A DNA stretch of 64,000 nucleotides from assembly GCA_902780235.1 (NCBI GenBank), contig CACZEL010000013.1, positions 33,442 through 97,441 of the forward strand. Reading direction: 5' to 3'. The notes beneath the pieces are model-generated. The model saw only the letters and a program-made list of their open reading frames with translations, did not search any database and was not told the origin of the DNA. The translations under genes and the position numbers were made by a program. Origin of the DNA: an uncultured Bacteroidales bacterium (GTDB lineage Bacteria > Bacteroidota > Bacteroidia > Bacteroidales > Paludibacteraceae). Positions 1-64,000 of the stretch are shown here, in pieces. Each line of letters begins with the position of its first letter. The first letter of the stretch is position 1.

Positions 1-13
1 AGGAGAAGGAATA

Positions 14-54
14 ATCGAGACCTCGAGATCTCGAGATGACGAGACCTCGAAAAG
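14..54. repeat. Short-unit array upstream of susC-like gene
   Basis: Imperfect repeats of CGAGA and CTCGAGAT fill the leader before the SusC-like start. It is the first of many locus-specific arrays in this window; a related CTCGAGATCTCGACATC array lies inside trmN6 at about 58863-58900. Confidence 0.6.
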
Positions 55-91
55 ATGAAACTCAACAAACACAAAATAACTAACAATCATT

Positions 92-3058
92 ATGAAAAAC
101 AAAACACTTTCCCTCAGTCTGATGGCCATCGCGCTGTTGCTCAGCGTAGCCATGCAGGCGCAGATTACGGGTACCGTTTTGGAGCCGTCGGGCGATCCGG
201 CTATCGGCGCCAGCATCCTTCAGATCGGTACAACCAATGGTGTGATTACAGATTTCGACGGTAACTTCGAACTCAACGTTCCGGAAGGTACCGAGCTGCA
301 GATCAGTTACATGGGCTTCCAGACACAGACCGCCGTTGCCAAGAAAGGCATGGTGATCCGTCTCGTAGAGGACACGCATGTGCTGCAGGAGGTGGTAGCC
401 ATTGGTTATGGATCCCAGAAGAAAAAAGAGATCACCGGTTCAGTTGCTTCTGTCAAAGCAGAGGACTTCAACGCCGGTGCAAAACCGAATGCTGTCGGTT
501 TGATCCAAGGTAAGGTAGCCGGTTTGAACATCAGCCGTACGACCTCTGACCCGACTTCTACCGGTTATAACATTCAGATCCGTGGCTTCTCGACCCTGAG
601 CGGTTCGGCTAACAAACCGTTGTACATCGTCGATGGTATCCCGACGGACAATATCGACAACGTAGCGCCGGAAGACATCGCTTCGATGGACGTCCTCAAG
701 GACGGTTCGGCAGCTGCTATCTACGGTACGCGTGGTAACAACGGTGTCATCCTGATCACGACCAAGCGTGGTGCAGCCGACGGCGGCGACGCTCCGAAGC
801 TGAACGTGGAGTACAGCGGATATGTATCCGTTTCCGCTCCGCGCACCAACACCGGTTTTGCTACTCCCGAGCAGTATCGTAACCTCGAGACCCTCTCGGG
901 CGGTAAGATCAAACCGGTTATCTACACCGACGCGAACGGCGAGAGCTACAACACCAACTGGATGCAGGCAGCTATGAAGCCGGCAGCTGTGATCACCAAT
1001 CATAACGTTGCTCTCTCGGGTGTAGCAAAGAACTTCAGCTACCGCGGTTCGGTGAACTACAAGTATGCAGAAGGTCTCGCGCTCAACACCGATCGTAACG
1101 AGATCATCGCTAAGTTCGCTGCGGACCAAAAAGCATTGCAAGGTTGGCTCCAACTGCAATACGACTTCTCGTACATGCACTACAAGAACAACTACGACTG
1201 CGGTGACTTCAAGCAAGCAGCTACCCTCAACCCGACGTATCCTATCTATGATAAGAACAATGAATCGGGCTATTTCGAACCGAACGGTTCGGGTCAAGCG
1301 AACCCGATCGAGGCTACGAACCTCAAAGAGTCGAACGCATATGGTAACTACTTCCGTGGTTCGGTTAAGGCTACCGTGAATATCAAGCCGGTTGAAGGTT
1401 TGAAAGTCAACGTATTGGCTGCTTTGGAAGAAGGCGACAACGCCAGCATGTGGTACAACTCGCAGAAATATCATGACAAAGAGTCTGCCGGTATGGCACA
1501 CCGCGAGAGCCACAACTCGTTCAAACAGTTGTACGAAGGAACGATCGACTACGTAGGTTCTTGGAATGGTCATAACCTGACCGCTCTTGCCGGTTTCTCG
1601 TATCAGCACGAGCTCTACGACGGTATCAGCGACATCACCAACTCGGGCTTCCCGACGGATAACTACAAGTACTATTCCTTGGGTGACGGTCTGACCGACA
1701 AATCGAAACTGACCGTTGCTACCTATCGCAACAGCAATACGCTGGCTTCCGCTTTCGGTCGTATCAACTATAACTACGACGAGCGTTACCTGCTCTCCGT
1801 TTCTCTCCGTGCTGAGGGTTCGAGCCGTTTCGGTGACAACCATAAATGGGGATGGTTCCCTGCTGTCAGCGCCGGTTGGCGTATCTCGGGTGAGAACTTC
1901 ATGAAGGATCAGGACTGGTGTAATGACCTTAAGCTCCGTGCCGGTTTCGGTATCACGGGTAACAACGCCGGTGGTAACCTGCTCTCCAAGCAGTTGCTCT
2001 CGCAAGGCGGTACGTTCTGGTATAACGGCGCATGGATCGCTACATACGGCGTAAGCCGTAACGCAAACCCGGATCTGCGCTGGGAGAAGAAATATGAGTA
2101 CAACGTAGGTATCGACTTCATGTTCCTCGACCAACGCCTCGGCGGTAGCTTGGATCTCTACTATCGTGACACGAAAGACCTGCTCTGGGACTACGATGTT
2201 CCGACTCCTCCGTTCTTGTTCGGTTCGATGACCGCTAACTGCGGTGAGGTCGTTTCGAAGGGTCTTGAACTCGCGTTGACCGGTGTTCCCGTTCGCACGA
2301 AAGACTGGGAGTGGACCTCTACTTGGACCATGGCGTTCAACAACAACAAGATCAAGAAACTCTCCGGTACCGTTATGTGGGAAGGTCATGAATATGAACT
2401 CCAATACAGCGAGAAACTCGTCGGTGGTGTAGGTGAGAACGGTTTGATGGGTGTGAATACCCAGAAGATCGTTGAGGGCGAGTCCATCGGTACTTTCTAC
2501 GGCTACCACTGCATCGGTATCTCCGACAAGGGTAACCTCATCTACGAGAAAGACGAGAACGGAAAGAACAAACTCCAGAAGATCGGTAACGCACAGCCTA
2601 TCATGACCTACGGCTGGAACAACACCATCCGCTGGAAATCGCTCGATATCTCGCTCTTCTTCCGTGGCGTTGTCGGCAACGACGTGCTGAACGTAAAACG
2701 TTGGGCGTACGGTCCGCAGAAGTCGCAAGGTCTGAACGTATTCATGAAAGACGTAGAGGGCTTGGCTAACGGTACCGCTGCTTATCGTCAGGGTGTCTTC
2801 TCAGACTACTACCTCGAGGACGGTTCGTACCTCAAGTTGGATAACATCACCGTGGGTTATACCTGGCATTTCAAAGACAACAAATACATCCAGTCTTGCC
2901 GTCTCTACGGTACGGCCGAGAACGTATTCACCATCACCAAGTACTCGGGTATCGATCCTGAGGTCAACACGATGAGTGTGGATGCTGCCGGTATCGATAA
3001 CTCCGGATTCTATCCTTCGGTTACCAATGTGCTGGTTGGTCTTAACCTCACCCTTTAA
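92..3058 (+). CDS. SusC/RagA-family TonB-dependent outer-membrane transporter
   Basis: A 988-residue SusC-type receptor that imports glycan fragments across the outer membrane, powered by TonB-ExbBD. Visible parts: a signal peptide (about 1-23, ending MQAQ), a carboxypeptidase-regulatory-like domain (about 25-110), a TonB-box-like stretch, the plug with the SusC hallmarks LYIVDGIP and AAAIYGTRGNNGVI, then a long beta-barrel ending in VLVGLNLTL. Length is normal for the family. It is followed by a SusD-like lipoprotein and a third surface lipoprotein, so it heads a small polysaccharide-utilisation cluster. No glycosidase or sensor lies in view, so the substrate cannot be named. Start chosen for the signal peptide. 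Confidence 0.95.
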   Translation: MKNKTLSLSLMAIALLLSVAMQAQITGTVLEPSGDPAIGASILQIGTTNGVITDFDGNFELNVPEGTELQISYMGFQTQTAVAKKGMVIRLVEDTHVLQEVVAIGYGSQKKKEITGSVASVKAEDFNAGAKPNAVGLIQGKVAGLNISRTTSDPTSTGYNIQIRGFSTLSGSANKPLYIVDGIPTDNIDNVAPEDIASMDVLKDGSAAAIYGTRGNNGVILITTKRGAADGGDAPKLNVEYSGYVSVSAPRTNTGFATPEQYRNLETLSGGKIKPVIYTDANGESYNTNWMQAAMKPAAVITNHNVALSGVAKNFSYRGSVNYKYAEGLALNTDRNEIIAKFAADQKALQGWLQLQYDFSYMHYKNNYDCGDFKQAATLNPTYPIYDKNNESGYFEPNGSGQANPIEATNLKESNAYGNYFRGSVKATVNIKPVEGLKVNVLAALEEGDNASMWYNSQKYHDKESAGMAHRESHNSFKQLYEGTIDYVGSWNGHNLTALAGFSYQHELYDGISDITNSGFPTDNYKYYSLGDGLTDKSKLTVATYRNSNTLASAFGRINYNYDERYLLSVSLRAEGSSRFGDNHKWGWFPAVSAGWRISGENFMKDQDWCNDLKLRAGFGITGNNAGGNLLSKQLLSQGGTFWYNGAWIATYGVSRNANPDLRWEKKYEYNVGIDFMFLDQRLGGSLDLYYRDTKDLLWDYDVPTPPFLFGSMTANCGEVVSKGLELALTGVPVRTKDWEWTSTWTMAFNNNKIKKLSGTVMWEGHEYELQYSEKLVGGVGENGLMGVNTQKIVEGESIGTFYGYHCIGISDKGNLIYEKDENGKNKLQKIGNAQPIMTYGWNNTIRWKSLDISLFFRGVVGNDVLNVKRWAYGPQKSQGLNVFMKDVEGLANGTAAYRQGVFSDYYLEDGSYLKLDNITVGYTWHFKDNKYIQSCRLYGTAENVFTITKYSGIDPEVNTMSVDAAGIDNSGFYPSVTNVLVGLNLTL

Positions 3059-3084
3059 TACAAACTTAAATGAAGATAACAATT

Positions 3085-4746
3085 ATGAAAAAGTCATTAA
3101 TACTTGTATTAACCGCAGTTGCTATCTTGGCAAGCGGTTGTCACATGCTCGACGAGGAGGTTTACGGCCAACCTACGGCTGAAGAACTGCTGGCCAACGA
3201 ACAGAACGTGGCTAAAGTAGTCGGGCAAGCTTATTCGGAAGTAAAATGGCTCCACGACCACTGGGGATACTGGGGCATCAACACGATCTCTTCCGACGAG
3301 TGCGTTAACCCCGTTCGTATTCCGGGTAACGACTGGAACGATGATGGCTACTGGAAAGGCTTCAACGACCATTCCTGGACCGCTAACGACCAGTCTTTCG
3401 AGTTCGTATGGCAGTACTCCAACGCCGGAGCCGTGCTCTGTAACAAGATCCTGAGCCAGCTCGCAGGCATCCAGAACTCCATGGATCCCGCTGTCTATGC
3501 CCGCTTCACGGGTGAGCTCAAGGTGCTCCGCTGCTATTACTACTACACCCTCTTCGACGCTTTCGGACGTATCCCGTATCAGGAGGACTATTCTGCTGAC
3601 CGCGTTCCGCAGGCTGACACATGGGTCGTATGGAACAAACTCGTGACGACCCTCGAGGCTGAGGCTGACAATATGCCTAAGATCACCGATGAGAACCGCG
3701 CTGAGAACTACGGCCGTTGCTCGCAAGGCTTCGCTTACGCACTGCTCGCTCGTCTCTATCTGAACGCGCTTTCCTTCGGCGTTACACCGGAGAACTGCGG
3801 CATCGAAGGTATCAGCACCGATAATGATTTCTATCAGAAAGCGCTGGACGCTTGTAAGAAAGTGATCGACAGCGGTTCGTACACCATCGAGGATGATTTC
3901 TTCGCTAACTTCAAGATCAACAACGAGAACTCGCGTGAGAACATCTTCGTCATCGTAGAGGACGGTAACGCTTCGTTCGACTATCGTGACGTAGCCGGCA
4001 AACTGTCCAACAAACTGCGTATCACCATGCTGACCCTCAACTACTGCCACCAGCAGTGCTGGGGCCTGAAGGAGAAACCGTGGAACGGCTTCTGCGCTCC
4101 GACGGACTTCTTGGCTAAGTATGAGTACGGTAAAGACCTCCGCGGTCCTTGCGATAGCCTCAAGGGTACCCACGGCTGCGACGGTTGGGGTTGGTTCCTT
4201 GGCCCGGTTTACAAAGATGAAACGAGCATGGATACCCTCGTCATGACCGATAAGGGTAACCTCAAAGCTTGCATGAGCGCACGCGTGACCTCGCTGACCG
4301 AGGCAACCCATAATGACGGTGCTCGTCTGCTCAAGTACGAGGTAGCCAAGAACGGCGTGAACAAATATTGCGACAACGATTTCGTGCTGATGCGTTATGC
4401 GGACGTGCTCTACATGGCTTACGAGGCTGCTTATCGTCTGGGCGACAGTTATGCAAACACCTTGCTCGCTGATCCGGACTTCATGAAGATCCGTACACGT
4501 GTGAACATGCCGGCTTATTCGGCGCTCGACCTCGACGAACTGCTCGATGAGCGTGGCCGTGAGTTCGCATGGGAGATGGTTCGCCGTCGTGACCTCATCC
4601 GCTTCAACAAGTATTCTCAGGGCGAATGGCAATTCAAGAAGAAAGCGGCTGATAACCACTGCGACTGGTTCCCGATCCCGCGTAAGATGATCGAGACCTC
4701 AGGCGGTATGTGGACCCAGAACCCGGGTTATGAAACCGATAATTAA
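3085..4746 (+). CDS. SusD/RagB-family surface glycan-binding lipoprotein
   Basis: A 553-residue SusD-like lipoprotein that caps the SusC pore and captures the glycan at the cell surface. The start at MKKSLIL gives a clean lipoprotein signal with lipobox LASGC; an upstream ATG at 3070 would add only five residues. Family features include the helical, TPR-rich N-terminal half, the conserved RCYYYYTLFDAFGRIP-like segment, and the C-terminal DERGREFAWEMVRRRDLIRF motif followed by WFPIPRKMIE. It lies 26 bases downstream of the SusC-like gene and is almost certainly co-transcribed with it. Confidence 0.95.
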   Translation: MKKSLILVLTAVAILASGCHMLDEEVYGQPTAEELLANEQNVAKVVGQAYSEVKWLHDHWGYWGINTISSDECVNPVRIPGNDWNDDGYWKGFNDHSWTANDQSFEFVWQYSNAGAVLCNKILSQLAGIQNSMDPAVYARFTGELKVLRCYYYYTLFDAFGRIPYQEDYSADRVPQADTWVVWNKLVTTLEAEADNMPKITDENRAENYGRCSQGFAYALLARLYLNALSFGVTPENCGIEGISTDNDFYQKALDACKKVIDSGSYTIEDDFFANFKINNENSRENIFVIVEDGNASFDYRDVAGKLSNKLRITMLTLNYCHQQCWGLKEKPWNGFCAPTDFLAKYEYGKDLRGPCDSLKGTHGCDGWGWFLGPVYKDETSMDTLVMTDKGNLKACMSARVTSLTEATHNDGARLLKYEVAKNGVNKYCDNDFVLMRYADVLYMAYEAAYRLGDSYANTLLADPDFMKIRTRVNMPAYSALDLDELLDERGREFAWEMVRRRDLIRFNKYSQGEWQFKKKAADNHCDWFPIPRKMIETSGGMWTQNPGYETDN

Positions 4747-4813
4747 TCGAATAATTTCACGAAAGTGACTTTATACAATCAACATTTTTAATTAACTTAA
4801 TTTATTAAACATT

Positions 4814-5944
4814 ATGAAATTCAACAAATTGTTTTTCGCAGCTGTTGCTTTTGCAACACTGGCAATGGTAGGTTGTAAGAAGAATGGCCAGAACGAGCCG
4901 ACTCCGGTTCCAGGTCCGGATGAGGAAGAAGTTCCTGAGTGCCCGGCTATCGACGCTCCGGGTGCAGGTAGCACGACGATCGCTATCTACGCTGAGGTTT
5001 GCCCGCGTGGCTGCTACATCGTAGGTAACAGTACTCCTGCAGGTTGGAATGAGAAAGACGATCAGTCGCTGCTGACTCCGGTTCAGGGTGCTGACAACTG
5101 GTATTCCGTAACCATTCCGTTCTTTGATGACCTTCAGATCAAGGCTATCGCTCGTCCGTCTGACGAGGATGTAGAGCTCGGTTGGAGCTACCAATGGGGT
5201 AAGAACTACGATCCGAATGATCCGGGCGACCTCGACGAGAGCGTTGAGAACACCAAGATCCTTGCCGGTACCGGTGAGTTCGAGTATGAGAACCAAGGTC
5301 AACCGAAACTGATCCACGTTGCTGATAACGGTGTTATCTACATCTGGGTTAAGAACTGGGCTGCAAGTCCTGTTATTGAGGCTAAGAAACTAGAGACCGC
5401 TTGGGTTAAGAGTAACTTCAACAACGAAGACTGGGCTTGGTACGAGATGACCGCTAAGGGTGACGGCGTATTCGAGTTCGAAGGTATCTGGGGTGGTAAC
5501 GGATGTAACATCAACGAGACCGGCACTGACGACGGTGCTCAGTGGTATGCTAATCCGGAGCTCATCGACGATCCGAAAGCTGGTGACAAAGTATTGGTTA
5601 CCTTCGTTTCTGAGAAGATGGCTATCGGTCAACTCTCTATCAAACTGTTGGAGAAGGGTCAACACGATGTTGTTCCTGCTGGTAACGGTACGTTCGTTGT
5701 AACGGTTGCTAACCGTGAGTATACGGATGGTGACGTTTGTATCTTCACCGGTAACTTCGCCGAGAAGAGCTGGGGCGATTCTGACCGCGCTATGACTTAC
5801 GATGCAGGTACAGGTAAGTGGAGTTGGACCGGTGAGTATCCGGAGGACTTCGAGTACAAAGTTATCTACAACGGCTCTTGGGCTGGTGGTAACAACGTGA
5901 AATTCGACGGCTCGAACTACGAGGCTACGTTCGAAATTCAATAA
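4814..5944 (+). CDS. SusE/SusF-like surface lipoprotein with starch-binding-type repeats
   Basis: A 376-residue lipoprotein (lipobox LAMVGC, then an acidic proline-rich linker) placed directly after SusD, where SusE/SusF-type glycan-binding proteins sit. The body has two or three beta-sandwich units with CBM-like phrasing: YIVGNSTPAGWN near 70-85 and VCIFTGNFAEKSW near the C-terminus, with the aromatic residues expected on a sugar-binding face. It has no catalytic domain. Probable role is extra glycan capture at the surface. Ligand unknown; assignment rests on position and fold-like motifs. It is followed by a terminator. Confidence 0.75.
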   Translation: MKFNKLFFAAVAFATLAMVGCKKNGQNEPTPVPGPDEEEVPECPAIDAPGAGSTTIAIYAEVCPRGCYIVGNSTPAGWNEKDDQSLLTPVQGADNWYSVTIPFFDDLQIKAIARPSDEDVELGWSYQWGKNYDPNDPGDLDESVENTKILAGTGEFEYENQGQPKLIHVADNGVIYIWVKNWAASPVIEAKKLETAWVKSNFNNEDWAWYEMTAKGDGVFEFEGIWGGNGCNINETGTDDGAQWYANPELIDDPKAGDKVLVTFVSEKMAIGQLSIKLLEKGQHDVVPAGNGTFVVTVANREYTDGDVCIFTGNFAEKSWGDSDRAMTYDAGTGKWSWTGEYPEDFEYKVIYNGSWAGGNNVKFDGSNYEATFEIQ

Positions 5945-5964
5945 TCAACCCGCTTGATTTACGA

Positions 5965-5996
5965 AATAGGTGCGCTTCGGTGCACCTATTTTTTTG
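5965..5996 (+). terminator. Rho-independent terminator of the SusCD locus
   Basis: Nine-base stem AATAGGTGC / GCACCTATT with an eight-base loop, followed by a run of seven T on the + strand, 20 bases after the SusE/F-like stop. Confidence 0.85.
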
Positions 5997-6033
5997 TATA
6001 TTTCGTAAAAAACGTAAAAAATAACATTTTTTA

Positions 6034-6066
6034 TTTGCATAATTCAAAAAAATGTTGTAACTTTGC
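6034..6066 (+). promoter_or_regulatory. Bacteroidetes-type promoter
   Basis: TTTGCATA (-33) and TAACTTTGC (-7) at the usual spacing, upstream of the membrane-protein gene at 6113. Confidence 0.75.
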
Positions 6067-6112
6067 GGCATAATTGAAAAACCACGTCGTTTAACCTTTA
6101 AAATTCGATGCT

Positions 6113-6862
6113 ATGACACTGGAAGAATTTTTACTCTATTCCCTGATTTTTGTATTGGTCGGCTTGATGTTGGTGTCCCTCTTTTTGGTTTGGCACTGGT
6201 TCGATGCACGCGATCGATTGAAGGTCGTTCGTGAGGCTACGCGTGAGCAGACGATCCATGCGATTCATCATGCGCACAACAAATGCCGTATCTTGCTTTA
6301 CATCAGTTTTGTGCTCGCACTGGCGTACATCCCCGTGCCCTTTATCATGGGTGAGTACTACGGTACGGTGGCTTATCCGGGCGTAGTGATTTTAGCAGAC
6401 TTGCTGATGCTCTTTACCCTGCGTGCGCGTGCGAAAGTGTATCTCGCAAGCATCGATGAGTATGTGAGTGCGAACGAAGAGCATGTCCGTGAGGCAGCCG
6501 CTCTGCGTGAGCAGCAGCGTGAGCAGTGGAGACGCGAAGCGCCGGAACTCAACAAGGAAGCGCAAGCGCAGATACAAGAACTCTTCGGCGGTGTCTATGA
6601 TGTCTGGTTCCAACATGATATCCTCCTTGGCCGTTGCGTGCTGGCTAACGCTGAACTCGGTTTGCTCTATGCGCAAGGCGTTGTGCTGAAGTTCTCGGAG
6701 ATCATGGAGGTTCGTCCGGGTCGTAAGGACCTCAAGCTCGTGACGAGCAACAGTCTGAGCCCCTTTGTGACGATTGATTTCGGTGCGCTGCCGATCAATC
6801 CTGAGACAGGAAACAAGTACATGGACGAGCTGGCAGAAAAGATCCAAGCTCTCATCCCATAA
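6113..6862 (+). CDS. Membrane protein of unknown function
   Basis: A 249-residue protein not recognised as a named family. It has a hydrophobic N-terminal helix (about 7-27), a short charged His-rich loop, a TM hairpin (about 62-105), a charged coiled-coil-like stretch rich in E, Q and R (about 115-155), and a soluble C-terminal domain of about 95 residues. The C-terminal domain resembles a small beta domain (WFQHDILLGRCVLANAELGL, then a regular beta pattern). It is a single gene with its own promoter and terminator, so not part of the glycan operon. Likely inner-membrane, with the C-terminal domain in the cytoplasm (inference). Confidence 0.75.
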   Translation: MTLEEFLLYSLIFVLVGLMLVSLFLVWHWFDARDRLKVVREATREQTIHAIHHAHNKCRILLYISFVLALAYIPVPFIMGEYYGTVAYPGVVILADLLMLFTLRARAKVYLASIDEYVSANEEHVREAAALREQQREQWRREAPELNKEAQAQIQELFGGVYDVWFQHDILLGRCVLANAELGLLYAQGVVLKFSEIMEVRPGRKDLKLVTSNSLSPFVTIDFGALPINPETGNKYMDELAEKIQALIP

Positions 6863-6889
6863 AAAAAAGAGGCGTTTGCCTCTTTTTTT
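6863..6889. terminator. Bidirectional terminator hairpin
   Basis: AAAAAGAGGC / GCCTCTTTTT stem with T-runs on either strand, between converging genes (membrane protein on +, panB on -). Confidence 0.85.
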
Positions 6890-6893
6890 TTAC

Positions 6894-6935
6894 CTTTCAC
6901 CTTTCACTTTTCACTTTTCACTTTTCACTTTTCAA
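6894..6935. repeat. TTTCAC(T/C)T array at the panB stop
   Basis: About six tandem copies of a 7-base unit. Read on the minus strand the unit is AAAGTGA, and the TGA stop of panB is itself the first copy, so the array begins at the stop codon. Confidence 0.8.
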
Positions 6936-7747
6936 TAACTCTCTTCGTCGGAAGGGAAGCTGCTGTCCTTGACGGCATCGATATAGTCGTTGACTGCATC
7001 CTTTACCGTTCCGGCTAATTGCGCAAAATGACGTAGGAACTTCGGCTTGAAGCCTTGGTTCAGACCGAGCATGTCGTGCAGTACCAGCACTTGTCCGTCG
7101 CATTTATTGCCGGCTCCGATACCGATCACCGGACAACTGACGGCTTTGGTGACGCGCTCCGCTAACGCTGCCGGTATCTTCTCCAGTACGATGGAGAAAC
7201 AGCCTGCCTCGTCCAACAGTTTGGCATCGTGCAGCAGTTTTTCAGCCTCCGCTTCCTCTTTGGCACGCAAGCCGTAGCCGCCGAACTGATTCACGCTCTG
7301 CGGCGTCAGACCGAGATGTCCCATGACGGGTATACCCGCTTGGATCATATGGCGAATGGCCGGCAGGATCTCTTCGCCGCCTTCTAACTTAACCGCATCG
7401 CATCCGCTCTCCTTGAGGATCTTGATCGCATTGCGTACGGCTTCCTCTTCGCTCACCTGATAGCTGCCGAACGGCATGTCGCATACCACGAGCGCGTGTT
7501 GGGCGGCACGAACGACTCCCTTGGTCAGGAAAATCATCTCCTCTACCGTGATCGGCAGCGTGTAGTTATTGCCGCAAACGACATTGCTGGCGCTGTCGCC
7601 AACGAGCAGTATGTCGATGCCTGCTTCGTCCACCAGACTGGCCAGCGTAAAATCATAACTTGTTAACATGGCGATCTTCTCGCCGTTCGCCTTCATCTGA
7701 CGCAGTTTTGCTGTCGTCATTCGGCTATTTTGTACATGTACAGACAT
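6932..7747 (-). CDS. panB: 3-methyl-2-oxobutanoate hydroxymethyltransferase
   Basis: A 271-residue PanB, normal length. It transfers a hydroxymethyl group from methylene-THF to alpha-ketoisovalerate, giving ketopantoate, the first committed step of pantothenate synthesis. Recognisable TIM-barrel motifs: MLTSYDFTLASLVDEAGID, LVGDSASNVV (metal-binding Asp), DMPFGSYQ, VKLEGG, MGHLGLTPQSVNQFGGY and IGIGAGNKCDGQVLVLHDMLG. The start lies two bases after the stop of the FecCD permease gene, so the two are probably co-transcribed; no functional link is obvious. Confidence 0.95.
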   Translation of the reverse strand: MSVHVQNSRMTTAKLRQMKANGEKIAMLTSYDFTLASLVDEAGIDILLVGDSASNVVCGNNYTLPITVEEMIFLTKGVVRAAQHALVVCDMPFGSYQVSEEEAVRNAIKILKESGCDAVKLEGGEEILPAIRHMIQAGIPVMGHLGLTPQSVNQFGGYGLRAKEEAEAEKLLHDAKLLDEAGCFSIVLEKIPAALAERVTKAVSCPVIGIGAGNKCDGQVLVLHDMLGLNQGFKPKFLRHFAQLAGTVKDAVNDYIDAVKDSSFPSDEESY

Positions 7748-7749
7748 TA

Positions 7750-8697
7750 TTATTTATGTTTTAATATGATCCAGATGATTATTGGCGCACCGAAGAGCGC
7801 GGAAACCGTGCTTATCGGTAGCGGGTAGATAAAGAGCGAGCAGAGGACATCGCAGACCAACAGCAGGCAAGCGCCGATAAGGACGCAGGCAGGGATGGTG
7901 ATGCGATGATTGGAGGTCTTGAAGATCCCTCGTGCGATATGGGGAACGGCTACGCCGATGAAGGCGATCGGACCGCAGAAAGCGGTGACACCTCCGGCGA
8001 GCAGACCCGTTGCCAAGACGATGAACAGGCGCGTACGCGACACGTTGATGCCTAAACCTTTGGCATATTCTTCGCCTAAGAGCAAACCGTTCAGCGGTTT
8101 CAATGCCAAGAGAACAAACAGTGCACCGACCAGCAGGATAGGCACCATCAGTTGCATGTCGCTCCAACCGACGCTGCTGAGCGAACCCAGCGTCCAGACG
8201 ATAAACAACTTCAGCGCATCGGGGTTGGCGAAGTTCTGCAGCAGACTCACCAAGGCGCCGGCGATAGACCCGAACATCATACCCACGATCAATAGACTCA
8301 CATTACTCGTCACGCGTCTGCTGACCGCCAGCACTAACAACAGTACTAATGTTGCTCCTATGCAAGCTGCGATCGGAAGCATCAGTACCAGTGAAGCGGA
8401 ACACATCGTCAGAAAAGCGACTCCGAGGCTGGCACCACTTGATACACCGAGCGTATAAGGTCCTGCCAAGGGATTTCGGAACAGCGTCTGCATGATCAGA
8501 CCCGAGACGGACAAAGCGGCACCGGCAAGAACCGCCGTGATCGCTTTTGGGATACGGATGGCATGCAGGATATTTTGCTCCATCGGATTCAGATCGCCCC
8601 ACGGCCAAAGCCATATGCTGCCGCTACATATATCCAGGCAAAAAAAGAGTGCCAAAAGCACGCCCAATCCTATAAATATTCCTGCGTTTCTCTTCAT
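7750..8697 (-). CDS. FecCD-family ABC transporter permease (siderophore/haem/B12 type)
   Basis: A 315-residue permease of the BtuC/FecCD family with about nine to ten membrane segments. Family motifs include RIPKAITAVLAGAALSVSGLIMQ, NPLAGPYTLGVSSGASLG, the FCGPIAFIGVAVPHIAR segment near the ATPase contact, and ISTVSALFGAPIIIWII at the C-terminus. The start MKRNAGIF is preferred over an ATG 48 bases upstream because that ATG lies inside the promoter. No ATPase or binding protein gene is adjacent, so the rest of the transporter is encoded elsewhere. Substrate (iron complex, haem or cobalamin) cannot be fixed. Confidence 0.9.
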   Translation of the reverse strand: MKRNAGIFIGLGVLLALFFCLDICSGSIWLWPWGDLNPMEQNILHAIRIPKAITAVLAGAALSVSGLIMQTLFRNPLAGPYTLGVSSGASLGVAFLTMCSASLVLMLPIAACIGATLVLLLVLAVSRRVTSNVSLLIVGMMFGSIAGALVSLLQNFANPDALKLFIVWTLGSLSSVGWSDMQLMVPILLVGALFVLLALKPLNGLLLGEEYAKGLGINVSRTRLFIVLATGLLAGGVTAFCGPIAFIGVAVPHIARGIFKTSNHRITIPACVLIGACLLLVCDVLCSLFIYPLPISTVSALFGAPIIIWIILKHK

Positions 8698-8712
8698 CGT
8701 TTGCAAAAACGA

Positions 8713-8747
8713 TGCAAAGGTACTGCTTTTTTTTGATATATGCAAAT
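8713..8747 (-). promoter_or_regulatory. Promoter of FecCD-panB unit
   Basis: On the minus strand: ATTTGCATA, an A-rich spacer, then TACCTTTGC. The inferred transcription start is about 12-15 bases before the ATG at 8697. Confidence 0.8.
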
Positions 8748-8883
8748 AAATCTGCTATTTGAGTAGGTATTGTCCCTTATTTGTCTCCTATTAGGGTGCG
8801 TAAAGGGTAGTACAATGACTAAGAAATAACTAAGAAATAACTAAGTGACTAAACCTGAAAAAGGTTTACTGATCAAAAGACGC

Positions 8884-8918
8884 TGCAAAGGTACGAAAAA
8901 ATATTGATATATGCAAAT
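8884..8918 (-). promoter_or_regulatory. Orphan Bacteroidetes-type promoter
   Basis: ATTTGCATA and TACCTTTGCA on the minus strand match the FecCD promoter closely, but the next 135 bases hold no ORF. Either a small RNA, a second distal promoter for FecCD, or a relic. Confidence 0.6.
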
Positions 8919-9033
8919 AAATGGTCAAAAAAAGGCCAAAATGATCCAAAAAAGAATGAAAAAAATGCACTGGCGAAAGTGGCGATATTGGCGATATCGC
9001 CAAAAACGTCAAGATCGCCATGCAAAAAATGAC

Positions 9034-9177
9034 ATGACACTTTTGACACTTTTGACACTTTCTATCTTTTTGATAGCTTTGCGTCCTATTGAACGTATCA
9101 AAATGTAAACAATCGTCCCCAAAATCGCGCGCATTTTTGACTTTTTGTAAGAAAGTGTCAAAGTGTCAAAAGTGTCA
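9034..9177. repeat. Inverted repeat of GTGTCAAAA units
   Basis: Left arm 9034-9063 carries three TGACACTTT copies; right arm 9150-9177 carries the reverse complement with one base missing in the middle unit. The loop is about 86 bases. Confidence 0.7.
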
Positions 9178-9292
9178 GTGCAAATTTTTATACAAGCGGC
9201 AAAATCGGAAGAGGATTTTTTATATCTGTCCAAAATTACCAAAATGAATCAAAAAATATTAATCGGCGAATTATGCGAATTATTTCTTCTAG

Positions 9293-9406
9293 TTAGTTGT
9301 AGATTTTGGTTACTTCCACATTTTCGTCTGTGGGTGATTGATTTGAGCGCTTTGCACAGCCTGCAAGGCAAAGAATAGCCAGCAGGAAAAGAATGAATTT
9401 TTTCAT
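9293..9406 (-). CDS. Small lipoprotein (37 residues)
   Basis: A short ORF with a textbook lipoprotein signal: MKKFILFLLAILCLAGC, lipobox LAGC with Cys17, followed by a 20-residue polar tail (AKRSNQSPTDENVEVTKIYN). It lies about 180 bases downstream of the DUF3298-like gene on the same strand. It could be a real small lipoprotein or the surviving 5' end of a longer gene, since its stop is followed by the repeat-rich gap. No similar product recognised. Confidence 0.55.
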   Translation of the reverse strand: MKKFILFLLAILCLAGCAKRSNQSPTDENVEVTKIYN

Positions 9407-9589
9407 AGTTAAGGGTTACAATATTATCTATATCCGTTCTGCTATGTATCGCATAGGCTCTACACATTGGAATAAGGCGGAAGAAGGATATGGGACCTTT
9501 TCATGAGAACAAGAAGGGTGTATTGCGGATCTTGCTCAGGGAATGCGCCAATGAAAGAATTAGATGTTTCATATTAGTTTGTTGTTTTA

Positions 9590-10465
9590 TTATTGAATCA
9601 GATGTTTCCATTTAGGATTGAGGAATAACTTGGCTGTCTCAAGAGGAATCTCAACCTCTTGCTCGCCTTCCACCCAACCACCTAAAGTATAATGGGTATA
9701 ATGCAATACAAGTGAGGTAGATGTGATGGTAAACGATGCCTGAATCCAATTGTGTAATGAGATGTTAGGGTATTTGTCCAAGAGTGCCCTATGGACATAA
9801 TAAGAGATGTCGTAGATCATCTGCCTTTCGGTATCTTCGTAATCTTCACTAAATATATCCATGAAATGTACCATCTCACCAGTTCGGGTATCGAAGGCGA
9901 AGTATTGTGTGTCCGGAAAATGATGAAAACCGCCGCCATACCAAGTGTAGTGGTGTCGCATTATGTACAAGCCATTTTGATTGTACGATGTTCTGCCACA
10001 AAGATGCTCAAATTGCCTACTCTGTACTCCGCCGTAATTAAAATACTCATCCGAATCATTGGGAACAATTAGCGGATATACCGACTTGAGTTCAATATCA
10101 TTCGGCTCGATACGCCAGTATTTTGCCATCGCTTCATCCAATTGCGTAATTTGATAGTGCGCGTGCAGTATGGTGTCTATCAGTTGTTCCTGAATCTTTT
10201 CCAGTACTTTTTTATCCTTCATGCCTGTCGGGAACTCTATATCTAACTGTTGCAGAATCCCAATCGTATCCGAGAATGTAAAGACATGAAAATCATTATA
10301 GACATAATCTGTGAACGCTGTTATTTGCGGGAACGCAGATTTTTCAGAGCTGCTTTTTGCCTCTTTTTCAGTTACTATCGCAATACTATCTGCCTCATCG
10401 GGATTACTTTTTAACTTCGGTTTGCCGCATGAAGCTTTATATATTTTAATCAGGGATGATTGCAC
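9590..10465 (-). CDS. DUF3298/RsiV-like domain protein, N-terminus doubtful
   Basis: A 291-residue protein. Residues about 60-285 resemble the DUF3298 (RsiV-like) fold: the YTWYGGGFHHF segment, FDTRTGEMVHFMDIFSED, and a C-terminal LVLHYTHYTLGGWVEGEQEVEIPL strand pair, typical of extracytoplasmic domains. Homologues are usually lipoproteins; here a Cys lies in KASCGKPKLK near residue 13 with no proper hydrophobic signal before it. The start is a GTG overlapping the end of the upstream membrane gene by 20 bases. Either the signal peptide has been lost or the lipoprotein start is damaged. Last gene of a four-gene unit. Confidence 0.65.
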   Translation of the reverse strand: MQSSLIKIYKASCGKPKLKSNPDEADSIAIVTEKEAKSSSEKSAFPQITAFTDYVYNDFHVFTFSDTIGILQQLDIEFPTGMKDKKVLEKIQEQLIDTILHAHYQITQLDEAMAKYWRIEPNDIELKSVYPLIVPNDSDEYFNYGGVQSRQFEHLCGRTSYNQNGLYIMRHHYTWYGGGFHHFPDTQYFAFDTRTGEMVHFMDIFSEDYEDTERQMIYDISYYVHRALLDKYPNISLHNWIQASFTITSTSLVLHYTHYTLGGWVEGEQEVEIPLETAKLFLNPKWKHLIQ

Positions 10466-11555
10466 CCTCTTTTAATTCTATGCCTTTTAGTTTATCAGCA
10501 TTTTGAGTGATTATCTCGCTAATGTTAGCTGATGGAACAGAACTCGTCTCACGTTCAATTGGAGTGTCGGATTTTAGAGGACGGTCTATAATTTCCCTCC
10601 TTCGTGGTTGCGTATCTGTGGACGCTCCATCAATAATGGGCCATCCTGTAGTATAAATACCAGAGACAAATTGATATTTGTTTATAATGACATCATAGAC
10701 TCTACGAAGGACATCGCCAGCAAAAACAAGTATAATACCACAGAATACAGGGATGGAGAAAAATGAAATAAGAAGAGCGTCTTCTATACGAGGAAAAGCA
10801 CCTAAGGGTATAATAAAAAGAGCACCTATGAAACTTACCAGATAAATTATTAATAGAATCTTCCCGAAACGGATACCCCACATCACTTGATTTTTAATGG
10901 TCGCTAAACTTTCCGGAGATTTTTCCTCGTTTCCTGTGTGGATAAGAATAGTTATTAGCACAGCTATAGCACTGGCAAAGGCGAGCATAAAGAAGAAGTT
11001 ATTGAATTCCGGCATTGCGTCTATATGTGTTATAATGTTAAAATACCAACAAATGCAGAGACTTGCATAGTACAACAAATACGTCATAAAAATCACAGAC
11101 GCAGCTAAAGCGAAATATCGTACAACCATTCCGGAAGTGGAGTTTTCGGATTTAGCATAGCAAAACCATAATGCGCCGGCTACAACAACAGGCACCATAA
11201 ATTTATACCAAAAATAGTAAACCGGACGTTCAAAGGATAACAGATTTAATTCTCCAATAACACAGACTAATTCGCTGCATAGCATAAATAATGTCATCAA
11301 TAGAACAAGTATTGACCAGCCATTTCGTTTCGGCATCTGATTAGGGAAGCGATATGCTTCGAAGAAAAAGATAGCCGCACTTAGAAGTTGGATGGCGAAG
11401 AACACATGACGCGCAATTCGTACAGGCATTGAAAAGATTGTGAGGTATGCCATACCAATTGTACGCCCCATGGCAAATTCAGCCAAGAAGAAGATAGCTG
11501 CGATACTCATGCCGATTGCGGCAATGAGGGTGGTTGTTTTGAAAGATGGTTTCAT
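10446..11555 (-). CDS. Polytopic membrane protein of unknown function
   Basis: A 369-residue protein with about eight or nine predicted membrane helices between residues 8 and 285 (for example TLIAAIGMSIAAIFFLAEF, ILVLLMTLFMLCSELVCVI, FFFMLAFASAIAVLITILI) and a polar C-terminal tail of about 80 residues rich in charged and Pro/Ser residues. No family recognised. It follows the two tiny membrane peptides by 11 bases and overlaps the DUF3298-like gene. The gene is lower in G+C than the housekeeping genes around it. The tail is probably cytoplasmic (inference). Confidence 0.75.
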   Translation of the reverse strand: MKPSFKTTTLIAAIGMSIAAIFFLAEFAMGRTIGMAYLTIFSMPVRIARHVFFAIQLLSAAIFFFEAYRFPNQMPKRNGWSILVLLMTLFMLCSELVCVIGELNLLSFERPVYYFWYKFMVPVVVAGALWFCYAKSENSTSGMVVRYFALAASVIFMTYLLYYASLCICWYFNIITHIDAMPEFNNFFFMLAFASAIAVLITILIHTGNEEKSPESLATIKNQVMWGIRFGKILLIIYLVSFIGALFIIPLGAFPRIEDALLISFFSIPVFCGIILVFAGDVLRRVYDVIINKYQFVSGIYTTGWPIIDGASTDTQPRRREIIDRPLKSDTPIERETSSVPSANISEIITQNADKLKGIELKEGAIIPD

Positions 11556-11566
11556 AATGTTATTTA

Positions 11567-11641
11567 TTATTTGGTTAGCGAATCAATGACTTTCATAATG
11601 ATGGTGCCACAGACGATGAAGATAAACATTGCAAGTAACAT
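11567..11641 (-). CDS. Tiny membrane peptide (24 residues)
   Basis: ATG start and TAA stop encode MLLAMFIFIVCGTIIMKVID plus four residues: one hydrophobic helix with a short polar tail. Its ATG lies one base after the stop of the preceding tiny ORF (TAG-T-ATG), and its stop is 11 bases before the polytopic membrane gene. Such coupling suggests real translation. Could alternatively be a leader peptide. Confidence 0.5.
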   Translation of the reverse strand: MLLAMFIFIVCGTIIMKVIDSLTK

Positions 11642-11642
11642 A

Positions 11643-11714
11643 CTATCCCCCCTTTCTTCCCCAAATGAAATACCACAATGCGAAAGCGATAAGTCCGGTA
11701 ATTAAAGATGACAT
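11643..11714 (-). CDS. Tiny membrane peptide (23 residues)
   Basis: Encodes MSSLITGLIAFALWYFIWGR followed by KGG: a single aromatic-rich helix with a basic end. First ORF of the unit that includes the second tiny peptide, the polytopic membrane protein and the DUF3298-like protein. Too short for homology calls; support is the hydrophobic pattern and tight spacing. Confidence 0.5.
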   Translation of the reverse strand: MSSLITGLIAFALWYFIWGRKGG

Positions 11715-11790
11715 AATTTCAAGCACTGGTTCGTGTCGGCGTAACTTTTAAATAATTATTATTCTGTCTTACACCTATTAATGCATAAAA

Positions 11791-11815
11791 AGAGCGAAAG
11801 GTAACCCTTCCGCTC
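11791..11815 (-). terminator. Terminator after the exonuclease-HEPN cassette
   Basis: On the minus strand GAGCGGAAGGG-TTA-CCTTTCGCTC (one mismatch) followed by TTTTTAT; about 22 bases past the exonuclease stop. Confidence 0.8.
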
Positions 11816-11837
11816 AAAAAAGTTTCAAATTTGTGAA

Positions 11838-13280
11838 TTATTCTTTAATAATCCCTCTCCGTTTGAGTTCAAAGTAACATTCTTTTGTAGCCATGATGTC
11901 AGCAAGGGCATCGTGGGCATTAGAGAACTCATGACCAAAGAGTTTGTAATAGAGTTCTTGTAATGATGGCCATTTATATCCTCCGAAATACGGATTTGGA
12001 TTCGGGATTGCGCAAAAATCGGTTGACGATTTCATCGTGCAAATGCATGGCTTATCCATGAGAGTGACACTATCCATCCCTAAACGATATAATTCTGCTC
12101 CAACGATGTGTTGGTCAAAGTCGATATTGTGCCCGACTATTTGTTCTGCGAATGATAGATCCGTATCAAACTCGTCTAACACATCGTGCAATAAAACTCC
12201 TTCTCGTTCTGCTTTTTCGGTTGTTATACCATGCACAGCGGCTGCATCATCTGGAATACTAAATCCACCAGGTCGGATAATAAGTGATTTTTTCTTAAGT
12301 ACATTACCATTCTTGTCTGTCATTATCCATGCTAATTGCACTAATCGTGGCCAATTATAAGAATCTGATATAGGAGCTTTATAGTTTCGCGGTGTACCAG
12401 TTGTCTCAGTATCAAAGAACAAGATAGAACCTTGCAACATTTCCTGCATCTGCTGTTCCATCAAACGTTGTTGCTCTTGAAATGCATGTGATGTTTTTAT
12501 ACTGCACGGCTTCGATTCTTGTATAAAATGTTTTGTCATTTTTTTCAAAGTATTAAGACTTTCTCCTTGAAGTTTTCTCACGACCGCTTCTTTTACTATT
12601 GAATCAGAGTCGTTCAAAAGCGATTTTAAAGATTCTGTGCTTTCAAGATACATTATAGCTTTACTTCTTGCGTAAGACGAAAAATAGAAAGAATCCTCCT
12701 TACAATAGATATTAACGTCCACTATAGACATATGAACAAAATTCCACAACTCTAAATAATCTTCTTCCTTAATTATATAATCTCGGAAAGAAGGTACTGA
12801 TAATCCAAGATCAGTACAAGGGCGATAAGGAGGAAAATCGCCTCCAAATATAGTCCCTCCCGGAAGTGGTTTATAAACATCAAAATTTTTACGATTATGC
12901 GTTGATCGAACTCCTCCCATACCAACAACAGGGACGACTCTTTCATTGGGGAATAATTCTATAAATTTTTTATATTCAGCCTGTCCCAAAAAGTCTACAA
13001 CATCTATACATTGCATACGAATTGAAGTCGGCGAGGATGAATAGTTAGGATAAAAAGCAACGTGTTTAATCGCCCATTGCTTGTCCCTTGCATTTTCTTG
13101 GGTAATGGTATCAATCCACATGTCTACAAAATCTTTATTCATGCAATGCATATCCCATAAAGCACGTTGTACATTTCTCGAATCAATTGATAGTAGAATC
13201 TTCAATTCTTCAAAAGTATTATTTGGGACAATAGTACTAATAATCTGCTCTTCTTCTGGCGTATAATAAACTTCTCTCAT
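11838..13280 (-). CDS. DEDDh 3'-5' exonuclease fused to an unknown N-terminal domain
   Basis: 480 residues. The C-terminal third is a DnaQ-type exonuclease: Exo I FFDTETTGTP (D290, E292), the VHGIT segment, Exo II VGHNIDFDQH, and Exo III NAHDALADIMAT with the His-Asp pair. The roughly 285-residue N-terminal part matches nothing I know; it has a helical start, a Gly/Pro-rich middle (GGTIFGGDFPPYRPC) and a HEAT-like stretch (LKSLLNDSDSIVKEAVVRKL). It is the last gene of an AT-rich four-gene cassette, 39 bases after the HEPN-like gene. A nucleic-acid-degrading effector or processing enzyme in a defence context is plausible (inference). Confidence 0.8.
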   Translation of the reverse strand: MREVYYTPEEEQIISTIVPNNTFEELKILLSIDSRNVQRALWDMHCMNKDFVDMWIDTITQENARDKQWAIKHVAFYPNYSSSPTSIRMQCIDVVDFLGQAEYKKFIELFPNERVVPVVGMGGVRSTHNRKNFDVYKPLPGGTIFGGDFPPYRPCTDLGLSVPSFRDYIIKEEDYLELWNFVHMSIVDVNIYCKEDSFYFSSYARSKAIMYLESTESLKSLLNDSDSIVKEAVVRKLQGESLNTLKKMTKHFIQESKPCSIKTSHAFQEQQRLMEQQMQEMLQGSILFFDTETTGTPRNYKAPISDSYNWPRLVQLAWIMTDKNGNVLKKKSLIIRPGGFSIPDDAAAVHGITTEKAEREGVLLHDVLDEFDTDLSFAEQIVGHNIDFDQHIVGAELYRLGMDSVTLMDKPCICTMKSSTDFCAIPNPNPYFGGYKWPSLQELYYKLFGHEFSNAHDALADIMATKECYFELKRRGIIKE

Positions 13281-13319
13281 AGTGATATTATTTAGTGTGA
13301 GTTGAAATACTACAAAATA

Positions 13320-13802
13320 TCAAGCTAAATTTACAACAGTTTGCATAAATTCTAATATCTTGTCGCATATTTTTTCTTGTTCTTGCCTAGTAGGATACTT
13401 ATTCGCGACATGCAAATATTCATTTCTTTTATCTACTATTTCTTTATTTGCTGCTTGAGCAATATGTGATGCAAGGGTATTAAATAGGCGTCCTCCTTTT
13501 TTTAATGCATTTATATAACCGCCCAATGATGGCGGATTTGTTCCACATGGCCATGCATTATGAATATCCAGGAAAGTTCTTAATGCAGTATCTAATGCTT
13601 TAGTTGAAAATAGCACCTTATACAAATATCTTTTCTTTGGTTCGCGACATTCTTTATCTATATCTAACATTGTAACTAATTCTTTTTGCACATCGTCTAT
13701 TTTGTGCTCTGCATCAATTGGAGACAGCGTTGGCGACGAACAAGAAGAACATAAGGTATAATACTGTGCAAGCAATGTTTCTATTTGTTTGTTTTTAGCC
13801 AT
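13320..13802 (-). CDS. HEPN-like small helical protein
   Basis: 160 residues, mostly helical. Near the C-terminus is KRNEYLHVAN: R126, N127 and H131 fit the R-x4-H motif (with Asn after Arg) of HEPN ribonucleases, preceded by a helix typical of that fold. An N-terminal cluster of Cys (LCSSCSS) is unusual. Starts one base after the stop of the 283-residue gene and ends 39 bases before the exonuclease gene. HEPN proteins are common RNase toxins in defence and toxin-antitoxin modules. The assignment rests on one short motif, so it is tentative. Confidence 0.55.
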   Translation of the reverse strand: MAKNKQIETLLAQYYTLCSSCSSPTLSPIDAEHKIDDVQKELVTMLDIDKECREPKKRYLYKVLFSTKALDTALRTFLDIHNAWPCGTNPPSLGGYINALKKGGRLFNTLASHIAQAANKEIVDKRNEYLHVANKYPTRQEQEKICDKILEFMQTVVNLA

Positions 13803-13803
13803 A

Positions 13804-14655
13804 TTACCTCTTTCTGTGTTTTGTTAAACTATAATCTGAATATGTATATGCTATTTTTTTCAAATTACTTATGCTATCTACTTCTATTGGTAATAATCCC
13901 ATAAACGCAAGAGTGTTGTAGTATAGATTATTGCCATTTGGTGTAAAATCCCAATTGGTATTCAAAAATTTGTTATATTTATTGTTTTTATTTTCCACTA
14001 GGAACCCATTATCCAATAACTGATAATTATATTTTAAAGTATATGTTAGGATGTTTTCAAATGTATCAACGAATCCACTTCGGCATTCTCTTTCAATCAA
14101 AACATCATCTCCTATATTATAAATATTCTTAATAGAATGCATTTTCGAAGGCCAAGAAGGGATCAAAATATTAGACTGCGATGATGGAGAATAAATTTCT
14201 TTATATTGATTTGTTTTAATAGCTTCAATGTTTTCTTCTGAAAATAGTTTTATATGCCACATACGTTGAATGGCTCTATTTTGAATCCGTCTATCATAAT
14301 AATCCATACTACATTCGTCAAAAAGTTTGCTAAACGATGGTAAGGCTGTTGAATCGTTGTATTCATAAATGAAACGGAAATGACTTAAAATATCTACATT
14401 ATGAATATCATTAATCGTTTTCTTGTCAATAAATACAATGGGGACCATTTTTGAAAAATATGCTAGTTTAGATATGTATATACGACGAAGTAACAAATCT
14501 AATCTTTCTATTTCTTTTTTCTTCAAAAAGTACAAGCCGAAAATATTACCATTTGCAGGTATCAATATATCAGGATTGTCAATTGTAAACATATTTTGAG
14601 GCTTTACAATTGACTTTGGATTGTCGTTGACTATTTTTTCAAAAAGTGATAGCAT
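13804..14655 (-). CDS. Unknown protein in HEPN/exonuclease cassette
   Basis: 283 residues, no family recognised. The sequence is rich in N, I, K and Y as expected of AT-rich DNA. Segments with alternating hydrophobic strands (IVFIDKKTINDI, HFRFIYEYND, ILIPSW) suggest an alpha/beta domain. The stretch DILIPANGNIFGLYFLKKKE might be a nuclease-like strand pair, but no catalytic motif is secure. It sits between the 108-residue gene (four bases upstream) and the HEPN-like gene (one base downstream), so these are translated together. Base composition differs clearly from the core genome, suggesting transfer. Confidence 0.6.
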   Translation of the reverse strand: MLSLFEKIVNDNPKSIVKPQNMFTIDNPDILIPANGNIFGLYFLKKKEIERLDLLLRRIYISKLAYFSKMVPIVFIDKKTINDIHNVDILSHFRFIYEYNDSTALPSFSKLFDECSMDYYDRRIQNRAIQRMWHIKLFSEENIEAIKTNQYKEIYSPSSQSNILIPSWPSKMHSIKNIYNIGDDVLIERECRSGFVDTFENILTYTLKYNYQLLDNGFLVENKNNKYNKFLNTNWDFTPNGNNLYYNTLAFMGLLPIEVDSISNLKKIAYTYSDYSLTKHRKR

Positions 14656-14659
14656 ATTT

Positions 14660-14986
14660 TTATTCTCCTAATATTCCGTGAGCATTGATTGTTTCTTTAG
14701 CATATAACAATCTACTCTCTGTGTCTACATCTATTGCATTTTTCAGTATCCTTTTTTGTTCTGGTAAGAGGTATGTATCTCGTTCTACCTTTTCCTTTCT
14801 AATACGAGCGACGCAATCAAAAGCATCTTTCAAATGCTTTGCGGAAATGAGTGTTGGTATTCCCTTATCATTTGCACTCGCTTGTTCCAAAATTATCTGA
14901 AGAGATGGTATTTTAAGAACCAGTTCTGCAAGTCCGGCTCTGTCATATATCTCATTTAATAATAAATTTAAAATTGTATCTTTCAT
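14660..14986 (-). CDS. Small helical protein, first gene of HEPN/exonuclease cassette
   Basis: 108 residues, predicted all-helical (ILNLLLNEIYDRAGLAELVL; SAKHLKDAFDCVARIRKEKV; LPEQKRILKNAIDVDTE), no signal peptide, no family recognised. As the first and smallest gene of the cassette it could be a regulator or antitoxin-like partner, but no DNA-binding motif is visible. Four bases separate it from the next gene. No consensus -33/-7 promoter was found just upstream; the 184-base gap to the DUF234-type ATPase gene holds only a duplicated TTTCGGCAnTCTCCGT word. Confidence 0.55.
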   Translation of the reverse strand: MKDTILNLLLNEIYDRAGLAELVLKIPSLQIILEQASANDKGIPTLISAKHLKDAFDCVARIRKEKVERDTYLLPEQKRILKNAIDVDTESRLLYAKETINAHGILGE

Positions 14987-15170
14987 TTTCTTTATCGGAT
15001 TTTCGGCATTCTCCGTATGTAAATATTTTCTTTTTATTTCGGTCTTCTCCCGCTCATCTCCCGCTCATCGGTCGGTGGAAGTTAAGAACAATTCTTTCGG
15101 CACTCTCCGTTACTTGTCTCTATTAGTATATGATATTTTTGTGCAAAAAGTAACCGCAGGGGAGTGATTT

Positions 15171-16601
15171 TTATTTGAATAAATCATCCAATATCACTTC
15201 GCTATTTACTATACTGCGATGCAAGCCATCTGCGACACCGAACGTGGTTACAAATGTAGTCACGAGTGTTTTGTTTGATTTGGTTTGTGCCTGGAATATG
15301 CTCATCCTGTTGCGGAGCGTCTCTTCGTAACTGTCAGTAATACGATACTCGCCAACCGAAAATTTCATTTCACAGATATTAATAATCCGATCATCGCGCG
15401 AAATGATCATATCAATTTGCGCCCCTTTCTCCCCAGAGTTCTTAGGTGGATTGTATCTCCATGAAGATATTTCGGTCGCAATGCCGGAGATGCCTAATTT
15501 CTGTTTTATAGATTCAGTGTGCATCATACACACAAGTTCAAATGTGCGACCTTGCCAAGACTCCACACTGTGTGTCATATAATGCTTACTCCACCATTGT
15601 TCATCTAAAGAATGGTTTTCGTGCACGTATTGCAGATAGAAGAGAGTATAGAAATCCGAAAGGCGATAGATGGCATCTTTTACTTTATTCCCAAATTGGT
15701 TGTACTTGAGGACAAAATCACATCGCTCAAGATTTTTAAGATATGCGGTTAGAGACTTGCCTTCCACTTCGATGGCTTCGCCGATTTGTGTGCGCGTCAA
15801 ACCCTCCTTGTGATCCGCCAACAAGCGAGCTATTTGTATGTATCGCTCGGCGTTCGTAAACAAGGCATTGAACAATTCGTCAAATTCAATTTTAAGAATG
15901 GCGTTTCGCTGGAAGAAAAGCCGGTCAATATTTTGAACCAGACTTTGTTTAGTGTCTATAAGTTTCCAATAGAACGGCACACCGCCAATAATCATGTATG
16001 CCTGTGCAATTTGGTACCTATCCCATGCACATTTGCGCGAACGAAGATACACCTCAACTTCATGCAAAGTGAATGGACGTAAATAGATATTGCAAGTGAT
16101 ACGACAATGCAGTCCGCCTTGGTTCTCTACCAGATAGTCCATCATCCAACTGGTGGCACTGCCGCTTGCAATGAGGAGAATATCTCTGCGCCGTGCTGCC
16201 CATCCATTCCAAAAGGTCTCGAACTCCTCCACAAAGTCAGATTGCGGAGTATCAATCCACGGCATTTCATCGATGAAGATCACTTTCTTGCGGTCTTCGG
16301 GTAGTGACTCTATATAGTCCTCCAACGCATCAAATGCCTCTGACCAATCGGCGAATTTCGGTTGTTTCGCTAAATGTGCGTATTTCTTGACAGCTTTCGC
16401 GAAATTGCGCAATTGCTTGGAGAGAGATAAGTTGTGCCCACCAACATAAGAAAAATCATATTTTGCTTGAAAAAATTCATCAATCAGAAACGTCTTTCCC
16501 ACGCGGCGACGACCATAGACAATCACAAACTCTGATTGATCACTAGCAAGGCATCTCTCCAAGTCCTTGATCTCTCGTTCTCTTCCTATCAACTTTTCCA
16601 T
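15171..16601 (-). CDS. Archaeal-type AAA ATPase with DUF234 nuclease-like C-terminus
   Basis: 476 residues. The N-terminal ATPase has Walker A GRRRVGKT (about 30-37), Walker B KVIFIDEMPW, and sensor-like LLIASGSATSWMM. A winged-helix segment follows (GLTRTQIGEAIEVEGKSLTAYLKNLERCDFV), then a DUF234-like restriction-endonuclease-fold end with GAQIDMIISRDDRIINICEMKFS, whose D and E-x-K are nuclease-like. Proteins of this widespread family are often called AAA ATPases of archaeal origin; their function is poorly defined. Monocistronic with its own promoter. It may be accessory or mobile rather than housekeeping. Confidence 0.85.
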   Translation of the reverse strand: MEKLIGREREIKDLERCLASDQSEFVIVYGRRRVGKTFLIDEFFQAKYDFSYVGGHNLSLSKQLRNFAKAVKKYAHLAKQPKFADWSEAFDALEDYIESLPEDRKKVIFIDEMPWIDTPQSDFVEEFETFWNGWAARRRDILLIASGSATSWMMDYLVENQGGLHCRITCNIYLRPFTLHEVEVYLRSRKCAWDRYQIAQAYMIIGGVPFYWKLIDTKQSLVQNIDRLFFQRNAILKIEFDELFNALFTNAERYIQIARLLADHKEGLTRTQIGEAIEVEGKSLTAYLKNLERCDFVLKYNQFGNKVKDAIYRLSDFYTLFYLQYVHENHSLDEQWWSKHYMTHSVESWQGRTFELVCMMHTESIKQKLGISGIATEISSWRYNPPKNSGEKGAQIDMIISRDDRIINICEMKFSVGEYRITDSYEETLRNRMSIFQAQTKSNKTLVTTFVTTFGVADGLHRSIVNSEVILDDLFK

Positions 16602-16617
16602 ATCTTTGAAATTTTGC

Positions 16618-16651
16618 GCAAAGATACTGCTTTTTGTTCAATTATGCAAAT
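16618..16651 (-). promoter_or_regulatory. Promoter of the DUF234 ATPase gene
   Basis: ATTTGCATA and TATCTTTGC on the minus strand, 17 bases before the start codon. Confidence 0.75.
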
Positions 16652-16711
16652 TTTTGCGGGTCTTTTCCCCCCAAAAGTGCATTTTTTTTCGAGATTTGGG
16701 GATTTGCGCAC

Positions 16712-18334
16712 TCAATCAATCACTATAAATCCAGCCCAATAGTAGGGCGCAGAGTATTTGGGATGCTGACGCATACGACGTTGGGCAGTGGCTAAAGCAC
16801 TATGGGGATAGTCAAAGATATGTTCCGCCATCTCCTCATCTATGGATACTGCCTTTGCTAATGTTTGTCTTCCTTTTAGGAGTGCTTCATAAAAATACTG
16901 CATAAAGACAGCCGTAGCTTCATCATCGACCTGCCATAGTGACATGACTATTGTTTGTGCCCCTGCTTGTTTGAATGCTCGTTGCAATCCCCATACACCT
17001 TCCGTAGTAACCTCACCCAATGCAGTATTACAAGCGGACAACACTACTATATCTGCGCCTGATAAGTCCAAAGTGGCAATTTCAGCGGCGGTAAGTATTC
17101 CATCTTCTGTATCTTTTGGTATAGCCTTGCCCTCCCAGGCGCGCGCTCCATAAGCCATGATGAGTCCGCTTCGTTGCATAGCATTGCCTTCAATGGGGCG
17201 ATTGACAAATCCATGAGTAGAGAGGTGCAATATCGAAGGGCTTTTCCCGCTAAGCGACTTGAAAGATGCTTCTGTACCTTGTTTTTGCGAAAGAGTCTTT
17301 ACTTGGTATTGCATGCCCGACAAAAGTAGGCTTATTTCGTTTATCTCCTGTTTGGAATAAGGCAAAGTACCTACCGAACTACGGGTTGTTGCTTGTTGCA
17401 TCGTTTCGGCAGATGCCCGATAGAACAAATCACCATACAAGGTCGCAGATTTTGCCGGATAATGATTGTGCTTGTTCACTAACTCGCGAGTGCTAGATAG
17501 GCGCGTTATATTGTAGTGATAACTAACAGTACTTTCTCGATCATACGGCAAAGCCTCAATCGCGATTTGATTTAGCACCCCCCACGGAGCAAAATAAATA
17601 GTTGTTATGTCTTGACTTTCCAAATAAAAGAGAATCTTAAACAATATTACTTGGCACAAAGCCGCGCCGTATTTATCTACCGCATATAGGTCGCTGGGGT
17701 GTTTTTGTAGCCAAAGCGTTAGATTTTGTTCAGTTGTGATGGGGATAAAAACCGGAGATTGACTATCTTGCGTTATCACCAAAGCAGCATACTTATACAA
17801 AGCCTTTATCTTTGCACCTTCAAATACATTGAAACTTACAAATTCTATAGCAGCCTCTCCGTTGCCTAATTTTTTCTGAACATCCCGCCATGTAACATGA
17901 TCCGGAGAAAGGGCGTGCTTTCGCTGTTGTGTCGTACGCAACAACAATTGTTTCACAAAAAGCAGATAGTCATAGACATCCCCCATTACCGAATGATCTT
18001 CAAGGTATGCAGAGGAAAGGATATAATGGAATATGAGATCCTTCTCTACCAAAATGGTTAAATCTGCCCGTTCTTGTTCAGACAAGATTGAAAACATCTG
18101 CTCAATCATTCGCGTCCTGCTTTGCAGATACGATTTGGCAAACCTCAACACCTCGGAATAATTGCCTTTTGGAAATTGGTCAGCAATGTAATTGTTTGCT
18201 CTTTGATTTTCCTCAAAAGTCCGGCCATCCACATATAAAAAGGCATTTACCAATTTATCCTCAAGCGAGTTTGTTTGAGCACAGACACCGAAGACCGATA
18301 CTATAAAGAGCAATATGACCAATATTCGTTTCAT
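16712..18334 (-). CDS. Secreted CHAT-domain cysteine protease
   Basis: 540 residues with a signal peptide (MKRILVILLFIVSVFGVCAQ). The N-terminal half is helical and may hold degenerate TPRs. The C-terminal CHAT domain has the catalytic pair: H374 in LHLSTHGF and C435 in VVLSACNTALGE, plus the typical GLQRAFKQAGAQTIVMSLWQVDD segment and the final YYWAGFIVI. CHAT proteases belong to the caspase/separase clan. It is the last gene of a sigma / anti-sigma / caspase / CHAT operon and overlaps the caspase gene by four bases (ATGA). Predicted to act in the periplasm or be exported, unlike most CHAT proteins. Confidence 0.9.
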   Translation of the reverse strand: MKRILVILLFIVSVFGVCAQTNSLEDKLVNAFLYVDGRTFEENQRANNYIADQFPKGNYSEVLRFAKSYLQSRTRMIEQMFSILSEQERADLTILVEKDLIFHYILSSAYLEDHSVMGDVYDYLLFVKQLLLRTTQQRKHALSPDHVTWRDVQKKLGNGEAAIEFVSFNVFEGAKIKALYKYAALVITQDSQSPVFIPITTEQNLTLWLQKHPSDLYAVDKYGAALCQVILFKILFYLESQDITTIYFAPWGVLNQIAIEALPYDRESTVSYHYNITRLSSTRELVNKHNHYPAKSATLYGDLFYRASAETMQQATTRSSVGTLPYSKQEINEISLLLSGMQYQVKTLSQKQGTEASFKSLSGKSPSILHLSTHGFVNRPIEGNAMQRSGLIMAYGARAWEGKAIPKDTEDGILTAAEIATLDLSGADIVVLSACNTALGEVTTEGVWGLQRAFKQAGAQTIVMSLWQVDDEATAVFMQYFYEALLKGRQTLAKAVSIDEEMAEHIFDYPHSALATAQRRMRQHPKYSAPYYWAGFIVID

Positions 18335-19182
18335 TCCAATAGGTATTGGTTGTTCTTGTTCGGAAGTTCTACCAATGGGGTTTGTGGACGTTTGACTAAT
18401 TCGTTGATAGTCTTATTAAGCAGTGCGGAAAGTTGGTCAGCAACAATAGTTGAAAGATTGTCACGAAGAAGATAAAGAGCATACGTCAGAGATCCGCATT
18501 GTTTGCTATCAGAAAGACGATGCTGGCGATTACATTCATTGTCAGCACATGCGCTAATGCTTATCCATTCTATTGTGCGTTGTTCTTTGTACGGATGTTT
18601 GATGCCGTTTAGTTCAAACTTTGAATGAGCACCGCGTATTTCCGTCGGCTCCGTGATGTCACGCGTAGATGTTCCACTATGGCAAGCATCGGAAACGACT
18701 ATTATTATTCCATTGATTCCCACCTTCTGCCGTAATTGCTTCAACCAAGCATTTAACTGATCGTCAGTAATATGGTGCTCGCCATGATATTTCGGAGTTG
18801 GTTCTTGCAATGCGTCATACGCCACCCAAGCTTCGTCATAGCCATCTTCTTCATCGCCATCTAAATCCGTTATCTGCTGACCATGACCGGAGAAATGAAT
18901 ATATACGACATCGTTTGTTTGCGCAGAAGCAATCAATTTTTTGAAAGCCTCGCCAATAGCGTGACTGGTGGCTTGCTCATTCCGCAAAGTGTCGATATTG
19001 CCCGCCTTAAAACCGTTAGCCACAAGCATAGTCTTGGCAAAGACGATATCGCTGTCTCCATGAATAACAGGCCAGCCATAGTCCACATCAGGATATGCGC
19101 CAATACCTATAATTAGCGCGCGTCGTTCTGCGTTAACATAGAGTGAAAGCAGCAAAAACGATATGATTAGTCCGCGTTTCAT
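18331..19182 (-). CDS. Secreted caspase-family (peptidase C14, metacaspase-like) protease
   Basis: 283 residues with a short signal peptide ending near VNAE. The p20-like core has RRALIIGIGAYP, the His motif YIHFSGHGQQ (H100) and the Cys motif VVSDACHSGT (C167) with an Asp two residues before Cys, as in metacaspases with basic P1 preference. An acidic DLDGDEEDGYDE loop follows the His and may bind calcium (inference). Overlaps the anti-sigma gene and the CHAT gene by four bases each. A second cysteine protease of the same clan in one operon is notable. Confidence 0.9.
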   Translation of the reverse strand: MKRGLIISFLLLSLYVNAERRALIIGIGAYPDVDYGWPVIHGDSDIVFAKTMLVANGFKAGNIDTLRNEQATSHAIGEAFKKLIASAQTNDVVYIHFSGHGQQITDLDGDEEDGYDEAWVAYDALQEPTPKYHGEHHITDDQLNAWLKQLRQKVGINGIIIVVSDACHSGTSTRDITEPTEIRGAHSKFELNGIKHPYKEQRTIEWISISACADNECNRQHRLSDSKQCGSLTYALYLLRDNLSTIVADQLSALLNKTINELVKRPQTPLVELPNKNNQYLLE

Positions 19183-19862
19183 TTACCATGTTTGATAGTA
19201 TTGAGCAAATCTAAAGCCGATTGTTGATGAATACCTTGCATAGAAACTACTCCGTTTAGCAATCTTCTGGATCGATAGAGCTGATGCTGCTTAATAGCAC
19301 AAAGAGCTTGCAGATAGAGGATATCTTCTTTTTCCGACCAAGCCTGTCGGTTTTCGGAAGTAATATCTTTCTTATCTAACAAAACTTTCTCTAATATGGC
19401 ATCAGCTTGTTTGTAATCCCCTTTTTGCATATATTCATTCGCCTGCAAAATGATTTCTGCCGATTCCTCACAACCTTTGAGTTGAGAATAAGCATTCATC
19501 ATCTCTATAGCCGTTTCAGCATATATAGGTGAATCCCCTAATCCGGATAGACGTGACATCTGCGGACCAATGACAATCACTCCTACAAAGCACGCTGCGA
19601 CAGCAATAGAGGCAACACTCCGTAGCGTCCAGCGAACGACACGTTTATGATGGTCTTCTTTCTCCTTTTGGATACTCTCTTCCTCACCTTGAAGCATCTC
19701 CTTCAATGATCGGCGACGAATGGCCAATATGATTTCTTTTTGCAGTTCCATTTCATCTCTTAATGACGAATCATCTGCAGAAAGTAACCTTTCAAATTGC
19801 AATTTTTCATCTTCGGTCATCTGACCTGCAAGATATTTGTCTATTTGCTCTTGATTTGTCAT
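19179..19862 (-). CDS. Membrane anti-sigma-like protein with extracytoplasmic TPR-like domain
   Basis: 227 residues from MTNQEQIDKY. The N-terminal about 75 residues look like a cytoplasmic anti-sigma domain (DKYLAGQMTEDEKLQFERLL). One membrane helix follows (about 78-100, SVASIAVAACFVGVIVIG), then a C-terminal domain of about 125 residues with TPR-like helices (ANEYMQKGDYKQADAILEKV; LYLQALCAIKQHQLYRSRRLL). An upstream start at 19898 is less likely because it would overlap the sigma gene far more than the ATGA overlap seen here. Expected to hold the partner sigma factor at the membrane; the outer domain could be the target of the two proteases encoded downstream. Confidence 0.75.
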   Translation of the reverse strand: MTNQEQIDKYLAGQMTEDEKLQFERLLSADDSSLRDEMELQKEIILAIRRRSLKEMLQGEEESIQKEKEDHHKRVVRWTLRSVASIAVAACFVGVIVIGPQMSRLSGLGDSPIYAETAIEMMNAYSQLKGCEESAEIILQANEYMQKGDYKQADAILEKVLLDKKDITSENRQAWSEKEDILYLQALCAIKQHQLYRSRRLLNGVVSMQGIHQQSALDLLNTIKHGK

Positions 19863-20431
19863 GGCTTTTTCAATAAGGTTTTTAGTTTCTGCATACATTT
19901 GTACTTCTGCGTTTTAGCACTATCCGCACAACTATAATGGAGATTCCATGCAATTGTTTCCCAAGAATCCTCGTCCCAATAAAATGCCTTTAATAAAGGC
20001 GCACATGGTTTGCCCATTTTGTCCACCACCTCTCGGATGGCATCCCGTCTGTCTTGGCGGAATTGCATCTTTTCATCGGCATCGGCTCTATCCATTTCAT
20101 ACGCTTCTTGGGCTTTTGCAAAAATTTCTTCGTCATTAGGAATGTCTTCTCCATAACGACGATTTGTCTCTAACCAAACGCGTATTCCTATGCTGTTAAG
20201 ATAAGTTGAAAGAGAGGCTGTTAATGAAGTTTCCGTTAATTTTTCCCGTTCAATATTTTCCCATACTCGGCTTACGGACTCTTGGAACACCTCTGCTAAT
20301 AATTGCTGATTGAGAGAATGAAATTTGTTAGCAAGAAATGCCATAAATGACTCCCTATATTCGCGATAAAACAAGGAAATTGCCTTATTGTTTCTCGCGC
20401 GAAAAGCTTGTATGTATTCGGTATCAGTCAT
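19859..20431 (-). CDS. ECF-type RNA polymerase sigma factor
   Basis: 190 residues from MTDTEYIQAF. Region 2 is visible as NKAISLFYREYRESFMAFLANKF...QQLLAEVFQESVSRVWENI. Region 4 is LLKAFYWDEDSWETIAWNLHYSCADSAKTQKYKCMQKLKTLL, a helix-turn-helix in the right place but without the usual EIA phrase. The start at 20431 lies about 20 bases after the promoter; a longer ORF start at 20557 would be upstream of the promoter. First gene of the caspase/CHAT operon; likely autoregulating. A divergent ECF family. Confidence 0.85.
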   Translation of the reverse strand: MTDTEYIQAFRARNNKAISLFYREYRESFMAFLANKFHSLNQQLLAEVFQESVSRVWENIEREKLTETSLTASLSTYLNSIGIRVWLETNRRYGEDIPNDEEIFAKAQEAYEMDRADADEKMQFRQDRRDAIREVVDKMGKPCAPLLKAFYWDEDSWETIAWNLHYSCADSAKTQKYKCMQKLKTLLKKP

Positions 20432-20450
20432 TGAGGTATCTTTTGCGAGT

Positions 20451-20484
20451 GCAAAATTACAACTTTTTTCTGAATTATGCAAAT
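20451..20484 (-). promoter_or_regulatory. Promoter of the sigma/caspase/CHAT operon
   Basis: ATTTGCATA and TAATTTTGC on the minus strand, a housekeeping-type Bacteroidetes promoter; it decides the sigma-factor start at 20431. Confidence 0.75.
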
Positions 20485-20546
20485 AAATCTCTCTTTTTTC
20501 CAACATCCACAAAAAATCTGCATTTGGGATGCAGATTTTAAGATTT

Positions 20547-21477
20547 TTATTTGTCACTTTGTGAATCGTCCTCGCCTAATAAGCTGTTAGTTGAGCCAAA
20601 GAGAGATAACTGTCGTATGGCGCGATCATAGTCGGACTCTAATTGGTTCATCTCTCGCTGACGATAGATGGTGTATTCGTGTTCGGCTTTTTCTTGCGCT
20701 TGTTGATGGCTTATAGAACCGCTTCCTTCTAACAACGGGCGACGATTATTACTGAGAACCCGATCAAGTTCGTCTATCCACTCTTGCATGGTCATAGGAT
20801 GTTGCTCCATCGCTTGCAATTCCGCATAGTCGAAGAACTGAGACACCAACAGATTTAGTCGCTGGTGTATGTTGGTGTGCTGCATAGTGCATCTTGTTTT
20901 GCACCGTTGCAAAGAACTGACGTGTAATCTCGGCTTTCGGATCATAATCCACCGCAGTTGCATAGATGTCGGTCACTTGCTGATAGAGGTTGCGCTCACT
21001 ACTGCGAATATCACGGATACGCTGGAGTAATTCGCGGAAATAACGTCCTCCGTTACCTTTTAGCCGTTCGTCATCCAATGTGTAGCCTTTGATAATATAT
21101 TCATGGATGCGCTGCGTTGCCCACTGACGAAAACGCGTACCTTGCACAGAATGAACACGATAACCGACAGAAATGACGACATCAAGGTTGTAGAAAGCAA
21201 CTTCATGAGATTGCATTTTCCCTTCTATAGCCCCATGTTGAGTGGTTGTTCGGAAAAACCGAACTACCACATTGGAGTCCAATTCTCCTTCTTCGAAAAT
21301 GTGCTTAAGATGTTCACTAATAGTAGATTTTGCCTTACCAAAGAGGGCAACCATCTGCTCCTGAGTTACCCACACTGTCTCGTCTTGAAGAATGACATCA
21401 ATAGCGGCTTTGCCTTCTTCGGATTGATAGATAACAATCTCGCCTCTTGTGTCATTTGTAAGATCTTGTGTTTTCAT
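20547..21477 (-). pseudogene. rhuM: RhuM-family protein, frameshifted with internal deletion
   Basis: The 5' part (21477 to about 20880) encodes the RhuM N-terminus: GEIVIYQSEEGKAAIDVILQ, a wHTH segment WVTQEQMVALFGKAKSTISEH, and FRQWATQRIHEYIIKGYTLDDERLK. At KMHYAAHQHT the frame becomes nonsense, and the other frame continues with QRLNLLVSQFFDYAELQAME...HPMTMQEWIDELDRVL, the normal RhuM C-terminus. Relative to intact RhuM proteins roughly 40-45 residues between these parts are missing, so a deletion near 20880 shifted the frame. RhuM proteins are common in mobile and defence islands. A promoter remains at 21499-21532. Confidence 0.8.
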
Positions 21478-21498
21478 AAAAAGAATCTAATTGCGCTT

Positions 21499-21532
21499 GC
21501 AAAGGTACACAAAAAAAATGACATACGCAAAT
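21499..21532 (-). promoter_or_regulatory. Promoter of rhuM pseudogene
   Basis: ATTTGCGTA and TACCTTTGC on the minus strand, about 20 bases before the rhuM start. Confidence 0.7.
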
Positions 21533-21593
21533 TTGTATGCCATTTTTTGAAACTTAGTGATTGATTATGGTAAAAAAGCTACCATAACATCCG

Positions 21594-23660
21594 TTAGTTC
21601 CGGAAGTGGAGTTCGCCGTCGCGGAGCTCAACGATGACAGGTCGTTTGCTATCTACCTTACCGCCGATGATCTGTTTACTCAGCTCGTTAAGGACGAGGC
21701 GCTGGAGCGCTCTCTTGACAGGTCGTGCACCAAACTGCGGATCGTAGCCTTCTTTGGCGATATAGCGGATCGCGTCGTCCGTGACACGCAGGTCGATACC
21801 TTGCTCTTCGAGCATCTTGTGTACGCGGTTGACTTGCAGACCGACCACGGCTTTGATGTCCTCTTCGCTCAACTCACCGAAATGGATGATCTCGTCGATA
21901 CGGTTGATGAACTCGGGTCGAACCTGTGCGCGGAGTTGCTCCTCCGTGAGGTTGGAAGTCATGATGATAAGGGTGTTCTTGAAGTTCACCACGCGTCCTT
22001 TGTTATCCGTCAGACGTCCGTCATCGAGCACTTGGAGCAGGACGTTGAACACATCCGGATGCGCTTTCTCGATCTCATCGAACAGCACAACGGAGTAGGG
22101 TTTGCGTCGGATGGCTTCAGTTAACTGACCGCCTTCATCGTATCCTACGTATCCCGGAGGCGCACCGATGAGTCGGGTGGCACTGAATTTCTCTTGGTAC
22201 TCACTCATATCGATACGCGTGATCATGTTCTCGTCGTCGAAGAGGTAGTCCGCCAGTGCTTTTGCCAACTCGGTCTTACCGACACCGGTCGTACCGAGGA
22301 AGATGAAACTACCGATCGGTCGTTTGGGGTCTTGCAGACCTGCACGGCTTCTGCGGATCGCATCGCTGACAGCTTCGATTGCTTCGTTCTGACCGATGAT
22401 CCGTTTGTGCAGTTCTTCTTCGAGGTGCAGTAACTTATCGCGCTCCGATTGCATCATTTTCGCTACCGGAATACCGGTCCAACGCGCTACTACTTCGGCG
22501 ATATCATCTTCATCGACTTCCTCTTTGATGAGTGCTTCGTTGCTGATGGCATGGAGCGAGTCCTGTGCCGCTTTGATGTTCGCTTCGGCGGCAGGGATCT
22601 GACTGTAGCGTATCTCGGCTACCTTACCGTAGTCGCCTTCGCGTTCCGCTACTTCAGCCTGATGCTTCAGCGTCTCGATACGTGCTTTCTCATTCTGGAT
22701 GGTAGCGACATAGCCTTTCTCTTTGTTCCAGCGCGCATTGAGCTCTTCGGATTTGGCTTTGAGATCCTTGAGTTGTTTCTCTATCTCGCCCAACTTGGCT
22801 TCGTTCTTATCGCGTTTGATGGCCTCGCGCTCGATCTCGAGTTGTTTGATCTGCCGGTCTAAGGTATCGATCTCTTCGGGTTTGGAATCCACTTCGAGAC
22901 GTAACTTAGCCGCTGCCTCATCGACCAGGTCGATCGCTTTGTCCGGCAAGAACCGGTCGGTGATATACCGTGCACTCAGCGTCACGGCCGCAATGATCGC
23001 GTCATCCTTGATACGCACCTTATGATGGGTCTCATAGCGCTCTTTCAGACCACGTAGGATCGATATCGTCGCTGCCTCGTCCGGTTCATCGACCATCACT
23101 TTCTGGAAACGACGCTCCAAAGCCTTATCGGTCTCGAAATATTTTTGATATTCGTCGAGGGTAGTAGCACCGATCGCACGCAGGTCACCACGAGCCAACG
23201 CCGGTTTGAGGATGTTGGCTGCGTCCATCGCTCCGCTGGATTTACCGGCTCCTACGAGGGTATGGATCTCATCGATGAAGAGGATGATCTCGCCGGCAGC
23301 GGCCACGACCTCATTAACGACGCCTTTGAGTCGCTCTTCGAACTCACCTTGGTACTTCGCGCCGGCAATCAACGCACCCATATCCAGGGAGTAGATCTGT
23401 TTCTTCTTGAGGTTCTCCGGCACGTCTCCGCGCACGATACGATGCGCCAGACCTTCGGCGATAGCCGTCTTACCGACACCCGGTTCGCCGATGAGGATAG
23501 GATTGTTCTTCGTTCTACGGCTCAGTATCTGTAATACCCGCCGAATCTCGTCATCTCTACCGATGACGGGATCTAACTTGCCTTCTTTCGCCCGCTCACA
23601 GAGGTTGATGGCGAACTTCTTGAGGTTTTCGTTTTGTGTGTTGGAATTGTTAGGATTCAT
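21594..23660 (-). CDS. clpB: ClpB-type disaggregase lacking the N-terminal domain
   Basis: 688 residues against about 860 for normal ClpB. It starts just before NBD1: Walker A GEPGVGKT at 58-65 (near residue 206 in E. coli ClpB), so the Clp_N substrate-binding domain is absent. NBD1, the coiled-coil M domain ([20 protein letters not shown] to about [12 protein letters not shown]), and NBD2 ([39 protein letters not shown]) are present. In NBD2, TSNL runs to [11 protein letters not shown] in about 20 fewer residues than usual. No upstream in-frame Clp_N exists. With DnaK it would still be expected to thread aggregates. Confidence 0.9.
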
Positions 23661-23754
23661 AGTTATGTGTGTTTTAGTTATTAATTTCTACTTCAACACA
23701 CACAAACTATGTTCCAAACCTTGCTAAACTGACAAAATGGCAGTTCGTTGTCTC

Positions 23755-25560
23755 TTATGGCAGCGGCGTCAAAGGATAAACCACGTTGACGATTAAGATA
23801 TTTGCCGCCAAGATGATGAGGTTCATGATCAGACCTATCTTCAGGAAATCGCTGAACCGGTATCCACCCGGACCATAGACGAGCATGTGGGTCGGTGAAC
23901 CGATCGGCGTAGCAAAACTGCTGCTGACCGCGATCATCAGTGCGACCAGGAAGGGGAAAGGATCGTAGCCTAATCTCTCCGCTGCCTCGTACATGATGGG
24001 GAAGAACATCGCACCGGCTGCCGTATTCGAGATGAACTCCGTGATGAAGGTGGCGGCACAGCAGATAGCGGTCATCACCACGATCGGGTTCGTACCGCAT
24101 ACATCGAGGATCTCGGTTGCCAAGCGTTCGGCGATACCTGTCTTCTGGATCGCGATACCCAGTACGGCGCTGCAGGCGAAGATCATCATGATATCCCAGT
24201 TGACGGACCGCATGGCCTGTTCCGGCGTGCAGCAACGGAAGAGGAACATGGCGAATACCGCCAGGATTGCGCATTGCAGCAAGGGCATGACGTTGAAAGC
24301 CGACAAGGCCACCATGGCGATCATGATCGCACTCGAGACGAATGTACCCCAACCGATATTGGCGATCTCTTCCGATTCAAAGAAATGCAGATCCCGACTC
24401 ATCGCCTTCGTGTCGGTACGCAGCTCCTTCACGCTCTCCAACAGCAGCGTATCACCGGCTTTCAGTACCACCTCCCTCGGCGACTCTTCAATACGGCTGC
24501 CACGACGACTCACCGCCACTAAGGTCACCTGATGCTCTTTCTCAAAACCGTTCGTTCCCATCGTCGTATCAATCAAATGACTGCCGAAATTGATATACGC
24601 CGTTCGCAGCGTGTGCGTGCTCTTTGGTGCGTCCTCGTAATGGAAAACAGGATGATCGGCATTGACCAGACCATGCGATTTCTCCAGATCCAGCAGGTCG
24701 CCTATCTGACCCGCGTAGATCAGTCGGTCACCTCCCATCAGCGGTTCATCATCCGGTACTGGCGACAGGATCTTCTCGTCGTCGAAATGGCGTATCTCGA
24801 TAAGGCTACCGCCGTTCACTGTGTTCAGCCCCAACTCACCGATCGTCATGCCGATATGTTTGTTGTCCGAAGGAACGAGCATCTCTACCGTATAATCGCC
24901 CGTGCTCTCGAACGTCTCTTCCGGCGACTTGCGGTTCGGCAATAACTTACGCAGCGCGATGATACTCAGTACACCGACTGCCAAGCAGAACAAACCCGGT
25001 ATGGTCGTAGCGAGAATATTCATCGCCTCTCCTGTCTTCTCTTCGTACAGACCGCTGATGATCAGGTTCGGCGGCGTACCGATCAAGGTACATACACCGC
25101 CCATACCGGACGCGTAACTCAGCGGAATAAGCAGTTTGGACGGAGAGATACCGAGTTTCTTCGACCACATCTTCACGATGTTCACGAATAGCGCTACCAC
25201 CGTCGTATTGCTCAAGAACGAACTCAATGCCGCTACCGGCAGCATCAGACGAAGAACCGATTTCCAGTAGTTCTTCGGTGTACCCAAGAGGTGTTTCACG
25301 ATCCATTGTAGCACACCCGTATGCATCAGACCGGCGATCACGACAAACAGTACACCAATCACGGCTACCGAGGTCTGACTGATACCCGACAAAGCCTCTT
25401 TGGCATCCAACACGCCGGTGACATAGAGGACTCCTACTGCGGCAAGGAACACCACATCCGAACGGATCTTCGTGAACAGCAGCACGGTGAACATGGCGAA
25501 CACCGTCACAATGGTGATCCATGCATCTAAGCCAAAACCTAAAAATACAAATGAATCCAT
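23755..25560 (-). CDS. SLC13/DASS-family transporter with two RCK_C (TrkA-C) domains
   Basis: 601 residues. Membrane halves flank a soluble middle. The first half (to about 205) includes LPVAALSSFLSNTTVVALFVNIV and LLIPLSYASGMGGVCTLIGTPPNLI, the signature loop of the family. The middle (about 215-390) has two TrkA-C-like units (VPSDNKHIGMTIGELGL; NFGSHLIDTTMGTNGF). The second half ends with ITEFISNTAAGAMFFPI and SSSFATPIGSPTHMLVYGPG. Family members import sulfate or dicarboxylates with sodium; the version with TrkA-C domains is often a sulfate-type permease, but substrate is not certain. Thirteen bases upstream of the YggS-HAD gene's side, same strand. Confidence 0.9.
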   Translation of the reverse strand: MDSFVFLGFGLDAWITIVTVFAMFTVLLFTKIRSDVVFLAAVGVLYVTGVLDAKEALSGISQTSVAVIGVLFVVIAGLMHTGVLQWIVKHLLGTPKNYWKSVLRLMLPVAALSSFLSNTTVVALFVNIVKMWSKKLGISPSKLLIPLSYASGMGGVCTLIGTPPNLIISGLYEEKTGEAMNILATTIPGLFCLAVGVLSIIALRKLLPNRKSPEETFESTGDYTVEMLVPSDNKHIGMTIGELGLNTVNGGSLIEIRHFDDEKILSPVPDDEPLMGGDRLIYAGQIGDLLDLEKSHGLVNADHPVFHYEDAPKSTHTLRTAYINFGSHLIDTTMGTNGFEKEHQVTLVAVSRRGSRIEESPREVVLKAGDTLLLESVKELRTDTKAMSRDLHFFESEEIANIGWGTFVSSAIMIAMVALSAFNVMPLLQCAILAVFAMFLFRCCTPEQAMRSVNWDIMMIFACSAVLGIAIQKTGIAERLATEILDVCGTNPIVVMTAICCAATFITEFISNTAAGAMFFPIMYEAAERLGYDPFPFLVALMIAVSSSFATPIGSPTHMLVYGPGGYRFSDFLKIGLIMNLIILAANILIVNVVYPLTPLP

Positions 25561-25572
25561 ATCATTGATTTT

Positions 25573-26913
25573 CTAAACTATCTTTTGTAACCAATCCAGC
25601 AGTTCTGCCATCGAGTGGAAGATCCTGTCTGCACCTTCGGCAGCCAACTCTTCATCGGGCAAGGGACCCGTATTCACGGCAAAAGTATATAATCCGGCAG
25701 CTTTGGCAGCGCGTACACCCAAAGGTGCGTTCTCTACCACCGCACACTCCTCTTTCTTGAAGCCCGACCGCTCCCATGCTTTGAGGTAGGGTTCGGGATC
25801 GGGTTTGCCTTTCACGACATCGAACGAAGAGATGATACCCGTGAACACATTATCGAAGGTCTCATTGAGGGCGTTGATCAAGTTGCGTTGTCCTGAACCC
25901 GTCACCACCCAACACTGGATACCTTGTGCCCGCAGAAAATAGAGCACTTTGTCCACATTCGGAATGATCCCCGGAAAACCACCGGTCATCTCGGTGAAAT
26001 GAGCCGACTTGTCGGCATAGATGGCTTCGATCAGTTCGGGCGTAGCATCGGTACCGAACATCTGCTGATGATGCTCCTGGATGACACCCGTACTGGTGCG
26101 CCCTTCGTTGCGGTAACACTCCATCGGCGTATAAGGCAGCCCGTGCTTGGTCATCGCCCAGGCCCACGACTCCGCATGATAGGGCATCGAGTTATAGAGG
26201 ACACCGTCCTGATCGAAGAATACCGCTTTTAGCTTTTGGCTCTTGGCTGTTTGCCGCTCCCCAAAGATCGTACTGCCTATGCGTACCATAGTACTTCCAC
26301 ATGCAATAGCTATCTGATAATCATCGCTCATACCCATCGATAAGACCGCTTCGCTGTTAGATGTTAGACCGCCTTCGGCTGTTAGACCGCGAGCGATGCT
26401 CGCTGTTAGACTAAAGCATCTTCTTATCTCCTGCTCATCCTCCGTGTTGGTGGCCATGGCCATCAGTCCGCAAATACGGACATTGGATAAATTTGAAATT
26501 TGAGATTTGAAATTTGAAATCTCCGAAGGAGCAAAGCCTGTCTTGGTTTCCTCTTGAGCGACATGCACTTCCAATAGTACATCTTGCACGATCCCTTGTT
26601 TGGCGGCTTCATCGTTGATGGCTTGCAGCAGATGCACCGAATCGACGGACTGAATGAGGTACGGACGTAACTTAAGTAGGTCGCGCACCTTATTCGTCTG
26701 TAGATGTCCGATGAAATGCCAATGAATATCGGCAGGCAGTTGGGCTTGTTTCTGCTTCAGTTCTTGCACGCGGCTCTCTCCGAAATGCCGTTCGCCGGCT
26801 TCGTACGCTTCGCGTATGGCTTCGACGGGTTGGAACTTGCTCACGCACACGAGCGTTACGCCCGCAGGCACATGCGCGCGTACGTTCCTTATGTTATCGC
26901 GTATGGAACTCAC
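25573..26913 (-). CDS. Fusion: YggS-type PLP homeostasis protein + HAD phosphatase
   Basis: 446 residues from a GTG start two bases after the DUF4494 stop. Residues 1-220 are a YggS/PROSC PLP-binding protein: LVCVSKFQPV with PLP Lys26, RHFGESRVQE, HWHFIGHLQTNK and LSMGMSDDYQIAIACGSTMVRIGSTIFGER. Residues about 229-446 are a beta-phosphoglucomutase-like HAD: FFDQDGVLYNSMPYHAESW, CWVVTGSG, KGKPDPEPYL, VVENAPLGVRAAKAAG. The joint QTAKSQKLK is encoded by an intergenic-type repeat array. Two further array stretches lie inside the YggS part. In most relatives these are two proteins. An alternative is a sequencing or assembly error removing a stop, but the reading frame is intact throughout. Confidence 0.85.
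   Translation of the reverse strand: MSSIRDNIRNVRAHVPAGVTLVCVSKFQPVEAIREAYEAGERHFGESRVQELKQKQAQLPADIHWHFIGHLQTNKVRDLLKLRPYLIQSVDSVHLLQAINDEAAKQGIVQDVLLEVHVAQEETKTGFAPSEISNFKSQISNLSNVRICGLMAMATNTEDEQEIRRCFSLTASIARGLTAEGGLTSNSEAVLSMGMSDDYQIAIACGSTMVRIGSTIFGERQTAKSQKLKAVFFDQDGVLYNSMPYHAESWAWAMTKHGLPYTPMECYRNEGRTSTGVIQEHHQQMFGTDATPELIEAIYADKSAHFTEMTGGFPGIIPNVDKVLYFLRAQGIQCWVVTGSGQRNLINALNETFDNVFTGIISSFDVVKGKPDPEPYLKAWERSGFKKEECAVVENAPLGVRAAKAAGLYTFAVNTGPLPDEELAAEGADRIFHSMAELLDWLQKIV
26226..26255. repeat. Array at the YggS-HAD junction
   Basis: TTTAGCTTTTGGCTCTTGGCTG type units, the same word family as the intergenic array at 39298-39372; translated in frame as the linker QTAKSQKLK. Confidence 0.75.
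26352..26412. repeat. In-frame CTGTTAGA array inside yggS
   Basis: Four copies of (G)CTGTTAGA separated by CCGC-rich spacers encode FSLTASIARGLTAEGGLTSN, a stretch with no counterpart in normal YggS. Confidence 0.7.
26486..26523. repeat. In-frame ATTTGAA/GATTTGA array inside yggS
   Basis: Tandem AATTTGAA and GATTTGA words encode EISNFKSQISNLSN in the YggS part, replacing a short loop before VRICGLMAM. Confidence 0.75.
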
Positions 26914-26915
26914 GG

Positions 26916-27332
26916 TTATTGAACAGCGTTCAGAATATCGACTACCGGTGATTTAGCGATCGAGATGATCTCGCAGTCGTAGGACTGGAGGGCTTGCTTG
27001 AGGGCGAAGACCGCATCGTCCAGCATGTTCGCCTGAACGAGCACCGACACGTTCTTGCGCGTCTCTTTCTCGCCGTCGATGGTGATCATCTCTACGCGGG
27101 CTTTGTACCAGAAAGCGCCGCCTTCGTTGGGGAAGACTTCAAAATACTGGCTGCGTTTGCAGTTCTGCACCTCGCAGTCCCCGAAGATGAAAGGTTTGAT
27201 CTCAGTCAGCAAGCAGTTCTCTGCATCTGCAAAACTGACGGCTCCGTGAACCAGATATACTTCTTTTACTTTACCCGGGTTATCTTCGCCTGTCTGGCGA
27301 TCGTAATGTACTTTAATCTCGTGAAAAATCAT
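26916..27332 (-). CDS. DUF4494 family protein
   Basis: 138 residues matching the Bacteroidetes DUF4494 family by its pattern: IFHEIKVHYDRQTGEDNPGK, KEVYLVHGAVSFADAENCLL, FWYKARVEMITIDGEKETRK. No catalytic motif, signal or membrane segment. Function unknown. In Bacteroidales it is commonly found next to yggS, as here (two bases before the yggS start), which supports the annotation and a shared transcript. Confidence 0.85.
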   Translation of the reverse strand: MIFHEIKVHYDRQTGEDNPGKVKEVYLVHGAVSFADAENCLLTEIKPFIFGDCEVQNCKRSQYFEVFPNEGGAFWYKARVEMITIDGEKETRKNVSVLVQANMLDDAVFALKQALQSYDCEIISIAKSPVVDILNAVQ

Positions 27333-27371
27333 ATCATTTACTATTTAGTCATTTACCATTTTGTTATTTAG
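27333..27371. repeat. ATTTACC/ATTTAGT array between genes
   Basis: Spacer between the phosphodiesterase-like stop and the DUF4494 start consists of TAAATGA / TAAATAG / TAACAAAATGG words on the minus strand; it contains both the TAA stop and leads into the ATG. Confidence 0.75.
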
Positions 27372-28828
27372 AAGATCAATCCCATCACATCGGTAGCTGT
27401 GATTTTGTCCTGCGGCATGGGTCGTAGGGTTCCGCTCCAAAGGAGAAGCGGTGAGACGGGGTTGTCGTCCACTACCTTATCGATGACGAGGGTCTCGCCG
27501 TGCTTGAGTTGCCAGCCGGGTTGGAGCATAAAGACCACATCGCCCGTATGGCGTTTGCTGAGGCTGCTGTTGAGGATAGGGTACCGCATCGCCTCATAAT
27601 GCGGCATCGCGATCTGTACGCCCTCGAAGTCCATCAGGAAATCCGCTACTTGCCGTTGGATGGTCTCCAGACTCAAGCGTTTCTGCTCGATGAGCGTGCG
27701 GTTGAGGTAGATCGATTGACCGTACGCACCGTCTATCCAGCGCTCATGTCCGTAGAGCGCCATGAGGTAGGTACCGGTGAGTGCGGCAGCTCGGTCGGCA
27801 TTGAAAGCCTGAACGGGCATGTGCAGATTCGTCAGCGTCTGCAGCGAGGTGCCCAAGACCGGACGACCGATGACAAGGACTTGATAGTTCGTGCGTCCGA
27901 TGCGTTTGTCCAACTGCTCCATGAGAAATCCTAAGTCTTGGTTGAGCCAGAGGTACATGTCTTCGTGCTCGGCACTGGCAATGCGGTCGGCATCAGCTGC
28001 AGGACTGAGTGTGTTGAGTTGCAGCATCAGCAGGTCCGGCGTGGCATCCATACCTAATTTTTCGCTTTTCTGGATATCCAGTGCCAACTCGATGACCAAG
28101 GTATTCGCTTGCGGCGAATGCGTCAGTACTTGACCGACATTATAGCTAAAACCTTTCTTGCGTTCCTGCTCGGTCGGACAAGTATAAACGGGCATCTCCA
28201 TGCGTGGCATCCATGTGCGCTCGGCATAAGAGGCAATCTTGCCGTTTTTGTTCTGTTCGTACGCCGCCGAAGGCAGTCCTTCGGTATAAGAGGCGGTGGC
28301 TACCCATGCCTTGCTCTCCGAATCAATCCAGCAGCAGGCATTCGAAGTATGGCCGGCCATCGAAACACTGGTATGCGGGTTGATACCGATGGTGTAGATC
28401 TTCGCCTGTGGGTACTGCAGACGCATCTTATCGGTCATCGTCTGTGCCAGGATAGCCTTAGGTGACAGTTGCCGGTCGGTACCGATACCGCGCACCGTTG
28501 CATCTTCCAGCATCGGATGGGTCGTACGGTCGCGACGCAGGAAATAGTCGTCCATCGTATAACCATGCCGATCGGGTGTCACGCCGGTCATCAGCGTCAC
28601 TGTGGTCTCGTTCCCGCCATACACCAGATGCGGGTACGAGATCGAGGTTTGGTAAGCTTCTTCACTCAGCGTTCGCAAACCGCCCTGTTGCCAATAAGGA
28701 CGTAGAAGGGCGAGGTCTTCCGCGGTCATGCCATCCACTAAGGCTACTACCGTCAGACGCGGTGCAGCATGCAGACAAACAGCCAAAAGGCTGAGTATTA
28801 ACGTAGTATATAAATAAGTCTTGCGCAT
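27368..28828 (-). CDS. Secreted alkaline phosphatase / phosphodiesterase superfamily protein
   Basis: 486 residues from MRKTYLYTTLILSLLAVCLHA, a signal peptide; a start 132 bases upstream would bury it. The fold is the PafA/NPP type: VALVDGMTAEDLALLRPY (first metal Asp), GGNETTVTLMTGVTPDRHGY with the nucleophile Thr in the ETTVT loop, and the cap region SVSMAGHTSNACCWIDSESKAWV. Acts in the periplasm or outer membrane on phosphate esters; substrate unknown. It overlaps the DUF4105 gene by 31 bases within a group of envelope genes ending the rpoN operon. Confidence 0.85.
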   Translation of the reverse strand: MRKTYLYTTLILSLLAVCLHAAPRLTVVALVDGMTAEDLALLRPYWQQGGLRTLSEEAYQTSISYPHLVYGGNETTVTLMTGVTPDRHGYTMDDYFLRRDRTTHPMLEDATVRGIGTDRQLSPKAILAQTMTDKMRLQYPQAKIYTIGINPHTSVSMAGHTSNACCWIDSESKAWVATASYTEGLPSAAYEQNKNGKIASYAERTWMPRMEMPVYTCPTEQERKKGFSYNVGQVLTHSPQANTLVIELALDIQKSEKLGMDATPDLLMLQLNTLSPAADADRIASAEHEDMYLWLNQDLGFLMEQLDKRIGRTNYQVLVIGRPVLGTSLQTLTNLHMPVQAFNADRAAALTGTYLMALYGHERWIDGAYGQSIYLNRTLIEQKRLSLETIQRQVADFLMDFEGVQIAMPHYEAMRYPILNSSLSKRHTGDVVFMLQPGWQLKHGETLVIDKVVDDNPVSPLLLWSGTLRPMPQDKITATDVMGLIF

Positions 28829-29787
28829 AAATGGGTCAAAGGAATAATAAGTAGTCTCCAACCGAAGCCGACGAGCGGATGGCAGGAGAAGAAAGTAAGG
28901 AAGGTTACAAGGATTAGCAGCAATAGGTATGGGATACCTACCGCTAACTCGACTCCCCATGACCAGCGTTGACGTTTGCGGTCATAGAGACTGATCAGAC
29001 AGATCACGATAAAATAGATCGCCATACCCAAGTACCAGGTCTTGTACCATGGTACGGGTTGGATCTCAAACGGCGCGATATGTTCGCTGCTTACCATGCG
29101 TGCATCGGCCGTGCGGGCTTGACTAAGGTAGAACATCAACTCTTCAGGAAGGAACAAACGTTCTTCGCCGTACATCGCTTGATCGGCTTTGGGACCGAAG
29201 ACCAAGTTGATCCCGAAGTCCGCCCATGAACCTTTGGGAGTGTAGTGTTGGATGAAACGACGATAGGTCTCGCCTTCCGCCCCTATGTACTCGGACCACG
29301 AGCCCTCGGCGTTATTGCCGCAGAAGATCCGGTCGATCATATGGAACGGGCGGGTGGCGCAGTTGTCGAAGACGAAGTTATAGAGATAGTTGCGGTTCTC
29401 CGGTTGGTAATTCTCCACCAGCGCCTTCCATAACGCTTCGCGCTGCTCGGCATTGAGGTTCAAGACCTGCTCATACACCGGTCGCTTTTCCTCTTTATAC
29501 TCGCGCATAAACCACCAATAGGGCGATGCGCCTAACTCATACCAGGTCTCGCCTTTGACAAATTTCCAATAGAAATGCTCCGTATTGAAGTCGAAGATCC
29601 CGTAGTTGAACACGACATCCAGATCCTGCTCCTCGTCGCAAACACGCAGGGCTGTATGGCCGTACCGCGCGTAGAGTTCTTCGCCCGGCGTACAGGTGAG
29701 CAGCGAGATAAACGCGTTCTCGCTCAGGGTCTGTGCACTGAGGCTCAGACCGATCAGCAGCAGGTATGTCAGGATTATCTTACGCAT
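28798..29787 (-). CDS. DUF4105 (Lnb N-terminal periplasmic) membrane protein
   Basis: 329 residues from MRKIILTYLLLIGLSLSAQ (signal peptide). The DUF4105 domain is clear: LLTCTPGEELYARYGHTALRV, FNYGIFDFNT, KFVKGETWYELG, NYLYNFVFDNCATRP with its conserved Asn-Cys-Ala-Thr-Arg. A C-terminal group of about three membrane helices ends at LARLIYILR. The NlpC/P60-like periplasmic domain suggests a cysteine peptidase or amidase-like role, not proven. Start overlaps the PAP2 gene by 13 bases. Confidence 0.85.
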   Translation of the reverse strand: MRKIILTYLLLIGLSLSAQTLSENAFISLLTCTPGEELYARYGHTALRVCDEEQDLDVVFNYGIFDFNTEHFYWKFVKGETWYELGASPYWWFMREYKEEKRPVYEQVLNLNAEQREALWKALVENYQPENRNYLYNFVFDNCATRPFHMIDRIFCGNNAEGSWSEYIGAEGETYRRFIQHYTPKGSWADFGINLVFGPKADQAMYGEERLFLPEELMFYLSQARTADARMVSSEHIAPFEIQPVPWYKTWYLGMAIYFIVICLISLYDRKRQRWSWGVELAVGIPYLLLLILVTFLTFFSCHPLVGFGWRLLIIPLTHLCARLIYILR

Positions 29788-30416
29788 AAGCAAGTGATAC
29801 AATAGGGCAGGGCGGTGCAGGTCATTCCCACTAGCCATCCGGCACAAGTTTGCGCCGGCGTGTGGGCGTTCAAGTGGATACGCGCGATCATCAGTGCCAA
29901 GGAGAGTCCGAACCAAAGAATCATCGTCCCTACCGTAGGAAAAGCACCGATGCCGATACAATAGACGAATAGTCCGCCTACCAAGCCTCCGAAACCGGCC
30001 AAGTGTGCGCTGATCTTCCACCATCGGTTGATGATGGCCACGATACCGATGGCTACCGTCGCACCGATAGCGATATAGGTGAGAAAAAGAGGGGCATGCA
30101 GGATAGCAGCCAACAGGTACGACCAAAAACCGAAACCCATGCAGGCATAGATATACGGCATCGTGCGTTCGCGCGGATCGTCGATATATAGGTCCTTGAC
30201 CTGTCCGTGCCGCATCATGATCCAGATAGCCGTGATCGGCAGCACGCAAGTCAGGATAAACGTCCCGAGGATGGCAACTGCTATCCAACTACCGTTCATC
30301 GGCGCGACATGCAGACTGTAGGCGTAGCAGAAAAGAGCTATGCTGTAGGTAGGCACAAAAAGCGGGTAGAGCACCACACTCATCGTCTTGGCAGCTATGT
30401 CTAACCAACGACTCAT
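29775..30416 (-). CDS. PAP2-like membrane protein (degenerate active site)
   Basis: 213 residues with six or so membrane helices. The PAP2 fold is suggested by YIDDPRERTMPY (motif 1 region), KISAHLAGFGGLVGG (motif 2, SxH) and ARIHLNAHTPAQTCAGWLVG (motif 3 region). The final acid expected after the His is not present in the usual place (Gln), so catalysis may be altered; this subfamily is common in Bacteroidetes. Could act on lipid phosphates such as undecaprenyl pyrophosphate (inference). Start overlaps the rpoN stop by four bases. Confidence 0.75.
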   Translation of the reverse strand: MSRWLDIAAKTMSVVLYPLFVPTYSIALFCYAYSLHVAPMNGSWIAVAILGTFILTCVLPITAIWIMMRHGQVKDLYIDDPRERTMPYIYACMGFGFWSYLLAAILHAPLFLTYIAIGATVAIGIVAIINRWWKISAHLAGFGGLVGGLFVYCIGIGAFPTVGTMILWFGLSLALMIARIHLNAHTPAQTCAGWLVGMTCTALPYCITCLCVR

Positions 30417-31924
30417 ATGATCGCTTTGCGTAAACGGGCTACGGGAATACCCAGCAGGTCGCGGTATTTGGCAACCGTGCGGCGGGCAATCGGATACCCG
30501 TATCCTTTGAGAAGCACCACTAACTGTTCGTCTGTCAGCGGGTTGAGTTTATCTTCGTTGTCAATGAGTTCCTGCAGGATCTTCTTGATCTCCCGTGTGG
30601 AAACCTCGTCGCCGTCACTGTTGGTCATCGCTTCGGAGAAGAAATACTTGAGCGGATAGATGCCGAAGCGCGTCTGGACGTACTTGCTGTTGCTCACACG
30701 CGAGATGGTAGATACATCGTATCCCGTGCGGTCAGCGATGTCTTGCAGCACCATCGGTTTGAGACTCGTTTCTTCGCCGTCGAGGAAGAAGTCATACTGC
30801 GCTTTGAGGATCGCTGTCATAGTGCGCATCAGCGTCTCGTTGCGCTGCTGGATGGCATCGATGAACGAGCGGGCAGCATCGATCTTCTGACGAATGAACT
30901 GCTTCGCTTCGCGGTTCTCCTTGCTCTTGGGCATTGCGCTGTACTCCTCTAACATCTTGTCGTACTCGCGGTTGACATGTAACTCGGGGATATCGCCGGT
31001 GTTGAGGCTGACGAACAACTCATCGTCCCGCTCTTCGATGAAGAAATCTGGGATGATCGTCTCCCGTTGGGTCTCGTAGAGGTTGCCGGTGATGGCATTC
31101 GCCGGCTTTTGATTCAGATGCACGATCTCTTGCACCGCGGCTTGGAACTCTTCCTCGGAGCAGCCCATGCGTTGGATGATCTTATCGAAATGGTGCTTGG
31201 TGAAGGGCTCAAAATAGTTCTTGATGATCTGATAAGCGGTCTCAAGAGCAGGGGAAGGCATCTCTTCGAGCTTAACCTCCAACTGCCGCAAGAGGCATTC
31301 CTGCAAGTTGGCGCTGGCGATGCCGGGCGGGTCGAAACGCTTGATCTGCTGCACGATATCCTCCATCTCGGCGTCGGTGACGGTGATCTGCTCTTGGAAC
31401 ATCAGATCGTCCACCAACTGCTCGGTCGTGCGACGCAGGTAACCGTCATCGTCGATATTACCCAAGACCCATTTGGCGATATGCCGCTGCGGCTTGGTCA
31501 TGTGGGTGAGGTAGATCTGCGATTTGAGTTCTTCGATCATACTGCTTCCACCGATGATCGGTACTTCCCGTCGGTCTTCTTCCGCGCCGCTGTACTGCGG
31601 TTGCATCATATACCCGGGGGTCTCGTCGTCGGACACGTACTGCTCGTAATTGAACTCATCGTTCTGCAGCGGGTCTTTCTGTCGGCCGTCGTCGTACCCG
31701 TCTTCAGGCATGTAGTTGTCATCGAACTCCTCCAATCCGTTCTTCCCTTCCTCCATCACCCCTTCATCCTTGCCCTCCTCGAGTGCCGGGTTCTCCTGCA
31801 GCTCTTCGTTGATACGTTGGGATAACTCAATAGACGGCAACTCGAGCATTCGAATCACCTGAATCTGCGTAGGCGTCAGTTTGGTGGTCTGCGTCAACGA
31901 TTGTTGAAGTCCGATGGATTGCAT
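30413..31924 (-). CDS. rpoN: RNA polymerase sigma-54 factor
   Basis: 503 residues, usual length. Region I is Gln/Leu rich (LQQSLTQTTKLTPTQIQVIRMLELPSIEL), followed by an acidic linker of about 70 residues, the core-binding domain (FDPPGIASANLQECLLRQL), the ELH-HTH segment (LQDIADRTGYDVSTISRVSNSKYVQT) and the RpoN box IARRTVAKYRDLLGIP. It directs transcription from -24/-12 promoters with an enhancer-binding activator. It heads the run rpoN, PAP2, DUF4105, phosphodiesterase-like. Confidence 0.97.
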   Translation of the reverse strand: MQSIGLQQSLTQTTKLTPTQIQVIRMLELPSIELSQRINEELQENPALEEGKDEGVMEEGKNGLEEFDDNYMPEDGYDDGRQKDPLQNDEFNYEQYVSDDETPGYMMQPQYSGAEEDRREVPIIGGSSMIEELKSQIYLTHMTKPQRHIAKWVLGNIDDDGYLRRTTEQLVDDLMFQEQITVTDAEMEDIVQQIKRFDPPGIASANLQECLLRQLEVKLEEMPSPALETAYQIIKNYFEPFTKHHFDKIIQRMGCSEEEFQAAVQEIVHLNQKPANAITGNLYETQRETIIPDFFIEERDDELFVSLNTGDIPELHVNREYDKMLEEYSAMPKSKENREAKQFIRQKIDAARSFIDAIQQRNETLMRTMTAILKAQYDFFLDGEETSLKPMVLQDIADRTGYDVSTISRVSNSKYVQTRFGIYPLKYFFSEAMTNSDGDEVSTREIKKILQELIDNEDKLNPLTDEQLVVLLKGYGYPIARRTVAKYRDLLGIPVARLRKAII

Positions 31925-31927
31925 AAC

Positions 31928-31955
31928 AGTTTAACGATTTAACGTTTTAACGAAT
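31928..31955. repeat. GTTAAA(A/T)C array between aminotransferase and rpoN
   Basis: On the minus strand CGTTAAAACGTTAAATCG then TTAAACTGTTATG: the aminotransferase TAA stop and the rpoN ATG are both part of the array. Confidence 0.8.
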
Positions 31956-33074
31956 CAAGTCAAGTACATTGGTTACAATGTAATTCAGTTGTTCCTCGTC
32001 TAACTCTGTGTGCATCGGCAGCGACAGTACGCAACTTGCCAGTTTTTCGGCTACCGGGAAATCGCCGTCTTTGTAGCGCGGATCAAGGTACGCTTTCTGC
32101 TGATGCAGCGGAACGGGATAATAGATCATTGTCGGGATACCGCGTTCAGCCAAACCTTCGCGTAACGCGTCACGGTCAGCACCTACTACGCGCAGCGTGT
32201 ATTGGTGGAACACATGCGTCGAGTGCGCCTCATGACCCGGGATCAGTAACTTATCATTGCCCTTGAACGCCTCGTCGTAGTAAGCAGCCGCACGTTGACG
32301 AGCTGCGATATATTCGTCCAAATGCGGTAACTTAGCGTCCAAGACCGCTGCCTGGATACTGTCCAAACGGCTGTTGACGCCAATCATGTCGTGATGGTAA
32401 CGAACGACCATACCATGGTTCGCGATCGCCCTCATCTTAGCTGCCAGCTCATCGTCGTTGGTGAAGATAGCTCCACCGTCACCGTAACAGCCGAGGTTCT
32501 TCGAGGGGAAGAAAGAGGTGCAACCGATATGACCGATCGTACCTGCCTGCTTGGTCTCGCCGTTGGAGAAGGTGTACTTTGCGCCGATCGCCTGACAGGC
32601 GTCTTCCACTACATACAGTTCGTGCTCCTTGGCCAAGTCCATGATCGCTTCCATGTTCGCACATTGACCAAACAGATGAACCGGCACGATCGCTTTGGTG
32701 CGCGGCGTGATAGCGCGACGAACGGACTCGATATCCATGTTCATCGTCTCCCATTCGACATCGACTACCACCGGCGTCAGACCCAACAGGGCAACGACCT
32801 CGGCAGTAGCAATGAAGGTGAAAGTAGGCGTGATGACTTCATCGCCGGGTTTGAGCCCCAGACCCATCAGCGCGATCTGCAAGGCGTCCGTACCGTTACC
32901 GACGTTGATCACGTGCTTGGCACCGGTGTAGGCCTCTAAATGTGCCTGAAAATCAGCTACTTTCTGTCCCTTGACAAAAGCAGCGGTATCGATCACTTCC
33001 TGAATACCTGCATCGATCTCATTCTTGATCTTCGCGTACTGCGACTGCAGGTCAACCATTTGAATCTTTCTCAT
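31947..33074 (-). CDS. DegT/DnrJ/EryC1/StrS-family sugar aminotransferase
   Basis: 375 residues, PLP-dependent fold type I, expected to transaminate a nucleotide-linked keto-sugar for surface polysaccharide synthesis. Motifs: NVGNGTDALQIALMGLGLKPGDEVITP, PVHLFGQCANMEAI, VVEDACQAIGA (PLP Asp) and SFFPSKNLGCYGDGG with the Schiff-base Lys. The start is one base from the YbbR-like stop, so it is coupled to yajC-ybbR. No other sugar-nucleotide gene is adjacent, so the product sugar is unknown. Confidence 0.95.
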   Translation of the reverse strand: MRKIQMVDLQSQYAKIKNEIDAGIQEVIDTAAFVKGQKVADFQAHLEAYTGAKHVINVGNGTDALQIALMGLGLKPGDEVITPTFTFIATAEVVALLGLTPVVVDVEWETMNMDIESVRRAITPRTKAIVPVHLFGQCANMEAIMDLAKEHELYVVEDACQAIGAKYTFSNGETKQAGTIGHIGCTSFFPSKNLGCYGDGGAIFTNDDELAAKMRAIANHGMVVRYHHDMIGVNSRLDSIQAAVLDAKLPHLDEYIAARQRAAAYYDEAFKGNDKLLIPGHEAHSTHVFHQYTLRVVGADRDALREGLAERGIPTMIYYPVPLHQQKAYLDPRYKDGDFPVAEKLASCVLSLPMHTELDEEQLNYIVTNVLDLIR

Positions 33075-33989
33075 TTATTCTAAAATATATTCCACCACCC
33101 CCGGGTAAGCCCATGCAGAGGTGATATGCGGATTCGTGTATTGTAAATCTACGTCCAGTTTGTCGATCCGTTCCGGCGCATAGACACAGCGAACCCGGAT
33201 ATCTTCGGGTTGCACTTGCGCAAAATGACTGATACCCACGCGCACATAGACCTCGACCGTTTGCGGGAAAAGACGCATATGACGTCCTTCCGGTACACCC
33301 ACCGCATGGATCGGTAAGATGAATTTCTTCTCCGTGAACCGCTCGGTAAGGATCTGCAGATCCACGCTGTCTACCTCGGCACGGACGCCTTGCGGGATCG
33401 CTAAAGCGACCCGCATATTCGTCGTGTCCATGAGGTCGGTCAGTTCGACGGCTTGGGTATAAACGGTGTCAATCGTGTTGAGCACTTTGTCCTGCCCGTA
33501 AATCTTAATGGTCTTACGACCCAACTTGGGTTGGCTGACAAACTGATACTCTGCCGCAGGGGTCAAAGTTCCGTTCAGCACCACTTGCACCGTGCGTTCC
33601 TGCTCCGTGAAATAGGGGCAAGAGATCTCGTCGGGTGTGGTAGCGATCAGACTGCTTGTTCCTTGCAGCAGGTCACTGATGCTGCGTCGTAACGCGTCGG
33701 AAGGCACATGAATCGTACCCTTCTCGCCGTGGATGTATTGCCTCAGGTCTATCGTGAGGCGAAGCGGTTCGCGGTGATAAGTGTTGAGCCGACTACCGGC
33801 ATCACGCACCTCGATCATCACCGTGTCCGGAAGTCCTGACCCGCCCAAACCGATCGTACCCGGTTTACCCGTGTACTGGATGAGCACCGGCACGCGCGTG
33901 TTGCGCACCGACTGCATCGCGTGACCGTACCATATGCAGGCCGCCAACACGATAAAAAGCAGAAATGTCAGGATATCCCGTTTCACCAA
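33075..33989 (-). CDS. YbbR-like domain membrane-anchored protein
   Basis: 304 residues: one N-terminal membrane helix (ILTFLLFIVLAACIWYG) and a long extracytoplasmic part with YbbR-like beta units (PILIQYTG-like, VTIRVRDAG-like, KIYGQDKVLNTIDTVYTQAVELTDL). No ATG precedes the helix: the start must be TTG at 33989 or GTG at 33986, both in the AATTGATAATTGGTG array; an in-frame TAA precedes the TTG. Placement downstream of yajC is the usual Bacteroidetes order. Function unknown; YbbR proteins in Firmicutes regulate CdaA, but no CdaA is here. Confidence 0.85.
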   Translation of the reverse strand: MVKRDILTFLLFIVLAACIWYGHAMQSVRNTRVPVLIQYTGKPGTIGLGGSGLPDTVMIEVRDAGSRLNTYHREPLRLTIDLRQYIHGEKGTIHVPSDALRRSISDLLQGTSSLIATTPDEISCPYFTEQERTVQVVLNGTLTPAAEYQFVSQPKLGRKTIKIYGQDKVLNTIDTVYTQAVELTDLMDTTNMRVALAIPQGVRAEVDSVDLQILTERFTEKKFILPIHAVGVPEGRHMRLFPQTVEVYVRVGISHFAQVQPEDIRVRCVYAPERIDKLDVDLQYTNPHITSAWAYPGVVEYILE

Positions 33990-34020
33990 TTATCAATTAA
34001 CAATTAACAATTATCAATTA
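33986..34020. repeat. AATTGTTAATTGATAATTG array between yajC and ybbR-like gene
   Basis: Tandem AATTGTT/AATTGAT units from the yajC TAA stop to the ybbR-like TTG/GTG start, so the array supplies both stop and start. Confidence 0.8.
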
Positions 34021-34356
34021 CTTCTCTGCCTGCTTCGCTTGCTCAGCGGCGTCGGATGCATCGGCGAAGACGCTCTCTTTGGCAACCTTGATGGTTACTT
34101 CCTTAGCGATCGTGATGATAAAAGCGTTCTCTTGAACCTCTTTGATCTCGCCGTAGATACCGCCAGCGGTAACGACCTTATCGCCTTTCTTCATCGCGTC
34201 GCGTTGAGCCTGCAACTCTTTCTGCTTCTTGGTCTGCGGACGGATCATGAAGAAATAGAATACTACGAAAATAAGAATCATCATGATCCAGAACGACCAT
34301 TGACTTCCTTGCTGTGCAGCACCTTCTGCTGCCTGTAAAAAGATGAGATTTAACAT
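34018..34356 (-). CDS. yajC: Preprotein translocase subunit YajC
   Basis: 112 residues. A short N-terminus, one membrane helix (FWIMMILIFVVFYFFMI), the YajC signature RPQTKKQKELQAQRDAMKKGDKVVTAGGIYGEI, then a small beta domain. Accessory component of the Sec translocon with SecDF. It lies 12 bases after nusB and is followed by the ybbR-like gene, a conserved Bacteroidetes arrangement. Confidence 0.95.
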   Translation of the reverse strand: MLNLIFLQAAEGAAQQGSQWSFWIMMILIFVVFYFFMIRPQTKKQKELQAQRDAMKKGDKVVTAGGIYGEIKEVQENAFIITIAKEVTIKVAKESVFADASDAAEQAKQAEK

Positions 34357-34368
34357 AATATCAAAAAT

Positions 34369-35322
34369 TTATTTTAAAGTTTCTGCTTTGAATAATTTGC
34401 CCTGATGCTTGAGGTCGCGCAGGATCTCGGTCAGGATACCGTTGATGAACATATAGCTCTTGTCGCCCGAGTACTCTTTGGCGATCTCGATATATTCGTT
34501 CAGCGAGATGGTGAGCGCGATATCTTCGAAACTCATGATCTCCGCCAGCGCCGTCTCCAGGATGATACGATCCATGTACGCGATTCGGTCGGCATCCCAA
34601 CCCTTGAGGTGCGAGTTGATCAGCTGCTCGAACTCCTCGTGCCCTTCGATCGCTTTGAGCAAGAGGGTAGAAGCGAAATTGGCCTCCTCATCGTTGTCAA
34701 ACATCTCCAACAGCGGCGTCTGCGGCGTGCTGTCCTCTTTGAAGCGCTTGATCGTCTTGATCACATAACTGAGCACGATATCGGCGTCGGTGACCCAGTT
34801 CGATTTGTCCAACACCACTTCCATCTCGTCCAGCGCGTCATAGAAGACCTCGTTATCCGCCAGCAGGTACTGATAGATTTGACGCCAAACACGTTTGTCG
34901 TCTTCGTACGTACAACTCTCGGCGTTCATGTACTGGATATAGAAATCGCTCTCGGTGAGACGTTTATACACATCGCTGATGGCCTGCAGACTGCTCTCCC
35001 AGCTCAGATGCTGCTCTTGAACGCGCGAACGCAAAGCGCTGTTGTCGAAGATCTGCTGCGCCAGACGGTTCTCAATGAAACGACGGTTCGGGTTGAACAT
35101 CGTGTGCGTTGCGCGCGAACGCGCTTTCTGCTCTTCTAACACACGTTGCGCGTGCGCAGTAAGCTCATTGGCAAAATCCAAGAGCGTGAAATACAGATCG
35201 TACGTGTCCGCAAAACTCTTGTTCAACTCCTTGCGGGCACTGAGTAATGTTTTGTCCGGATCTTGGTAATAAGCGAACAGCGTCTGGACAATACGGGTTC
35301 GCACCATTGTTCGATTGATCAT
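34369..35322 (-). CDS. nusB: Transcription antitermination factor NusB (long Bacteroidetes form)
   Basis: 317 residues from MINRTMVRTR. The N-terminal about 180 residues are specific to Bacteroidetes NusB; the canonical NusB fold is at the C-terminus (RIAYMDRIILETALAEIMSFEDIALTISLNEYIEIAKEYS, then SYMFINGILTEILRDL). Binds boxA RNA with NusE for rRNA antitermination. The start is placed after the promoter at 35347-35379; the longer ORF would start upstream of the transcription start. Confidence 0.93.
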   Translation of the reverse strand: MINRTMVRTRIVQTLFAYYQDPDKTLLSARKELNKSFADTYDLYFTLLDFANELTAHAQRVLEEQKARSRATHTMFNPNRRFIENRLAQQIFDNSALRSRVQEQHLSWESSLQAISDVYKRLTESDFYIQYMNAESCTYEDDKRVWRQIYQYLLADNEVFYDALDEMEVVLDKSNWVTDADIVLSYVIKTIKRFKEDSTPQTPLLEMFDNDEEANFASTLLLKAIEGHEEFEQLINSHLKGWDADRIAYMDRIILETALAEIMSFEDIALTISLNEYIEIAKEYSGDKSYMFINGILTEILRDLKHQGKLFKAETLK

Positions 35323-35346
35323 AGGGGCTCTACATCTAAAAAATCG

Positions 35347-35379
35347 CGCAAAGTTACAAAAAATATTACATATACGCAA
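35347..35379 (-). promoter_or_regulatory. Promoter of nusB-yajC operon
   Basis: TTTGCGTATA and TAACTTTGC on the minus strand; about 22 bases to the nusB ATG. Confidence 0.8.
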
Positions 35380-35405
35380 AAAAAATCAAAATTTATTCGT
35401 AAATA

Positions 35406-35437
35406 TTTGCATAAATCGAAAAAAAAGAGTATTTTTG
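35406..35437 (+). promoter_or_regulatory. Promoter of the PUR-alpha gene
   Basis: TTTGCATA and TATTTTTG on the + strand, divergent from the nusB promoter with only 26 bases between the two -33 boxes. Confidence 0.7.
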
Positions 35438-35463
35438 TAGCGATTTTCTAAAAATACAAAAAA

Positions 35464-35850
35464 ATGGAGAAGATTCAAGACGAAAAACGTGACCAAGAGA
35501 TCGTTTACAGCCGTGCCATCAAAGCAGGTAAACGGATCTACTATTTAGATGTGCGCAAGGCGCGTAACAACGACCTTTACCTCTCGATCACGGAGAGCAA
35601 GCGTCGTCAAGCTGAGGGAGAAGAAGCACCTTCGTTTGAGAAGCACAAACTGTTCCTGTACAAGGAAGATTTTGCGCATTTCATGGAAGGCATGCAGGAT
35701 GTCATCGGCTATGTACAGAACGAGTTAGGTGAGATCGCCGAGCGCGAAGAGTACATTCCTGAGCAGGCTGCTGAAGGCGAGGCTGCTGAGGCGGAAGCGG
35801 AAGAAGAGGGGACTAAGAAAAAAGGACTCTTAGGATTTCTTCGGAAATAA
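35464..35850 (+). CDS. PUR-alpha family nucleic-acid-binding protein (DUF3276)
   Basis: 128 residues. The PUR fold is visible in IVYSRAIKAGKRIYYLDVRKARNNDLYLSITESKRR and EKHKLFLYKEDFAHFMEGMQDVIGYV, as in the Borrelia/Bacteroidetes PUR-alpha proteins that bind single-stranded nucleic acid as a dimer. An acidic Ala/Glu-rich tail precedes a basic KKKGLLGFLRK end. Short leader after its own promoter. The 3' end overlaps the convergent coaBC gene by 38 bases. Confidence 0.9.
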   Translation: MEKIQDEKRDQEIVYSRAIKAGKRIYYLDVRKARNNDLYLSITESKRRQAEGEEAPSFEKHKLFLYKEDFAHFMEGMQDVIGYVQNELGEIAEREEYIPEQAAEGEAAEAEAEEEGTKKKGLLGFLRK

Positions 35851-37021
35851 GCGCTTTAGACTGAAGGGGTAGGGCGGTTATAGAACCGTCGGATTGCAGG
35901 ATAGTAACGATGTTAGTATCCACGCTAAATCCCGCCCCTTTGTCGCGCAAGGAATTTAATATGATTGCATCGAGATGTTTGCGCTCCAACTTACGGAGCG
36001 CATTCTCTTTTTCATGCTCGGTCTCCAAAGCAAAACCGATCAACTGCTGGTTCGCACGCTTGGTCTCACCCAAGGCTTTTGCGATGTCGGGAGTCGTAGT
36101 GAGGTGCAGATCATAGGTGGTTTGCCCTTCTTGTTTTTTTATTTTTTCTGCGGCTTCGGTCGCAGGCGTGAAGTCCGCGACAGCAGCGCAGAGGATCGCG
36201 ATGTCCTGTTTCGGCCATTCGTTCATACAAGCTTCGTACATCGCCTGCGCGGACAAAGCATCAATACGATGAATCGTGCCGAAGGGGTTCAACAGCTTCG
36301 CACTCACTGCCCCGCAGACAATCGTCACTTCGGCGCCTCTGCGTGCGCAGGCGTGCGCCAAGGCAAAACCCATCTTACCGGTGGAGTAGTTACTGATGAA
36401 CCGCACTGGGTCGATCTTCTCTTGCGTGCCGCCGGCGGTGATCAGCACATGCTGACCGCACATCGTCTGCGGGGTCAAGGCGTACTCAAGTGCTTCTTGC
36501 AGCACCTCCACTTCCGCCATGCGCCCTTTGCCGCTCGTGCCGCAGGCCAAGAGTCCTTCGTCGGGTTCTACCACGCGGATATGTTCCCATGCGCGAATGG
36601 TCTCTACGGCTTTCTGAACGGCAGGGTTCTCCCACATCTTATCGTTCATCGCGGGCGCCACGATAATAGGCTTGCGGGCGACGCATGAACAGATCGTGGT
36701 CGTCAAGGCATCATCCGCGATGCCGTTCGCCATCTTACACAGCACGTTCGCTGTGGCCGGCGCAACGATCATCGCGTCCGCCCATTCAGGCAGCGATATA
36801 TGCTCCGTCGCATGGGCGTTGATGGCAGCAAACACATCGGAATAAACGCTGCAACCCGAAACGGTTTGCAGCGTCAGTTCGGTGACGAATTGCAAGGCGT
36901 TCTGCGTCGTGGCTACCCGCTCTTCTGCGCCCGCTTTAACCAGCGAACGAATCAGTTCCGGTATCTTATACGCCGCTATCCCGCCGCTTATCCCGACTAA
37001 AATGTGTTTGCCGGTAAGCAT
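35813..37021 (-). CDS. coaBC: Bifunctional phosphopantothenoylcysteine decarboxylase/synthetase
   Basis: 402 residues. CoaC half (1-180): ILVGISGGIAAYKIPELIRSLVKAG, the FMN-binding catalytic region with APAMNDKMWENPA, and the GLLACGTSGKGRM flap. CoaB half: LITAGGTQEKIDPVRFISNYSTGKMGFALA and the IAILCAAVADFTPA segment. It makes 4'-phosphopantetheine for CoA from phosphopantothenate and Cys, linking with panB at 6932. Third gene of bamD-rpoZ-coaBC, an order typical of Bacteroidetes. Tail-to-tail overlap with the PUR-alpha gene. Confidence 0.96.
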   Translation of the reverse strand: MLTGKHILVGISGGIAAYKIPELIRSLVKAGAEERVATTQNALQFVTELTLQTVSGCSVYSDVFAAINAHATEHISLPEWADAMIVAPATANVLCKMANGIADDALTTTICSCVARKPIIVAPAMNDKMWENPAVQKAVETIRAWEHIRVVEPDEGLLACGTSGKGRMAEVEVLQEALEYALTPQTMCGQHVLITAGGTQEKIDPVRFISNYSTGKMGFALAHACARRGAEVTIVCGAVSAKLLNPFGTIHRIDALSAQAMYEACMNEWPKQDIAILCAAVADFTPATEAAEKIKKQEGQTTYDLHLTTTPDIAKALGETKRANQQLIGFALETEHEKENALRKLERKHLDAIILNSLRDKGAGFSVDTNIVTILQSDGSITALPLQSKALISEEILRVLFS

Positions 37022-37022
37022 T

Positions 37023-37355
37023 TTATTTCAACGCTTCGTCGCGGTTACCTGTGCGGTACACGAGGTCACCGTCGATAAACTCCTGCGTTGCCATCAGCGT
37101 CGGCTTCGGCAGACGCTCGTACTGACGGCTGATCTCAATCTGCTCGCGGTTCTCGAAGGTCTCCTCCAAGTTGTCCTGCGGAATAGAGAAATCCTGCAGT
37201 TTAGCGTCCAACTCACGCTTGATACCTAAGCTGATCTGGTTCGCACGTTTAGCAATGATAGCCACCGTCTCATACACGTTGCCTACCGGCTCCATGAGCT
37301 TGTTGACGTCACGTGTCACGGTGTTTCTTGGGGCTTTTGAATTTTTGTAATCCAT
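37023..37355 (-). CDS. rpoZ: RNA polymerase omega subunit (Rpb6 family)
   Basis: 110 residues. Omega core: TRDVNKLMEPVGNVYETVAIIAKRANQISLGIKRELDAKL, the helix pattern that latches onto beta-prime. Bacteroidetes omega genes sit between bamD and coaBC exactly as here; the start of coaBC is two bases after its stop. The C-terminal 50 residues are acidic and less conserved. Confidence 0.9.
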   Translation of the reverse strand: MDYKNSKAPRNTVTRDVNKLMEPVGNVYETVAIIAKRANQISLGIKRELDAKLQDFSIPQDNLEETFENREQIEISRQYERLPKPTLMATQEFIDGDLVYRTGNRDEALK

Positions 37356-37356
37356 A

Positions 37357-37400
37357 AAACTATTTACGATTTAAACATTTACGATTTGTTCATTTACTCT
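37357..37400. repeat. AAATCGTAAATG array between bamD and rpoZ
   Basis: Minus-strand words GTAAATGAAC, AAATCGTAAATG, TTTAAATCGTAAATAG. The bamD TAA stop is within the first copy and the rpoZ ATG follows the last. Confidence 0.75.
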
Positions 37401-38194
37401 TTCGTGATCTTTTTGATCTGAACGAGCATTCTGTCCGCTTCTTTGCGGTGCTTGGACTCGGGGTACTCGGTGATGAAATTATAATACTCATCTTGCGTGT
37501 CCCTTGCGCGCTCGGCTTTCTTCTCCTCGAACGAGTTCACCATCTGCTGGTATTTGGCTTGCAGCACCAACCATCCGAACTCTTCGCGGTAGGCGTTACT
37601 CGGGTAGTTCTTCATCGCGTTCTTGCAAACGATCTCACAACTGAGATAGTTGTTACCCAAATAACTGCCTAAGTTGTAATACAACTGCGCACTCTTCAAT
37701 TCCTTGAGGGCTAACTTGTCGTACAACTCGCTCATCTCGTCATAAGCTTGCTGCGCGTACGGACTCTCCGGGTACAGCTCCACAAAGCGGTTAAACGCCT
37801 CGATCGCACTGCGGGTCGTCTGCTGGTCGAGACGTGCGTCCGGTGAGTCAAGGTACTGGCAGTGACCGATCTGGAAATAGGCTTCCGTTGCATATTTACC
37901 CTTTGGGTAATTGCGCACGTAGGCTTGGTAATAATCGGTCGCCGACTCGTACGCTTTCTGACCCATATAACTGCGGGCGAGATAGGCGATGATATCCTCC
38001 GAACGCTCTGTACCCTTGTAGTACGAACTGACGTCGTCCAACAGCGTCTGCGACTTCACATACTGCTTATCGTTGAAATACCGCAACGCCGCTTGGTACT
38101 TCACCTCCGGGTCACGCGATTTCAATAACTGCTGGTACTCCCCACAACTCGTAAGCAGTACCGCCAACAGCAATATGTATAAAAATCTCTTCAC
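37394..38194 (-). CDS. bamD: Outer-membrane assembly lipoprotein BamD
   Basis: 266 residues with lipoprotein signal (LLAVLLTSCGEYQQL, Cys17) and five TPR-like units: YQAALRYFNDKQYVKSQTLLDDV, YLARSYMGQKAYESATDYYQAYV, AYFQIGHCQYLDSPDARLDQ and the following helices. Essential periplasmic partner of BamA in beta-barrel insertion. It has its own promoter and heads bamD-rpoZ-coaBC. Confidence 0.95.
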   Translation of the reverse strand: MKRFLYILLLAVLLTSCGEYQQLLKSRDPEVKYQAALRYFNDKQYVKSQTLLDDVSSYYKGTERSEDIIAYLARSYMGQKAYESATDYYQAYVRNYPKGKYATEAYFQIGHCQYLDSPDARLDQQTTRSAIEAFNRFVELYPESPYAQQAYDEMSELYDKLALKELKSAQLYYNLGSYLGNNYLSCEIVCKNAMKNYPSNAYREEFGWLVLQAKYQQMVNSFEEKKAERARDTQDEYYNFITEYPESKHRKEADRMLVQIKKITKE

Positions 38195-38222
38195 CTTTCA
38201 ATTCTCACCTTTCACCTTTCGA
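38191..38222. repeat. TTTCACC array before bamD
   Basis: Three to four CACCTTTCA units directly before the bamD start; on the minus strand they read TGAAAGGTG up to the ATG. Confidence 0.65.
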
Positions 38223-38230
38223 ATTAGCCT

Positions 38231-38264
38231 GCAAAAGTACTGCTTTTTTTTGAATTATGCAAGA
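38231..38264 (-). promoter_or_regulatory. Promoter of bamD operon
   Basis: CTTGCATA and TACTTTTGC on the minus strand, located just past the apbE stop. Confidence 0.75.
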
Positions 38265-38271
38265 AAAAAAT

Positions 38272-39297
38272 TTATTTTTTAATAAATTCTGCCCAATTTG
38301 GGGAGGAAATGACCGTTAAACTGTCATTTTTTGCCACGATAAGGTAACAAGCGGCATCTTTGGCACGGTCGATCATGTCAAGCGCTTCGTCTGCACCAAG
38401 CACCATGCAAGCGGTGGCCAAAGCGTCGGCACGCATACAAGTCGAACTGACTACTGTCGCACTTAGCACTGAGTGTTGCACCGGATATCCCGTTCGCGGA
38501 TCAATCGTGTGGCTGCGACGCTCATCGCCGTCGTAGTAATAATTGCGGTAGTTACCGCTCGTGGCCATGCATATATCCGTCACTCCAAGGATCTCCTGCA
38601 ACTCGTCCTGCGCCCCTTCGTTATTGAGGTTCGGCTTCGTGATGCCGATATGCCAAGGTTCACCTTTGGCGTTCACGCCATGCGCCACGACCTCGCCGCC
38701 GATATCCACCAAGTAGTTCGCGCAGCCCTGTGCCCGCAGTACCTCGGCGATCATGTCGCACGCTTGCCCTTTGGCTACCGCACCGCCGTCTATCTGCACT
38801 CGCGGATCGGTCTTAATGATCTTATGATCAATCAGTTGCACTTTGTCAAAACCCACGAATTCGCGCAGCGAATCAATTGTCTGACTACTGATTACAGCAT
38901 ACTGATCACTCTTTCGTCCAAAGCCGAAAGCTTTGACCAGCGGTGCAACCGTTACATCAAAAGCACCGTTGGAAAGAGTATAGACCCGTTCGGCTTCTGC
39001 CCACATCGTCTCGAAGGCGCTGTTGGTTGTCGTGTCGCGGTTCTCATTGATGGCCGAAAGGATAGAGTGGGGATTAAACAAACTGAGGCTGTTGTCGAAC
39101 GCCTTGAAGGCAGCCTGAATACTGTCTTCAAGGTCGCTCGTCGCCTCATAGCGGATGTTGTAATAGGTCCCGAAAACGCGTCCTTCGTTATTGAAATACT
39201 GCGCTTTAGGCTCCTTGCCCCATCCCCAAATCAGCAGCACTGCCACGCTCACGCCCAGCAACGCACTGATTGTATTTCGTTTACTGCGTAAACTCAT
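38272..39297 (-). CDS. apbE: FAD:protein FMN transferase (ApbE family)
   Basis: 341 residues with an N-terminal signal anchor (ALLGVSVAVLLIWGWG). ApbE motifs: GTYYNIRYEA, DNSLSLFNPHSILSAIN, DVTVAPLVKAFGFG, QIDGGAVAKGQACDMIAEVL, NYLVDIGGEVVAHG, and SHTIDPRTGYPVQHSVLSATVVSSTCMRADALATACMVLG with metal-binding Asp and Thr. It flavinylates periplasmic domains such as NqrC or RnfG by transferring FMN to a Thr. No Nqr/Rnf genes lie in this window. Confidence 0.95.
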   Translation of the reverse strand: MSLRSKRNTISALLGVSVAVLLIWGWGKEPKAQYFNNEGRVFGTYYNIRYEATSDLEDSIQAAFKAFDNSLSLFNPHSILSAINENRDTTTNSAFETMWAEAERVYTLSNGAFDVTVAPLVKAFGFGRKSDQYAVISSQTIDSLREFVGFDKVQLIDHKIIKTDPRVQIDGGAVAKGQACDMIAEVLRAQGCANYLVDIGGEVVAHGVNAKGEPWHIGITKPNLNNEGAQDELQEILGVTDICMATSGNYRNYYYDGDERRSHTIDPRTGYPVQHSVLSATVVSSTCMRADALATACMVLGADEALDMIDRAKDAACYLIVAKNDSLTVISSPNWAEFIKK

Positions 39298-39372
39298 AGG
39301 CTGTTAGCTGTTAGCCGTTAGCTGTTAGCTGTTAGCCTATAAAAAGCCAATAGCTAATAGCCAAAAGCCAAA
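39298..39372. repeat. Large TTAGCTG / AGCCAATAG array
   Basis: Five or six TTAGCTG units, a TATAAAAA centre, then AGCCAATAGCTAATAGCCAA units of opposite sense. The halves can pair with G-U wobbles, so the array is both tandem and palindromic. It fills the spacer between the OMP stop and the apbE start. Confidence 0.85.
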
Positions 39373-39379
39373 GTTTTAG

Positions 39380-40246
39380 TTAAAACCAAACACCGATACC
39401 GATGCAGCCGTTCAGTTTTTGGTTGTACAGTTTGTCGTCACCGGCTTTGTCGATATAGACGTTATACGGGTTGAGCAGGTCGTTCTTATCGGTCTGCAAA
39501 CCGTCCGGATTCAGGCTTCCCTGTGCGTACAGATCCAGCGTCACATGCTCGAACTCCCACTCTTTGTTGATCTTCAGACTGAGGTTCGTGCAAGCAAATT
39601 TCTCATTGCCGTAGATCGGGCTCTCCCAAGGAGAGAGGCCTACTTGTGCACCGAGGGTCAGACCGAGGTCTTCGAAGGTGTAGTCATATCCCAACTCGAT
39701 ATAGGTCGAGAAAGCCTGACGCTCCAACTGACCAGCTAATAACTTCTTAGCATCGGTCTCAGCCTTGAGGTCACCGCCGCCACCTACGGTCGTGTACCAG
39801 TTGATATACGCACCGGCATTCTCGCCGAAAGCGTGGCTGAAGTTATAACCTACCCACAACTCCGAAGTGTGATCGCTACCGTCGTTGCAGTAGTAATACG
39901 CGTTATAACCGAGACTGGCACCGTAAGCCGTTACCGATGCAATGAAATCCACCTCCGGCATAAACTTCGTGTTACAGTCGAACGGAAGATTGGTGCCGTT
40001 GGTCTTGAATTTCCAGTCCGATGCACCGATATTGGCCCATACACCTGCGCGGAACTCGATGTCACCGTCGTTGGCATCAAAACCCACGAGACCTTCCGGC
40101 TGAAAACTTAAACCGCCGTTATACTGGCCACGCCAGAGATAGGCACTTACCAAATCTGCGCCCGCTTCATAAGCGAACTCTACTTCTGCTTTCGCAGACA
40201 AAACAACTGCCATCAAGGCAGCACCTAAAACTAATACCTTTTTCAT
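39380..40246 (-). CDS. Outer-membrane beta-barrel protein, paralogue 1
   Basis: 288 residues with signal peptide (MKKVLVLGAALMAVVLSAKA). The mature part has alternating beta strands starting with LVSAYLWRGQYNGGLSFQPEGLVGF and ending with the aromatic C-terminus GCIGIGVWF expected of a Bam substrate. It shares phrasing with the next gene (AYLWRG.Y.GG; PEVDF; TIAWG/TTVG; VTPWKG/LSPWES), so the two are a tandem duplicate. No named porin family recognised. Gln/Asn/Trp composition fits an OM channel or receptor; substrate unknown. Confidence 0.75.
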   Translation of the reverse strand: MKKVLVLGAALMAVVLSAKAEVEFAYEAGADLVSAYLWRGQYNGGLSFQPEGLVGFDANDGDIEFRAGVWANIGASDWKFKTNGTNLPFDCNTKFMPEVDFIASVTAYGASLGYNAYYYCNDGSDHTSELWVGYNFSHAFGENAGAYINWYTTVGGGGDLKAETDAKKLLAGQLERQAFSTYIELGYDYTFEDLGLTLGAQVGLSPWESPIYGNEKFACTNLSLKINKEWEFEHVTLDLYAQGSLNPDGLQTDKNDLLNPYNVYIDKAGDDKLYNQKLNGCIGIGVWF

Positions 40247-40298
40247 TTGTTATTTAATTTTTCGTTATGTCGTAATTACGTCATGACGTCATGACGAT

Positions 40299-41105
40299 TT
40301 ATTTCAAATATACCCCAAACGCCACGTTCGGCAGGATCACGTTCGTTGCCGCCATCGGGCTGACGCTCAGTTGACCTTGCAACATCAAGCCGCAACGCTC
40401 GCTCACCGTCCAGTCCTTGCGAACTCGCACTTCGATGTTCTGCAGTGCCGCACCGTTCGGGTTATAGACTCCCTTCCAAGGCGTCACGCCGATCGCACCG
40501 AACAGACTCCAACCGTCCCGCAAAGCTTGCGTATAACTGATTTCGGCATAACTCGAATACGCACGCACTATTTCGCCTGCCGCATTGAGATAACAGTCCG
40601 AAGCGGCAACGCGGGTACCCCATGCGATGGTCAGCGGAATCTTGTCGCTGATCGTATAACGCACATTTAACTCCAAGCGGTTGCCTTTGTCGATATAGTT
40701 GCCGAAATCAAAGAACCCGCAGTTGAAATTATAGATGTACAGCGCGTATATATCCAATCCCCATCGGCGGAACCCGATCGAGAAATCCACCTCCGGTTGG
40801 AACTCGCGGAAGGTCATGTCCGTCACGCCTAAGTTCCACCACATGTCGGCATAAACGCCGTAGTAGCCTACGTTCACCGAACCCTGTATGTTCGCACCGC
40901 CGGCATACAAACCCCGCCATAAATACGCAGCCTGCACCCTCGCTTGTGCCCCATAGGTGAATTCGCTCTTCGCTCTTACCTCTTGGCTCTCAGCTCTTGG
41001 CTCTACGCTTTCCTGCGCGTACGCACTCGCGTTATTTACAAAAGGTAACGCTCCGATGCATAACATCAGAGCTATTACCCATTTGAAATACCTTTCAACT
41101 TTCAA
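40299..41105 (-). CDS. Outer-membrane beta-barrel protein, paralogue 2
   Basis: 268 residues, paralogue of the downstream barrel. Signal region VIALMLCIGALPFVNNASAYA is preceded by a TTG start at 41105 that lies in a TTGAAAAGTGAAAATTGAAAG array; the next ATG (41066) would leave a signal without basic residues. After the signal, residues about 32-48 (ESVEPRAESQEVRAKSEF) are encoded by a TCTTGGCTC array and are not expected in the fold. The barrel resumes with AYLWRGLYAGGANIQGSVNVGYYG and ends VAFGVYLK. Confidence 0.7.
   Translation of the reverse strand: MKVERYFKWVIALMLCIGALPFVNNASAYAQESVEPRAESQEVRAKSEFTYGAQARVQAAYLWRGLYAGGANIQGSVNVGYYGVYADMWWNLGVTDMTFREFQPEVDFSIGFRRWGLDIYALYIYNFNCGFFDFGNYIDKGNRLELNVRYTISDKIPLTIAWGTRVAASDCYLNAAGEIVRAYSSYAEISYTQALRDGWSLFGAIGVTPWKGVYNPNGAALQNIEVRVRKDWTVSERCGLMLQGQLSVSPMAATNVILPNVAFGVYLK
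40970..41018. repeat. In-frame CTCTTGGCTCT array inside OMP paralogue 2
   Basis: Units of CTCTTACCTCTTGGCTCTCAG translated as EPRAESQEVRAKSE just after the signal peptide. Confidence 0.75.
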
Positions 41106-41122
41106 TTTTCACTTTTCAATTT
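41089..41122. repeat. TTTCAACTTTCAATTTTCAC array at OMP paralogue 2 start
   Basis: Tandem TTGAAAGT/GTGAAAA words on the minus strand running from the stop of the 79-residue gene into the TTG start. Confidence 0.7.
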
Positions 41123-41360
41123 AAAGTGCGTTTTGCACCTCCCACGCTTTGCGCAGGGCAACCTCCAGAATGCGAGTGTTGCTGAAATCTACTATACCGC
41201 CATCGAAGCCCGGCTCCAAGTGGTAATCAGCGTTACCCTCACCGTTGAAATAAGCTCTTACTTCCTCACCGGAAATTCCCAATTCAGCTGCAATAGCGTC
41301 CATACTGCCATGCGGAAGGCTGTCTTTTACTGCACGAAGGCGATTAAATGTTGTACGCAT
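41121..41360 (-). CDS. Small helix-turn-helix-like protein
   Basis: 79 residues. MDAIAAELGISGEEVRAYFNG reads as a helix-turn-helix with a recognition helix, preceded by RLRAVKDSLPHG. The C-terminal half (GGIVDFSNTRILEVALRKAWEVQ) is helical. No family name recognised. It has its own promoter with a 90-base leader and precedes the OMP pair on the same strand, so it may regulate them (inference). Confidence 0.65.
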   Translation of the reverse strand: MRTTFNRLRAVKDSLPHGSMDAIAAELGISGEEVRAYFNGEGNADYHLEPGFDGGIVDFSNTRILEVALRKAWEVQNAL

Positions 41361-41453
41361 AATGTGTTGTGTTTTTATAATTTATGTATGTTAATTATCA
41401 TTATTTATCGGACTTTTCCCGTCGTTTTCACGACCTTCATCCCAAAATCCGCT

Positions 41454-41487
41454 GCAAAGGTACTGCTTTTTTTTGACATATGCAAGC
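41454..41487 (-). promoter_or_regulatory. Promoter of the small HTH gene
   Basis: CTTGCATA and TACCTTTGC on the minus strand. Confidence 0.75.
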
Positions 41488-41783
41488 CCGCGTGTGTTTT
41501 TTTATCAAAAAATATCTGTTTCTTGGTCTCCAGAGGGGAATACAACTGGTACACGACAGGTACACAACATATAATGGTGTTAGGATGGTACGCGGAAGAA
41601 CAAAAGAAGAACTAAATATGTACTAAATAAGTACTAAAAAAGAACTAAAGAATTATGTAAAATAGCCTTTGACGAAACTTACGATTTGTGTAAAATAGAA
41701 GGCTAAGACAATGCGTTGTTGCTGCTTCCTTTTTTGGGGTGAGACGACATTCCTGCGAACACTAACAAAGAGAAGAAGGAATA
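41488..41783. other. Intergenic region, low-complexity
   Basis: No ORF with coding character. It contains GGTACAC direct repeats (about 41548-41566) and a tandem (A)ACTAAATA/GTACTAAAAA stretch (about 41610-41650) resembling the ACTAAGAAATA repeat at 8816-8856. Confidence 0.5.
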
Positions 41784-41889
41784 GAAAAATTCCTGTTTGT
41801 AGCTGAAAAATTCCTGTTTGTAGCTGAAAAAATCCTTCTGGTAGAAGAAAAAAATCCTTTTGGTAACTGAAAAATTCCGTTTTGTAGAA
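41784..41889. repeat. Five 21-bp tandem repeats abutting the TIR/macro promoter
   Basis: Units of 21, 21, 21, 22 and 21 bases with consensus GAAAAATTCCTKTTTGTAGMW. The first two are identical. A sixth partial unit (GAAAAATTT) merges into the TTTGCATA box of the promoter. Confidence 0.9.
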
Positions 41890-41895
41890 GAAAAA

Positions 41896-41929
41896 TTTGC
41901 ATATGTCATTATTTTTGTGTAATTTTGCA
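41896..41929 (+). promoter_or_regulatory. Promoter of the macro/TIR/TPR operon
   Basis: TTTGCATA and TAATTTTGC on the + strand, about 17 bases before the ATG at 41947. Confidence 0.85.
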
Positions 41930-41946
41930 GCGCAAAATGTGAACAT

Positions 41947-42861
41947 ATGGATAATTCCGGAAAAAGAAAATACGTCTTGCTGCATTGGAAAAGGCTGGTA
42001 CGGAAAAGTATGCTTGATTTTCTACAATGGAGCGTCATGACCATTACAATCGCCGGTTCGTTGGTGGCTTTTCTTCCAACAGAAAAAGTGATATGGCTCA
42101 AGGCAGCTATTCCTTATTATATGTCCACATATTGGTGGCTTGCCCTGTTATTGCTATTGGCTTTTATGTCGATCGCCGTTGCTTGCAATTGGCCGCACAC
42201 CCGCGCTGCCTACAAAGACAAGAAAACGGATATATGGGTTATTATCGAATGTTGTGATTTGCTGCAACAAAAAGGCTTGAAAGTGATTCATACCGTCGAT
42301 ACGTTCGATACGGATTTGGGGCAGATCATCAGTCCTAAGTCGCTTCATGGCGCATTCCTGAAACTCTGTGAGCAAGCGGGAGTCAATGTGGCTGAACAAA
42401 TAGATGCTGCCTTGGAGCGTCGTGTCCCAAGGACTGTCGATGAGAGTCTGCCGGGCAGAAAACGACAATACGGATTAGGTACCATATGCCATGTGGATGT
42501 GGGTTCCGAGCCGTTCTCCTGTGTGGCTTTTACCCGCTTAAAACCAAACGGAACCATCGAAATAACGAAGGAGGAGTATATCCGCTGTCTCAAGCAGATG
42601 TGGCGCAATCTGTCCGATCCGCTTAATCGTAATGACATGATCAATGTGGCGGTAATGGGCAATAGGTTTGTGGACTTACCCGCGGAGTTCTCTACGGAGC
42701 AGAAGATAGATTTAATGATACAGACTTTTTTTGCTGTAGCGCGTGAGAAATCCTGTTGCCGCGTCCTACGGATATGCGTCCATCCTGATAATGCGCCGGA
42801 TATTGATTTTGAGAAATATCCCGTCATCATTGAGCATCTAGCCAAGCGTCCTGTCATATAA
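41947..42861 (+). CDS. Two-TM macro-domain (DUF6430-like) protein, type II Thoeris ThsA-like
   Basis: 304 residues. Two membrane helices (about 24-43 and 62-80) precede a cytosolic domain. Motifs fit the DUF6430/TM-macro family: VDTFDTDLGQIISPKSLHGAFL (117-138), YGLGTICHVD, CVAFTRLKPNGTIEITKEEYIRCLKQMW and INVAVMGNRF where a macro domain has its GxG loop. In type II Thoeris such a protein binds a TIR-made ADP-ribose derivative (histidine-ADPR) and damages the inner membrane. Here it is first in a three-gene operon followed by a TIR gene 12 bases on. Family call rests on pattern recognition; the GxG loop is divergent (MGNRF). Confidence 0.75.
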   Translation: MDNSGKRKYVLLHWKRLVRKSMLDFLQWSVMTITIAGSLVAFLPTEKVIWLKAAIPYYMSTYWWLALLLLLAFMSIAVACNWPHTRAAYKDKKTDIWVIIECCDLLQQKGLKVIHTVDTFDTDLGQIISPKSLHGAFLKLCEQAGVNVAEQIDAALERRVPRTVDESLPGRKRQYGLGTICHVDVGSEPFSCVAFTRLKPNGTIEITKEEYIRCLKQMWRNLSDPLNRNDMINVAVMGNRFVDLPAEFSTEQKIDLMIQTFFAVAREKSCCRVLRICVHPDNAPDIDFEKYPVIIEHLAKRPVI

Positions 42862-42873
42862 AATTTCGCTTCT

Positions 42874-44019
42874 ATGCAGCAGACATCCAAATATTTTGCC
42901 TTTATCAGTTTTCAGAGTAGTGATGCTCGTGAGGCGGTTCGTCTGCAACATGCGATAGAGCGTTACCGTCTGCCGGCTGTCTTATGCAAGCAAGACAGTT
43001 CGATCCCGCGGCGAATCAAACCTCTCTATTGCTACCTCAACGATATGCATGCCGGTGAAGAGTTGATGCAGGAACTCAAATCGCGCATGGAGCAGTCGCG
43101 TTATCTGATTGTTGTTTGCTCTCCGCGTGCTGCTAAATCGGCGTATATCAATAGCGGTATCGATTATTTTGTTTCGCTGGGTCGCAGGGATTGTATCATC
43201 CCTATCATCGTAGATGGCATTCCATACAGCAATGATCCGGAGACGGAATGTTTTCCGGAGGCTCTAAAGCGCCATTTCCCGAAACATTCGGATCCGCTCC
43301 AAGATCATTCTATTTTAGGCATCAATATTCACGAGGCCGGAATCGGTTCGCGTCGTAAGGCATATGATCGCGCGATGTTGATGGTGGTAGCGCGTATCCT
43401 GCAACTGGATTTTGACGGTTTGCTCTTGCGGGAGCAGCAACGCCGGAGAAGAAAAATGATTCTTTCGATTCTCCTTGCTCTTGTTGTTTTTGCCGCTTTG
43501 TTCGTCACGTGGCGTCTGTCGCAGACCGTTGATGTGCAAGTGCAAGTAAAAGAAGCGACCGAACAGAATGCGTTTTTGCCTCCATGTCGCGATATTGCGA
43601 TGTGCCTGTATCTGGAAAACGAGCAGAAAGCGGACACACTTGCTTCCTTGAATGATATAATGGTTTTTGCCAATATCCCGCCGCGGTACATAGGTCGTGA
43701 GGTAAGGATGACGTTGTCGGCGAAAGACTTCCTATCGCTGGATACCACATTGGTTTTGCAGAAATCATTGACCCTTCCGATTCGTCGAGACGCAAGAATA
43801 TACGGGCATGTGCATTTCCATTTGTTGGACTTGCCTCAACCGGAGAAGGCTCATATCCGTATTGTGAATTTTCCGGTAAAAGCGGACGCAAACGGCTTGG
43901 TAGAATTGGACATTCCGATAGCGGATCAGCAACAGAAATATGAGGTAATAATTAATGATCGGGTAGATACCCTTTATATGCCATGCGGAGAAGATGATAT
44001 AATAATGATCGAACGATGA
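42874..44019 (+). CDS. Membrane-anchored TIR-domain protein with C-terminal extracytoplasmic domain (ThsB-like)
   Basis: 381 residues. TIR domain 6-175: YFAFISFQSSDAREAVRLQHAIERYRLPA, LYCYLNDMHAGEELMQELKSRMEQSRYLIVVCSP, IIPIIVDGIPYSNDP. A basic RRRRKM stretch precedes one membrane helix (196-214), then about 165 residues of beta-rich sequence with two PEGA/CarboxypepD-like parts (MVFANIPPRYIGREVRMTLS; LVELDIPIADQQQKYEVII). So TIR is inside and the C-terminus outside. Where TIR NADases of this type carry W-x-N-x-E-I, this has YINSGIDYF: Gly at the expected catalytic Glu (residue 95). Overlaps the next gene by four bases. Confidence 0.8.
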   Translation: MQQTSKYFAFISFQSSDAREAVRLQHAIERYRLPAVLCKQDSSIPRRIKPLYCYLNDMHAGEELMQELKSRMEQSRYLIVVCSPRAAKSAYINSGIDYFVSLGRRDCIIPIIVDGIPYSNDPETECFPEALKRHFPKHSDPLQDHSILGINIHEAGIGSRRKAYDRAMLMVVARILQLDFDGLLLREQQRRRRKMILSILLALVVFAALFVTWRLSQTVDVQVQVKEATEQNAFLPPCRDIAMCLYLENEQKADTLASLNDIMVFANIPPRYIGREVRMTLSAKDFLSLDTTLVLQKSLTLPIRRDARIYGHVHFHLLDLPQPEKAHIRIVNFPVKADANGLVELDIPIADQQQKYEVIINDRVDTLYMPCGEDDIIMIER

Positions 44020-45947
44020 AAAAAAATTGCTTCTTATTCTTTCTTGTCTTATTGTGCGTAGCGGTAGAGGCACAGACGCAAGCTGGTGTCGTGCGTACAG
44101 CAGGTCGCGCTAATCATTCCGGTCGAACGCTCAGTGATGTGATCATTCGGGTAGATGGCGAACATAATGCGGTTATATCCCGGGAAGATGGCTCTTTTTA
44201 TCTTCGCTTTAATGGTATACATGAAGGGGATATGTATCGGATTTGTAGCGTGCGTAAACCCAATTATGAGATACTCGACAAAGGATTTATCGGTCGTTCA
44301 CTTGCTTTTTCTTCTAAAGTACCTGTTACTATTGTCCTTCTTGACAAATCGGAGATGGAGCAGGAGAGGCGCATTATGGAGGAGCGGTTTGAGAAGACAT
44401 ATACCGCTAACTATGAGCGTCGCGTTCTGGAGATAGAACAGCAGTATAAAAACCAAATCATTTCTCTTGAGCAAAAAATTGCTGCGCTCGAAGAAGCAGA
44501 TCAATTGTTTGAGAAGATACATACGCAGATGAATGATATGGTAGAGCATTATCTCCGTACGGATTATGATGTCTTGGACTCCCTTGATCGCCAAATCAAT
44601 GCTTTGATTGAAGAGGGTATGTTCGACCAAGCAAGAGAGTTAATATTGTCCAAAGGTAATGTTGAAGAGCGGGTACAATCCTTGCTGAATATGCAGCAAC
44701 AGGTGGAGGCTAATGAGAAAGCTCTCGCCAAGTTGCAACGCAAACAAGCGCAGTTGGCGGCACAAACCCAGACTAATCAGGAGAAACTGCTCAAAGATTT
44801 GATGAACCTCTACCATATAGCCAGGGCTGATTTGCAAATTGATACTGCGCAGGTATTGGTGGATCATATGCTTGCTATCGCTCCCACAAACCTTGACGTA
44901 TTATTAGAAGCAGCCAGTTTTCAAATTATGACTCGTAAATCGATGATGACAGGACTGCGTCTTAGTCAACGTTTCTTGGCTTGTGCCAAAGTGCCGTATT
45001 CCGATTCATCAGCATTCGTTTTACGAGGCTACAATATGGTGGCTGCAGCTTATGGAGAGTGCTACAATTTGGATAGCGCATTGATGACCTATCAAGAATT
45101 GATACCAAGATTAGAAAAAGTGAAGGATGATACGGCTTTTTCGGGATGGACTGAACCGATATACAGACGTGTGGCGCGCATCTACGAGGATCGTAAAGCC
45201 TATGATACAGCCTTGTATTATTATGATAAGGCATGGGAAGAAATGAAACGCCATCCTTCTACCGAAACTCCTAGCAATGAAGCATATATGGCTTATCGTT
45301 ACACTTGGTTGTATAGGAGCATAGGGGATTATAAACAAGCGTTTGATTATAATCGGCAAGCTATTGATGCCTATGTTAATCTCAATGACTCCCAAATGGT
45401 AGCAGAGTGTTACCGACAACAGGCTTATGTCCACCAGCATATGGATAGTTTGGATGATGCCTTGAATGCTTTACGAATAGGCTTGCAGTACATTGATACA
45501 ATTAATAATCCTCAAGTAGGCGTCTTATGCAATATTTATTCCAATATGGCGGATATATTCGTCGAAAAGCAACAATATGACTCGGCATTAGTCTATGCTA
45601 ACGCCGTGCTCAATACGAAAGCAAGACGCTTTCCGACTCACTATATCGGCAGCATCTTTGATCGTTTTCTCCGGGCAGAAGTATATGTAGCGCTTCACCG
45701 ATATAAGGAGGCATTGGAAGATTATAATGCCTCTATATCAGACATACTAACTTACTACAAGGATGCACCAACACAAATAGGCATTTGTTATAGAAACAGA
45801 GGAGACTTTTTTCAGCAAATTGGAGAGGTTGACAATGCTATAGCTGATTATGAAACAGCTATTGAATATTTCAAAAAAGACAGCTCGGCTCCTACTTGGC
45901 GTATCACGAATCTTGAGAATATGATTCAGCAACTGAAAAATCCCTAG
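44016..45947 (+). CDS. Secreted TPR protein with CarboxypepD-like N-terminal domain, third gene of TIR/macro operon
   Basis: 643 residues with signal peptide ([20 protein letters not shown]). Residues about 22-112 form a carboxypeptidase-regulatory-like beta sandwich ([27 protein letters not shown]). Residues about 115-265 are coiled coil ([39 protein letters not shown]). From about 270 to 640 there are eight or more TPRs ([57 protein letters not shown]). Predicted periplasmic. ATGA overlap with the TIR gene. It probably contacts the extracytoplasmic domain of the TIR protein (inference). Confidence 0.8.
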
Positions 45948-45981
45948 TGCTCCTTAAAAATTCAGAAAAAATGCGTGCGCG

Positions 45982-46014
45982 CTTGCGTATATCAAAAAAA
46001 TGTTGTACCTTTGC
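45982..46014 (+). promoter_or_regulatory. Promoter of pdxJ-exbB-exbD-tonB
   Basis: CTTGCGTATA and TACCTTTGC on the + strand, 22 bases before the pdxJ ATG. Confidence 0.8.
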
Positions 46015-46036
46015 AGCCGAATTTAAATCAGAAGGT

Positions 46037-46753
46037 ATGACCAAGCTGAGTGTAAATATCAATAAGGTGGCTACGCTGCGTAACGCGCGTGGAGGGAATC
46101 TGCCTGATGTTCAACGATTTGCGGTGGATTGCGAGCTGTTTGGAGCTCAGGGTATCACCGTTCATCCGCGTCCGGATGAGCGCCATATTCGTAAGGAAGA
46201 TGTGTATCAACTCAAGTCGATGGTGACCACGGAGTTGAATGTGGAGGGCAACCCGACGGAGGAGTTTTTAGCATTGGTGACGGATATCCGTCCGACGCAG
46301 GTGACGCTTGTGCCGGATGATCCGAATCAGTTGACCTCCAACCACGGTTGGGACACCCGCCGGCATCTGGATTTTCTCAAAGGGGTGGTGAACCAACTGC
46401 ATGCCTATCGCATTCGCGTGAGTATCTTTGTGGATCCCGATCCGGTGATGGTGGAGTACGCGTTGCGTACGGGCGCAGACCGTGTCGAACTGTACACCGG
46501 TCCTTATGCCGAGCTGTTTGAGTCCGATCCGAAGGCTGCGATCGCCAAGTATCGTCCGGCAGCGGAGAAAGCGCATGAGTTGGGTCTGGGTATGAACGCC
46601 GGACATGACCTCAACCTCAAGAACCTCAAGCCGTTCGTCAAGGCTTTCCCTTGGACGGCGGAGGTCAGCATCGGTCATGCGATCGTTTGTGACGCCCTCT
46701 ATCTTGGCATCCAAGAAACCATTCAAGAGTACCTTGAGTGCTTAAAAAAATAA
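46037..46753 (+). CDS. pdxJ: Pyridoxine 5'-phosphate synthase
   Basis: 238 residues from [10 protein letters not shown], usual length; the longer ORF start lies before the promoter. It condenses 1-deoxyxylulose 5-phosphate with 3-amino-2-oxopropyl phosphate to make pyridoxine 5'-phosphate. Motifs: [98 protein letters not shown] and [16 protein letters not shown]. It precedes exbB-exbD-tonB, a familiar Bacteroidetes order. Confidence 0.97.
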
Positions 46754-46782
46754 ATCGTAAATCGTTAAATCGTAAATAATCT
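46749..46782. repeat. AAATCGTAAATCGTT array between pdxJ and exbB
   Basis: Four AAATCGT(T/A) units; the pdxJ TAA stop is the start of the array. Confidence 0.75.
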
Positions 46783-46784
46783 TT

Positions 46785-47474
46785 ATGCTTTTACAAATTA
46801 TTGACACCTTGGCTGTAGAAGAGCCGATGATTGAAGAAACGGTACAAGAGACATCGATTAACTTGTGGGAGATGGCGCAATATGGCGGCTGGATCATGAT
46901 CATCCTTGCGATATTGCTGGGTGTGGCATGCTACATCTTCATCGCCCGTCTGGTGGTGATCAAGCAGGCTACGCACGAGGACAAGTCGTTCATGGATCGC
47001 ATCCGCGACTATATCCATGAGGGTAAGATCGACTCGGCGCTGAACCTCTGCAAGCAGACGGATACGCCTTCCGCGCACATGATAGAGAAAGGTATCACGC
47101 GTATCGGTCGTCCGATGCAGGACGTACAGGTAGCGGTTGAGAACGTCGGCAACTTGGAGGTAGGTCGCTTGGAGAAAGGACTCGTTATCATGGCTACTAT
47201 CGCCGGCGGTGCTCCGATGCTCGGTTTCCTCGGAACGGTGCTGGGTATGGTTCAGACGTTTTACAACATGGCGCAGACGTCCGGCGGCGTGATCGAGATG
47301 AGTGCGCTCTCAACGGGTATGTATCAGGCCATGGTGACCACCATCGGCGGTTTGATCGTAGGTATTCTGGCGATGTTCGCTTACAACTACCTCGTGGCTC
47401 GTATCGACCGTGTGGTTCGTCTCTTGGAGAGCCGTACACTCGAGTTTATGGACCTTTTGAATGAACCCGCATAA
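46785..47474 (+). CDS. exbB: MotA/TolQ/ExbB proton channel family protein
   Basis: 229 residues with three membrane helices (about 30-55, 128-152, 172-195). ExbB pattern: IARLVVIKQATHEDKSFMDRIRDYI, KGLVIMATIAGGAPMLGFLGTVLGMVQTFYNMA and GMYQAMVTTIGGLIVGILAMFAYNYL. Together with ExbD and TonB it energises outer-membrane receptors such as the SusC-like protein at 92. Its stop overlaps the exbD start. Confidence 0.95.
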   Translation: MLLQIIDTLAVEEPMIEETVQETSINLWEMAQYGGWIMIILAILLGVACYIFIARLVVIKQATHEDKSFMDRIRDYIHEGKIDSALNLCKQTDTPSAHMIEKGITRIGRPMQDVQVAVENVGNLEVGRLEKGLVIMATIAGGAPMLGFLGTVLGMVQTFYNMAQTSGGVIEMSALSTGMYQAMVTTIGGLIVGILAMFAYNYLVARIDRVVRLLESRTLEFMDLLNEPA

Positions 47475-47887
47475 TGAGTCTCAAGAAACGCAATAGGGTT
47501 GAAGCGACGTTTGCGATGAGTTCCATGACGGACTTGGTGTTCCTGTTACTCCTTTTCTTCGTCATGGCCTCTACGATGTCGTCGCCCAACGATATCAAGA
47601 TCAACCTGCCGACGTCCCGTGCGAAGAACGTGACAAAACCTCAGGTGGCTAAAGTGTCGATTGACAATATCGGCAACTATTTTGTGGCGATCGGTAAAGA
47701 GAAACCCGTGCAGATCGACCCGGAGAGCCTTGAGGGTTATCTGAGTGGAATCCAAGCCACGGACTCCACGACCTATATCGCGCTGCATGCCGATGAGGAT
47801 GTAGCCTACAAAGAGGTTGTACGTGTGCTCGATATTGCGAACGAGCATCATATGAAGTTAGTAGTCGCTACGAAACACGGTAGATAA
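47474..47887 (+). CDS. exbD: ExbD/TolR biopolymer transport protein
   Basis: 137 residues: one membrane helix with the essential Asp (FAMSSMTDLVFLLLLFFVMAS), followed by a periplasmic domain (INLPTSRAKNVTKPQVAKVSID, YIALHADEDVAYKEVVRVLDIA). Partner of ExbB; start ATG overlaps the exbB TAA. Confidence 0.95.
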   Translation: MSLKKRNRVEATFAMSSMTDLVFLLLLFFVMASTMSSPNDIKINLPTSRAKNVTKPQVAKVSIDNIGNYFVAIGKEKPVQIDPESLEGYLSGIQATDSTTYIALHADEDVAYKEVVRVLDIANEHHMKLVVATKHGR

Positions 47888-47917
47888 TGGCTAACAGCTA
47901 ACAGCTAATAGCTAATG
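47888..47917. repeat. GCTAACA/GCTAATA array containing the tonB start
   Basis: Four GCTAACA/GCTAATA units; the last unit reads GCTAATG and provides the ATG of the tonB-like gene. Confidence 0.85.
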
Positions 47918-48730
47918 TTAAGTAAGAAACAACAACGACATATTATTGCAACAGTAGGCACGGTGATCTTTATGTTGCTGGTCTTCCTGATTCTATGGCT
48001 CGTGCGGCTATATGCCGTGGTGCCGGAACAGGAAGAAGGGGTAGAGATCGCTTTCGGTGAAGTAGAGGAAGCCGGCGGTTATATGGCACAGGAGTCAGAA
48101 GCCGTTCCGTTACCTGCTCCCGAACCGGCTGCACCGGTGCTCCCTTCGGCTCCTTCGGATAACGACTTGCTGACGCAGGAGGACGATGAGGCGCTGGCGT
48201 TACGCAAGGCGCAGGAAGAGAAAGAGCGGGCACGCAAGCAAGCGGAGGCGGCTGAGAAACAGCGTCAACGCGAAGAGCAAGCTCGTTTGGAAGCAGAGCG
48301 CAAAGCACGCGAAGCAGCTGAGGCTGAACGCAAAGCCAAAGAGGCGGAGGCGATCGCCAAAGCGAATCAGTTCGGTTCGCTGTTCGGCAACAGCGGCAAT
48401 AACTCCGGTTCGGGCGACAGTCAAGGATCGGGACAGAAAGGAAACCCTGTCGGTCACGGTTCATCGGGAGGAAACTCATGGAGCCTCTCCGGACGTGGCA
48501 TCAAGGGTACGTTGCCTCAACCTGCCAACACGTTTAATCAGGAAGGTCGTGTCATCGTGGAGATCCGCGTCAATGCCGCCGGACAAGTGGTGTCCGCTGT
48601 GCATAAAGGCGGTACGGTCTCTGACAAGACCACTATCCAACTCGCACTCGATGCTGCCAAGAAGGCGAAATTCACCGAGGGCGATCATGATCAGATCGGA
48701 ACAATTACCTATAATTTCAAGTTTAATTAA
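47915..48730 (+). CDS. tonB: TonB-like energy transducer
   Basis: 271 residues: an N-terminal membrane helix (VGTVIFMLLVFLILWLV), a proline/alanine stretch (PLPAPEPAAPVLPSAP), a long charged EK-rich helix (about 95-150), a Gly/Ser linker, and a C-terminal TonB-like domain (GRVIVEIRVNAAGQVVSAVHKGG; ALDAAKKAKFTEGD; GTITYNFKFN). Third gene of the ExbBD-TonB set. The EK-rich helix resembles TolA more than E. coli TonB, so a TolA-like role remains possible. Confidence 0.88.
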   Translation: MLSKKQQRHIIATVGTVIFMLLVFLILWLVRLYAVVPEQEEGVEIAFGEVEEAGGYMAQESEAVPLPAPEPAAPVLPSAPSDNDLLTQEDDEALALRKAQEEKERARKQAEAAEKQRQREEQARLEAERKAREAAEAERKAKEAEAIAKANQFGSLFGNSGNNSGSGDSQGSGQKGNPVGHGSSGGNSWSLSGRGIKGTLPQPANTFNQEGRVIVEIRVNAAGQVVSAVHKGGTVSDKTTIQLALDAAKKAKFTEGDHDQIGTITYNFKFN

Positions 48731-48763
48731 TCGAAAATCGAAAATCACTAATCGAAAATCGTA
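48728..48763. repeat. AATCGAAAATC array before the DJ-1 gene
   Basis: Four ATCGAAA(A) units start at the tonB stop (TTAATTAATCG) and run to the ATG. Confidence 0.75.
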
Positions 48764-49290
48764 TGAATTATCTTTTTCTTGACAACGGTTTCGAAGAAAT
48801 CGAAGCAATCACGACTATTGATTTGTTACGTCGCGCAGGCATCGCGGTAACGACAGTGTCTATCACCGGAAATCCGATGGTTCTCGGCGCCCATAACATC
48901 GCCGTAGAAGCGGACGGACTGATCGAACGCATTGATTTCTCGGATGCTGAGATGTTGATTCTGCCCGGAGGACAAACCAAACTCGGCGAGTGTTCCGCTT
49001 TATGTGAATTGCTGGTAGAGCATAACAAAGCCGACAAACTGATCGCGGCTATCTGTGCTGCACCGGCTGTATTGGGTAAGTTGGGTATTCTGGAAGGCAA
49101 GCAGGCGACCTGTTATCCGGGTTTCCAGGAGGCTTTGGGCGAGAGTTATGTAGGCGGCTTGGTCGTTGAATCGCATAATATCATTACCGGTAAGGGTCCG
49201 GGTCTGAGTTCCGACTTCGCGTTCTGCATCATTGAGCGCCTCAAAGGTTCAGAGGCTGCCGATGCCGTCTATGACGCTGCGCAATATTAA
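48763..49290 (+). CDS. DJ-1/PfpI family protein (YajL/ThiJ type)
   Basis: 175 residues. Motifs: FLDNGFEEIEAITTIDLLRRAGI with conserved Glu, AEMLILPGGQ, and the nucleophile elbow IAAICAAPAVLG with Cys near residue 106. Probable role in glyoxal/protein-deglycase-type stress protection or redox sensing; the exact reaction of this family is debated. Followed by a bidirectional terminator shared with queE. Confidence 0.93.
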   Translation: MNYLFLDNGFEEIEAITTIDLLRRAGIAVTTVSITGNPMVLGAHNIAVEADGLIERIDFSDAEMLILPGGQTKLGECSALCELLVEHNKADKLIAAICAAPAVLGKLGILEGKQATCYPGFQEALGESYVGGLVVESHNIITGKGPGLSSDFAFCIIERLKGSEAADAVYDAAQY

Positions 49291-49309
49291 TAGTTAAAAG
49301 TTAATGTAA

Positions 49310-49345
49310 AAAATCGCAGGCTTCTTATCGAAGTCCTGCGATTTT
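49310..49345. terminator. Bidirectional terminator enclosing the queE stop codon
   Basis: Stem AAAATCGCAGG / CCTGCGATTTT with inner CTTC/GAAG pairing. The queE TAA lies in the loop and the stem encodes its last residues (KIAGLR). Confidence 0.85.
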
Positions 49346-49948
49346 ATGTAGCTGAACGCTGAGGCGCCAGAAAGGGTGGGAAAGGATATAGCGGACGGTG
49401 TCTTCTAAGTTATCGTTACTATCAATCTCGAAGTCATCGATACCGCTGAGCAATAACCACTCACCATTATACCGTAAAGGCTGTAACATCCAATGTTCAG
49501 CCTTTATTTGTTGCCGCCAAACTTCGGGATCGTAGGTGCCGGTGAAGACCACTTTGACCTCGTTCACTTGCTTGAGCGCCAATTTTGTGCCCTCTTTGGG
49601 CGAACAGGTGATCCAGTCGATTTCGTCGGGTAGGGGACGAGTACCGTTGGTCTCGATGCAGATATAGAAGCCCGCCTGATGGAGCGCATCAATCAGCGGT
49701 TTATCCACCTGCAGACTCGGTTCGCCGCCCGTGAGTACGCACATTTTCCGCCGCTCGTTTGGTACGTCGTAGAGCGAAAGTATCTCAGCCACGATCTGTT
49801 CGGCTGTCATCTCGGTATAGTCCGCAAACTCCGTGTCGCACCATGGGCATTTGAGGTTACAACCGCTGAAACGAACAAACACAGCAGGAATCCCGCTGTG
49901 TGCTCCCTCCCCTTGAAGGGTAAAGAATATTTCGTTTACTCTATACAT
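49325..49948 (-). CDS. queE: 7-carboxy-7-deazaguanine synthase
   Basis: 207 residues, radical-SAM enzyme making CDG from 6-carboxytetrahydropterin. N-terminus YRVNEIFFTLQGEGAHSGIPAVFVRFSGCNLKCPWCDTEF has the CxxxCxxC cluster. CVLTGGEPSLQVD and FYICIETNGT follow. Last gene of queF-queC-queD-queE on the minus strand. Confidence 0.95.
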   Translation of the reverse strand: MYRVNEIFFTLQGEGAHSGIPAVFVRFSGCNLKCPWCDTEFADYTEMTAEQIVAEILSLYDVPNERRKMCVLTGGEPSLQVDKPLIDALHQAGFYICIETNGTRPLPDEIDWITCSPKEGTKLALKQVNEVKVVFTGTYDPEVWRQQIKAEHWMLQPLRYNGEWLLLSGIDDFEIDSNDNLEDTVRYILSHPFWRLSVQLHKIAGLR

Positions 49949-49982
49949 TAGCTATTAGCTGTTAGCTTTTAGCTGTTAGTCT
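49949..49982. repeat. TTAGCTATTAGCTGTTAGC array between queD and queE
   Basis: Four TTAGCTNT units; on the minus strand GCTAACA/GCTAATA with the last copy ending TAATG near the queE ATG. Confidence 0.75.
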
Positions 49983-50308
49983 CGTTCATAAATGGCGATA
50001 TTGCCTTCGGATTCTTGGACGGAGACCTTGTAACAGTTCTCGACATGGTCGCAGATCCATTTGGCGATATTTTCCGCCGAAGGGTTGACATCGAGTATGT
50101 CGTTGATATACTTATGGTCAAACGTGTCCTTCACGACTTTTTTGATATGTGTGAAATCGGTCACCATGCCGTCTTGATTCAACTCCTTGGCTTTGCAATA
50201 TACAACGATGATCCAGTTATGACCGTGCAGGTTCTCACATTTGCTCTCGTACGACAGCATCAAGTTATGCGCCGCCGATATCTCTATTCTTTTTTCTACG
50301 TAATACAT
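49976..50308 (-). CDS. queD: 6-carboxytetrahydropterin synthase
   Basis: 110 residues, normal length. Zn ligands: AAHNLMLSYESKCENLHGHNW gives His residues, with Cys27 as catalytic Cys; MVTDFTHIKKVV and FDHKYINDI, then the catalytic ESEGNIAIYERD end. Makes 6-carboxytetrahydropterin from dihydroneopterin triphosphate. Confidence 0.95.
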   Translation of the reverse strand: MYYVEKRIEISAAHNLMLSYESKCENLHGHNWIIVVYCKAKELNQDGMVTDFTHIKKVVKDTFDHKYINDILDVNPSAENIAKWICDHVENCYKVSVQESEGNIAIYERD

Positions 50309-50314
50309 CTTATT

Positions 50315-50347
50315 TACTTTAGCTATTGGCTGTTAGCCTTTCACTTT
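50315..50347. repeat. TTAGCTATTGGCTGTTAGCC + TTTCAC array at the queC stop
   Basis: Combined units between queC and queD; the queC TGA stop is in an AAAAGTGAAAGG word. Confidence 0.6.
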
Positions 50348-50979
50348 TCATAGTATCCGGCGTCGCGGAGGGCTTCTTCCCGTTCGCGGCAGGTACCGCA
50401 TACGCCACAGGGTTCATCGCCGCCTTTGTAGCACGACCAGGTCTCGTCGTAGTTGATGCCAAGCGCCATACCGCGCCGCACGATGTCCGTCTTGGTGATA
50501 TGCGTATAGGGTGTCAACAAGTGCACGCCGTTCCATGTGCCGGCATGGATTGCAGCGTCCATCGATTCAACGAACTCGGGTCGGCAGTCGGGATAGATCG
50601 TATGGTCACCGGCATGGTTCGCCAGCATGACATACTGCATCTTGTTGTTCTCTGCGATTCCTGCAGCGATAGAGAGCATGATCCCGTTTCGGAAGGGTAC
50701 AACGGTCGATTTCATGTTCATGTCGTCGTAGTTCCCTTCGGGAATAGCGTCTGCGCCGGCTAAGAGCGAGGACTGAAAGAACTGCTTGATGAACGGCAGA
50801 CGTATCACCAAATGCGGAATACCCAACCGCTCACAATGCAGTTTGGCGAACTCCAACTCTTTGTCGTTATGATTGCTGCCGTAATGAAACGACACCGCCA
50901 TGCCGATACGCTCCTTGAACTCGTACAACATCGTCGTCGAGTCCAAACCACCCGATAAAACAATCAGACTATCTTTCAT
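50341..50979 (-). CDS. queC: 7-cyano-7-deazaguanine synthase
   Basis: 212 residues from MKDSLIVLSGGLDSTTMLYEF (PP-loop SGGxDS). Zn-site Cys residues are in YKGGDEPCGVCGTCREREEAL. Converts CDG to preQ0 with ATP and ammonia. An upstream GTG/ATG at 50994 lies in the spacer array and is less likely. Confidence 0.95.
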   Translation of the reverse strand: MKDSLIVLSGGLDSTTMLYEFKERIGMAVSFHYGSNHNDKELEFAKLHCERLGIPHLVIRLPFIKQFFQSSLLAGADAIPEGNYDDMNMKSTVVPFRNGIMLSIAAGIAENNKMQYVMLANHAGDHTIYPDCRPEFVESMDAAIHAGTWNGVHLLTPYTHITKTDIVRRGMALGINYDETWSCYKGGDEPCGVCGTCREREEALRDAGYYEK

Positions 50980-50981
50980 GA

Positions 50982-51043
50982 AACCATTTACCATTTAGTC
51001 ATTTACCATTTACTATTTATTTTGGCATTTGGTCATTTGGTCA
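50982..51043. repeat. ATTTACC / ATTTGGTC array spanning the queF 3' end
   Basis: Units of ATTTACC, ATTTAGTC and ATTTGGTC. The part inside queF encodes DQMTKCQNK, the last residues of the protein, and the TAG stop lies within the array. Confidence 0.8.
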
Positions 51044-51489
51044 AGGAGTCTCTGTTTTTTGAGCTCCTCATGCTCCGCATCCGCGTAGTTGGCAAAAGGA
51101 TAGATGCTGATACCGCCTCGGGGCATGAACCAGCCGGTGACCTCGAGGTACTTGGGATCCATGAGTGCCACCAGGTCCTTCATGATAATGTTCACGCAGT
51201 CCTCATGGAAATCACCGTGGTTACGGAAAGAGAAGAGATAGAGCTTCAGACTCTTGCTCTCCACCATCTTTTCACGCGGGATATAACTGATATAAATATG
51301 TCCGAAATCGGGCTGACCGGTCTTCGGGCAGAGTGTCGTGAACTCCGGACAGTTGAACGTCACCAGATACTCATTTTCCGGGTGTTTGTTGACAAAGGTC
51401 TCCAGCACCTCGGGATTGTATTGATCGCTATAGTGGACGCCTTGGTTTCCCAACAGCGTTACTCCCTCTAATTCATTCTCCGTTCTCAT
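51013..51489 (-). CDS. queF: NADPH-dependent 7-cyano-7-deazaguanine reductase
   Basis: 158 residues, short (unimodular) QueF. Catalytic Cys in [19 protein letters not shown], QueF motif [24 protein letters not shown]. Reduces preQ0 to preQ1. First gene of the set. Its start is four bases from the stop of the upstream 1217-residue gene, with no promoter in between, so the que genes may depend on that transcript or on a promoter inside it. Confidence 0.95.
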
Positions 51490-51492
51490 CTC

Positions 51493-54400
51493 TTATCGCA
51501 TGATTTTCAATGTGCTACCATTTTCCGTGACAACGATGTACATGCCGTGCGGCAGATCCATCGAATAGATGTCTTCATTCGTTGTCGCTACCTTACGACC
51601 GTAGATATCGTATATATTCACCCACATACCACTCTCGTAAGCCTCTTCGATGCCTTGCGGCGTGTAGAGCTTAATGGAGAAATTATACGTCCATTGGTTG
51701 ATATAGTCGGACACGGTGTATTTCTTCGTGAGTCCAACCGCGGTAAAGCGCAGATCCACCTCTTCTTCCGAATCAGGAGTAACATGTGTGTTCGCCGGAT
51801 CGGCTAAGGTGATCTTCGGCTTGGCAGCACGCAGACTGTCGTTGGCCACGTAGTCCTCTACGGTCATCTTCAGCACGATCGAATGACCGGCATGGTCGAT
51901 GTCGGCATTGATTCCGGCAACGGTGAACTGCATGATCTGGGTCGAAGGGATCTGAACCGGCGAAGCGGTGCCGCTTGTCAGATAGTCCACGATACCGTCG
52001 ATCAGTCGCTTACCTTGCGTATTGAGCGACGCGGTACGGGCGATAGGCAGGCAGATATATTTCTTACCACCACGCATGTCTGCCGGTACTTCATGGATCG
52101 CCGTCTGTAACTCACCCAAACTGTAGTAATCTTCGATGGAGCGGGTATAGCCCGTTGCCAGACAAAGGGTACCTTGTTTATAGACGCGGATCGGCATGAT
52201 GCCGTTCTTGGCATAGCCGTCGAGGATCGCTATCTCGGCATCTTTTGTAGCACCGCTCATCTTGGCGAAGACGGGGTGGGTAGGCTGCTCGATCTTGATC
52301 TTACATCCGTTCACTTTCTGTGCCGTCGAGTCGATAGCACCGCTGTTCGGATCTCCCCAACCCAAACGGGTCTCGTCGTCCAAACCATCGGTAGCATAGG
52401 TGTAACCTTTGAGGTTAAGAACCGGCAGGTTCGCTCCTCCACGGATGATCTGTATGACCTCCGGATTGTTGGCATCGACATCTTCGGAGATGATGATCCA
52501 TTTATAGCGCTGGTACTGGTCGGCACCACGCAAACCGTCGGCTTTCTGTCGGCGGGCGATCATACTCCATTTACCGGTGCTCTCCAAGTACTTATAGACG
52601 GCATCATCGTCGCATGCGTTGTCGGTTCGCTGCAGGTAAAGCACGGGGTTCGTACCGTAGTCCAGTTCCTTAACCTTTATCTGACCTTTGATGACCGTGT
52701 CGGCTCCCAAGACGGAGATCTCGTATGGGTAAATGCCAACGTTAGCCGGTACACCGCCGATGATATAGGTGCCGTTACTTCCGTTACCTTGTACCGTTCC
52801 GCCCGGATTTCCGTTCGTCCAGCGAAGCGTTACGTCGTCTGCAGAGAGGGCGTAGTACTTGAAGGTGATCTGATCCATCTCTTCGTTCTGATAAACGGTC
52901 ACATTGATATCCGAAGTGGAGTATATCTCCGAGATGACCTTGAATGTACCGGTGACGCGATTGGTCTCCGCGCCGTTGTAATAAGCCACCACGGCATAGG
53001 GGTAGGTACCTACCGGACAATTCGCAGTACCGCCCAAGGTCAGGGTATCCACCATGCCGCCTTCTTTCTCGCTGAGCGTGATACCGTTAGCAGGGGTATT
53101 GAGCCATTCCAGACGAGTCTCTGCCGTAGGCAGGTTGTTATACTTGGTCGTGTAAACGACAGAACGCATGGTTGTTGTTTGAAGCAGCACTTGGGTCGAG
53201 TCATTACCCTTGAAGTGTTTCGTTTTGGGCTCTTTCGGCAGACGAAGAGAGAACGCATAGACCTGGCTGGCTTCACTACCGGTACCGATGATCTCGATCA
53301 CATGTTCGCCGGTGGAGATGGTATAGTCTCTTGCGGTGACGCTGGTACTGAGTTCGGATTCTTTGGTGACATCTGCTCCATCGACCTTGATCTGGATATA
53401 TCTGCCGTCACTGAGTTTGCTCTTCTTGTCTTTCGCCAGCACGCTGAACTGGTCGTAGCCCGAAATGTGGATCTTGATCTCGTTTCCGTAGATCTTCCAT
53501 GATCCACCATAACCGGGGAATTGTTTGATAGAAGAAGCAGAGGTGCTCTCGTCCGGACTGTTGCATTGACCTTCAAACCAATCGGCCGAGGTGGTAGCGC
53601 CGGCCATGCCGATGACATTGGCGATCTTACCGTCCGTACCCAATTTGGTAGCGAAACCGCCTACGGACGAACCGCTTTCGTTCTTGGTTTTGCCGGTATA
53701 GTAGATCTCATAGAAATATTCGTTATATTCCACAAGCGGCGTTCCGTATCCGCCGTCTTTCATACGTCCTTCATACACTTCCGGAACGTGCAGCGCCAAA
53801 CCGCTGACCGGAACGGGTACGGTATAGTTGACGGTGTAGGTCAGTTGCGTCCCGTCCTCCGCTGTTACCACCACGGTACCTGTTCCCGGAACGGATTGAG
53901 CTTGGTTAACTTGGACGTTTGCTTTTGTGTCATTGGCCGTTGCAGCAATCGTCGGCGGCGTCTTGATGCCTGCTGTCAACTGGATGTCGTATCGTAAGGT
54001 GTTCGGCGAGAAATTCGGTACGGATGTACCGTTGTAGGTCAGGCTCTTCAAAGTCGCATCCGACGACATCGCCGGCGCTTCGGTGATGGTGACCGTATAT
54101 TGCGTGGACTCGGAGGTCGAAGAGAAGAAGATGTAGTTCTTATTTCCCGTGCTGAAATCCTGGGCATCGTCCGGTGTCCAATGATCGATGTTCTTTCCTG
54201 TGAATTGCGGCGTCAGCATCAGACTGCTTCCGTTGGTCACTTGACCGGTGATCGTCTTGTTCACTTGATCGATCGCTGCCGTTCCGCGTATGTTAGCCCA
54301 TGTCGCGCTCTCTACTTTCGGCTCGGCGCTCTCGCGGGTGAAGGTGACGGTGTAGGTCAAGGTCGTCGTGCCGTTTTCTGCCGTAACGACGATAGTAGCT

Positions 54401-55146
54401 GTACCCGGCACGCTGGTAGCTTGGGTGACATTCACGTTGGCACCGTTGTGGTTCTTGGTCGCAACGACCGAAGGATTCCCCACAAAGTCAGCCGGTAACT
54501 CGACATTGTAGTCAAGGGTCTGCGGCGAGAAATTCGGAACGGATGTACCTCCGTTATAGGTCAGCGCACTCAGCGTTGCATCATTAGACGGACCGGCACC
54601 GGTGATAACTATTTCGGAAAGGAAATCACCATCTGCCGTATGACCGCTCAAATAGAAACCATAACATCCCGGTTGAAGAATGCTCGTTTCGTTGGTATAG
54701 GTCTCTGTTACACCGGTATGTGTGATCGTTAATGTCGATAGTTCCGAACTGCTATTGCTATAATAGGTGGCAGCATTCCCACCTGCATCATATTGCGCAA
54801 TAATGCCTGCAAAATCAGCATCGGAGATAGCTTTCACGGTCCAAGTATCTGTAATGGACTTTGTTTTGCTATTGCGAACTTTAAATTTGACAGTAGATGC
54901 ATCTTTGATTTTAAAAGCAACCATACTGCCGCTTTTTACTTCTACACCATTATTGCCTGCCAAACCACCTCCATTTCGACCATAGTAGATGTTTTGGTTC
55001 ATGTTAAATTTTTTTGAACCGCTGGTGGCAGGGGCACTTGATAGCGAGTACGTGTTGGGCGCTAATGCAACAACGTCTGTCGCAAACACATCAACTGCCA
55101 TAAGGCAACTCAATACAATGAACAAACTCTTAATAATGTTTTTCAT
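51493..55146 (-). CDS. Large secreted protein with cadherin-like repeats and type IX sorting domain
   Basis: 1217 residues. Signal peptide (SLFIVLSCLMAVDVFA). Two cadherin-like beta-sandwich units start DATLSALTYNGGTSVPNFSP (about 190) and DATLKSLTYNGTSVPNFSP (about 365), near-identical in phrasing. A carbohydrate- or ligand-binding-like middle and further Ig-like strands follow. The end MWVNIYDIYGRKVATTNEDI...LPHGMYIVVTENGSTLKIMR is a type A Por-secretion C-terminal domain. So it is exported by T9SS and anchored on the cell surface. Function unknown; adhesion or glycan binding is plausible. Confidence 0.85.
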   Translation of the reverse strand: MKNIIKSLFIVLSCLMAVDVFATDVVALAPNTYSLSSAPATSGSKKFNMNQNIYYGRNGGGLAGNNGVEVKSGSMVAFKIKDASTVKFKVRNSKTKSITDTWTVKAISDADFAGIIAQYDAGGNAATYYSNSSSELSTLTITHTGVTETYTNETSILQPGCYGFYLSGHTADGDFLSEIVITGAGPSNDATLSALTYNGGTSVPNFSPQTLDYNVELPADFVGNPSVVATKNHNGANVNVTQATSVPGTATIVVTAENGTTTLTYTVTFTRESAEPKVESATWANIRGTAAIDQVNKTITGQVTNGSSLMLTPQFTGKNIDHWTPDDAQDFSTGNKNYIFFSSTSESTQYTVTITEAPAMSSDATLKSLTYNGTSVPNFSPNTLRYDIQLTAGIKTPPTIAATANDTKANVQVNQAQSVPGTGTVVVTAEDGTQLTYTVNYTVPVPVSGLALHVPEVYEGRMKDGGYGTPLVEYNEYFYEIYYTGKTKNESGSSVGGFATKLGTDGKIANVIGMAGATTSADWFEGQCNSPDESTSASSIKQFPGYGGSWKIYGNEIKIHISGYDQFSVLAKDKKSKLSDGRYIQIKVDGADVTKESELSTSVTARDYTISTGEHVIEIIGTGSEASQVYAFSLRLPKEPKTKHFKGNDSTQVLLQTTTMRSVVYTTKYNNLPTAETRLEWLNTPANGITLSEKEGGMVDTLTLGGTANCPVGTYPYAVVAYYNGAETNRVTGTFKVISEIYSTSDINVTVYQNEEMDQITFKYYALSADDVTLRWTNGNPGGTVQGNGSNGTYIIGGVPANVGIYPYEISVLGADTVIKGQIKVKELDYGTNPVLYLQRTDNACDDDAVYKYLESTGKWSMIARRQKADGLRGADQYQRYKWIIISEDVDANNPEVIQIIRGGANLPVLNLKGYTYATDGLDDETRLGWGDPNSGAIDSTAQKVNGCKIKIEQPTHPVFAKMSGATKDAEIAILDGYAKNGIMPIRVYKQGTLCLATGYTRSIEDYYSLGELQTAIHEVPADMRGGKKYICLPIARTASLNTQGKRLIDGIVDYLTSGTASPVQIPSTQIMQFTVAGINADIDHAGHSIVLKMTVEDYVANDSLRAAKPKITLADPANTHVTPDSEEEVDLRFTAVGLTKKYTVSDYINQWTYNFSIKLYTPQGIEEAYESGMWVNIYDIYGRKVATTNEDIYSMDLPHGMYIVVTENGSTLKIMR

Positions 55147-55164
55147 ATCGTTTTGTTTATTATT

Positions 55165-55204
55165 ATCCTTTCAACTTTCCCCTTTCACCTTTCACTTTTC
55201 ATTC
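55165..55204. repeat. TTTCACC/TTTCACT array upstream of the T9SS substrate gene
   Basis: Four to five CTTTCANCTTTC units in the leader, like those at 6894 and 38191. Confidence 0.6.
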
Positions 55205-55335
55205 GCCCACATTAGGGGATATTAAATCACGCTGCAAAATTACTGCTTTTTTTGCACATAAATGTGCATATATTCAAAAAAAATGTGTAAAAATTGACAC
55301 ATTTAAAAGAAAAAGTCGCGCGCGTACATTATTTA

Positions 55336-55369
55336 TTTGCGTATATGAGATTTTTTTTGTAATTTTGTG
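55336..55369 (+). promoter_or_regulatory. Promoter of DUF3078-zapA-rny unit
   Basis: TTTGCGTATA and TAATTTTGTG on the + strand. A weaker leftward promoter (gcaaaatta at 55233-55241) faces the T9SS substrate gene. Confidence 0.7.
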
Positions 55370-55423
55370 CCCGGTTTTTGAGAAACCATAAAAAACATGT
55401 GTAACAAACAATTTTTGAATACA

Positions 55424-56605
55424 ATGAACAAAAAGATTTTATCTGTAGCGCTGGCACTTGTTGCAGCGCTCACAATGACCGCTCAAACGGTGGATAAAGC
55501 CAAAGTGACAAACAATGCGGATGCAGCTGCGAAGGCAGGGGCTGACTTGAAAAAGCTGGAGGCTGGTGACAAGGCTTGGAAATTTGATGGGACGATTGGT
55601 TTGAACGCTGCCGCTACCGGTTTGGTCAACTGGGCTGCCGGTGGTAAGAACAACGTGAACGGTATCGCGTATGCAAAACTGCACCTTCTCTATCATAAAG
55701 ATGCAATCGCTTGGGAAACCAATTTCGACACCGATTTCGGAATGACATGGATTCAGCAGAAAGAGGATCCGTTCCAGAAATCAAGCGATAACATCAAGTT
55801 GGCTACCAAATTCGGTTGGGAGTTTAAAGAGACTTGGTATCTGACCGTTCTCGGTTCGTTCCAAAGCCAGTATGCGTTGGGTCGCAATTATGCAGACGGC
55901 TACAACGACATCATCTCCAAATGGTTGGCTCCTTCTTATACCGATATATCGGTCGGTATTGACTGGAAGAAGAGTGTCAAAGGTGCGGACTTCTCGATCT
56001 ATCTGTCTCCGATCGCAGGTCGTATCACGACCGCTTACACGGGCGCTGCATGGAATGAGAAATATACGAAAGAGGCGTATGTAGGTCATTTGGCTGATCA
56101 GTTGGCTGCCGGTGACATCAACCAAGCCGCTTACGATGCCGCTGTTGCTGCTTATTCGTTCTCGGCTCAGCAGGATGCCCATACGGACTTGGCTTCTGCT
56201 CTGAAGAATGAGCAGGGCGTTGCTTACTATGACAAGAACGGTGACAAGCAGTTCGACCGTAACGCACGTGCTGAGTTCGGTTTGAGTTTCAAGGGCGCTA
56301 TCGCATACACCTATCAGGACTTTAAGTTGGCTACCACGCTGGCTCTCTTCACCCCGTATGCTTGGGACAAGACTTTGATCAGCGATCCGTATTTCCAGTA
56401 CCGCGACATGAACCGCCGTTTCGGTAATTTCGACGTAGATTGGGACGTAGCGCTGAGTTATCAGTTCCTCAAATGTCTGCAAGTGACCCTTCAGACCAGC
56501 CTCAAGTACTATCCGGGTACGCTCATCGCTGACGTGAACGGCATTGAGGCAGAGCGCGTACAGTTCAAAGGTATCATCGGTCTGGGCGTAGGCTATTCGT
56601 TCTGA
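55424..56605 (+). CDS. DUF3078 outer-membrane protein
   Basis: 393 residues from MNKKILSVALALVAALTMTAQ (signal peptide). The DUF3078 pattern is clear: WKFDGTIGLNAAATGLVNWAAGGKNNVNGIAYAKL, WETNFDTDFGMTWIQQKEDPFQKSSDNIKLATKFGWE and IGLGVGYSF. A beta-barrel-like Bacteroidetes protein of unknown role. TGATG overlap with the next gene. A possible earlier GTG/ATG (55397) only adds residues before the signal. Confidence 0.85.
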   Translation: MNKKILSVALALVAALTMTAQTVDKAKVTNNADAAAKAGADLKKLEAGDKAWKFDGTIGLNAAATGLVNWAAGGKNNVNGIAYAKLHLLYHKDAIAWETNFDTDFGMTWIQQKEDPFQKSSDNIKLATKFGWEFKETWYLTVLGSFQSQYALGRNYADGYNDIISKWLAPSYTDISVGIDWKKSVKGADFSIYLSPIAGRITTAYTGAAWNEKYTKEAYVGHLADQLAAGDINQAAYDAAVAAYSFSAQQDAHTDLASALKNEQGVAYYDKNGDKQFDRNARAEFGLSFKGAIAYTYQDFKLATTLALFTPYAWDKTLISDPYFQYRDMNRRFGNFDVDWDVALSYQFLKCLQVTLQTSLKYYPGTLIADVNGIEAERVQFKGIIGLGVGYSF

Positions 56606-56880
56606 TGCAAGCTCTCGACGATCTTTCGCAAAATGTGCATCTTCTCTTGGAGCGCTATACGACGCTTCAAGAGGAGAATGCTGCTTTGCGGGAGGATATC
56701 GAGCGTCAACGCCAAGAACTTATTCGGACACACAGCGAACTGCTGGCTTTACAGCAGCAGAACAAACGTTTGGCAACAGCGAACGCGATGACCTCCGCCG
56801 AGAGCCGCGAAGAGGCCACCAAACGTCTCAATGCCCTCATCGCACAAGTTGATCGCGCAATAGCTGCTTTAAAAAAATAG
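56605..56880 (+). CDS. Short coiled-coil protein, ZapB-like, upstream of zapA
   Basis: 91 residues, almost all heptad repeats (LLLERYTTLQEENAALREDIERQRQELIRTHSELLALQQQNKRLA). In Bacteroidetes a coiled-coil gene precedes zapA; a ZapB-like partner in Z-ring assembly is a reasonable inference but not shown by sequence identity. Confidence 0.7.
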   Translation: MQALDDLSQNVHLLLERYTTLQEENAALREDIERQRQELIRTHSELLALQQQNKRLATANAMTSAESREEATKRLNALIAQVDRAIAALKK

Positions 56881-56921
56881 CCAACAGCCAATAGCCAACA
56901 GCCAATAGCCAATAGCTAATG
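56881..56921. repeat. AGCCAACAGCCAATAGCTAATG array containing the zapA start
   Basis: Five AGCCAATA/AGCCAACA units; the last reads AGCTAATG and supplies the zapA ATG, as in tonB at 47915. Confidence 0.85.
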
Positions 56922-57212
56922 TTAAATCCGGATCGCCAACATATAAACCTCCATCTCGATGCCCACACGGTCGGGCTCGATGTGCCGCGTGATCAGGAGG
57001 CGAACTACCGCAATGCAGCGGAGTTGCTCAATAAGCGCTATCAGTATTATCTGAAGTTGCGTCCCAACGCTTCGGCAGAGCAGTTATGGATGTACACGGC
57101 ATTGGAAGTAGCGGTCGCTTTGCAGTCCGATGCCCGTGAGAAGAGCCTTGTGCCTGTAGAGAAAGCACTCAAAGAGTTAAATCAATTAATATTAGAAAAA
57201 CTGAATCAATGA
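56919..57212 (+). CDS. zapA: Cell division protein ZapA
   Basis: 97 residues. [40 protein letters not shown] and the following helix [19 protein letters not shown] fit ZapA (PF05164). FtsZ cross-linker. ATGA overlap with rny. Confidence 0.85.
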
Positions 57213-58732
57213 TCGTAGCAATTATTTGTGCAGTAGGCGGACTCCTCATTGGAGCCGGTATCTACTACCTCATCTCCCGTTTTACGGCCGTTAGCTTAAT
57301 CAAGAAAGCGGAAGAGGAAGCGGAGATGATCAAAAAGAACAAGATCGTTGAGGCTAAGGAGAAATTCATCGCCCTGAAGTTGGAGCACGACAATAGTGTG
57401 CGTGAGCAGGATAAGCGCTTGCAGCAGCAAGAGCAACGTCTGCAGCAACGCGAGCAACAGCTCAATCAGCGTCAGGGAGATGTACAGCGTAGCCTCAATG
57501 AAGTGAATCAAAAAATGCAGACCATCGAGCAGCGCCAACAGGCACTCGATTTCCGTCAGCAAGAAGTCGATAAGATGCACCACGAGGCACAACGCCAATT
57601 GGAGCAACTGAGCGGCATGTCTGCTGAGGAAGCGAAGAAACAGCTGGTGGAGGCACTCAAAGATGAAGCCAAGACGGCCGCAATGTCATACATCAACGAG
57701 ATCATGGACAATGCGCGTCTGGAGGCCAACAAAGAGGCAAAGAAAATCATCATCCAGACCATCCAGCGTGTGGCTTCGGAGACTGCAGCCGAATCGACCG
57801 TCTCCGTCTTCCATATCGAGAATGACGAAGTCAAAGGTCGTATCATCGGTCGTGAGGGACGTAACATCCGTGCACTCGAAGCGGCTACCGGTGTCGAGAT
57901 CGTGGTGGATGATACGCCGGAGGCGATCACGCTCTCTGCGTACGACCCCGTACGTCGTGAGATAGCGCGTCTCGCGCTCCACCAACTCGTGCAGGACGGA
58001 CGTATCCACCCGGCACGTATCGAAGAGGTGGTAGCGAAAGTGACCAAACAAGTGGAGGACGAGATCGTCGAGGTAGGTAAACGTACCACGATCGACTTGG
58101 GTATCCATGGTTTGCATCCGGAACTGGTTCGTCTCGTAGGTAAGATGAAATATCGTTCGTCGTATGGTCAGAACTTGCTCCAGCACAGCCGTGAGACAGC
58201 AAACCTCTGTGCGGCCATGGCCGGAGAGTTAGGTCTGAACGTGAAGGCGGCCAAGCGTGCCGGTCTCTTGCACGATATCGGTAAGGTGGCAGACGATGAT
58301 GTCGAACTGCCGCACGCGGAGCTGGGTATGAAACTCTGTGAGAAATACGGTGAGAAACCCGATATCTGCAATGCCGTAGGTGCTCACCATGACGAATGCG
58401 AGATGAAGACCCTCATCGCACCTATCGTACAAGCGTGTGATGCTATCTCCGGCGCCCGTCCGGGTGCGCGTCGCGAGATCGTAGAATCGTACGTGAAGCG
58501 TCTCAATGACCTCGAGAACCTCGCTATGTCGTTCCCGGGTGTTGTTAAGACCTACGCCCTGCAGGCCGGTCGTGAGTTACGCGTCATCGTTGGTGCGGAC
58601 AAAATCTCCGATAAGGATACCGAACTGCTTTCCTTCGATCTGGCAAAACGTATCCAGGACGAGATGACCTACCCGGGTCAGATCAAGGTCACCGTCATCC
58701 GCGAGGTGCGCGCTGTCAACGTGGCAAAATAA
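57209..58732 (+). CDS. rny: Ribonuclease Y
   Basis: 507 residues: membrane helix ([21 protein letters not shown]), a long coiled coil (about 30-190), a KH domain with [31 protein letters not shown] (about 210-270) and an HD domain with [15 protein letters not shown] and AHHDECEM. Membrane-attached endoribonuclease initiating mRNA decay. Usual length. Confidence 0.97.
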
Positions 58733-58766
58733 GCTAATAGCCAACAGCTAATAGCCAATAGCAAAT
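58731..58766. repeat. GCTAATAGCCAACA array after rny
   Basis: The rny TAA stop is the TAAGCTAATAGCC start of the array; four units to the terminator. Confidence 0.8.
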
Positions 58767-58799
58767 AAAGGACTTCTGCCTCACAGGTAGAAGTCCTTT
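58767..58799. terminator. Bidirectional terminator whose loop carries the trmN6 stop
   Basis: AAAGGACTTCTGCCT / AGGTAGAAGTCCTTT, 15-base stem with a three-base loop. The stem encodes the last residues of TrmN6 (KDFYL) and the TGA overlaps the loop. Confidence 0.9.
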
Positions 58800-59449
58800 G
58801 TTAGTTCCGAATAGGCGGCAGAACGGCCGCCTTTTTCGTCTTCTAAGACGAGGGTGTCACTCGTGATCTCGAGATCTCGACATCTCGACATCTCGAAAGA
58901 AAGCAACACACGTTTTGGCTTTTTATTCTCCTTACTATATACGCGCGTGACGTGCGTGAGAAAGAGGTCCGCTGCGGCAGCCAGTTGGCGTATCTCATTC
59001 TCTGCCTCTGCCGGCAGAATAAGCGCCAATTGACCATGCTCGGTTAATAAACGTGCGCTATGATGAATCAGTTCGGCATAACTGAGCGTGTCTGTATGCC
59101 GCGCAGCTTTTCTTCCTTCATCGGGATTCTTCAAACTATTCTGAAAATACGGCGGGTTAGATACGATCAAATCGTAAGAACCTTGCCATTCTTGCAGGCT
59201 CGATACAAAGGCCTTCACGCCATTTTCGCGGGCTTGCTCGACAGCTGCTTCGTCAATATCGATCCCTTCCACCTCCGCTTCCGGGCACCGCTGCATCAGC
59301 ATTCTCGCGATTAGTCCGGAGCCTGTGCCTACGTCTAAAATTCTTAATTCAGATACAGGCGCCCACGCTCCAAGCAGTACGCCATCCGTTCCTACCTTCA
59401 TGGCGCACTTACTGTCTTCTATGAAAAACTGCTTAAAGCGAAAAGACAC
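58781..59449 (-). CDS. trmN6: tRNA1(Val) (adenine37-N6)-methyltransferase
   Basis: 222 residues. The SAM fold: KVGTDGVLLGAWAPVSELRILDVGTGSGLIARMLMQR and the DLIVSNPPYFQNSLKNPDEGRKAARHT motif (NPPY). Start is GTG at 59449, within the AATTAAGAATTCGTG array; no ATG precedes FRFKQF. Residues about 183-198 (SFEMSRCRDLEITSD) are encoded by a CTCGAGATCTCGACATC array. Confidence 0.88.
   Translation of the reverse strand: MSFRFKQFFIEDSKCAMKVGTDGVLLGAWAPVSELRILDVGTGSGLIARMLMQRCPEAEVEGIDIDEAAVEQARENGVKAFVSSLQEWQGSYDLIVSNPPYFQNSLKNPDEGRKAARHTDTLSYAELIHHSARLLTEHGQLALILPAEAENEIRQLAAAADLFLTHVTRVYSKENKKPKRVLLSFEMSRCRDLEITSDTLVLEDEKGGRSAAYSELTKDFYL
58863..58900. repeat. In-frame CTCGAGATCTCGACATC array inside trmN6
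   Basis: Four ATCTCGA(C/G) units. It matches the array type at 14-54, 58 kb away. Confidence 0.75.
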
Positions 59450-59485
59450 GAATTCTTAATTCTTAATTTTTAATTCTTAATTCGG
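59450..59485. repeat. TTAATTCTTAATTTTT array between the permease and trmN6
   Basis: Four AATTCTTA units; encodes the last residues TELRIKN of the permease and gives its TAA stop, then the trmN6 GTG. Confidence 0.75.
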
Positions 59486-60203
59486 TATGTTCATGACCGC
59501 ATGAACATCCATCATGTTCGTGTTCGTGGAACTCGATCACGCAATGCACGCACAGGTAGATACCGATACCGATAAACAGTACTGCGCAGATATGCCGGAA
59601 CCATTTCTCGAACGTGTTCATCTTCTGCGTCAAGTTACCGATACTTACCGCGCTGTAACTAACCAGCCATGCGATCAGCATGATCGGCAGACCGGTACCG
59701 AGACCGAAGATGACCGGCATCAACCAGTTCCACGTGCTTGGCAGGGTCAGTGTGATATCGATCATCGTCAGGAAATAGACCAATCTATGCGGACAGAAAG
59801 CGATCGCGAAGAAGATACCAAGGATGAACGACCACAGCCAACTGGCATTCGAATCGGCGTTCTGCAGGAACTTACTCACGCCGTGATCATGTTCGTGATG
59901 ATGATGGCCGCTGAACAGCAGAACCACACCGCATATCAGCATGAACGCCGCCAAGATCGGTTCACCCCAATGCCCTAACACATGCTTGATGCCCTCCGTC
60001 TGCGCGCCCGCCAGAAACGGCACACTCAGCAGCACGTAGGTCGCTAACTTTCCCAACACAAACATCGCGCCGTTGCCCAGCACTTTCCGTTTGTTGTTGA
60101 TCTCCTTATCGATATAGCTGATCGCTGTGATACTGGTCACCAGTGTACACGGGTCCAGTATCGTCAGCAATCCCAGCACGAGGGCTGTCAAAATCTGTAT
60201 CAT
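59463..60203 (-). CDS. ArsG-like/DsbD-family permease with His-rich metal-binding segments
   Basis: 246 residues, six membrane helices. The start [31 protein letters not shown] has the conserved Cys of the DsbD/TauE-like aromatic-arsenical permease (ArsG) group, and [16 protein letters not shown] carries the second Cys-Pro. A periplasmic or cytosolic loop [10 protein letters not shown] and the C-terminus [14 protein letters not shown] are likely metal-binding. May export a metal or metalloid or pass electrons. Overlaps the valS stop by four bases, so co-transcribed with it. Confidence 0.75.
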
Positions 60204-62854
60204 CCTTTAAGGGCTTTGATGGCTTCTTCGAGCGCCGCAATGCGGGCTTCGGCGTCCGCTTTCTTCTTCTGCTCCAGCACCACGATCTCAGCCTTTGCGT
60301 TCTGCACGAAGCGCTCGTTGCTCAACTTGGCCATGACACCTTTCAGGAAACCTAATTGGTGTTGCAGGTCAGCTTCGAGTTTCTTGAGTTCCTCTTCCAC
60401 GTTGATGAACGCATCCATCGGGATGGCGAACTCGGTCGTGCCAACGATGAACTTGGAGCAATTGGCTGTTAGCTGTTGGCTGTTAGCTGTTAGCTCTACT
60501 TCCACATTTGCCAATTTATCTACAAGCGCGTTGAGCGCGATCGGACTGATGAGCGTCAGACGCTCTTTCTGCGGGATATTCTTCGAAGCACGTGCGTTAC
60601 GTACACCGGCAATGATCTCTTTGAGATTCTCAACCTCTTTGAGAATTTCACCATTAAGCGAAGCGTCACCATTTGCATCATTGAGCGAAGCGACCATTAT
60701 AGACTCTCCTTCCTTGCGCTCATAGAGGTTCTGCCAGAGTTCTTCCGTGATGAACGGCATGAACGGGTGGAGTACACGCAGCAAGCGATCGAAGAACGCC
60801 AGCGATGCCTCGTACGTAGCTTTGTCAATCGGCTGCTGGTAAGCGGGTTTGATCATCTCCAGATACCAACCGCTGAACTCGTCGCAGTACAGTTTGAAGA
60901 TCGCCATCAGGGCTTCACTCAAACGATATTTGCTGAACAAGTCCGCGATCTCAGCCTCGGTCTCGCAAAGCTTGGCATCAAACCAGTCGATCGCATATTT
61001 GCTGGTCTCAGGCTGCGGGATGTCCGCTACTTCGAGACCCTTCACCATGCGGAAGCAGTTCCAGATCTTATTGCAGAAATTACGTCCCTGCTCGCAGAGC
61101 GAGTCATCGTACAGGATGTCGTTTCCGGCAGGTGCGCTCAGCAGAATACCCATACGTACGCCATCCGCGCCGAAACGCTCGATGAGATCTAACGGATCGG
61201 GCGAGTTACCCAGCGACTTGGACATCTTACGACCGAGTTTATCGCGCACGATACCCGTGAAATAAACATGCTTGAACGGCATCTTACCTACGTACTCGTA
61301 GCCCGCCATGATCATACGTGCTACCCAGAAGAAGATGATATCCGGACCCGTTACAAGGTCAGCGGTGGGGTAGTAGTAATTGATCTCTTTGTTGTCCGGG
61401 TGCTCAATGCCGTCGAACAAACTGATCGGCCACAACCAAGAACTGAACCATGTATCCAGCGCACCTTCGTCCTGAACGTAGTTGCCTTCCGGCTTGGTCT
61501 CGGAAACGATGATCTTGTCGTCCGGGTAGTTCTCCAGACCGGTCTGCGCGAGCAGGTCGGCGTCGTAATACGCCGGGATACGGTGACCCCACCAGAGTTG
61601 ACGGCTGATACACCAGTCTTTGATGTTCTCCAACCAGTTGCGGTAGGTGTTCTTGTATTTCGCGGGATAGAAAACGATCTCGTCGTTCATCACCGGCGGC
61701 AGGGCGATGTCAGCAAAATGCTGCATCTTCACGAACCACTGCAGACTCAACCGCGGCTCGATAGGTACGTTCGTGCGCTCGCTGTAACCGACCTTGTTGT
61801 CGTAGTCCTCGATCTTCTCCACGAGCCCTGCAGCCTGCAGGTCTTCCACGATCTGCTTGCGGCATTCGAAACGGTCCATGCCGTGGTACTTGCGTACGTT
61901 AGCCTGCAGCTCGTCCTCCACCGTGTCCATGTTCAGATGCGCGTCCGGCGTGAAGATATCGATCGTCTTGAGGTTGTATTTCTGACCCAACATGTAGTCG
62001 TTCACGTCATGTGCCGGCGTCACCTTCAGACAGCCCGTACCAAAACCGATCTCTACGTAGCGATCCTCGATGATCGGGATCACACGACCGACACCCGGTA
62101 CGATCACATGCTTTCCCTTGAGCCATTGGTTCTTCTCTTCCTTGGGGTTGATACAAACGGCGATATCGCCGAAGATCGTCTCCGGACGGGTGGTAGCCAC
62201 GATGGCGTACTTGCCCGGCTCCTCCGCTACTTCGTAGCGCAGGTAGTAGAACTTATTATGCTCGTCGTGGTAGATAACCTCCTCGTCGCTCAACGCCGTC
62301 TGACGTTCCGGATCCCAGTTCACCATACGCAGACCGCGGTAGATGAGACCTTTTTTATAGAGGTCGCAGAAAACCTTGATGACCGCTTTACTGCGCGTCT
62401 CGTCCATCGTGAAAGCGGTACGGTCCCAGTCGCAAGAGCAGCCGAGTTTGCGGAGCTGCTTCAAGATGATGCCTCCGTGCTCGTCCGTCCATGCCCACGC
62501 GTGCTTCAAAAACTCCTCGCGCGTCAGGTCGGATTTATTGATACCTTGCTCTTTGAGGCGCTTGATGACCTTCGCTTCGGTAGCGATCGACGCATGGTCC
62601 GTACCCGGTACCCAGCACGCGTTTTTGCCTTCCAAACGCGCACGACGAACCAAAATATCTTGGATCGTCTCGTTCAGCACGTGACCCATATGCAGCACAC
62701 CCGTTACGTTGGGCGGCGGAATAACGATGGTAAACGGTTCTTTTTGCTCACCTCGGTCGTTGACCGCATCCGGCTCGCTGTGAAATAACTTGTTGTCAAG
62801 CCAGTATTGATACCAACGGGCTTCAATGTCAGTAGGATTATACTTCGAGTCCAT
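60200..62854 (-). CDS. valS: Valyl-tRNA synthetase
   Basis: 884 residues. [16 protein letters not shown] (HIGH), [15 protein letters not shown], the editing domain, [12 protein letters not shown] and [18 protein letters not shown] (KMSKS), anticodon-binding domain, and a C-terminal coiled-coil arm. Late in the protein [19 protein letters not shown] is encoded by a TTAGCTGTTGGC array, and [15 protein letters not shown] by a second duplication. Confidence 0.97.
60469..60497. repeat. In-frame TTGGCTGTTAGCTG array inside valS
   Basis: Four (T)TGGCTGT/TTAGCTGT units encode [13 protein letters not shown], the same words as the intergenic array at 39298-39340. Confidence 0.8.
60618..60700. repeat. 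In-frame duplicated words in the valS 3' third
   Basis: TTTGAGA/TTCTCAA words and a repeated ACCATTnnGCnnnAAGCGAAGC type unit encode [11 protein letters not shown] and [15 protein letters not shown]. Confidence 0.5.
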
Positions 62855-62905
62855 AGACTATTTATGATTTATGATTCCAAATTTAATTTTTTCACAAAAA
62901 AGCGT

Positions 62906-62938
62906 GCAAAGTTACAACAAATATTTGGAATATGCAAG
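62906..62938 (-). promoter_or_regulatory. Promoter of valS operon
   Basis: CTTGCATA and TAACTTTGC on the minus strand, about 50 bases before the valS ATG. Confidence 0.8.
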
Positions 62939-63012
62939 GATTTGACGATAAAAATCATATTATATATGAATTTTTAGGGGAAAAGACTTGCTATTCGCAC
63001 CAATGTGCGATT

Positions 63013-63061
63013 GTAACTTCGAGGTGGGACGGCGCAGCCGTGTCGGTGCCCTCGACGTTAC
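63013..63061. other. Nested inverted repeat, possible structured RNA
   Basis: GTAAC/GTTAC outer, TCGAGG/CCTCGA middle, GACGGC/GCCGTGTC inner with a GCA loop. Unusually G+C-rich compared with the flanks. No clear promoter assigns a strand. Confidence 0.5.
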
Positions 63062-63109
63062 GTAAATATTTGTTTACAACATTTTTTGCATATATGCAAA
63101 TAAAATGTG

Positions 63110-63137
63110 AAAAATCGCCTTTTGAGGGGCGATTTTT
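63110..63137. terminator. Bidirectional terminator hairpin
   Basis: AAAAATCGCC / GGCGATTTTT, 10-base stem with T-runs on both strands; ends the leftward small-gene transcript before the valS promoter. Confidence 0.8.
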
Positions 63138-63144
63138 CGATTTT

Positions 63145-63233
63145 GTTTGATGTCGTTTGAGATTGTTTGATGTCGTTTGAGATCGTTTAAAACTTCAAAC
63201 TTCAAACCTTCAAACCCTCAAACCTCAAACGAG
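63145..63233. repeat. GTTTGATGTC and CTTCAAAC tandem array
   Basis: Two GTTTGATGTCGTTTGAGAT units followed by about five CTTCAAAC units of opposite sense (TTTGA on both arms), so the array is also partly palindromic. Confidence 0.75.
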
Positions 63234-63235
63234 CA

Positions 63236-63529
63236 TCATCCTTGATGCTCCTGGTCGTACTCTGCGCCGCAGACCATCCAGAGGTAGGCACGCATGGTCT
63301 TCTTGCCGTTAGCAAGATCTTTCTGCGCGATGAAGGCTGCCTGGTCAGACGAGATGTGCGACAGGTCGTCCGCACGCTCGGCTACCATCGCACGAACGGC
63401 TGCGAAACGAGCACGAACCTGGAGCTCCTTGGTGGTGGGCTGGGTCGAACGCTCCACTTTCTTGCGGATGTAGAGACGGTTGCAGTCTTTAGACTGAGTA
63501 GCTGCTACACGGTGCGTACCCAACAGCAT
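63236..63529 (-). CDS. Small conserved protein, tandem paralogue A
   Basis: 97 residues from the first ATG. It matches the neighbour along its length: LYIRKKVERSTQPTTKELQVRARFAAVRAM and DQAAFIAQKDLANGKKTMRAYLWMVCGAEYD. Conserved similarity extends 15 codons upstream of the ATG (ALSKPGKNGQHACAK against ALNKINKKSPHAQDQK) without a start codon, so this copy may start at a rare codon or has lost its original start. Basic N-terminal half, no signal or membrane helix. Family not recognised; perhaps a nucleic-acid-associated protein given the basic, Thr/Ser-rich N-terminus (weak inference). Confidence 0.65.
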   Translation of the reverse strand: MLLGTHRVAATQSKDCNRLYIRKKVERSTQPTTKELQVRARFAAVRAMVAERADDLSHISSDQAAFIAQKDLANGKKTMRAYLWMVCGAEYDQEHQG

Positions 63530-63648
63530 TTTTGCGCAAGCATGTTGACCGTTCTTACCGGGTTTTGATAATGCGCCGGATACACTGTAAACAGTTAAAA
63601 TGGTTTCTTTCAGAAACGTTAAAAGGTTAAGATGGTGACTTCGTCACG

Positions 63649-64000
63649 TTAGCCGTTGCTGTGCTCGGCGTCGTAGGCTGCTGCGCAGATCGACCAGAGG
63701 TAAGACTTCATCGTCTTTTTGCCGCCGGCAGTGTCCTTCTGAGCGAGGAAGGCAGCTTGGTCGGCCGTGACGTACTGCAGGTCGTCTTGACGTTCTCTAA
63801 CGGCTGCCGAGACAGCTGCAAAACGGGCACGGACTGCCAACTCTTTGGTCGTCGGTTGGGTCGAGCGCGAAACGGAACTCAGGCCGCGCAGATAGACGCG
63901 CGAGCAGTCAGGCGAAGTGGTGGGTGCTTTACGATGGGTGGTGAGCACCATCTTCTGGTCCTGCGCATGGGGCGACTTCTTGTTGATTTTGTTCAGCGCA
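63649..64000 (-). CDS. Small conserved protein, tandem paralogue B (partial at window edge)
   Basis: Open from the window edge: ALNKINKKSPHAQDQK precedes MVLTTHRKAPTTSPDCSRVYLRG, then RSTQPTTKELAVRARFAAVSAAV and DQAAFLAQKDTAGGKKTMKSYLWSICAAAYD. The similarity to paralogue A begins before the internal Met (63951), so the true start is probably just outside the window. About 120 bases separate the two copies. Function unknown. Confidence 0.7.
   Translation of the reverse strand, partial: ALNKINKKSPHAQDQKMVLTTHRKAPTTSPDCSRVYLRGLSSVSRSTQPTTKELAVRARFAAVSAAVRERQDDLQYVTADQAAFLAQKDTAGGKKTMKSYLWSICAAAYDAEHSNG

What the first reader, a model, noticed from the sequence alone, without database searches (positions are those of the whole stretch)
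41784..45947. Type II Thoeris-like operon with a receptor-like TIR and an added secreted TPR subunit
Seen: a two-TM plus macro-like (DUF6430-type) protein, then a TIR protein with its own membrane helix and about 165 extracytoplasmic residues, then a secreted protein with a beta-sandwich, coiled coil and TPRs. The genes sit 12 bases apart and in an ATGA overlap, behind one promoter. Known: type II Thoeris pairs a TIR enzyme making a histidine-ADP-ribose signal with a TM-macro effector. Inferred: here the TIR is a trans-membrane receptor, with the periplasmic TPR protein sensing an envelope signal (phage adsorption, surface damage) and the TM-macro protein executing. This three-part layout is not in the standard Thoeris description.
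Basis: partly seen in the sequence, partly recalled or inferred. Interest (0 to 1): 0.85.

Follow-up and report, generated by a model that had tools for sequence, protein, structure and literature searches.

The report
Toll-receptor-like operon derived from Thoeris
A Bacteroidales bacterium carries an operon, shared with relatives, in which a membrane TIR protein is paired with a secreted repeat protein outside and a Thoeris-type membrane effector inside; its TIR lacks the usual catalytic residue, so it looks like a bacterial cell-surface alarm receptor that may not use standard TIR chemistry.

Summary
Window 41947-45947 encodes, in one run, a two-TM ThsA macro protein (PF20016, E 7e-33), a TIR-TM-ectodomain protein and an apparently secreted coiled-coil/TPR protein. 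With 21 relative loci from Paludibacteraceae/Bacteroidales, ThsA precedes the TIR-TM gene in 22 of 22 and the TPR gene follows in 18 of 20 with downstream sequence. A standard enzymatic reading is not supported: the TIR catalytic Glu is Gly in 22 of 22, against Glu in 20 of 20 related Bacteroidales TIRs and 8 of 8 TIR partners of canonical TM-macro ThsA; the ThsA pocket loop is rewritten in the same 22. In 8 of 9 genomes this is the only TIR_2 match. The ectodomain, usually with such a TPR partner, recurs across Bacteroidales with other cytosolic domains. Best explanation: an envelope receptor driving a membrane effector, by TIR-macro contact or an unknown signal rather than His-ADPR. It resembles Thoeris but fails its catalytic criteria.

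The parts
41784..41897 (+). 21-bp tandem repeat, 5.4 copies, upstream of the promoter; possible regulator site or plain minisatellite
   Evidence: TRF score 128; a 16-base core with up to 2 mismatches is found only here in the held, incomplete genome; L022 has different sequence there
41896..41927 (+). Bacteroidetes-type promoter motif TTTG-N20-TAATTTTG
   Evidence: sequence; TAATTTTG conserved in L022 and L023; consensus recalled
41947..42861 (+). ThsA-like effector: two hydrophobic segments (residues 25-43, 55-73) and macro domain (99-279)
   Evidence: PF20016 E 7.4e-33; PADLOC ThsA E 1.8e-34; the 10-sequence profile matches the solved ThsA macro domain 8v6q, E 2.5e-18
42661..42681 (+). rewritten second ligand loop of the macro domain, residues 239-245 (NRFVDLP)
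   Evidence: motif NVA[VI]MGNx[FL][VT]DL in 22 of 22 loci; PxxG[ST] in 9 of 9 canonical ThsA aligned
42874..44019 (+). TIR-TM-ectodomain receptor: TIR about 7-175, TM 195-213, periplasmic part 214-381
43156..43158 (+). codon of Gly95, at the place of the TIR catalytic glutamate
   Evidence: Gly in 22 of 22 loci; Glu in 20 of 20 related TIRs and 8 of 8 canonical ThsB
44016..45947 (+). apparently secreted protein: signal-like N-terminus, conserved N-domain, coiled coil, TPRs
   Evidence: TPR_12 E 9.3e-13; N-terminal part shared with relatives; hydropathy

Best explanation
A membrane receptor system built from Thoeris-type parts. The secreted TPR protein, and in most relatives an LRR protein, sit outside the inner membrane and detect or relay an envelope event through the ectodomain of the TIR protein. 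The TIR domains then cluster under the membrane and activate the neighbouring two-TM macro effector, which oligomerises and damages the membrane or stops growth. Since the TIR lacks its catalytic Glu and the effector pocket is altered in the same lineage, the TIR-to-effector step is most likely direct contact (TIR as scaffold, as in animal Toll receptors) rather than a His-ADPR messenger. Shown from sequence: gene order, domain matches, conservation, the Glu-to-Gly change, the changed pocket loop. Inferred: topology (hydropathy and charge), location of the secreted parts, the trigger, clustering, membrane damage, contact signalling. Defence against phage is likely but untested.
For: ThsA with TIR-TM in 22 of 22 loci, TPR gene in 18 of 20, LRR gene in 14 of 16 against 1 of 162 other ORFs in the 21 relative loci (Pfam). 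Gly for Glu 22/22, against 0/20 and 0/8; the ThsA-based search is free of the TIR search's peptide bias and gives Gly in 10 of 10. Pocket loop changed 22/22 against 0/9. The receptor is the only TIR_2 match in 8 of 9 genomes. TIR under strong constraint (dN/dS 0.04-0.08), ectodomain 0.12-0.19, TPR half 0.11-0.41 in three locus pairs: conserved inside, faster outside. The ectodomain with a TPR partner recurs with other cytosolic domains, as a sensor module should. Canonical macro ThsA oligomerises on ligand binding (PMC11204291).
Against: No structure (prediction switched off) and no experiment. The macro domain keeps the equivalents of D83, D100, L113 and H259 of E. coli ThsA, and the changed loop is itself nearly invariant, which also fits a new ligand. 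The order-wide related receptors keep the Glu, and in 2 of the 7 genomes with a near-full-length relative a RyR gene is in the same run (L075, L078), so the wider family probably signals by nucleotide. The window and L022 lack the LRR gene; L037 and L038 lack both TPR and LRR genes yet keep the ThsA/TIR pair. Other TIR families could escape the TIR_2 model, and the own genome is 79% complete.
Confidence: 0.5

Rival explanations
1. Same receptor, but the TIR still makes a nucleotide signal with a different catalytic residue (for example Glu63, invariant in the 10 sequences of A1, or Asp97, Glu in one locus), and the altered ThsA pocket reads that new signal.
For: TIR and pocket are changed in the same loci; the new pocket loop is almost invariant; D83 and H259 equivalents kept; TIR strongly constrained.
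Against: Both active-site motifs seen in canonical ThsB are gone: Glu to Gly, and the RD motif. The paper searches listed no such case by title and abstract start (list capped).
Confidence: 0.3
2. A conventional type II Thoeris with a membrane-anchored ThsB: the TIR makes a His-ADPR-like signal by the usual chemistry.
For: PF20016 and ThsB_TIR matches over cut-off.
Against: Catalytic Glu absent 22/22; ligand loop of the pocket changed 22/22.
Confidence: 0.06
3. A housekeeping envelope-stress or cell-surface signalling pathway, not an immune system; the macro protein modulates the membrane without killing.
For: In window and L022 the operon sits beside pdxJ-like and exbB/exbD/tonB-like genes (recognised by eye); the ectodomain is also attached to a C39-like domain beside a sigma-factor gene in other families; no relative found in viral contigs.
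Against: Patchy: ThsA in 11 of 250 family genomes, with flanking genes that differ between most loci (by eye), as expected of a defence gene.
Confidence: 0.12
4. A decaying relic.
For: Lost catalytic residue.
Against: All three frames open and dN/dS 0.04-0.19 between window and L022; Gly in 22 of 22 loci.
Confidence: 0.02

Closest known systems
Type II (TM-macro) Thoeris
   Same: Two-TM macro ThsA next to a TIR gene; Pfam and PADLOC ThsA models match
   Different: TIR is a transmembrane protein with an ectodomain and lacks the catalytic Glu; ThsA pocket loop rewritten; TPR gene, and in most relatives LRR gene, added
Animal Toll-like receptors
   Same: Membrane protein with cytosolic TIR; LRRs on the outside in the same operon in most relatives (TLR layout: passages of PMC8635717); TIR without the NADase Glu (TLR Glu status recalled)
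   Different: TIR is N-terminal; LRRs are separate proteins in this clade and absent in the window; no evidence of common descent of the architecture
Bacteroidales TIR-TM receptors with RyR gene (this work: L075, L078)
   Same: Near-full-length match to TIR, TM and ectodomain, adjacent genes matching the TPR-partner profiles
   Different: Catalytic Glu kept; RyR gene in the run, no PF20016 match in those genomes; LRR neighbours were not tested there
Swarozyc (DUF4062 TIR-like NADase; PMC13174449, abstract seen)
   Same: The same ectodomain is attached, in L094, L095, L097 and L100, to a domain that in one of four weakly resembles DUF4062 (E 0.069)
   Different: Not the window's cytosolic domain; match below any cut-off

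Membership tests
Type II Thoeris | ThsA with two TM helices and PF20016 macro domain | tested here: met
   E 7.4e-33, two hydrophobic segments
Type II Thoeris | adjacent TIR (ThsB) gene | tested here: met
   ThsB_TIR PF08937 35.2 bits, cut-off 21.2; ThsA upstream in 22 of 22 loci
Type II Thoeris | TIR catalytic glutamate | tested here: not met
   Gly in 22 of 22; Glu in 8 of 8 canonical partners compared
Type II Thoeris | ADPR-binding residues of the macro domain (D83, S217, T220, K262 of EcThsA) | tested here: not met
   In the window D is kept; S, T and K are N, V and N by my reading of the alignment with the numbering of PMC11204291; loop motif changed in 22 of 22 (L031 keeps Thr at the T220 place)
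Type II Thoeris | His-ADPR or related adenine-dinucleotide signal | not testable with these tools
   needs biochemistry
Type II Thoeris | protection against phage | not testable with these tools
   needs phage challenge
Toll-like receptor (by analogy only) | LRR ectodomain, TM and TIR in one chain | tested here: not met
   LRRs are separate genes in 14 of 16 loci and absent in the window; a fused TIR-TM-LRR protein exists in another Bacteroidales genome (L084)

The most novel reading that the evidence does not exclude
A bacterial counterpart of the Toll pathway: envelope-side LRR and TPR proteins signal through a transmembrane TIR that has lost its enzyme site and acts as a scaffold, switching on a membrane effector by contact. 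Bacteroidales would then hold both states: Glu-bearing TIR receptors, some beside RyR proteins, and a Glu-less clade with ThsA, a parallel to non-enzymatic TIRs of animal Toll receptors.
Probability: 0.35. Interest if true: 0.92.

Novelty: new variant of a known kind. Interest (0 to 1): 0.8.

Why it matters
Thoeris TIRs are described as enzymes that make nucleotide signals on infection. A TIR with an ectodomain, secreted TPR and LRR partners and no catalytic Glu would make sensing from outside, and TIR signalling without NAD chemistry, testable in bacteria. It would also give a set of natural swaps (TIR with or without Glu, ThsA or RyR, TPR with or without LRR) for asking how TIR scaffolding can arise from TIR enzymes.

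Tried and rejected
Structure prediction was tried once and is switched off, so no fold search was run; topology rests on hydropathy and charge only. NCBIfam gave nothing useful. The A1 profile found no solved homologue of the TIR protein (two hits at E 0.032 and 0.69 taken as chance). A viral-contig scan, which starts from peptides of this clade, gave no relative. Sigma-70 and terminator scans gave counts near those of shuffled sequence and were not used. The 'IFLASSAEL' domain was suspected to be DUF4062; one of four sequences matched, at E 0.069, so it stays a lead. 'Canonical His-ADPR Thoeris' was rejected for the missing Glu, 'relic' on dN/dS. The phylum search gave 6 partial matches and no full-length one in the other 389 genomes. 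The tree puts the ThsA-linked TIRs on one side of a branch (100/100), but their place among other TIRs is weak (79/77) with long branches flagged, so I do not date the Glu loss. A badly written pattern counted the Gly motif in 7; the corrected one gives 22 of 22. Rows dropped: two PF20016 genomes (G330, G332; L101, L102) are not among the 9 canonical ThsA (L101 was given to that call and did not match my ThsA profile; L102 was not given to it and had no match); L112 has no annotated TIR neighbour, so there are 8 TIR partners, not 9. Searches ended in errors (16 a file name; 66 at the tree step, after printing the count) and were rerun.
Full report
WHAT IS THERE. Three + strand genes at 41947-42861, 42874-44019 and 44016-45947, 12 bases apart and then overlapping by 4. 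Gene 1 matches ThsA_Macro (E 7.4e-33, over cut-off) and PADLOC ThsA models (best E 1.8e-34), with two hydrophobic segments. Gene 2 matches TIR_2 and ThsB_TIR over cut-off, has a TM helix at 195-213 preceded by an arginine-rich stretch, and 168 residues beyond it, so TIR inside and ectodomain outside. Gene 3 has a signal-like N-terminus, a conserved N-domain and coiled coil, then TPRs. The window's ectodomain has no Pfam match; related ectodomains on other proteins match carboxypeptidase-regulatory-like domains, under the curated cut-offs.

CONSERVATION. Of 250 genomes of the family 11, own included, have a ThsA relative; 10 of the 11 have this TIR-TM gene with it. The eleventh (L021) has a distant ThsA beside a 186-aa gene that aligns with ThsB. 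A scan of genome contigs with the TIR alignment gave 21 loci, titled Paludibacteraceae or Bacteroidales, several from goat, cattle, deer or reindeer; it uses conserved peptides of this clade and so finds close relatives only. With the window this makes 22 loci. ThsA is upstream of the TIR gene in 22 of 22 (in L040, which is L017, two further genes lie between); the TPR gene is downstream in 18 of the 20 whose contig continues (absent in L037 and L038; L029 and L042 end too early; L028 and L036 end inside it).

A FURTHER GENE. Of 16 loci with a complete TPR gene and sequence beyond it, 14 carry an LRR gene in the run; three have two (L027, L030, and L041 with the order ThsA, TIR, LRR, TPR, LRR). 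N-termini look like signal peptides by eye; hydropathy flags most of the loci, not all genes. Pfam finds LRR_5 over cut-off in 13 of the 14, some through their duplicate loci, and just under it in one (L018/L039, 26.4 against 27.7 bits). Outside these genes 1 of 162 ORFs in the 21 relative loci is LRR-like, and that one overlaps the second L030 LRR gene. Eight clade genomes and the own genome have 21-70 LRR_5 stretches each, several per protein. The two loci without LRR are the window and L022 (TIR proteins 90% identical), and these two have a diverged TPR protein: the window's is 29% (N-part) and 18% (TPR part) identical to the other loci, against 57% and 45% among those, while its TIR domain is at 80% (16 loci compared). 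Pairwise identities of ThsA, TIR and TPR domains correlate between proteins at 0.61-0.86 without these two and at 0.39-0.52 for ThsA/TIR against TPR with them (shared descent is not removed). I read this as a swap of the sensor side together with loss of the LRR partner; that is inference.

THE TIR IS NOT A USUAL TIR ENZYME. At the catalytic Glu, 22 of 22 have Gly. The scan's peptides do not include this place but come from the same clade; the ThsA-based set, found without them, has Gly in 10 of 10. All 20 other TIRs of the order-level set have Glu there, and so have all 8 TIR partners of canonical TM-macro ThsA that I compared. The RD motif of those 8 is missing too. In ThsA the ligand loop, PxxG[ST] in 9 of 9 canonical sequences, reads NVA[VI]MGNx[FL][VT]DL in 22 of 22. 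With the numbering in PMC11204291 (sections read; passages) and the alignment, the window keeps the equivalents of D83, D100, L113 and H259; S175 is Thr, N96 Val, S217 Asn, G218 Arg, T220 Val (Thr in L031), K262 Asn; N114 is His, but canonical L021 has His there too. The mapping is mine, by counting. In 8 of 9 clade genomes the receptor is the only TIR_2 match; G158 has a second. So a messenger, if any, would probably come from a non-standard site in this TIR.

A WIDER SENSOR MODULE. With the TIR-TM profile, 24 of 393 Bacteroidales genomes match, seven besides the own with a near-full-length hit; PF20016 was found in 3 of 393, none of those seven. Among nine loci labelled with both TIR and ectodomain, seven have an adjacent gene matching my TPR-partner profiles (L080 weakly); the other two, L077 and L051, are on cut or short contigs. 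The ectodomain is attached to other N-terminal domains in seven loci, five with such a partner gene: a possible DUF4062-like domain (L094, L095, L097, L100; lead only), a C39-like domain beside a sigma-factor gene (L096; L098, where the C39 match is under cut-off), and an unidentified one (L099). A 1192-aa LRR_5 protein follows the TIR gene in L085, another family. RyR genes lie in the same run as the TIR gene in L075, L078, L083, L088 and L092, and as the ectodomain gene in L094, directly adjacent in L078 and L083, within 300 bases in L088, and one or two genes away in the others. Of the 22 order-level genomes searched 13 have RyR; in these 6 it is in the run, in 7 it is elsewhere. RyR was found in none of the 8 other clade genomes; the own genome has it on another contig. 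A phage RyR-domain enzyme cleaves cADPR signals (PMC13232231, abstract), so RyR near a Glu-bearing TIR fits nucleotide signalling there. Across the phylum no other full-length match was seen in 389 genomes.

HOW IT PROBABLY WORKS. Envelope-side TPR and LRR proteins act on the ectodomain; TIRs cluster; the two-TM macro effector is switched on and harms the membrane, as proposed for canonical ThsA (PMC11204291). The link between TIR and effector is the open point: contact (about 0.5), a new nucleotide (about 0.3), classic His-ADPR (about 0.06).

NOVELTY. Searches for Thoeris, TIR with LRR, transmembrane TIR, bacterial Toll-like receptor, RyR with TIR and BspA with TIR listed no paper that, by title and start of abstract, describes this layout. 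Several lists were capped (40 of 138, 20 of 40, 20 of 28, 20 of 307, 20 of 200), the library lacks most subscription journals, and beyond the sections named I saw only passages (PMC7159879, PMC9092222, PMC8635717, PMC7075850) and abstracts. Filed as a new variant: it is built from Thoeris-type parts but fails the catalytic criteria tested.

Noticed in passing
L084:3758-5812 (-): A 684-aa Bacteroidales protein with TIR, TM helix and leucine-rich repeats (LRR_4/LRR_8) in one chain, TIR Glu kept: Toll-like architecture in reversed order.
   Followed up: partly
L075, L078, L083, L088, L092, L094: RyR-domain genes in the same run as TIR or ectodomain genes in six Bacteroidales loci.
   Followed up: partly
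L094, L095, L097, L100; L096, L098: The receptor ectodomain fused to a possible DUF4062-like domain, or to a C39-like domain beside a sigma-factor gene.
   Followed up: partly
window 41784-41897: 21-bp tandem repeat, 5.4 copies, just upstream of the operon promoter; its core word was found nowhere else in the held genome.
   Followed up: partly
L086:10125-12320 and L087:10185-12293: Patatin phospholipase fused to an Omp85-type barrel directly upstream of a TIR-TM receptor gene in two genomes.
   Followed up: no
L083:4418-10737: Run with a TIR-FGE-sulfatase protein, a CHAT-TPR protein, a TIR-TM protein and a RyR gene in one Bacteroidales genome.
   Followed up: no
L082:7217-9847 and L081:7800-9743: TIR proteins with a TM segment followed by WD40 propellers.
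   Followed up: no
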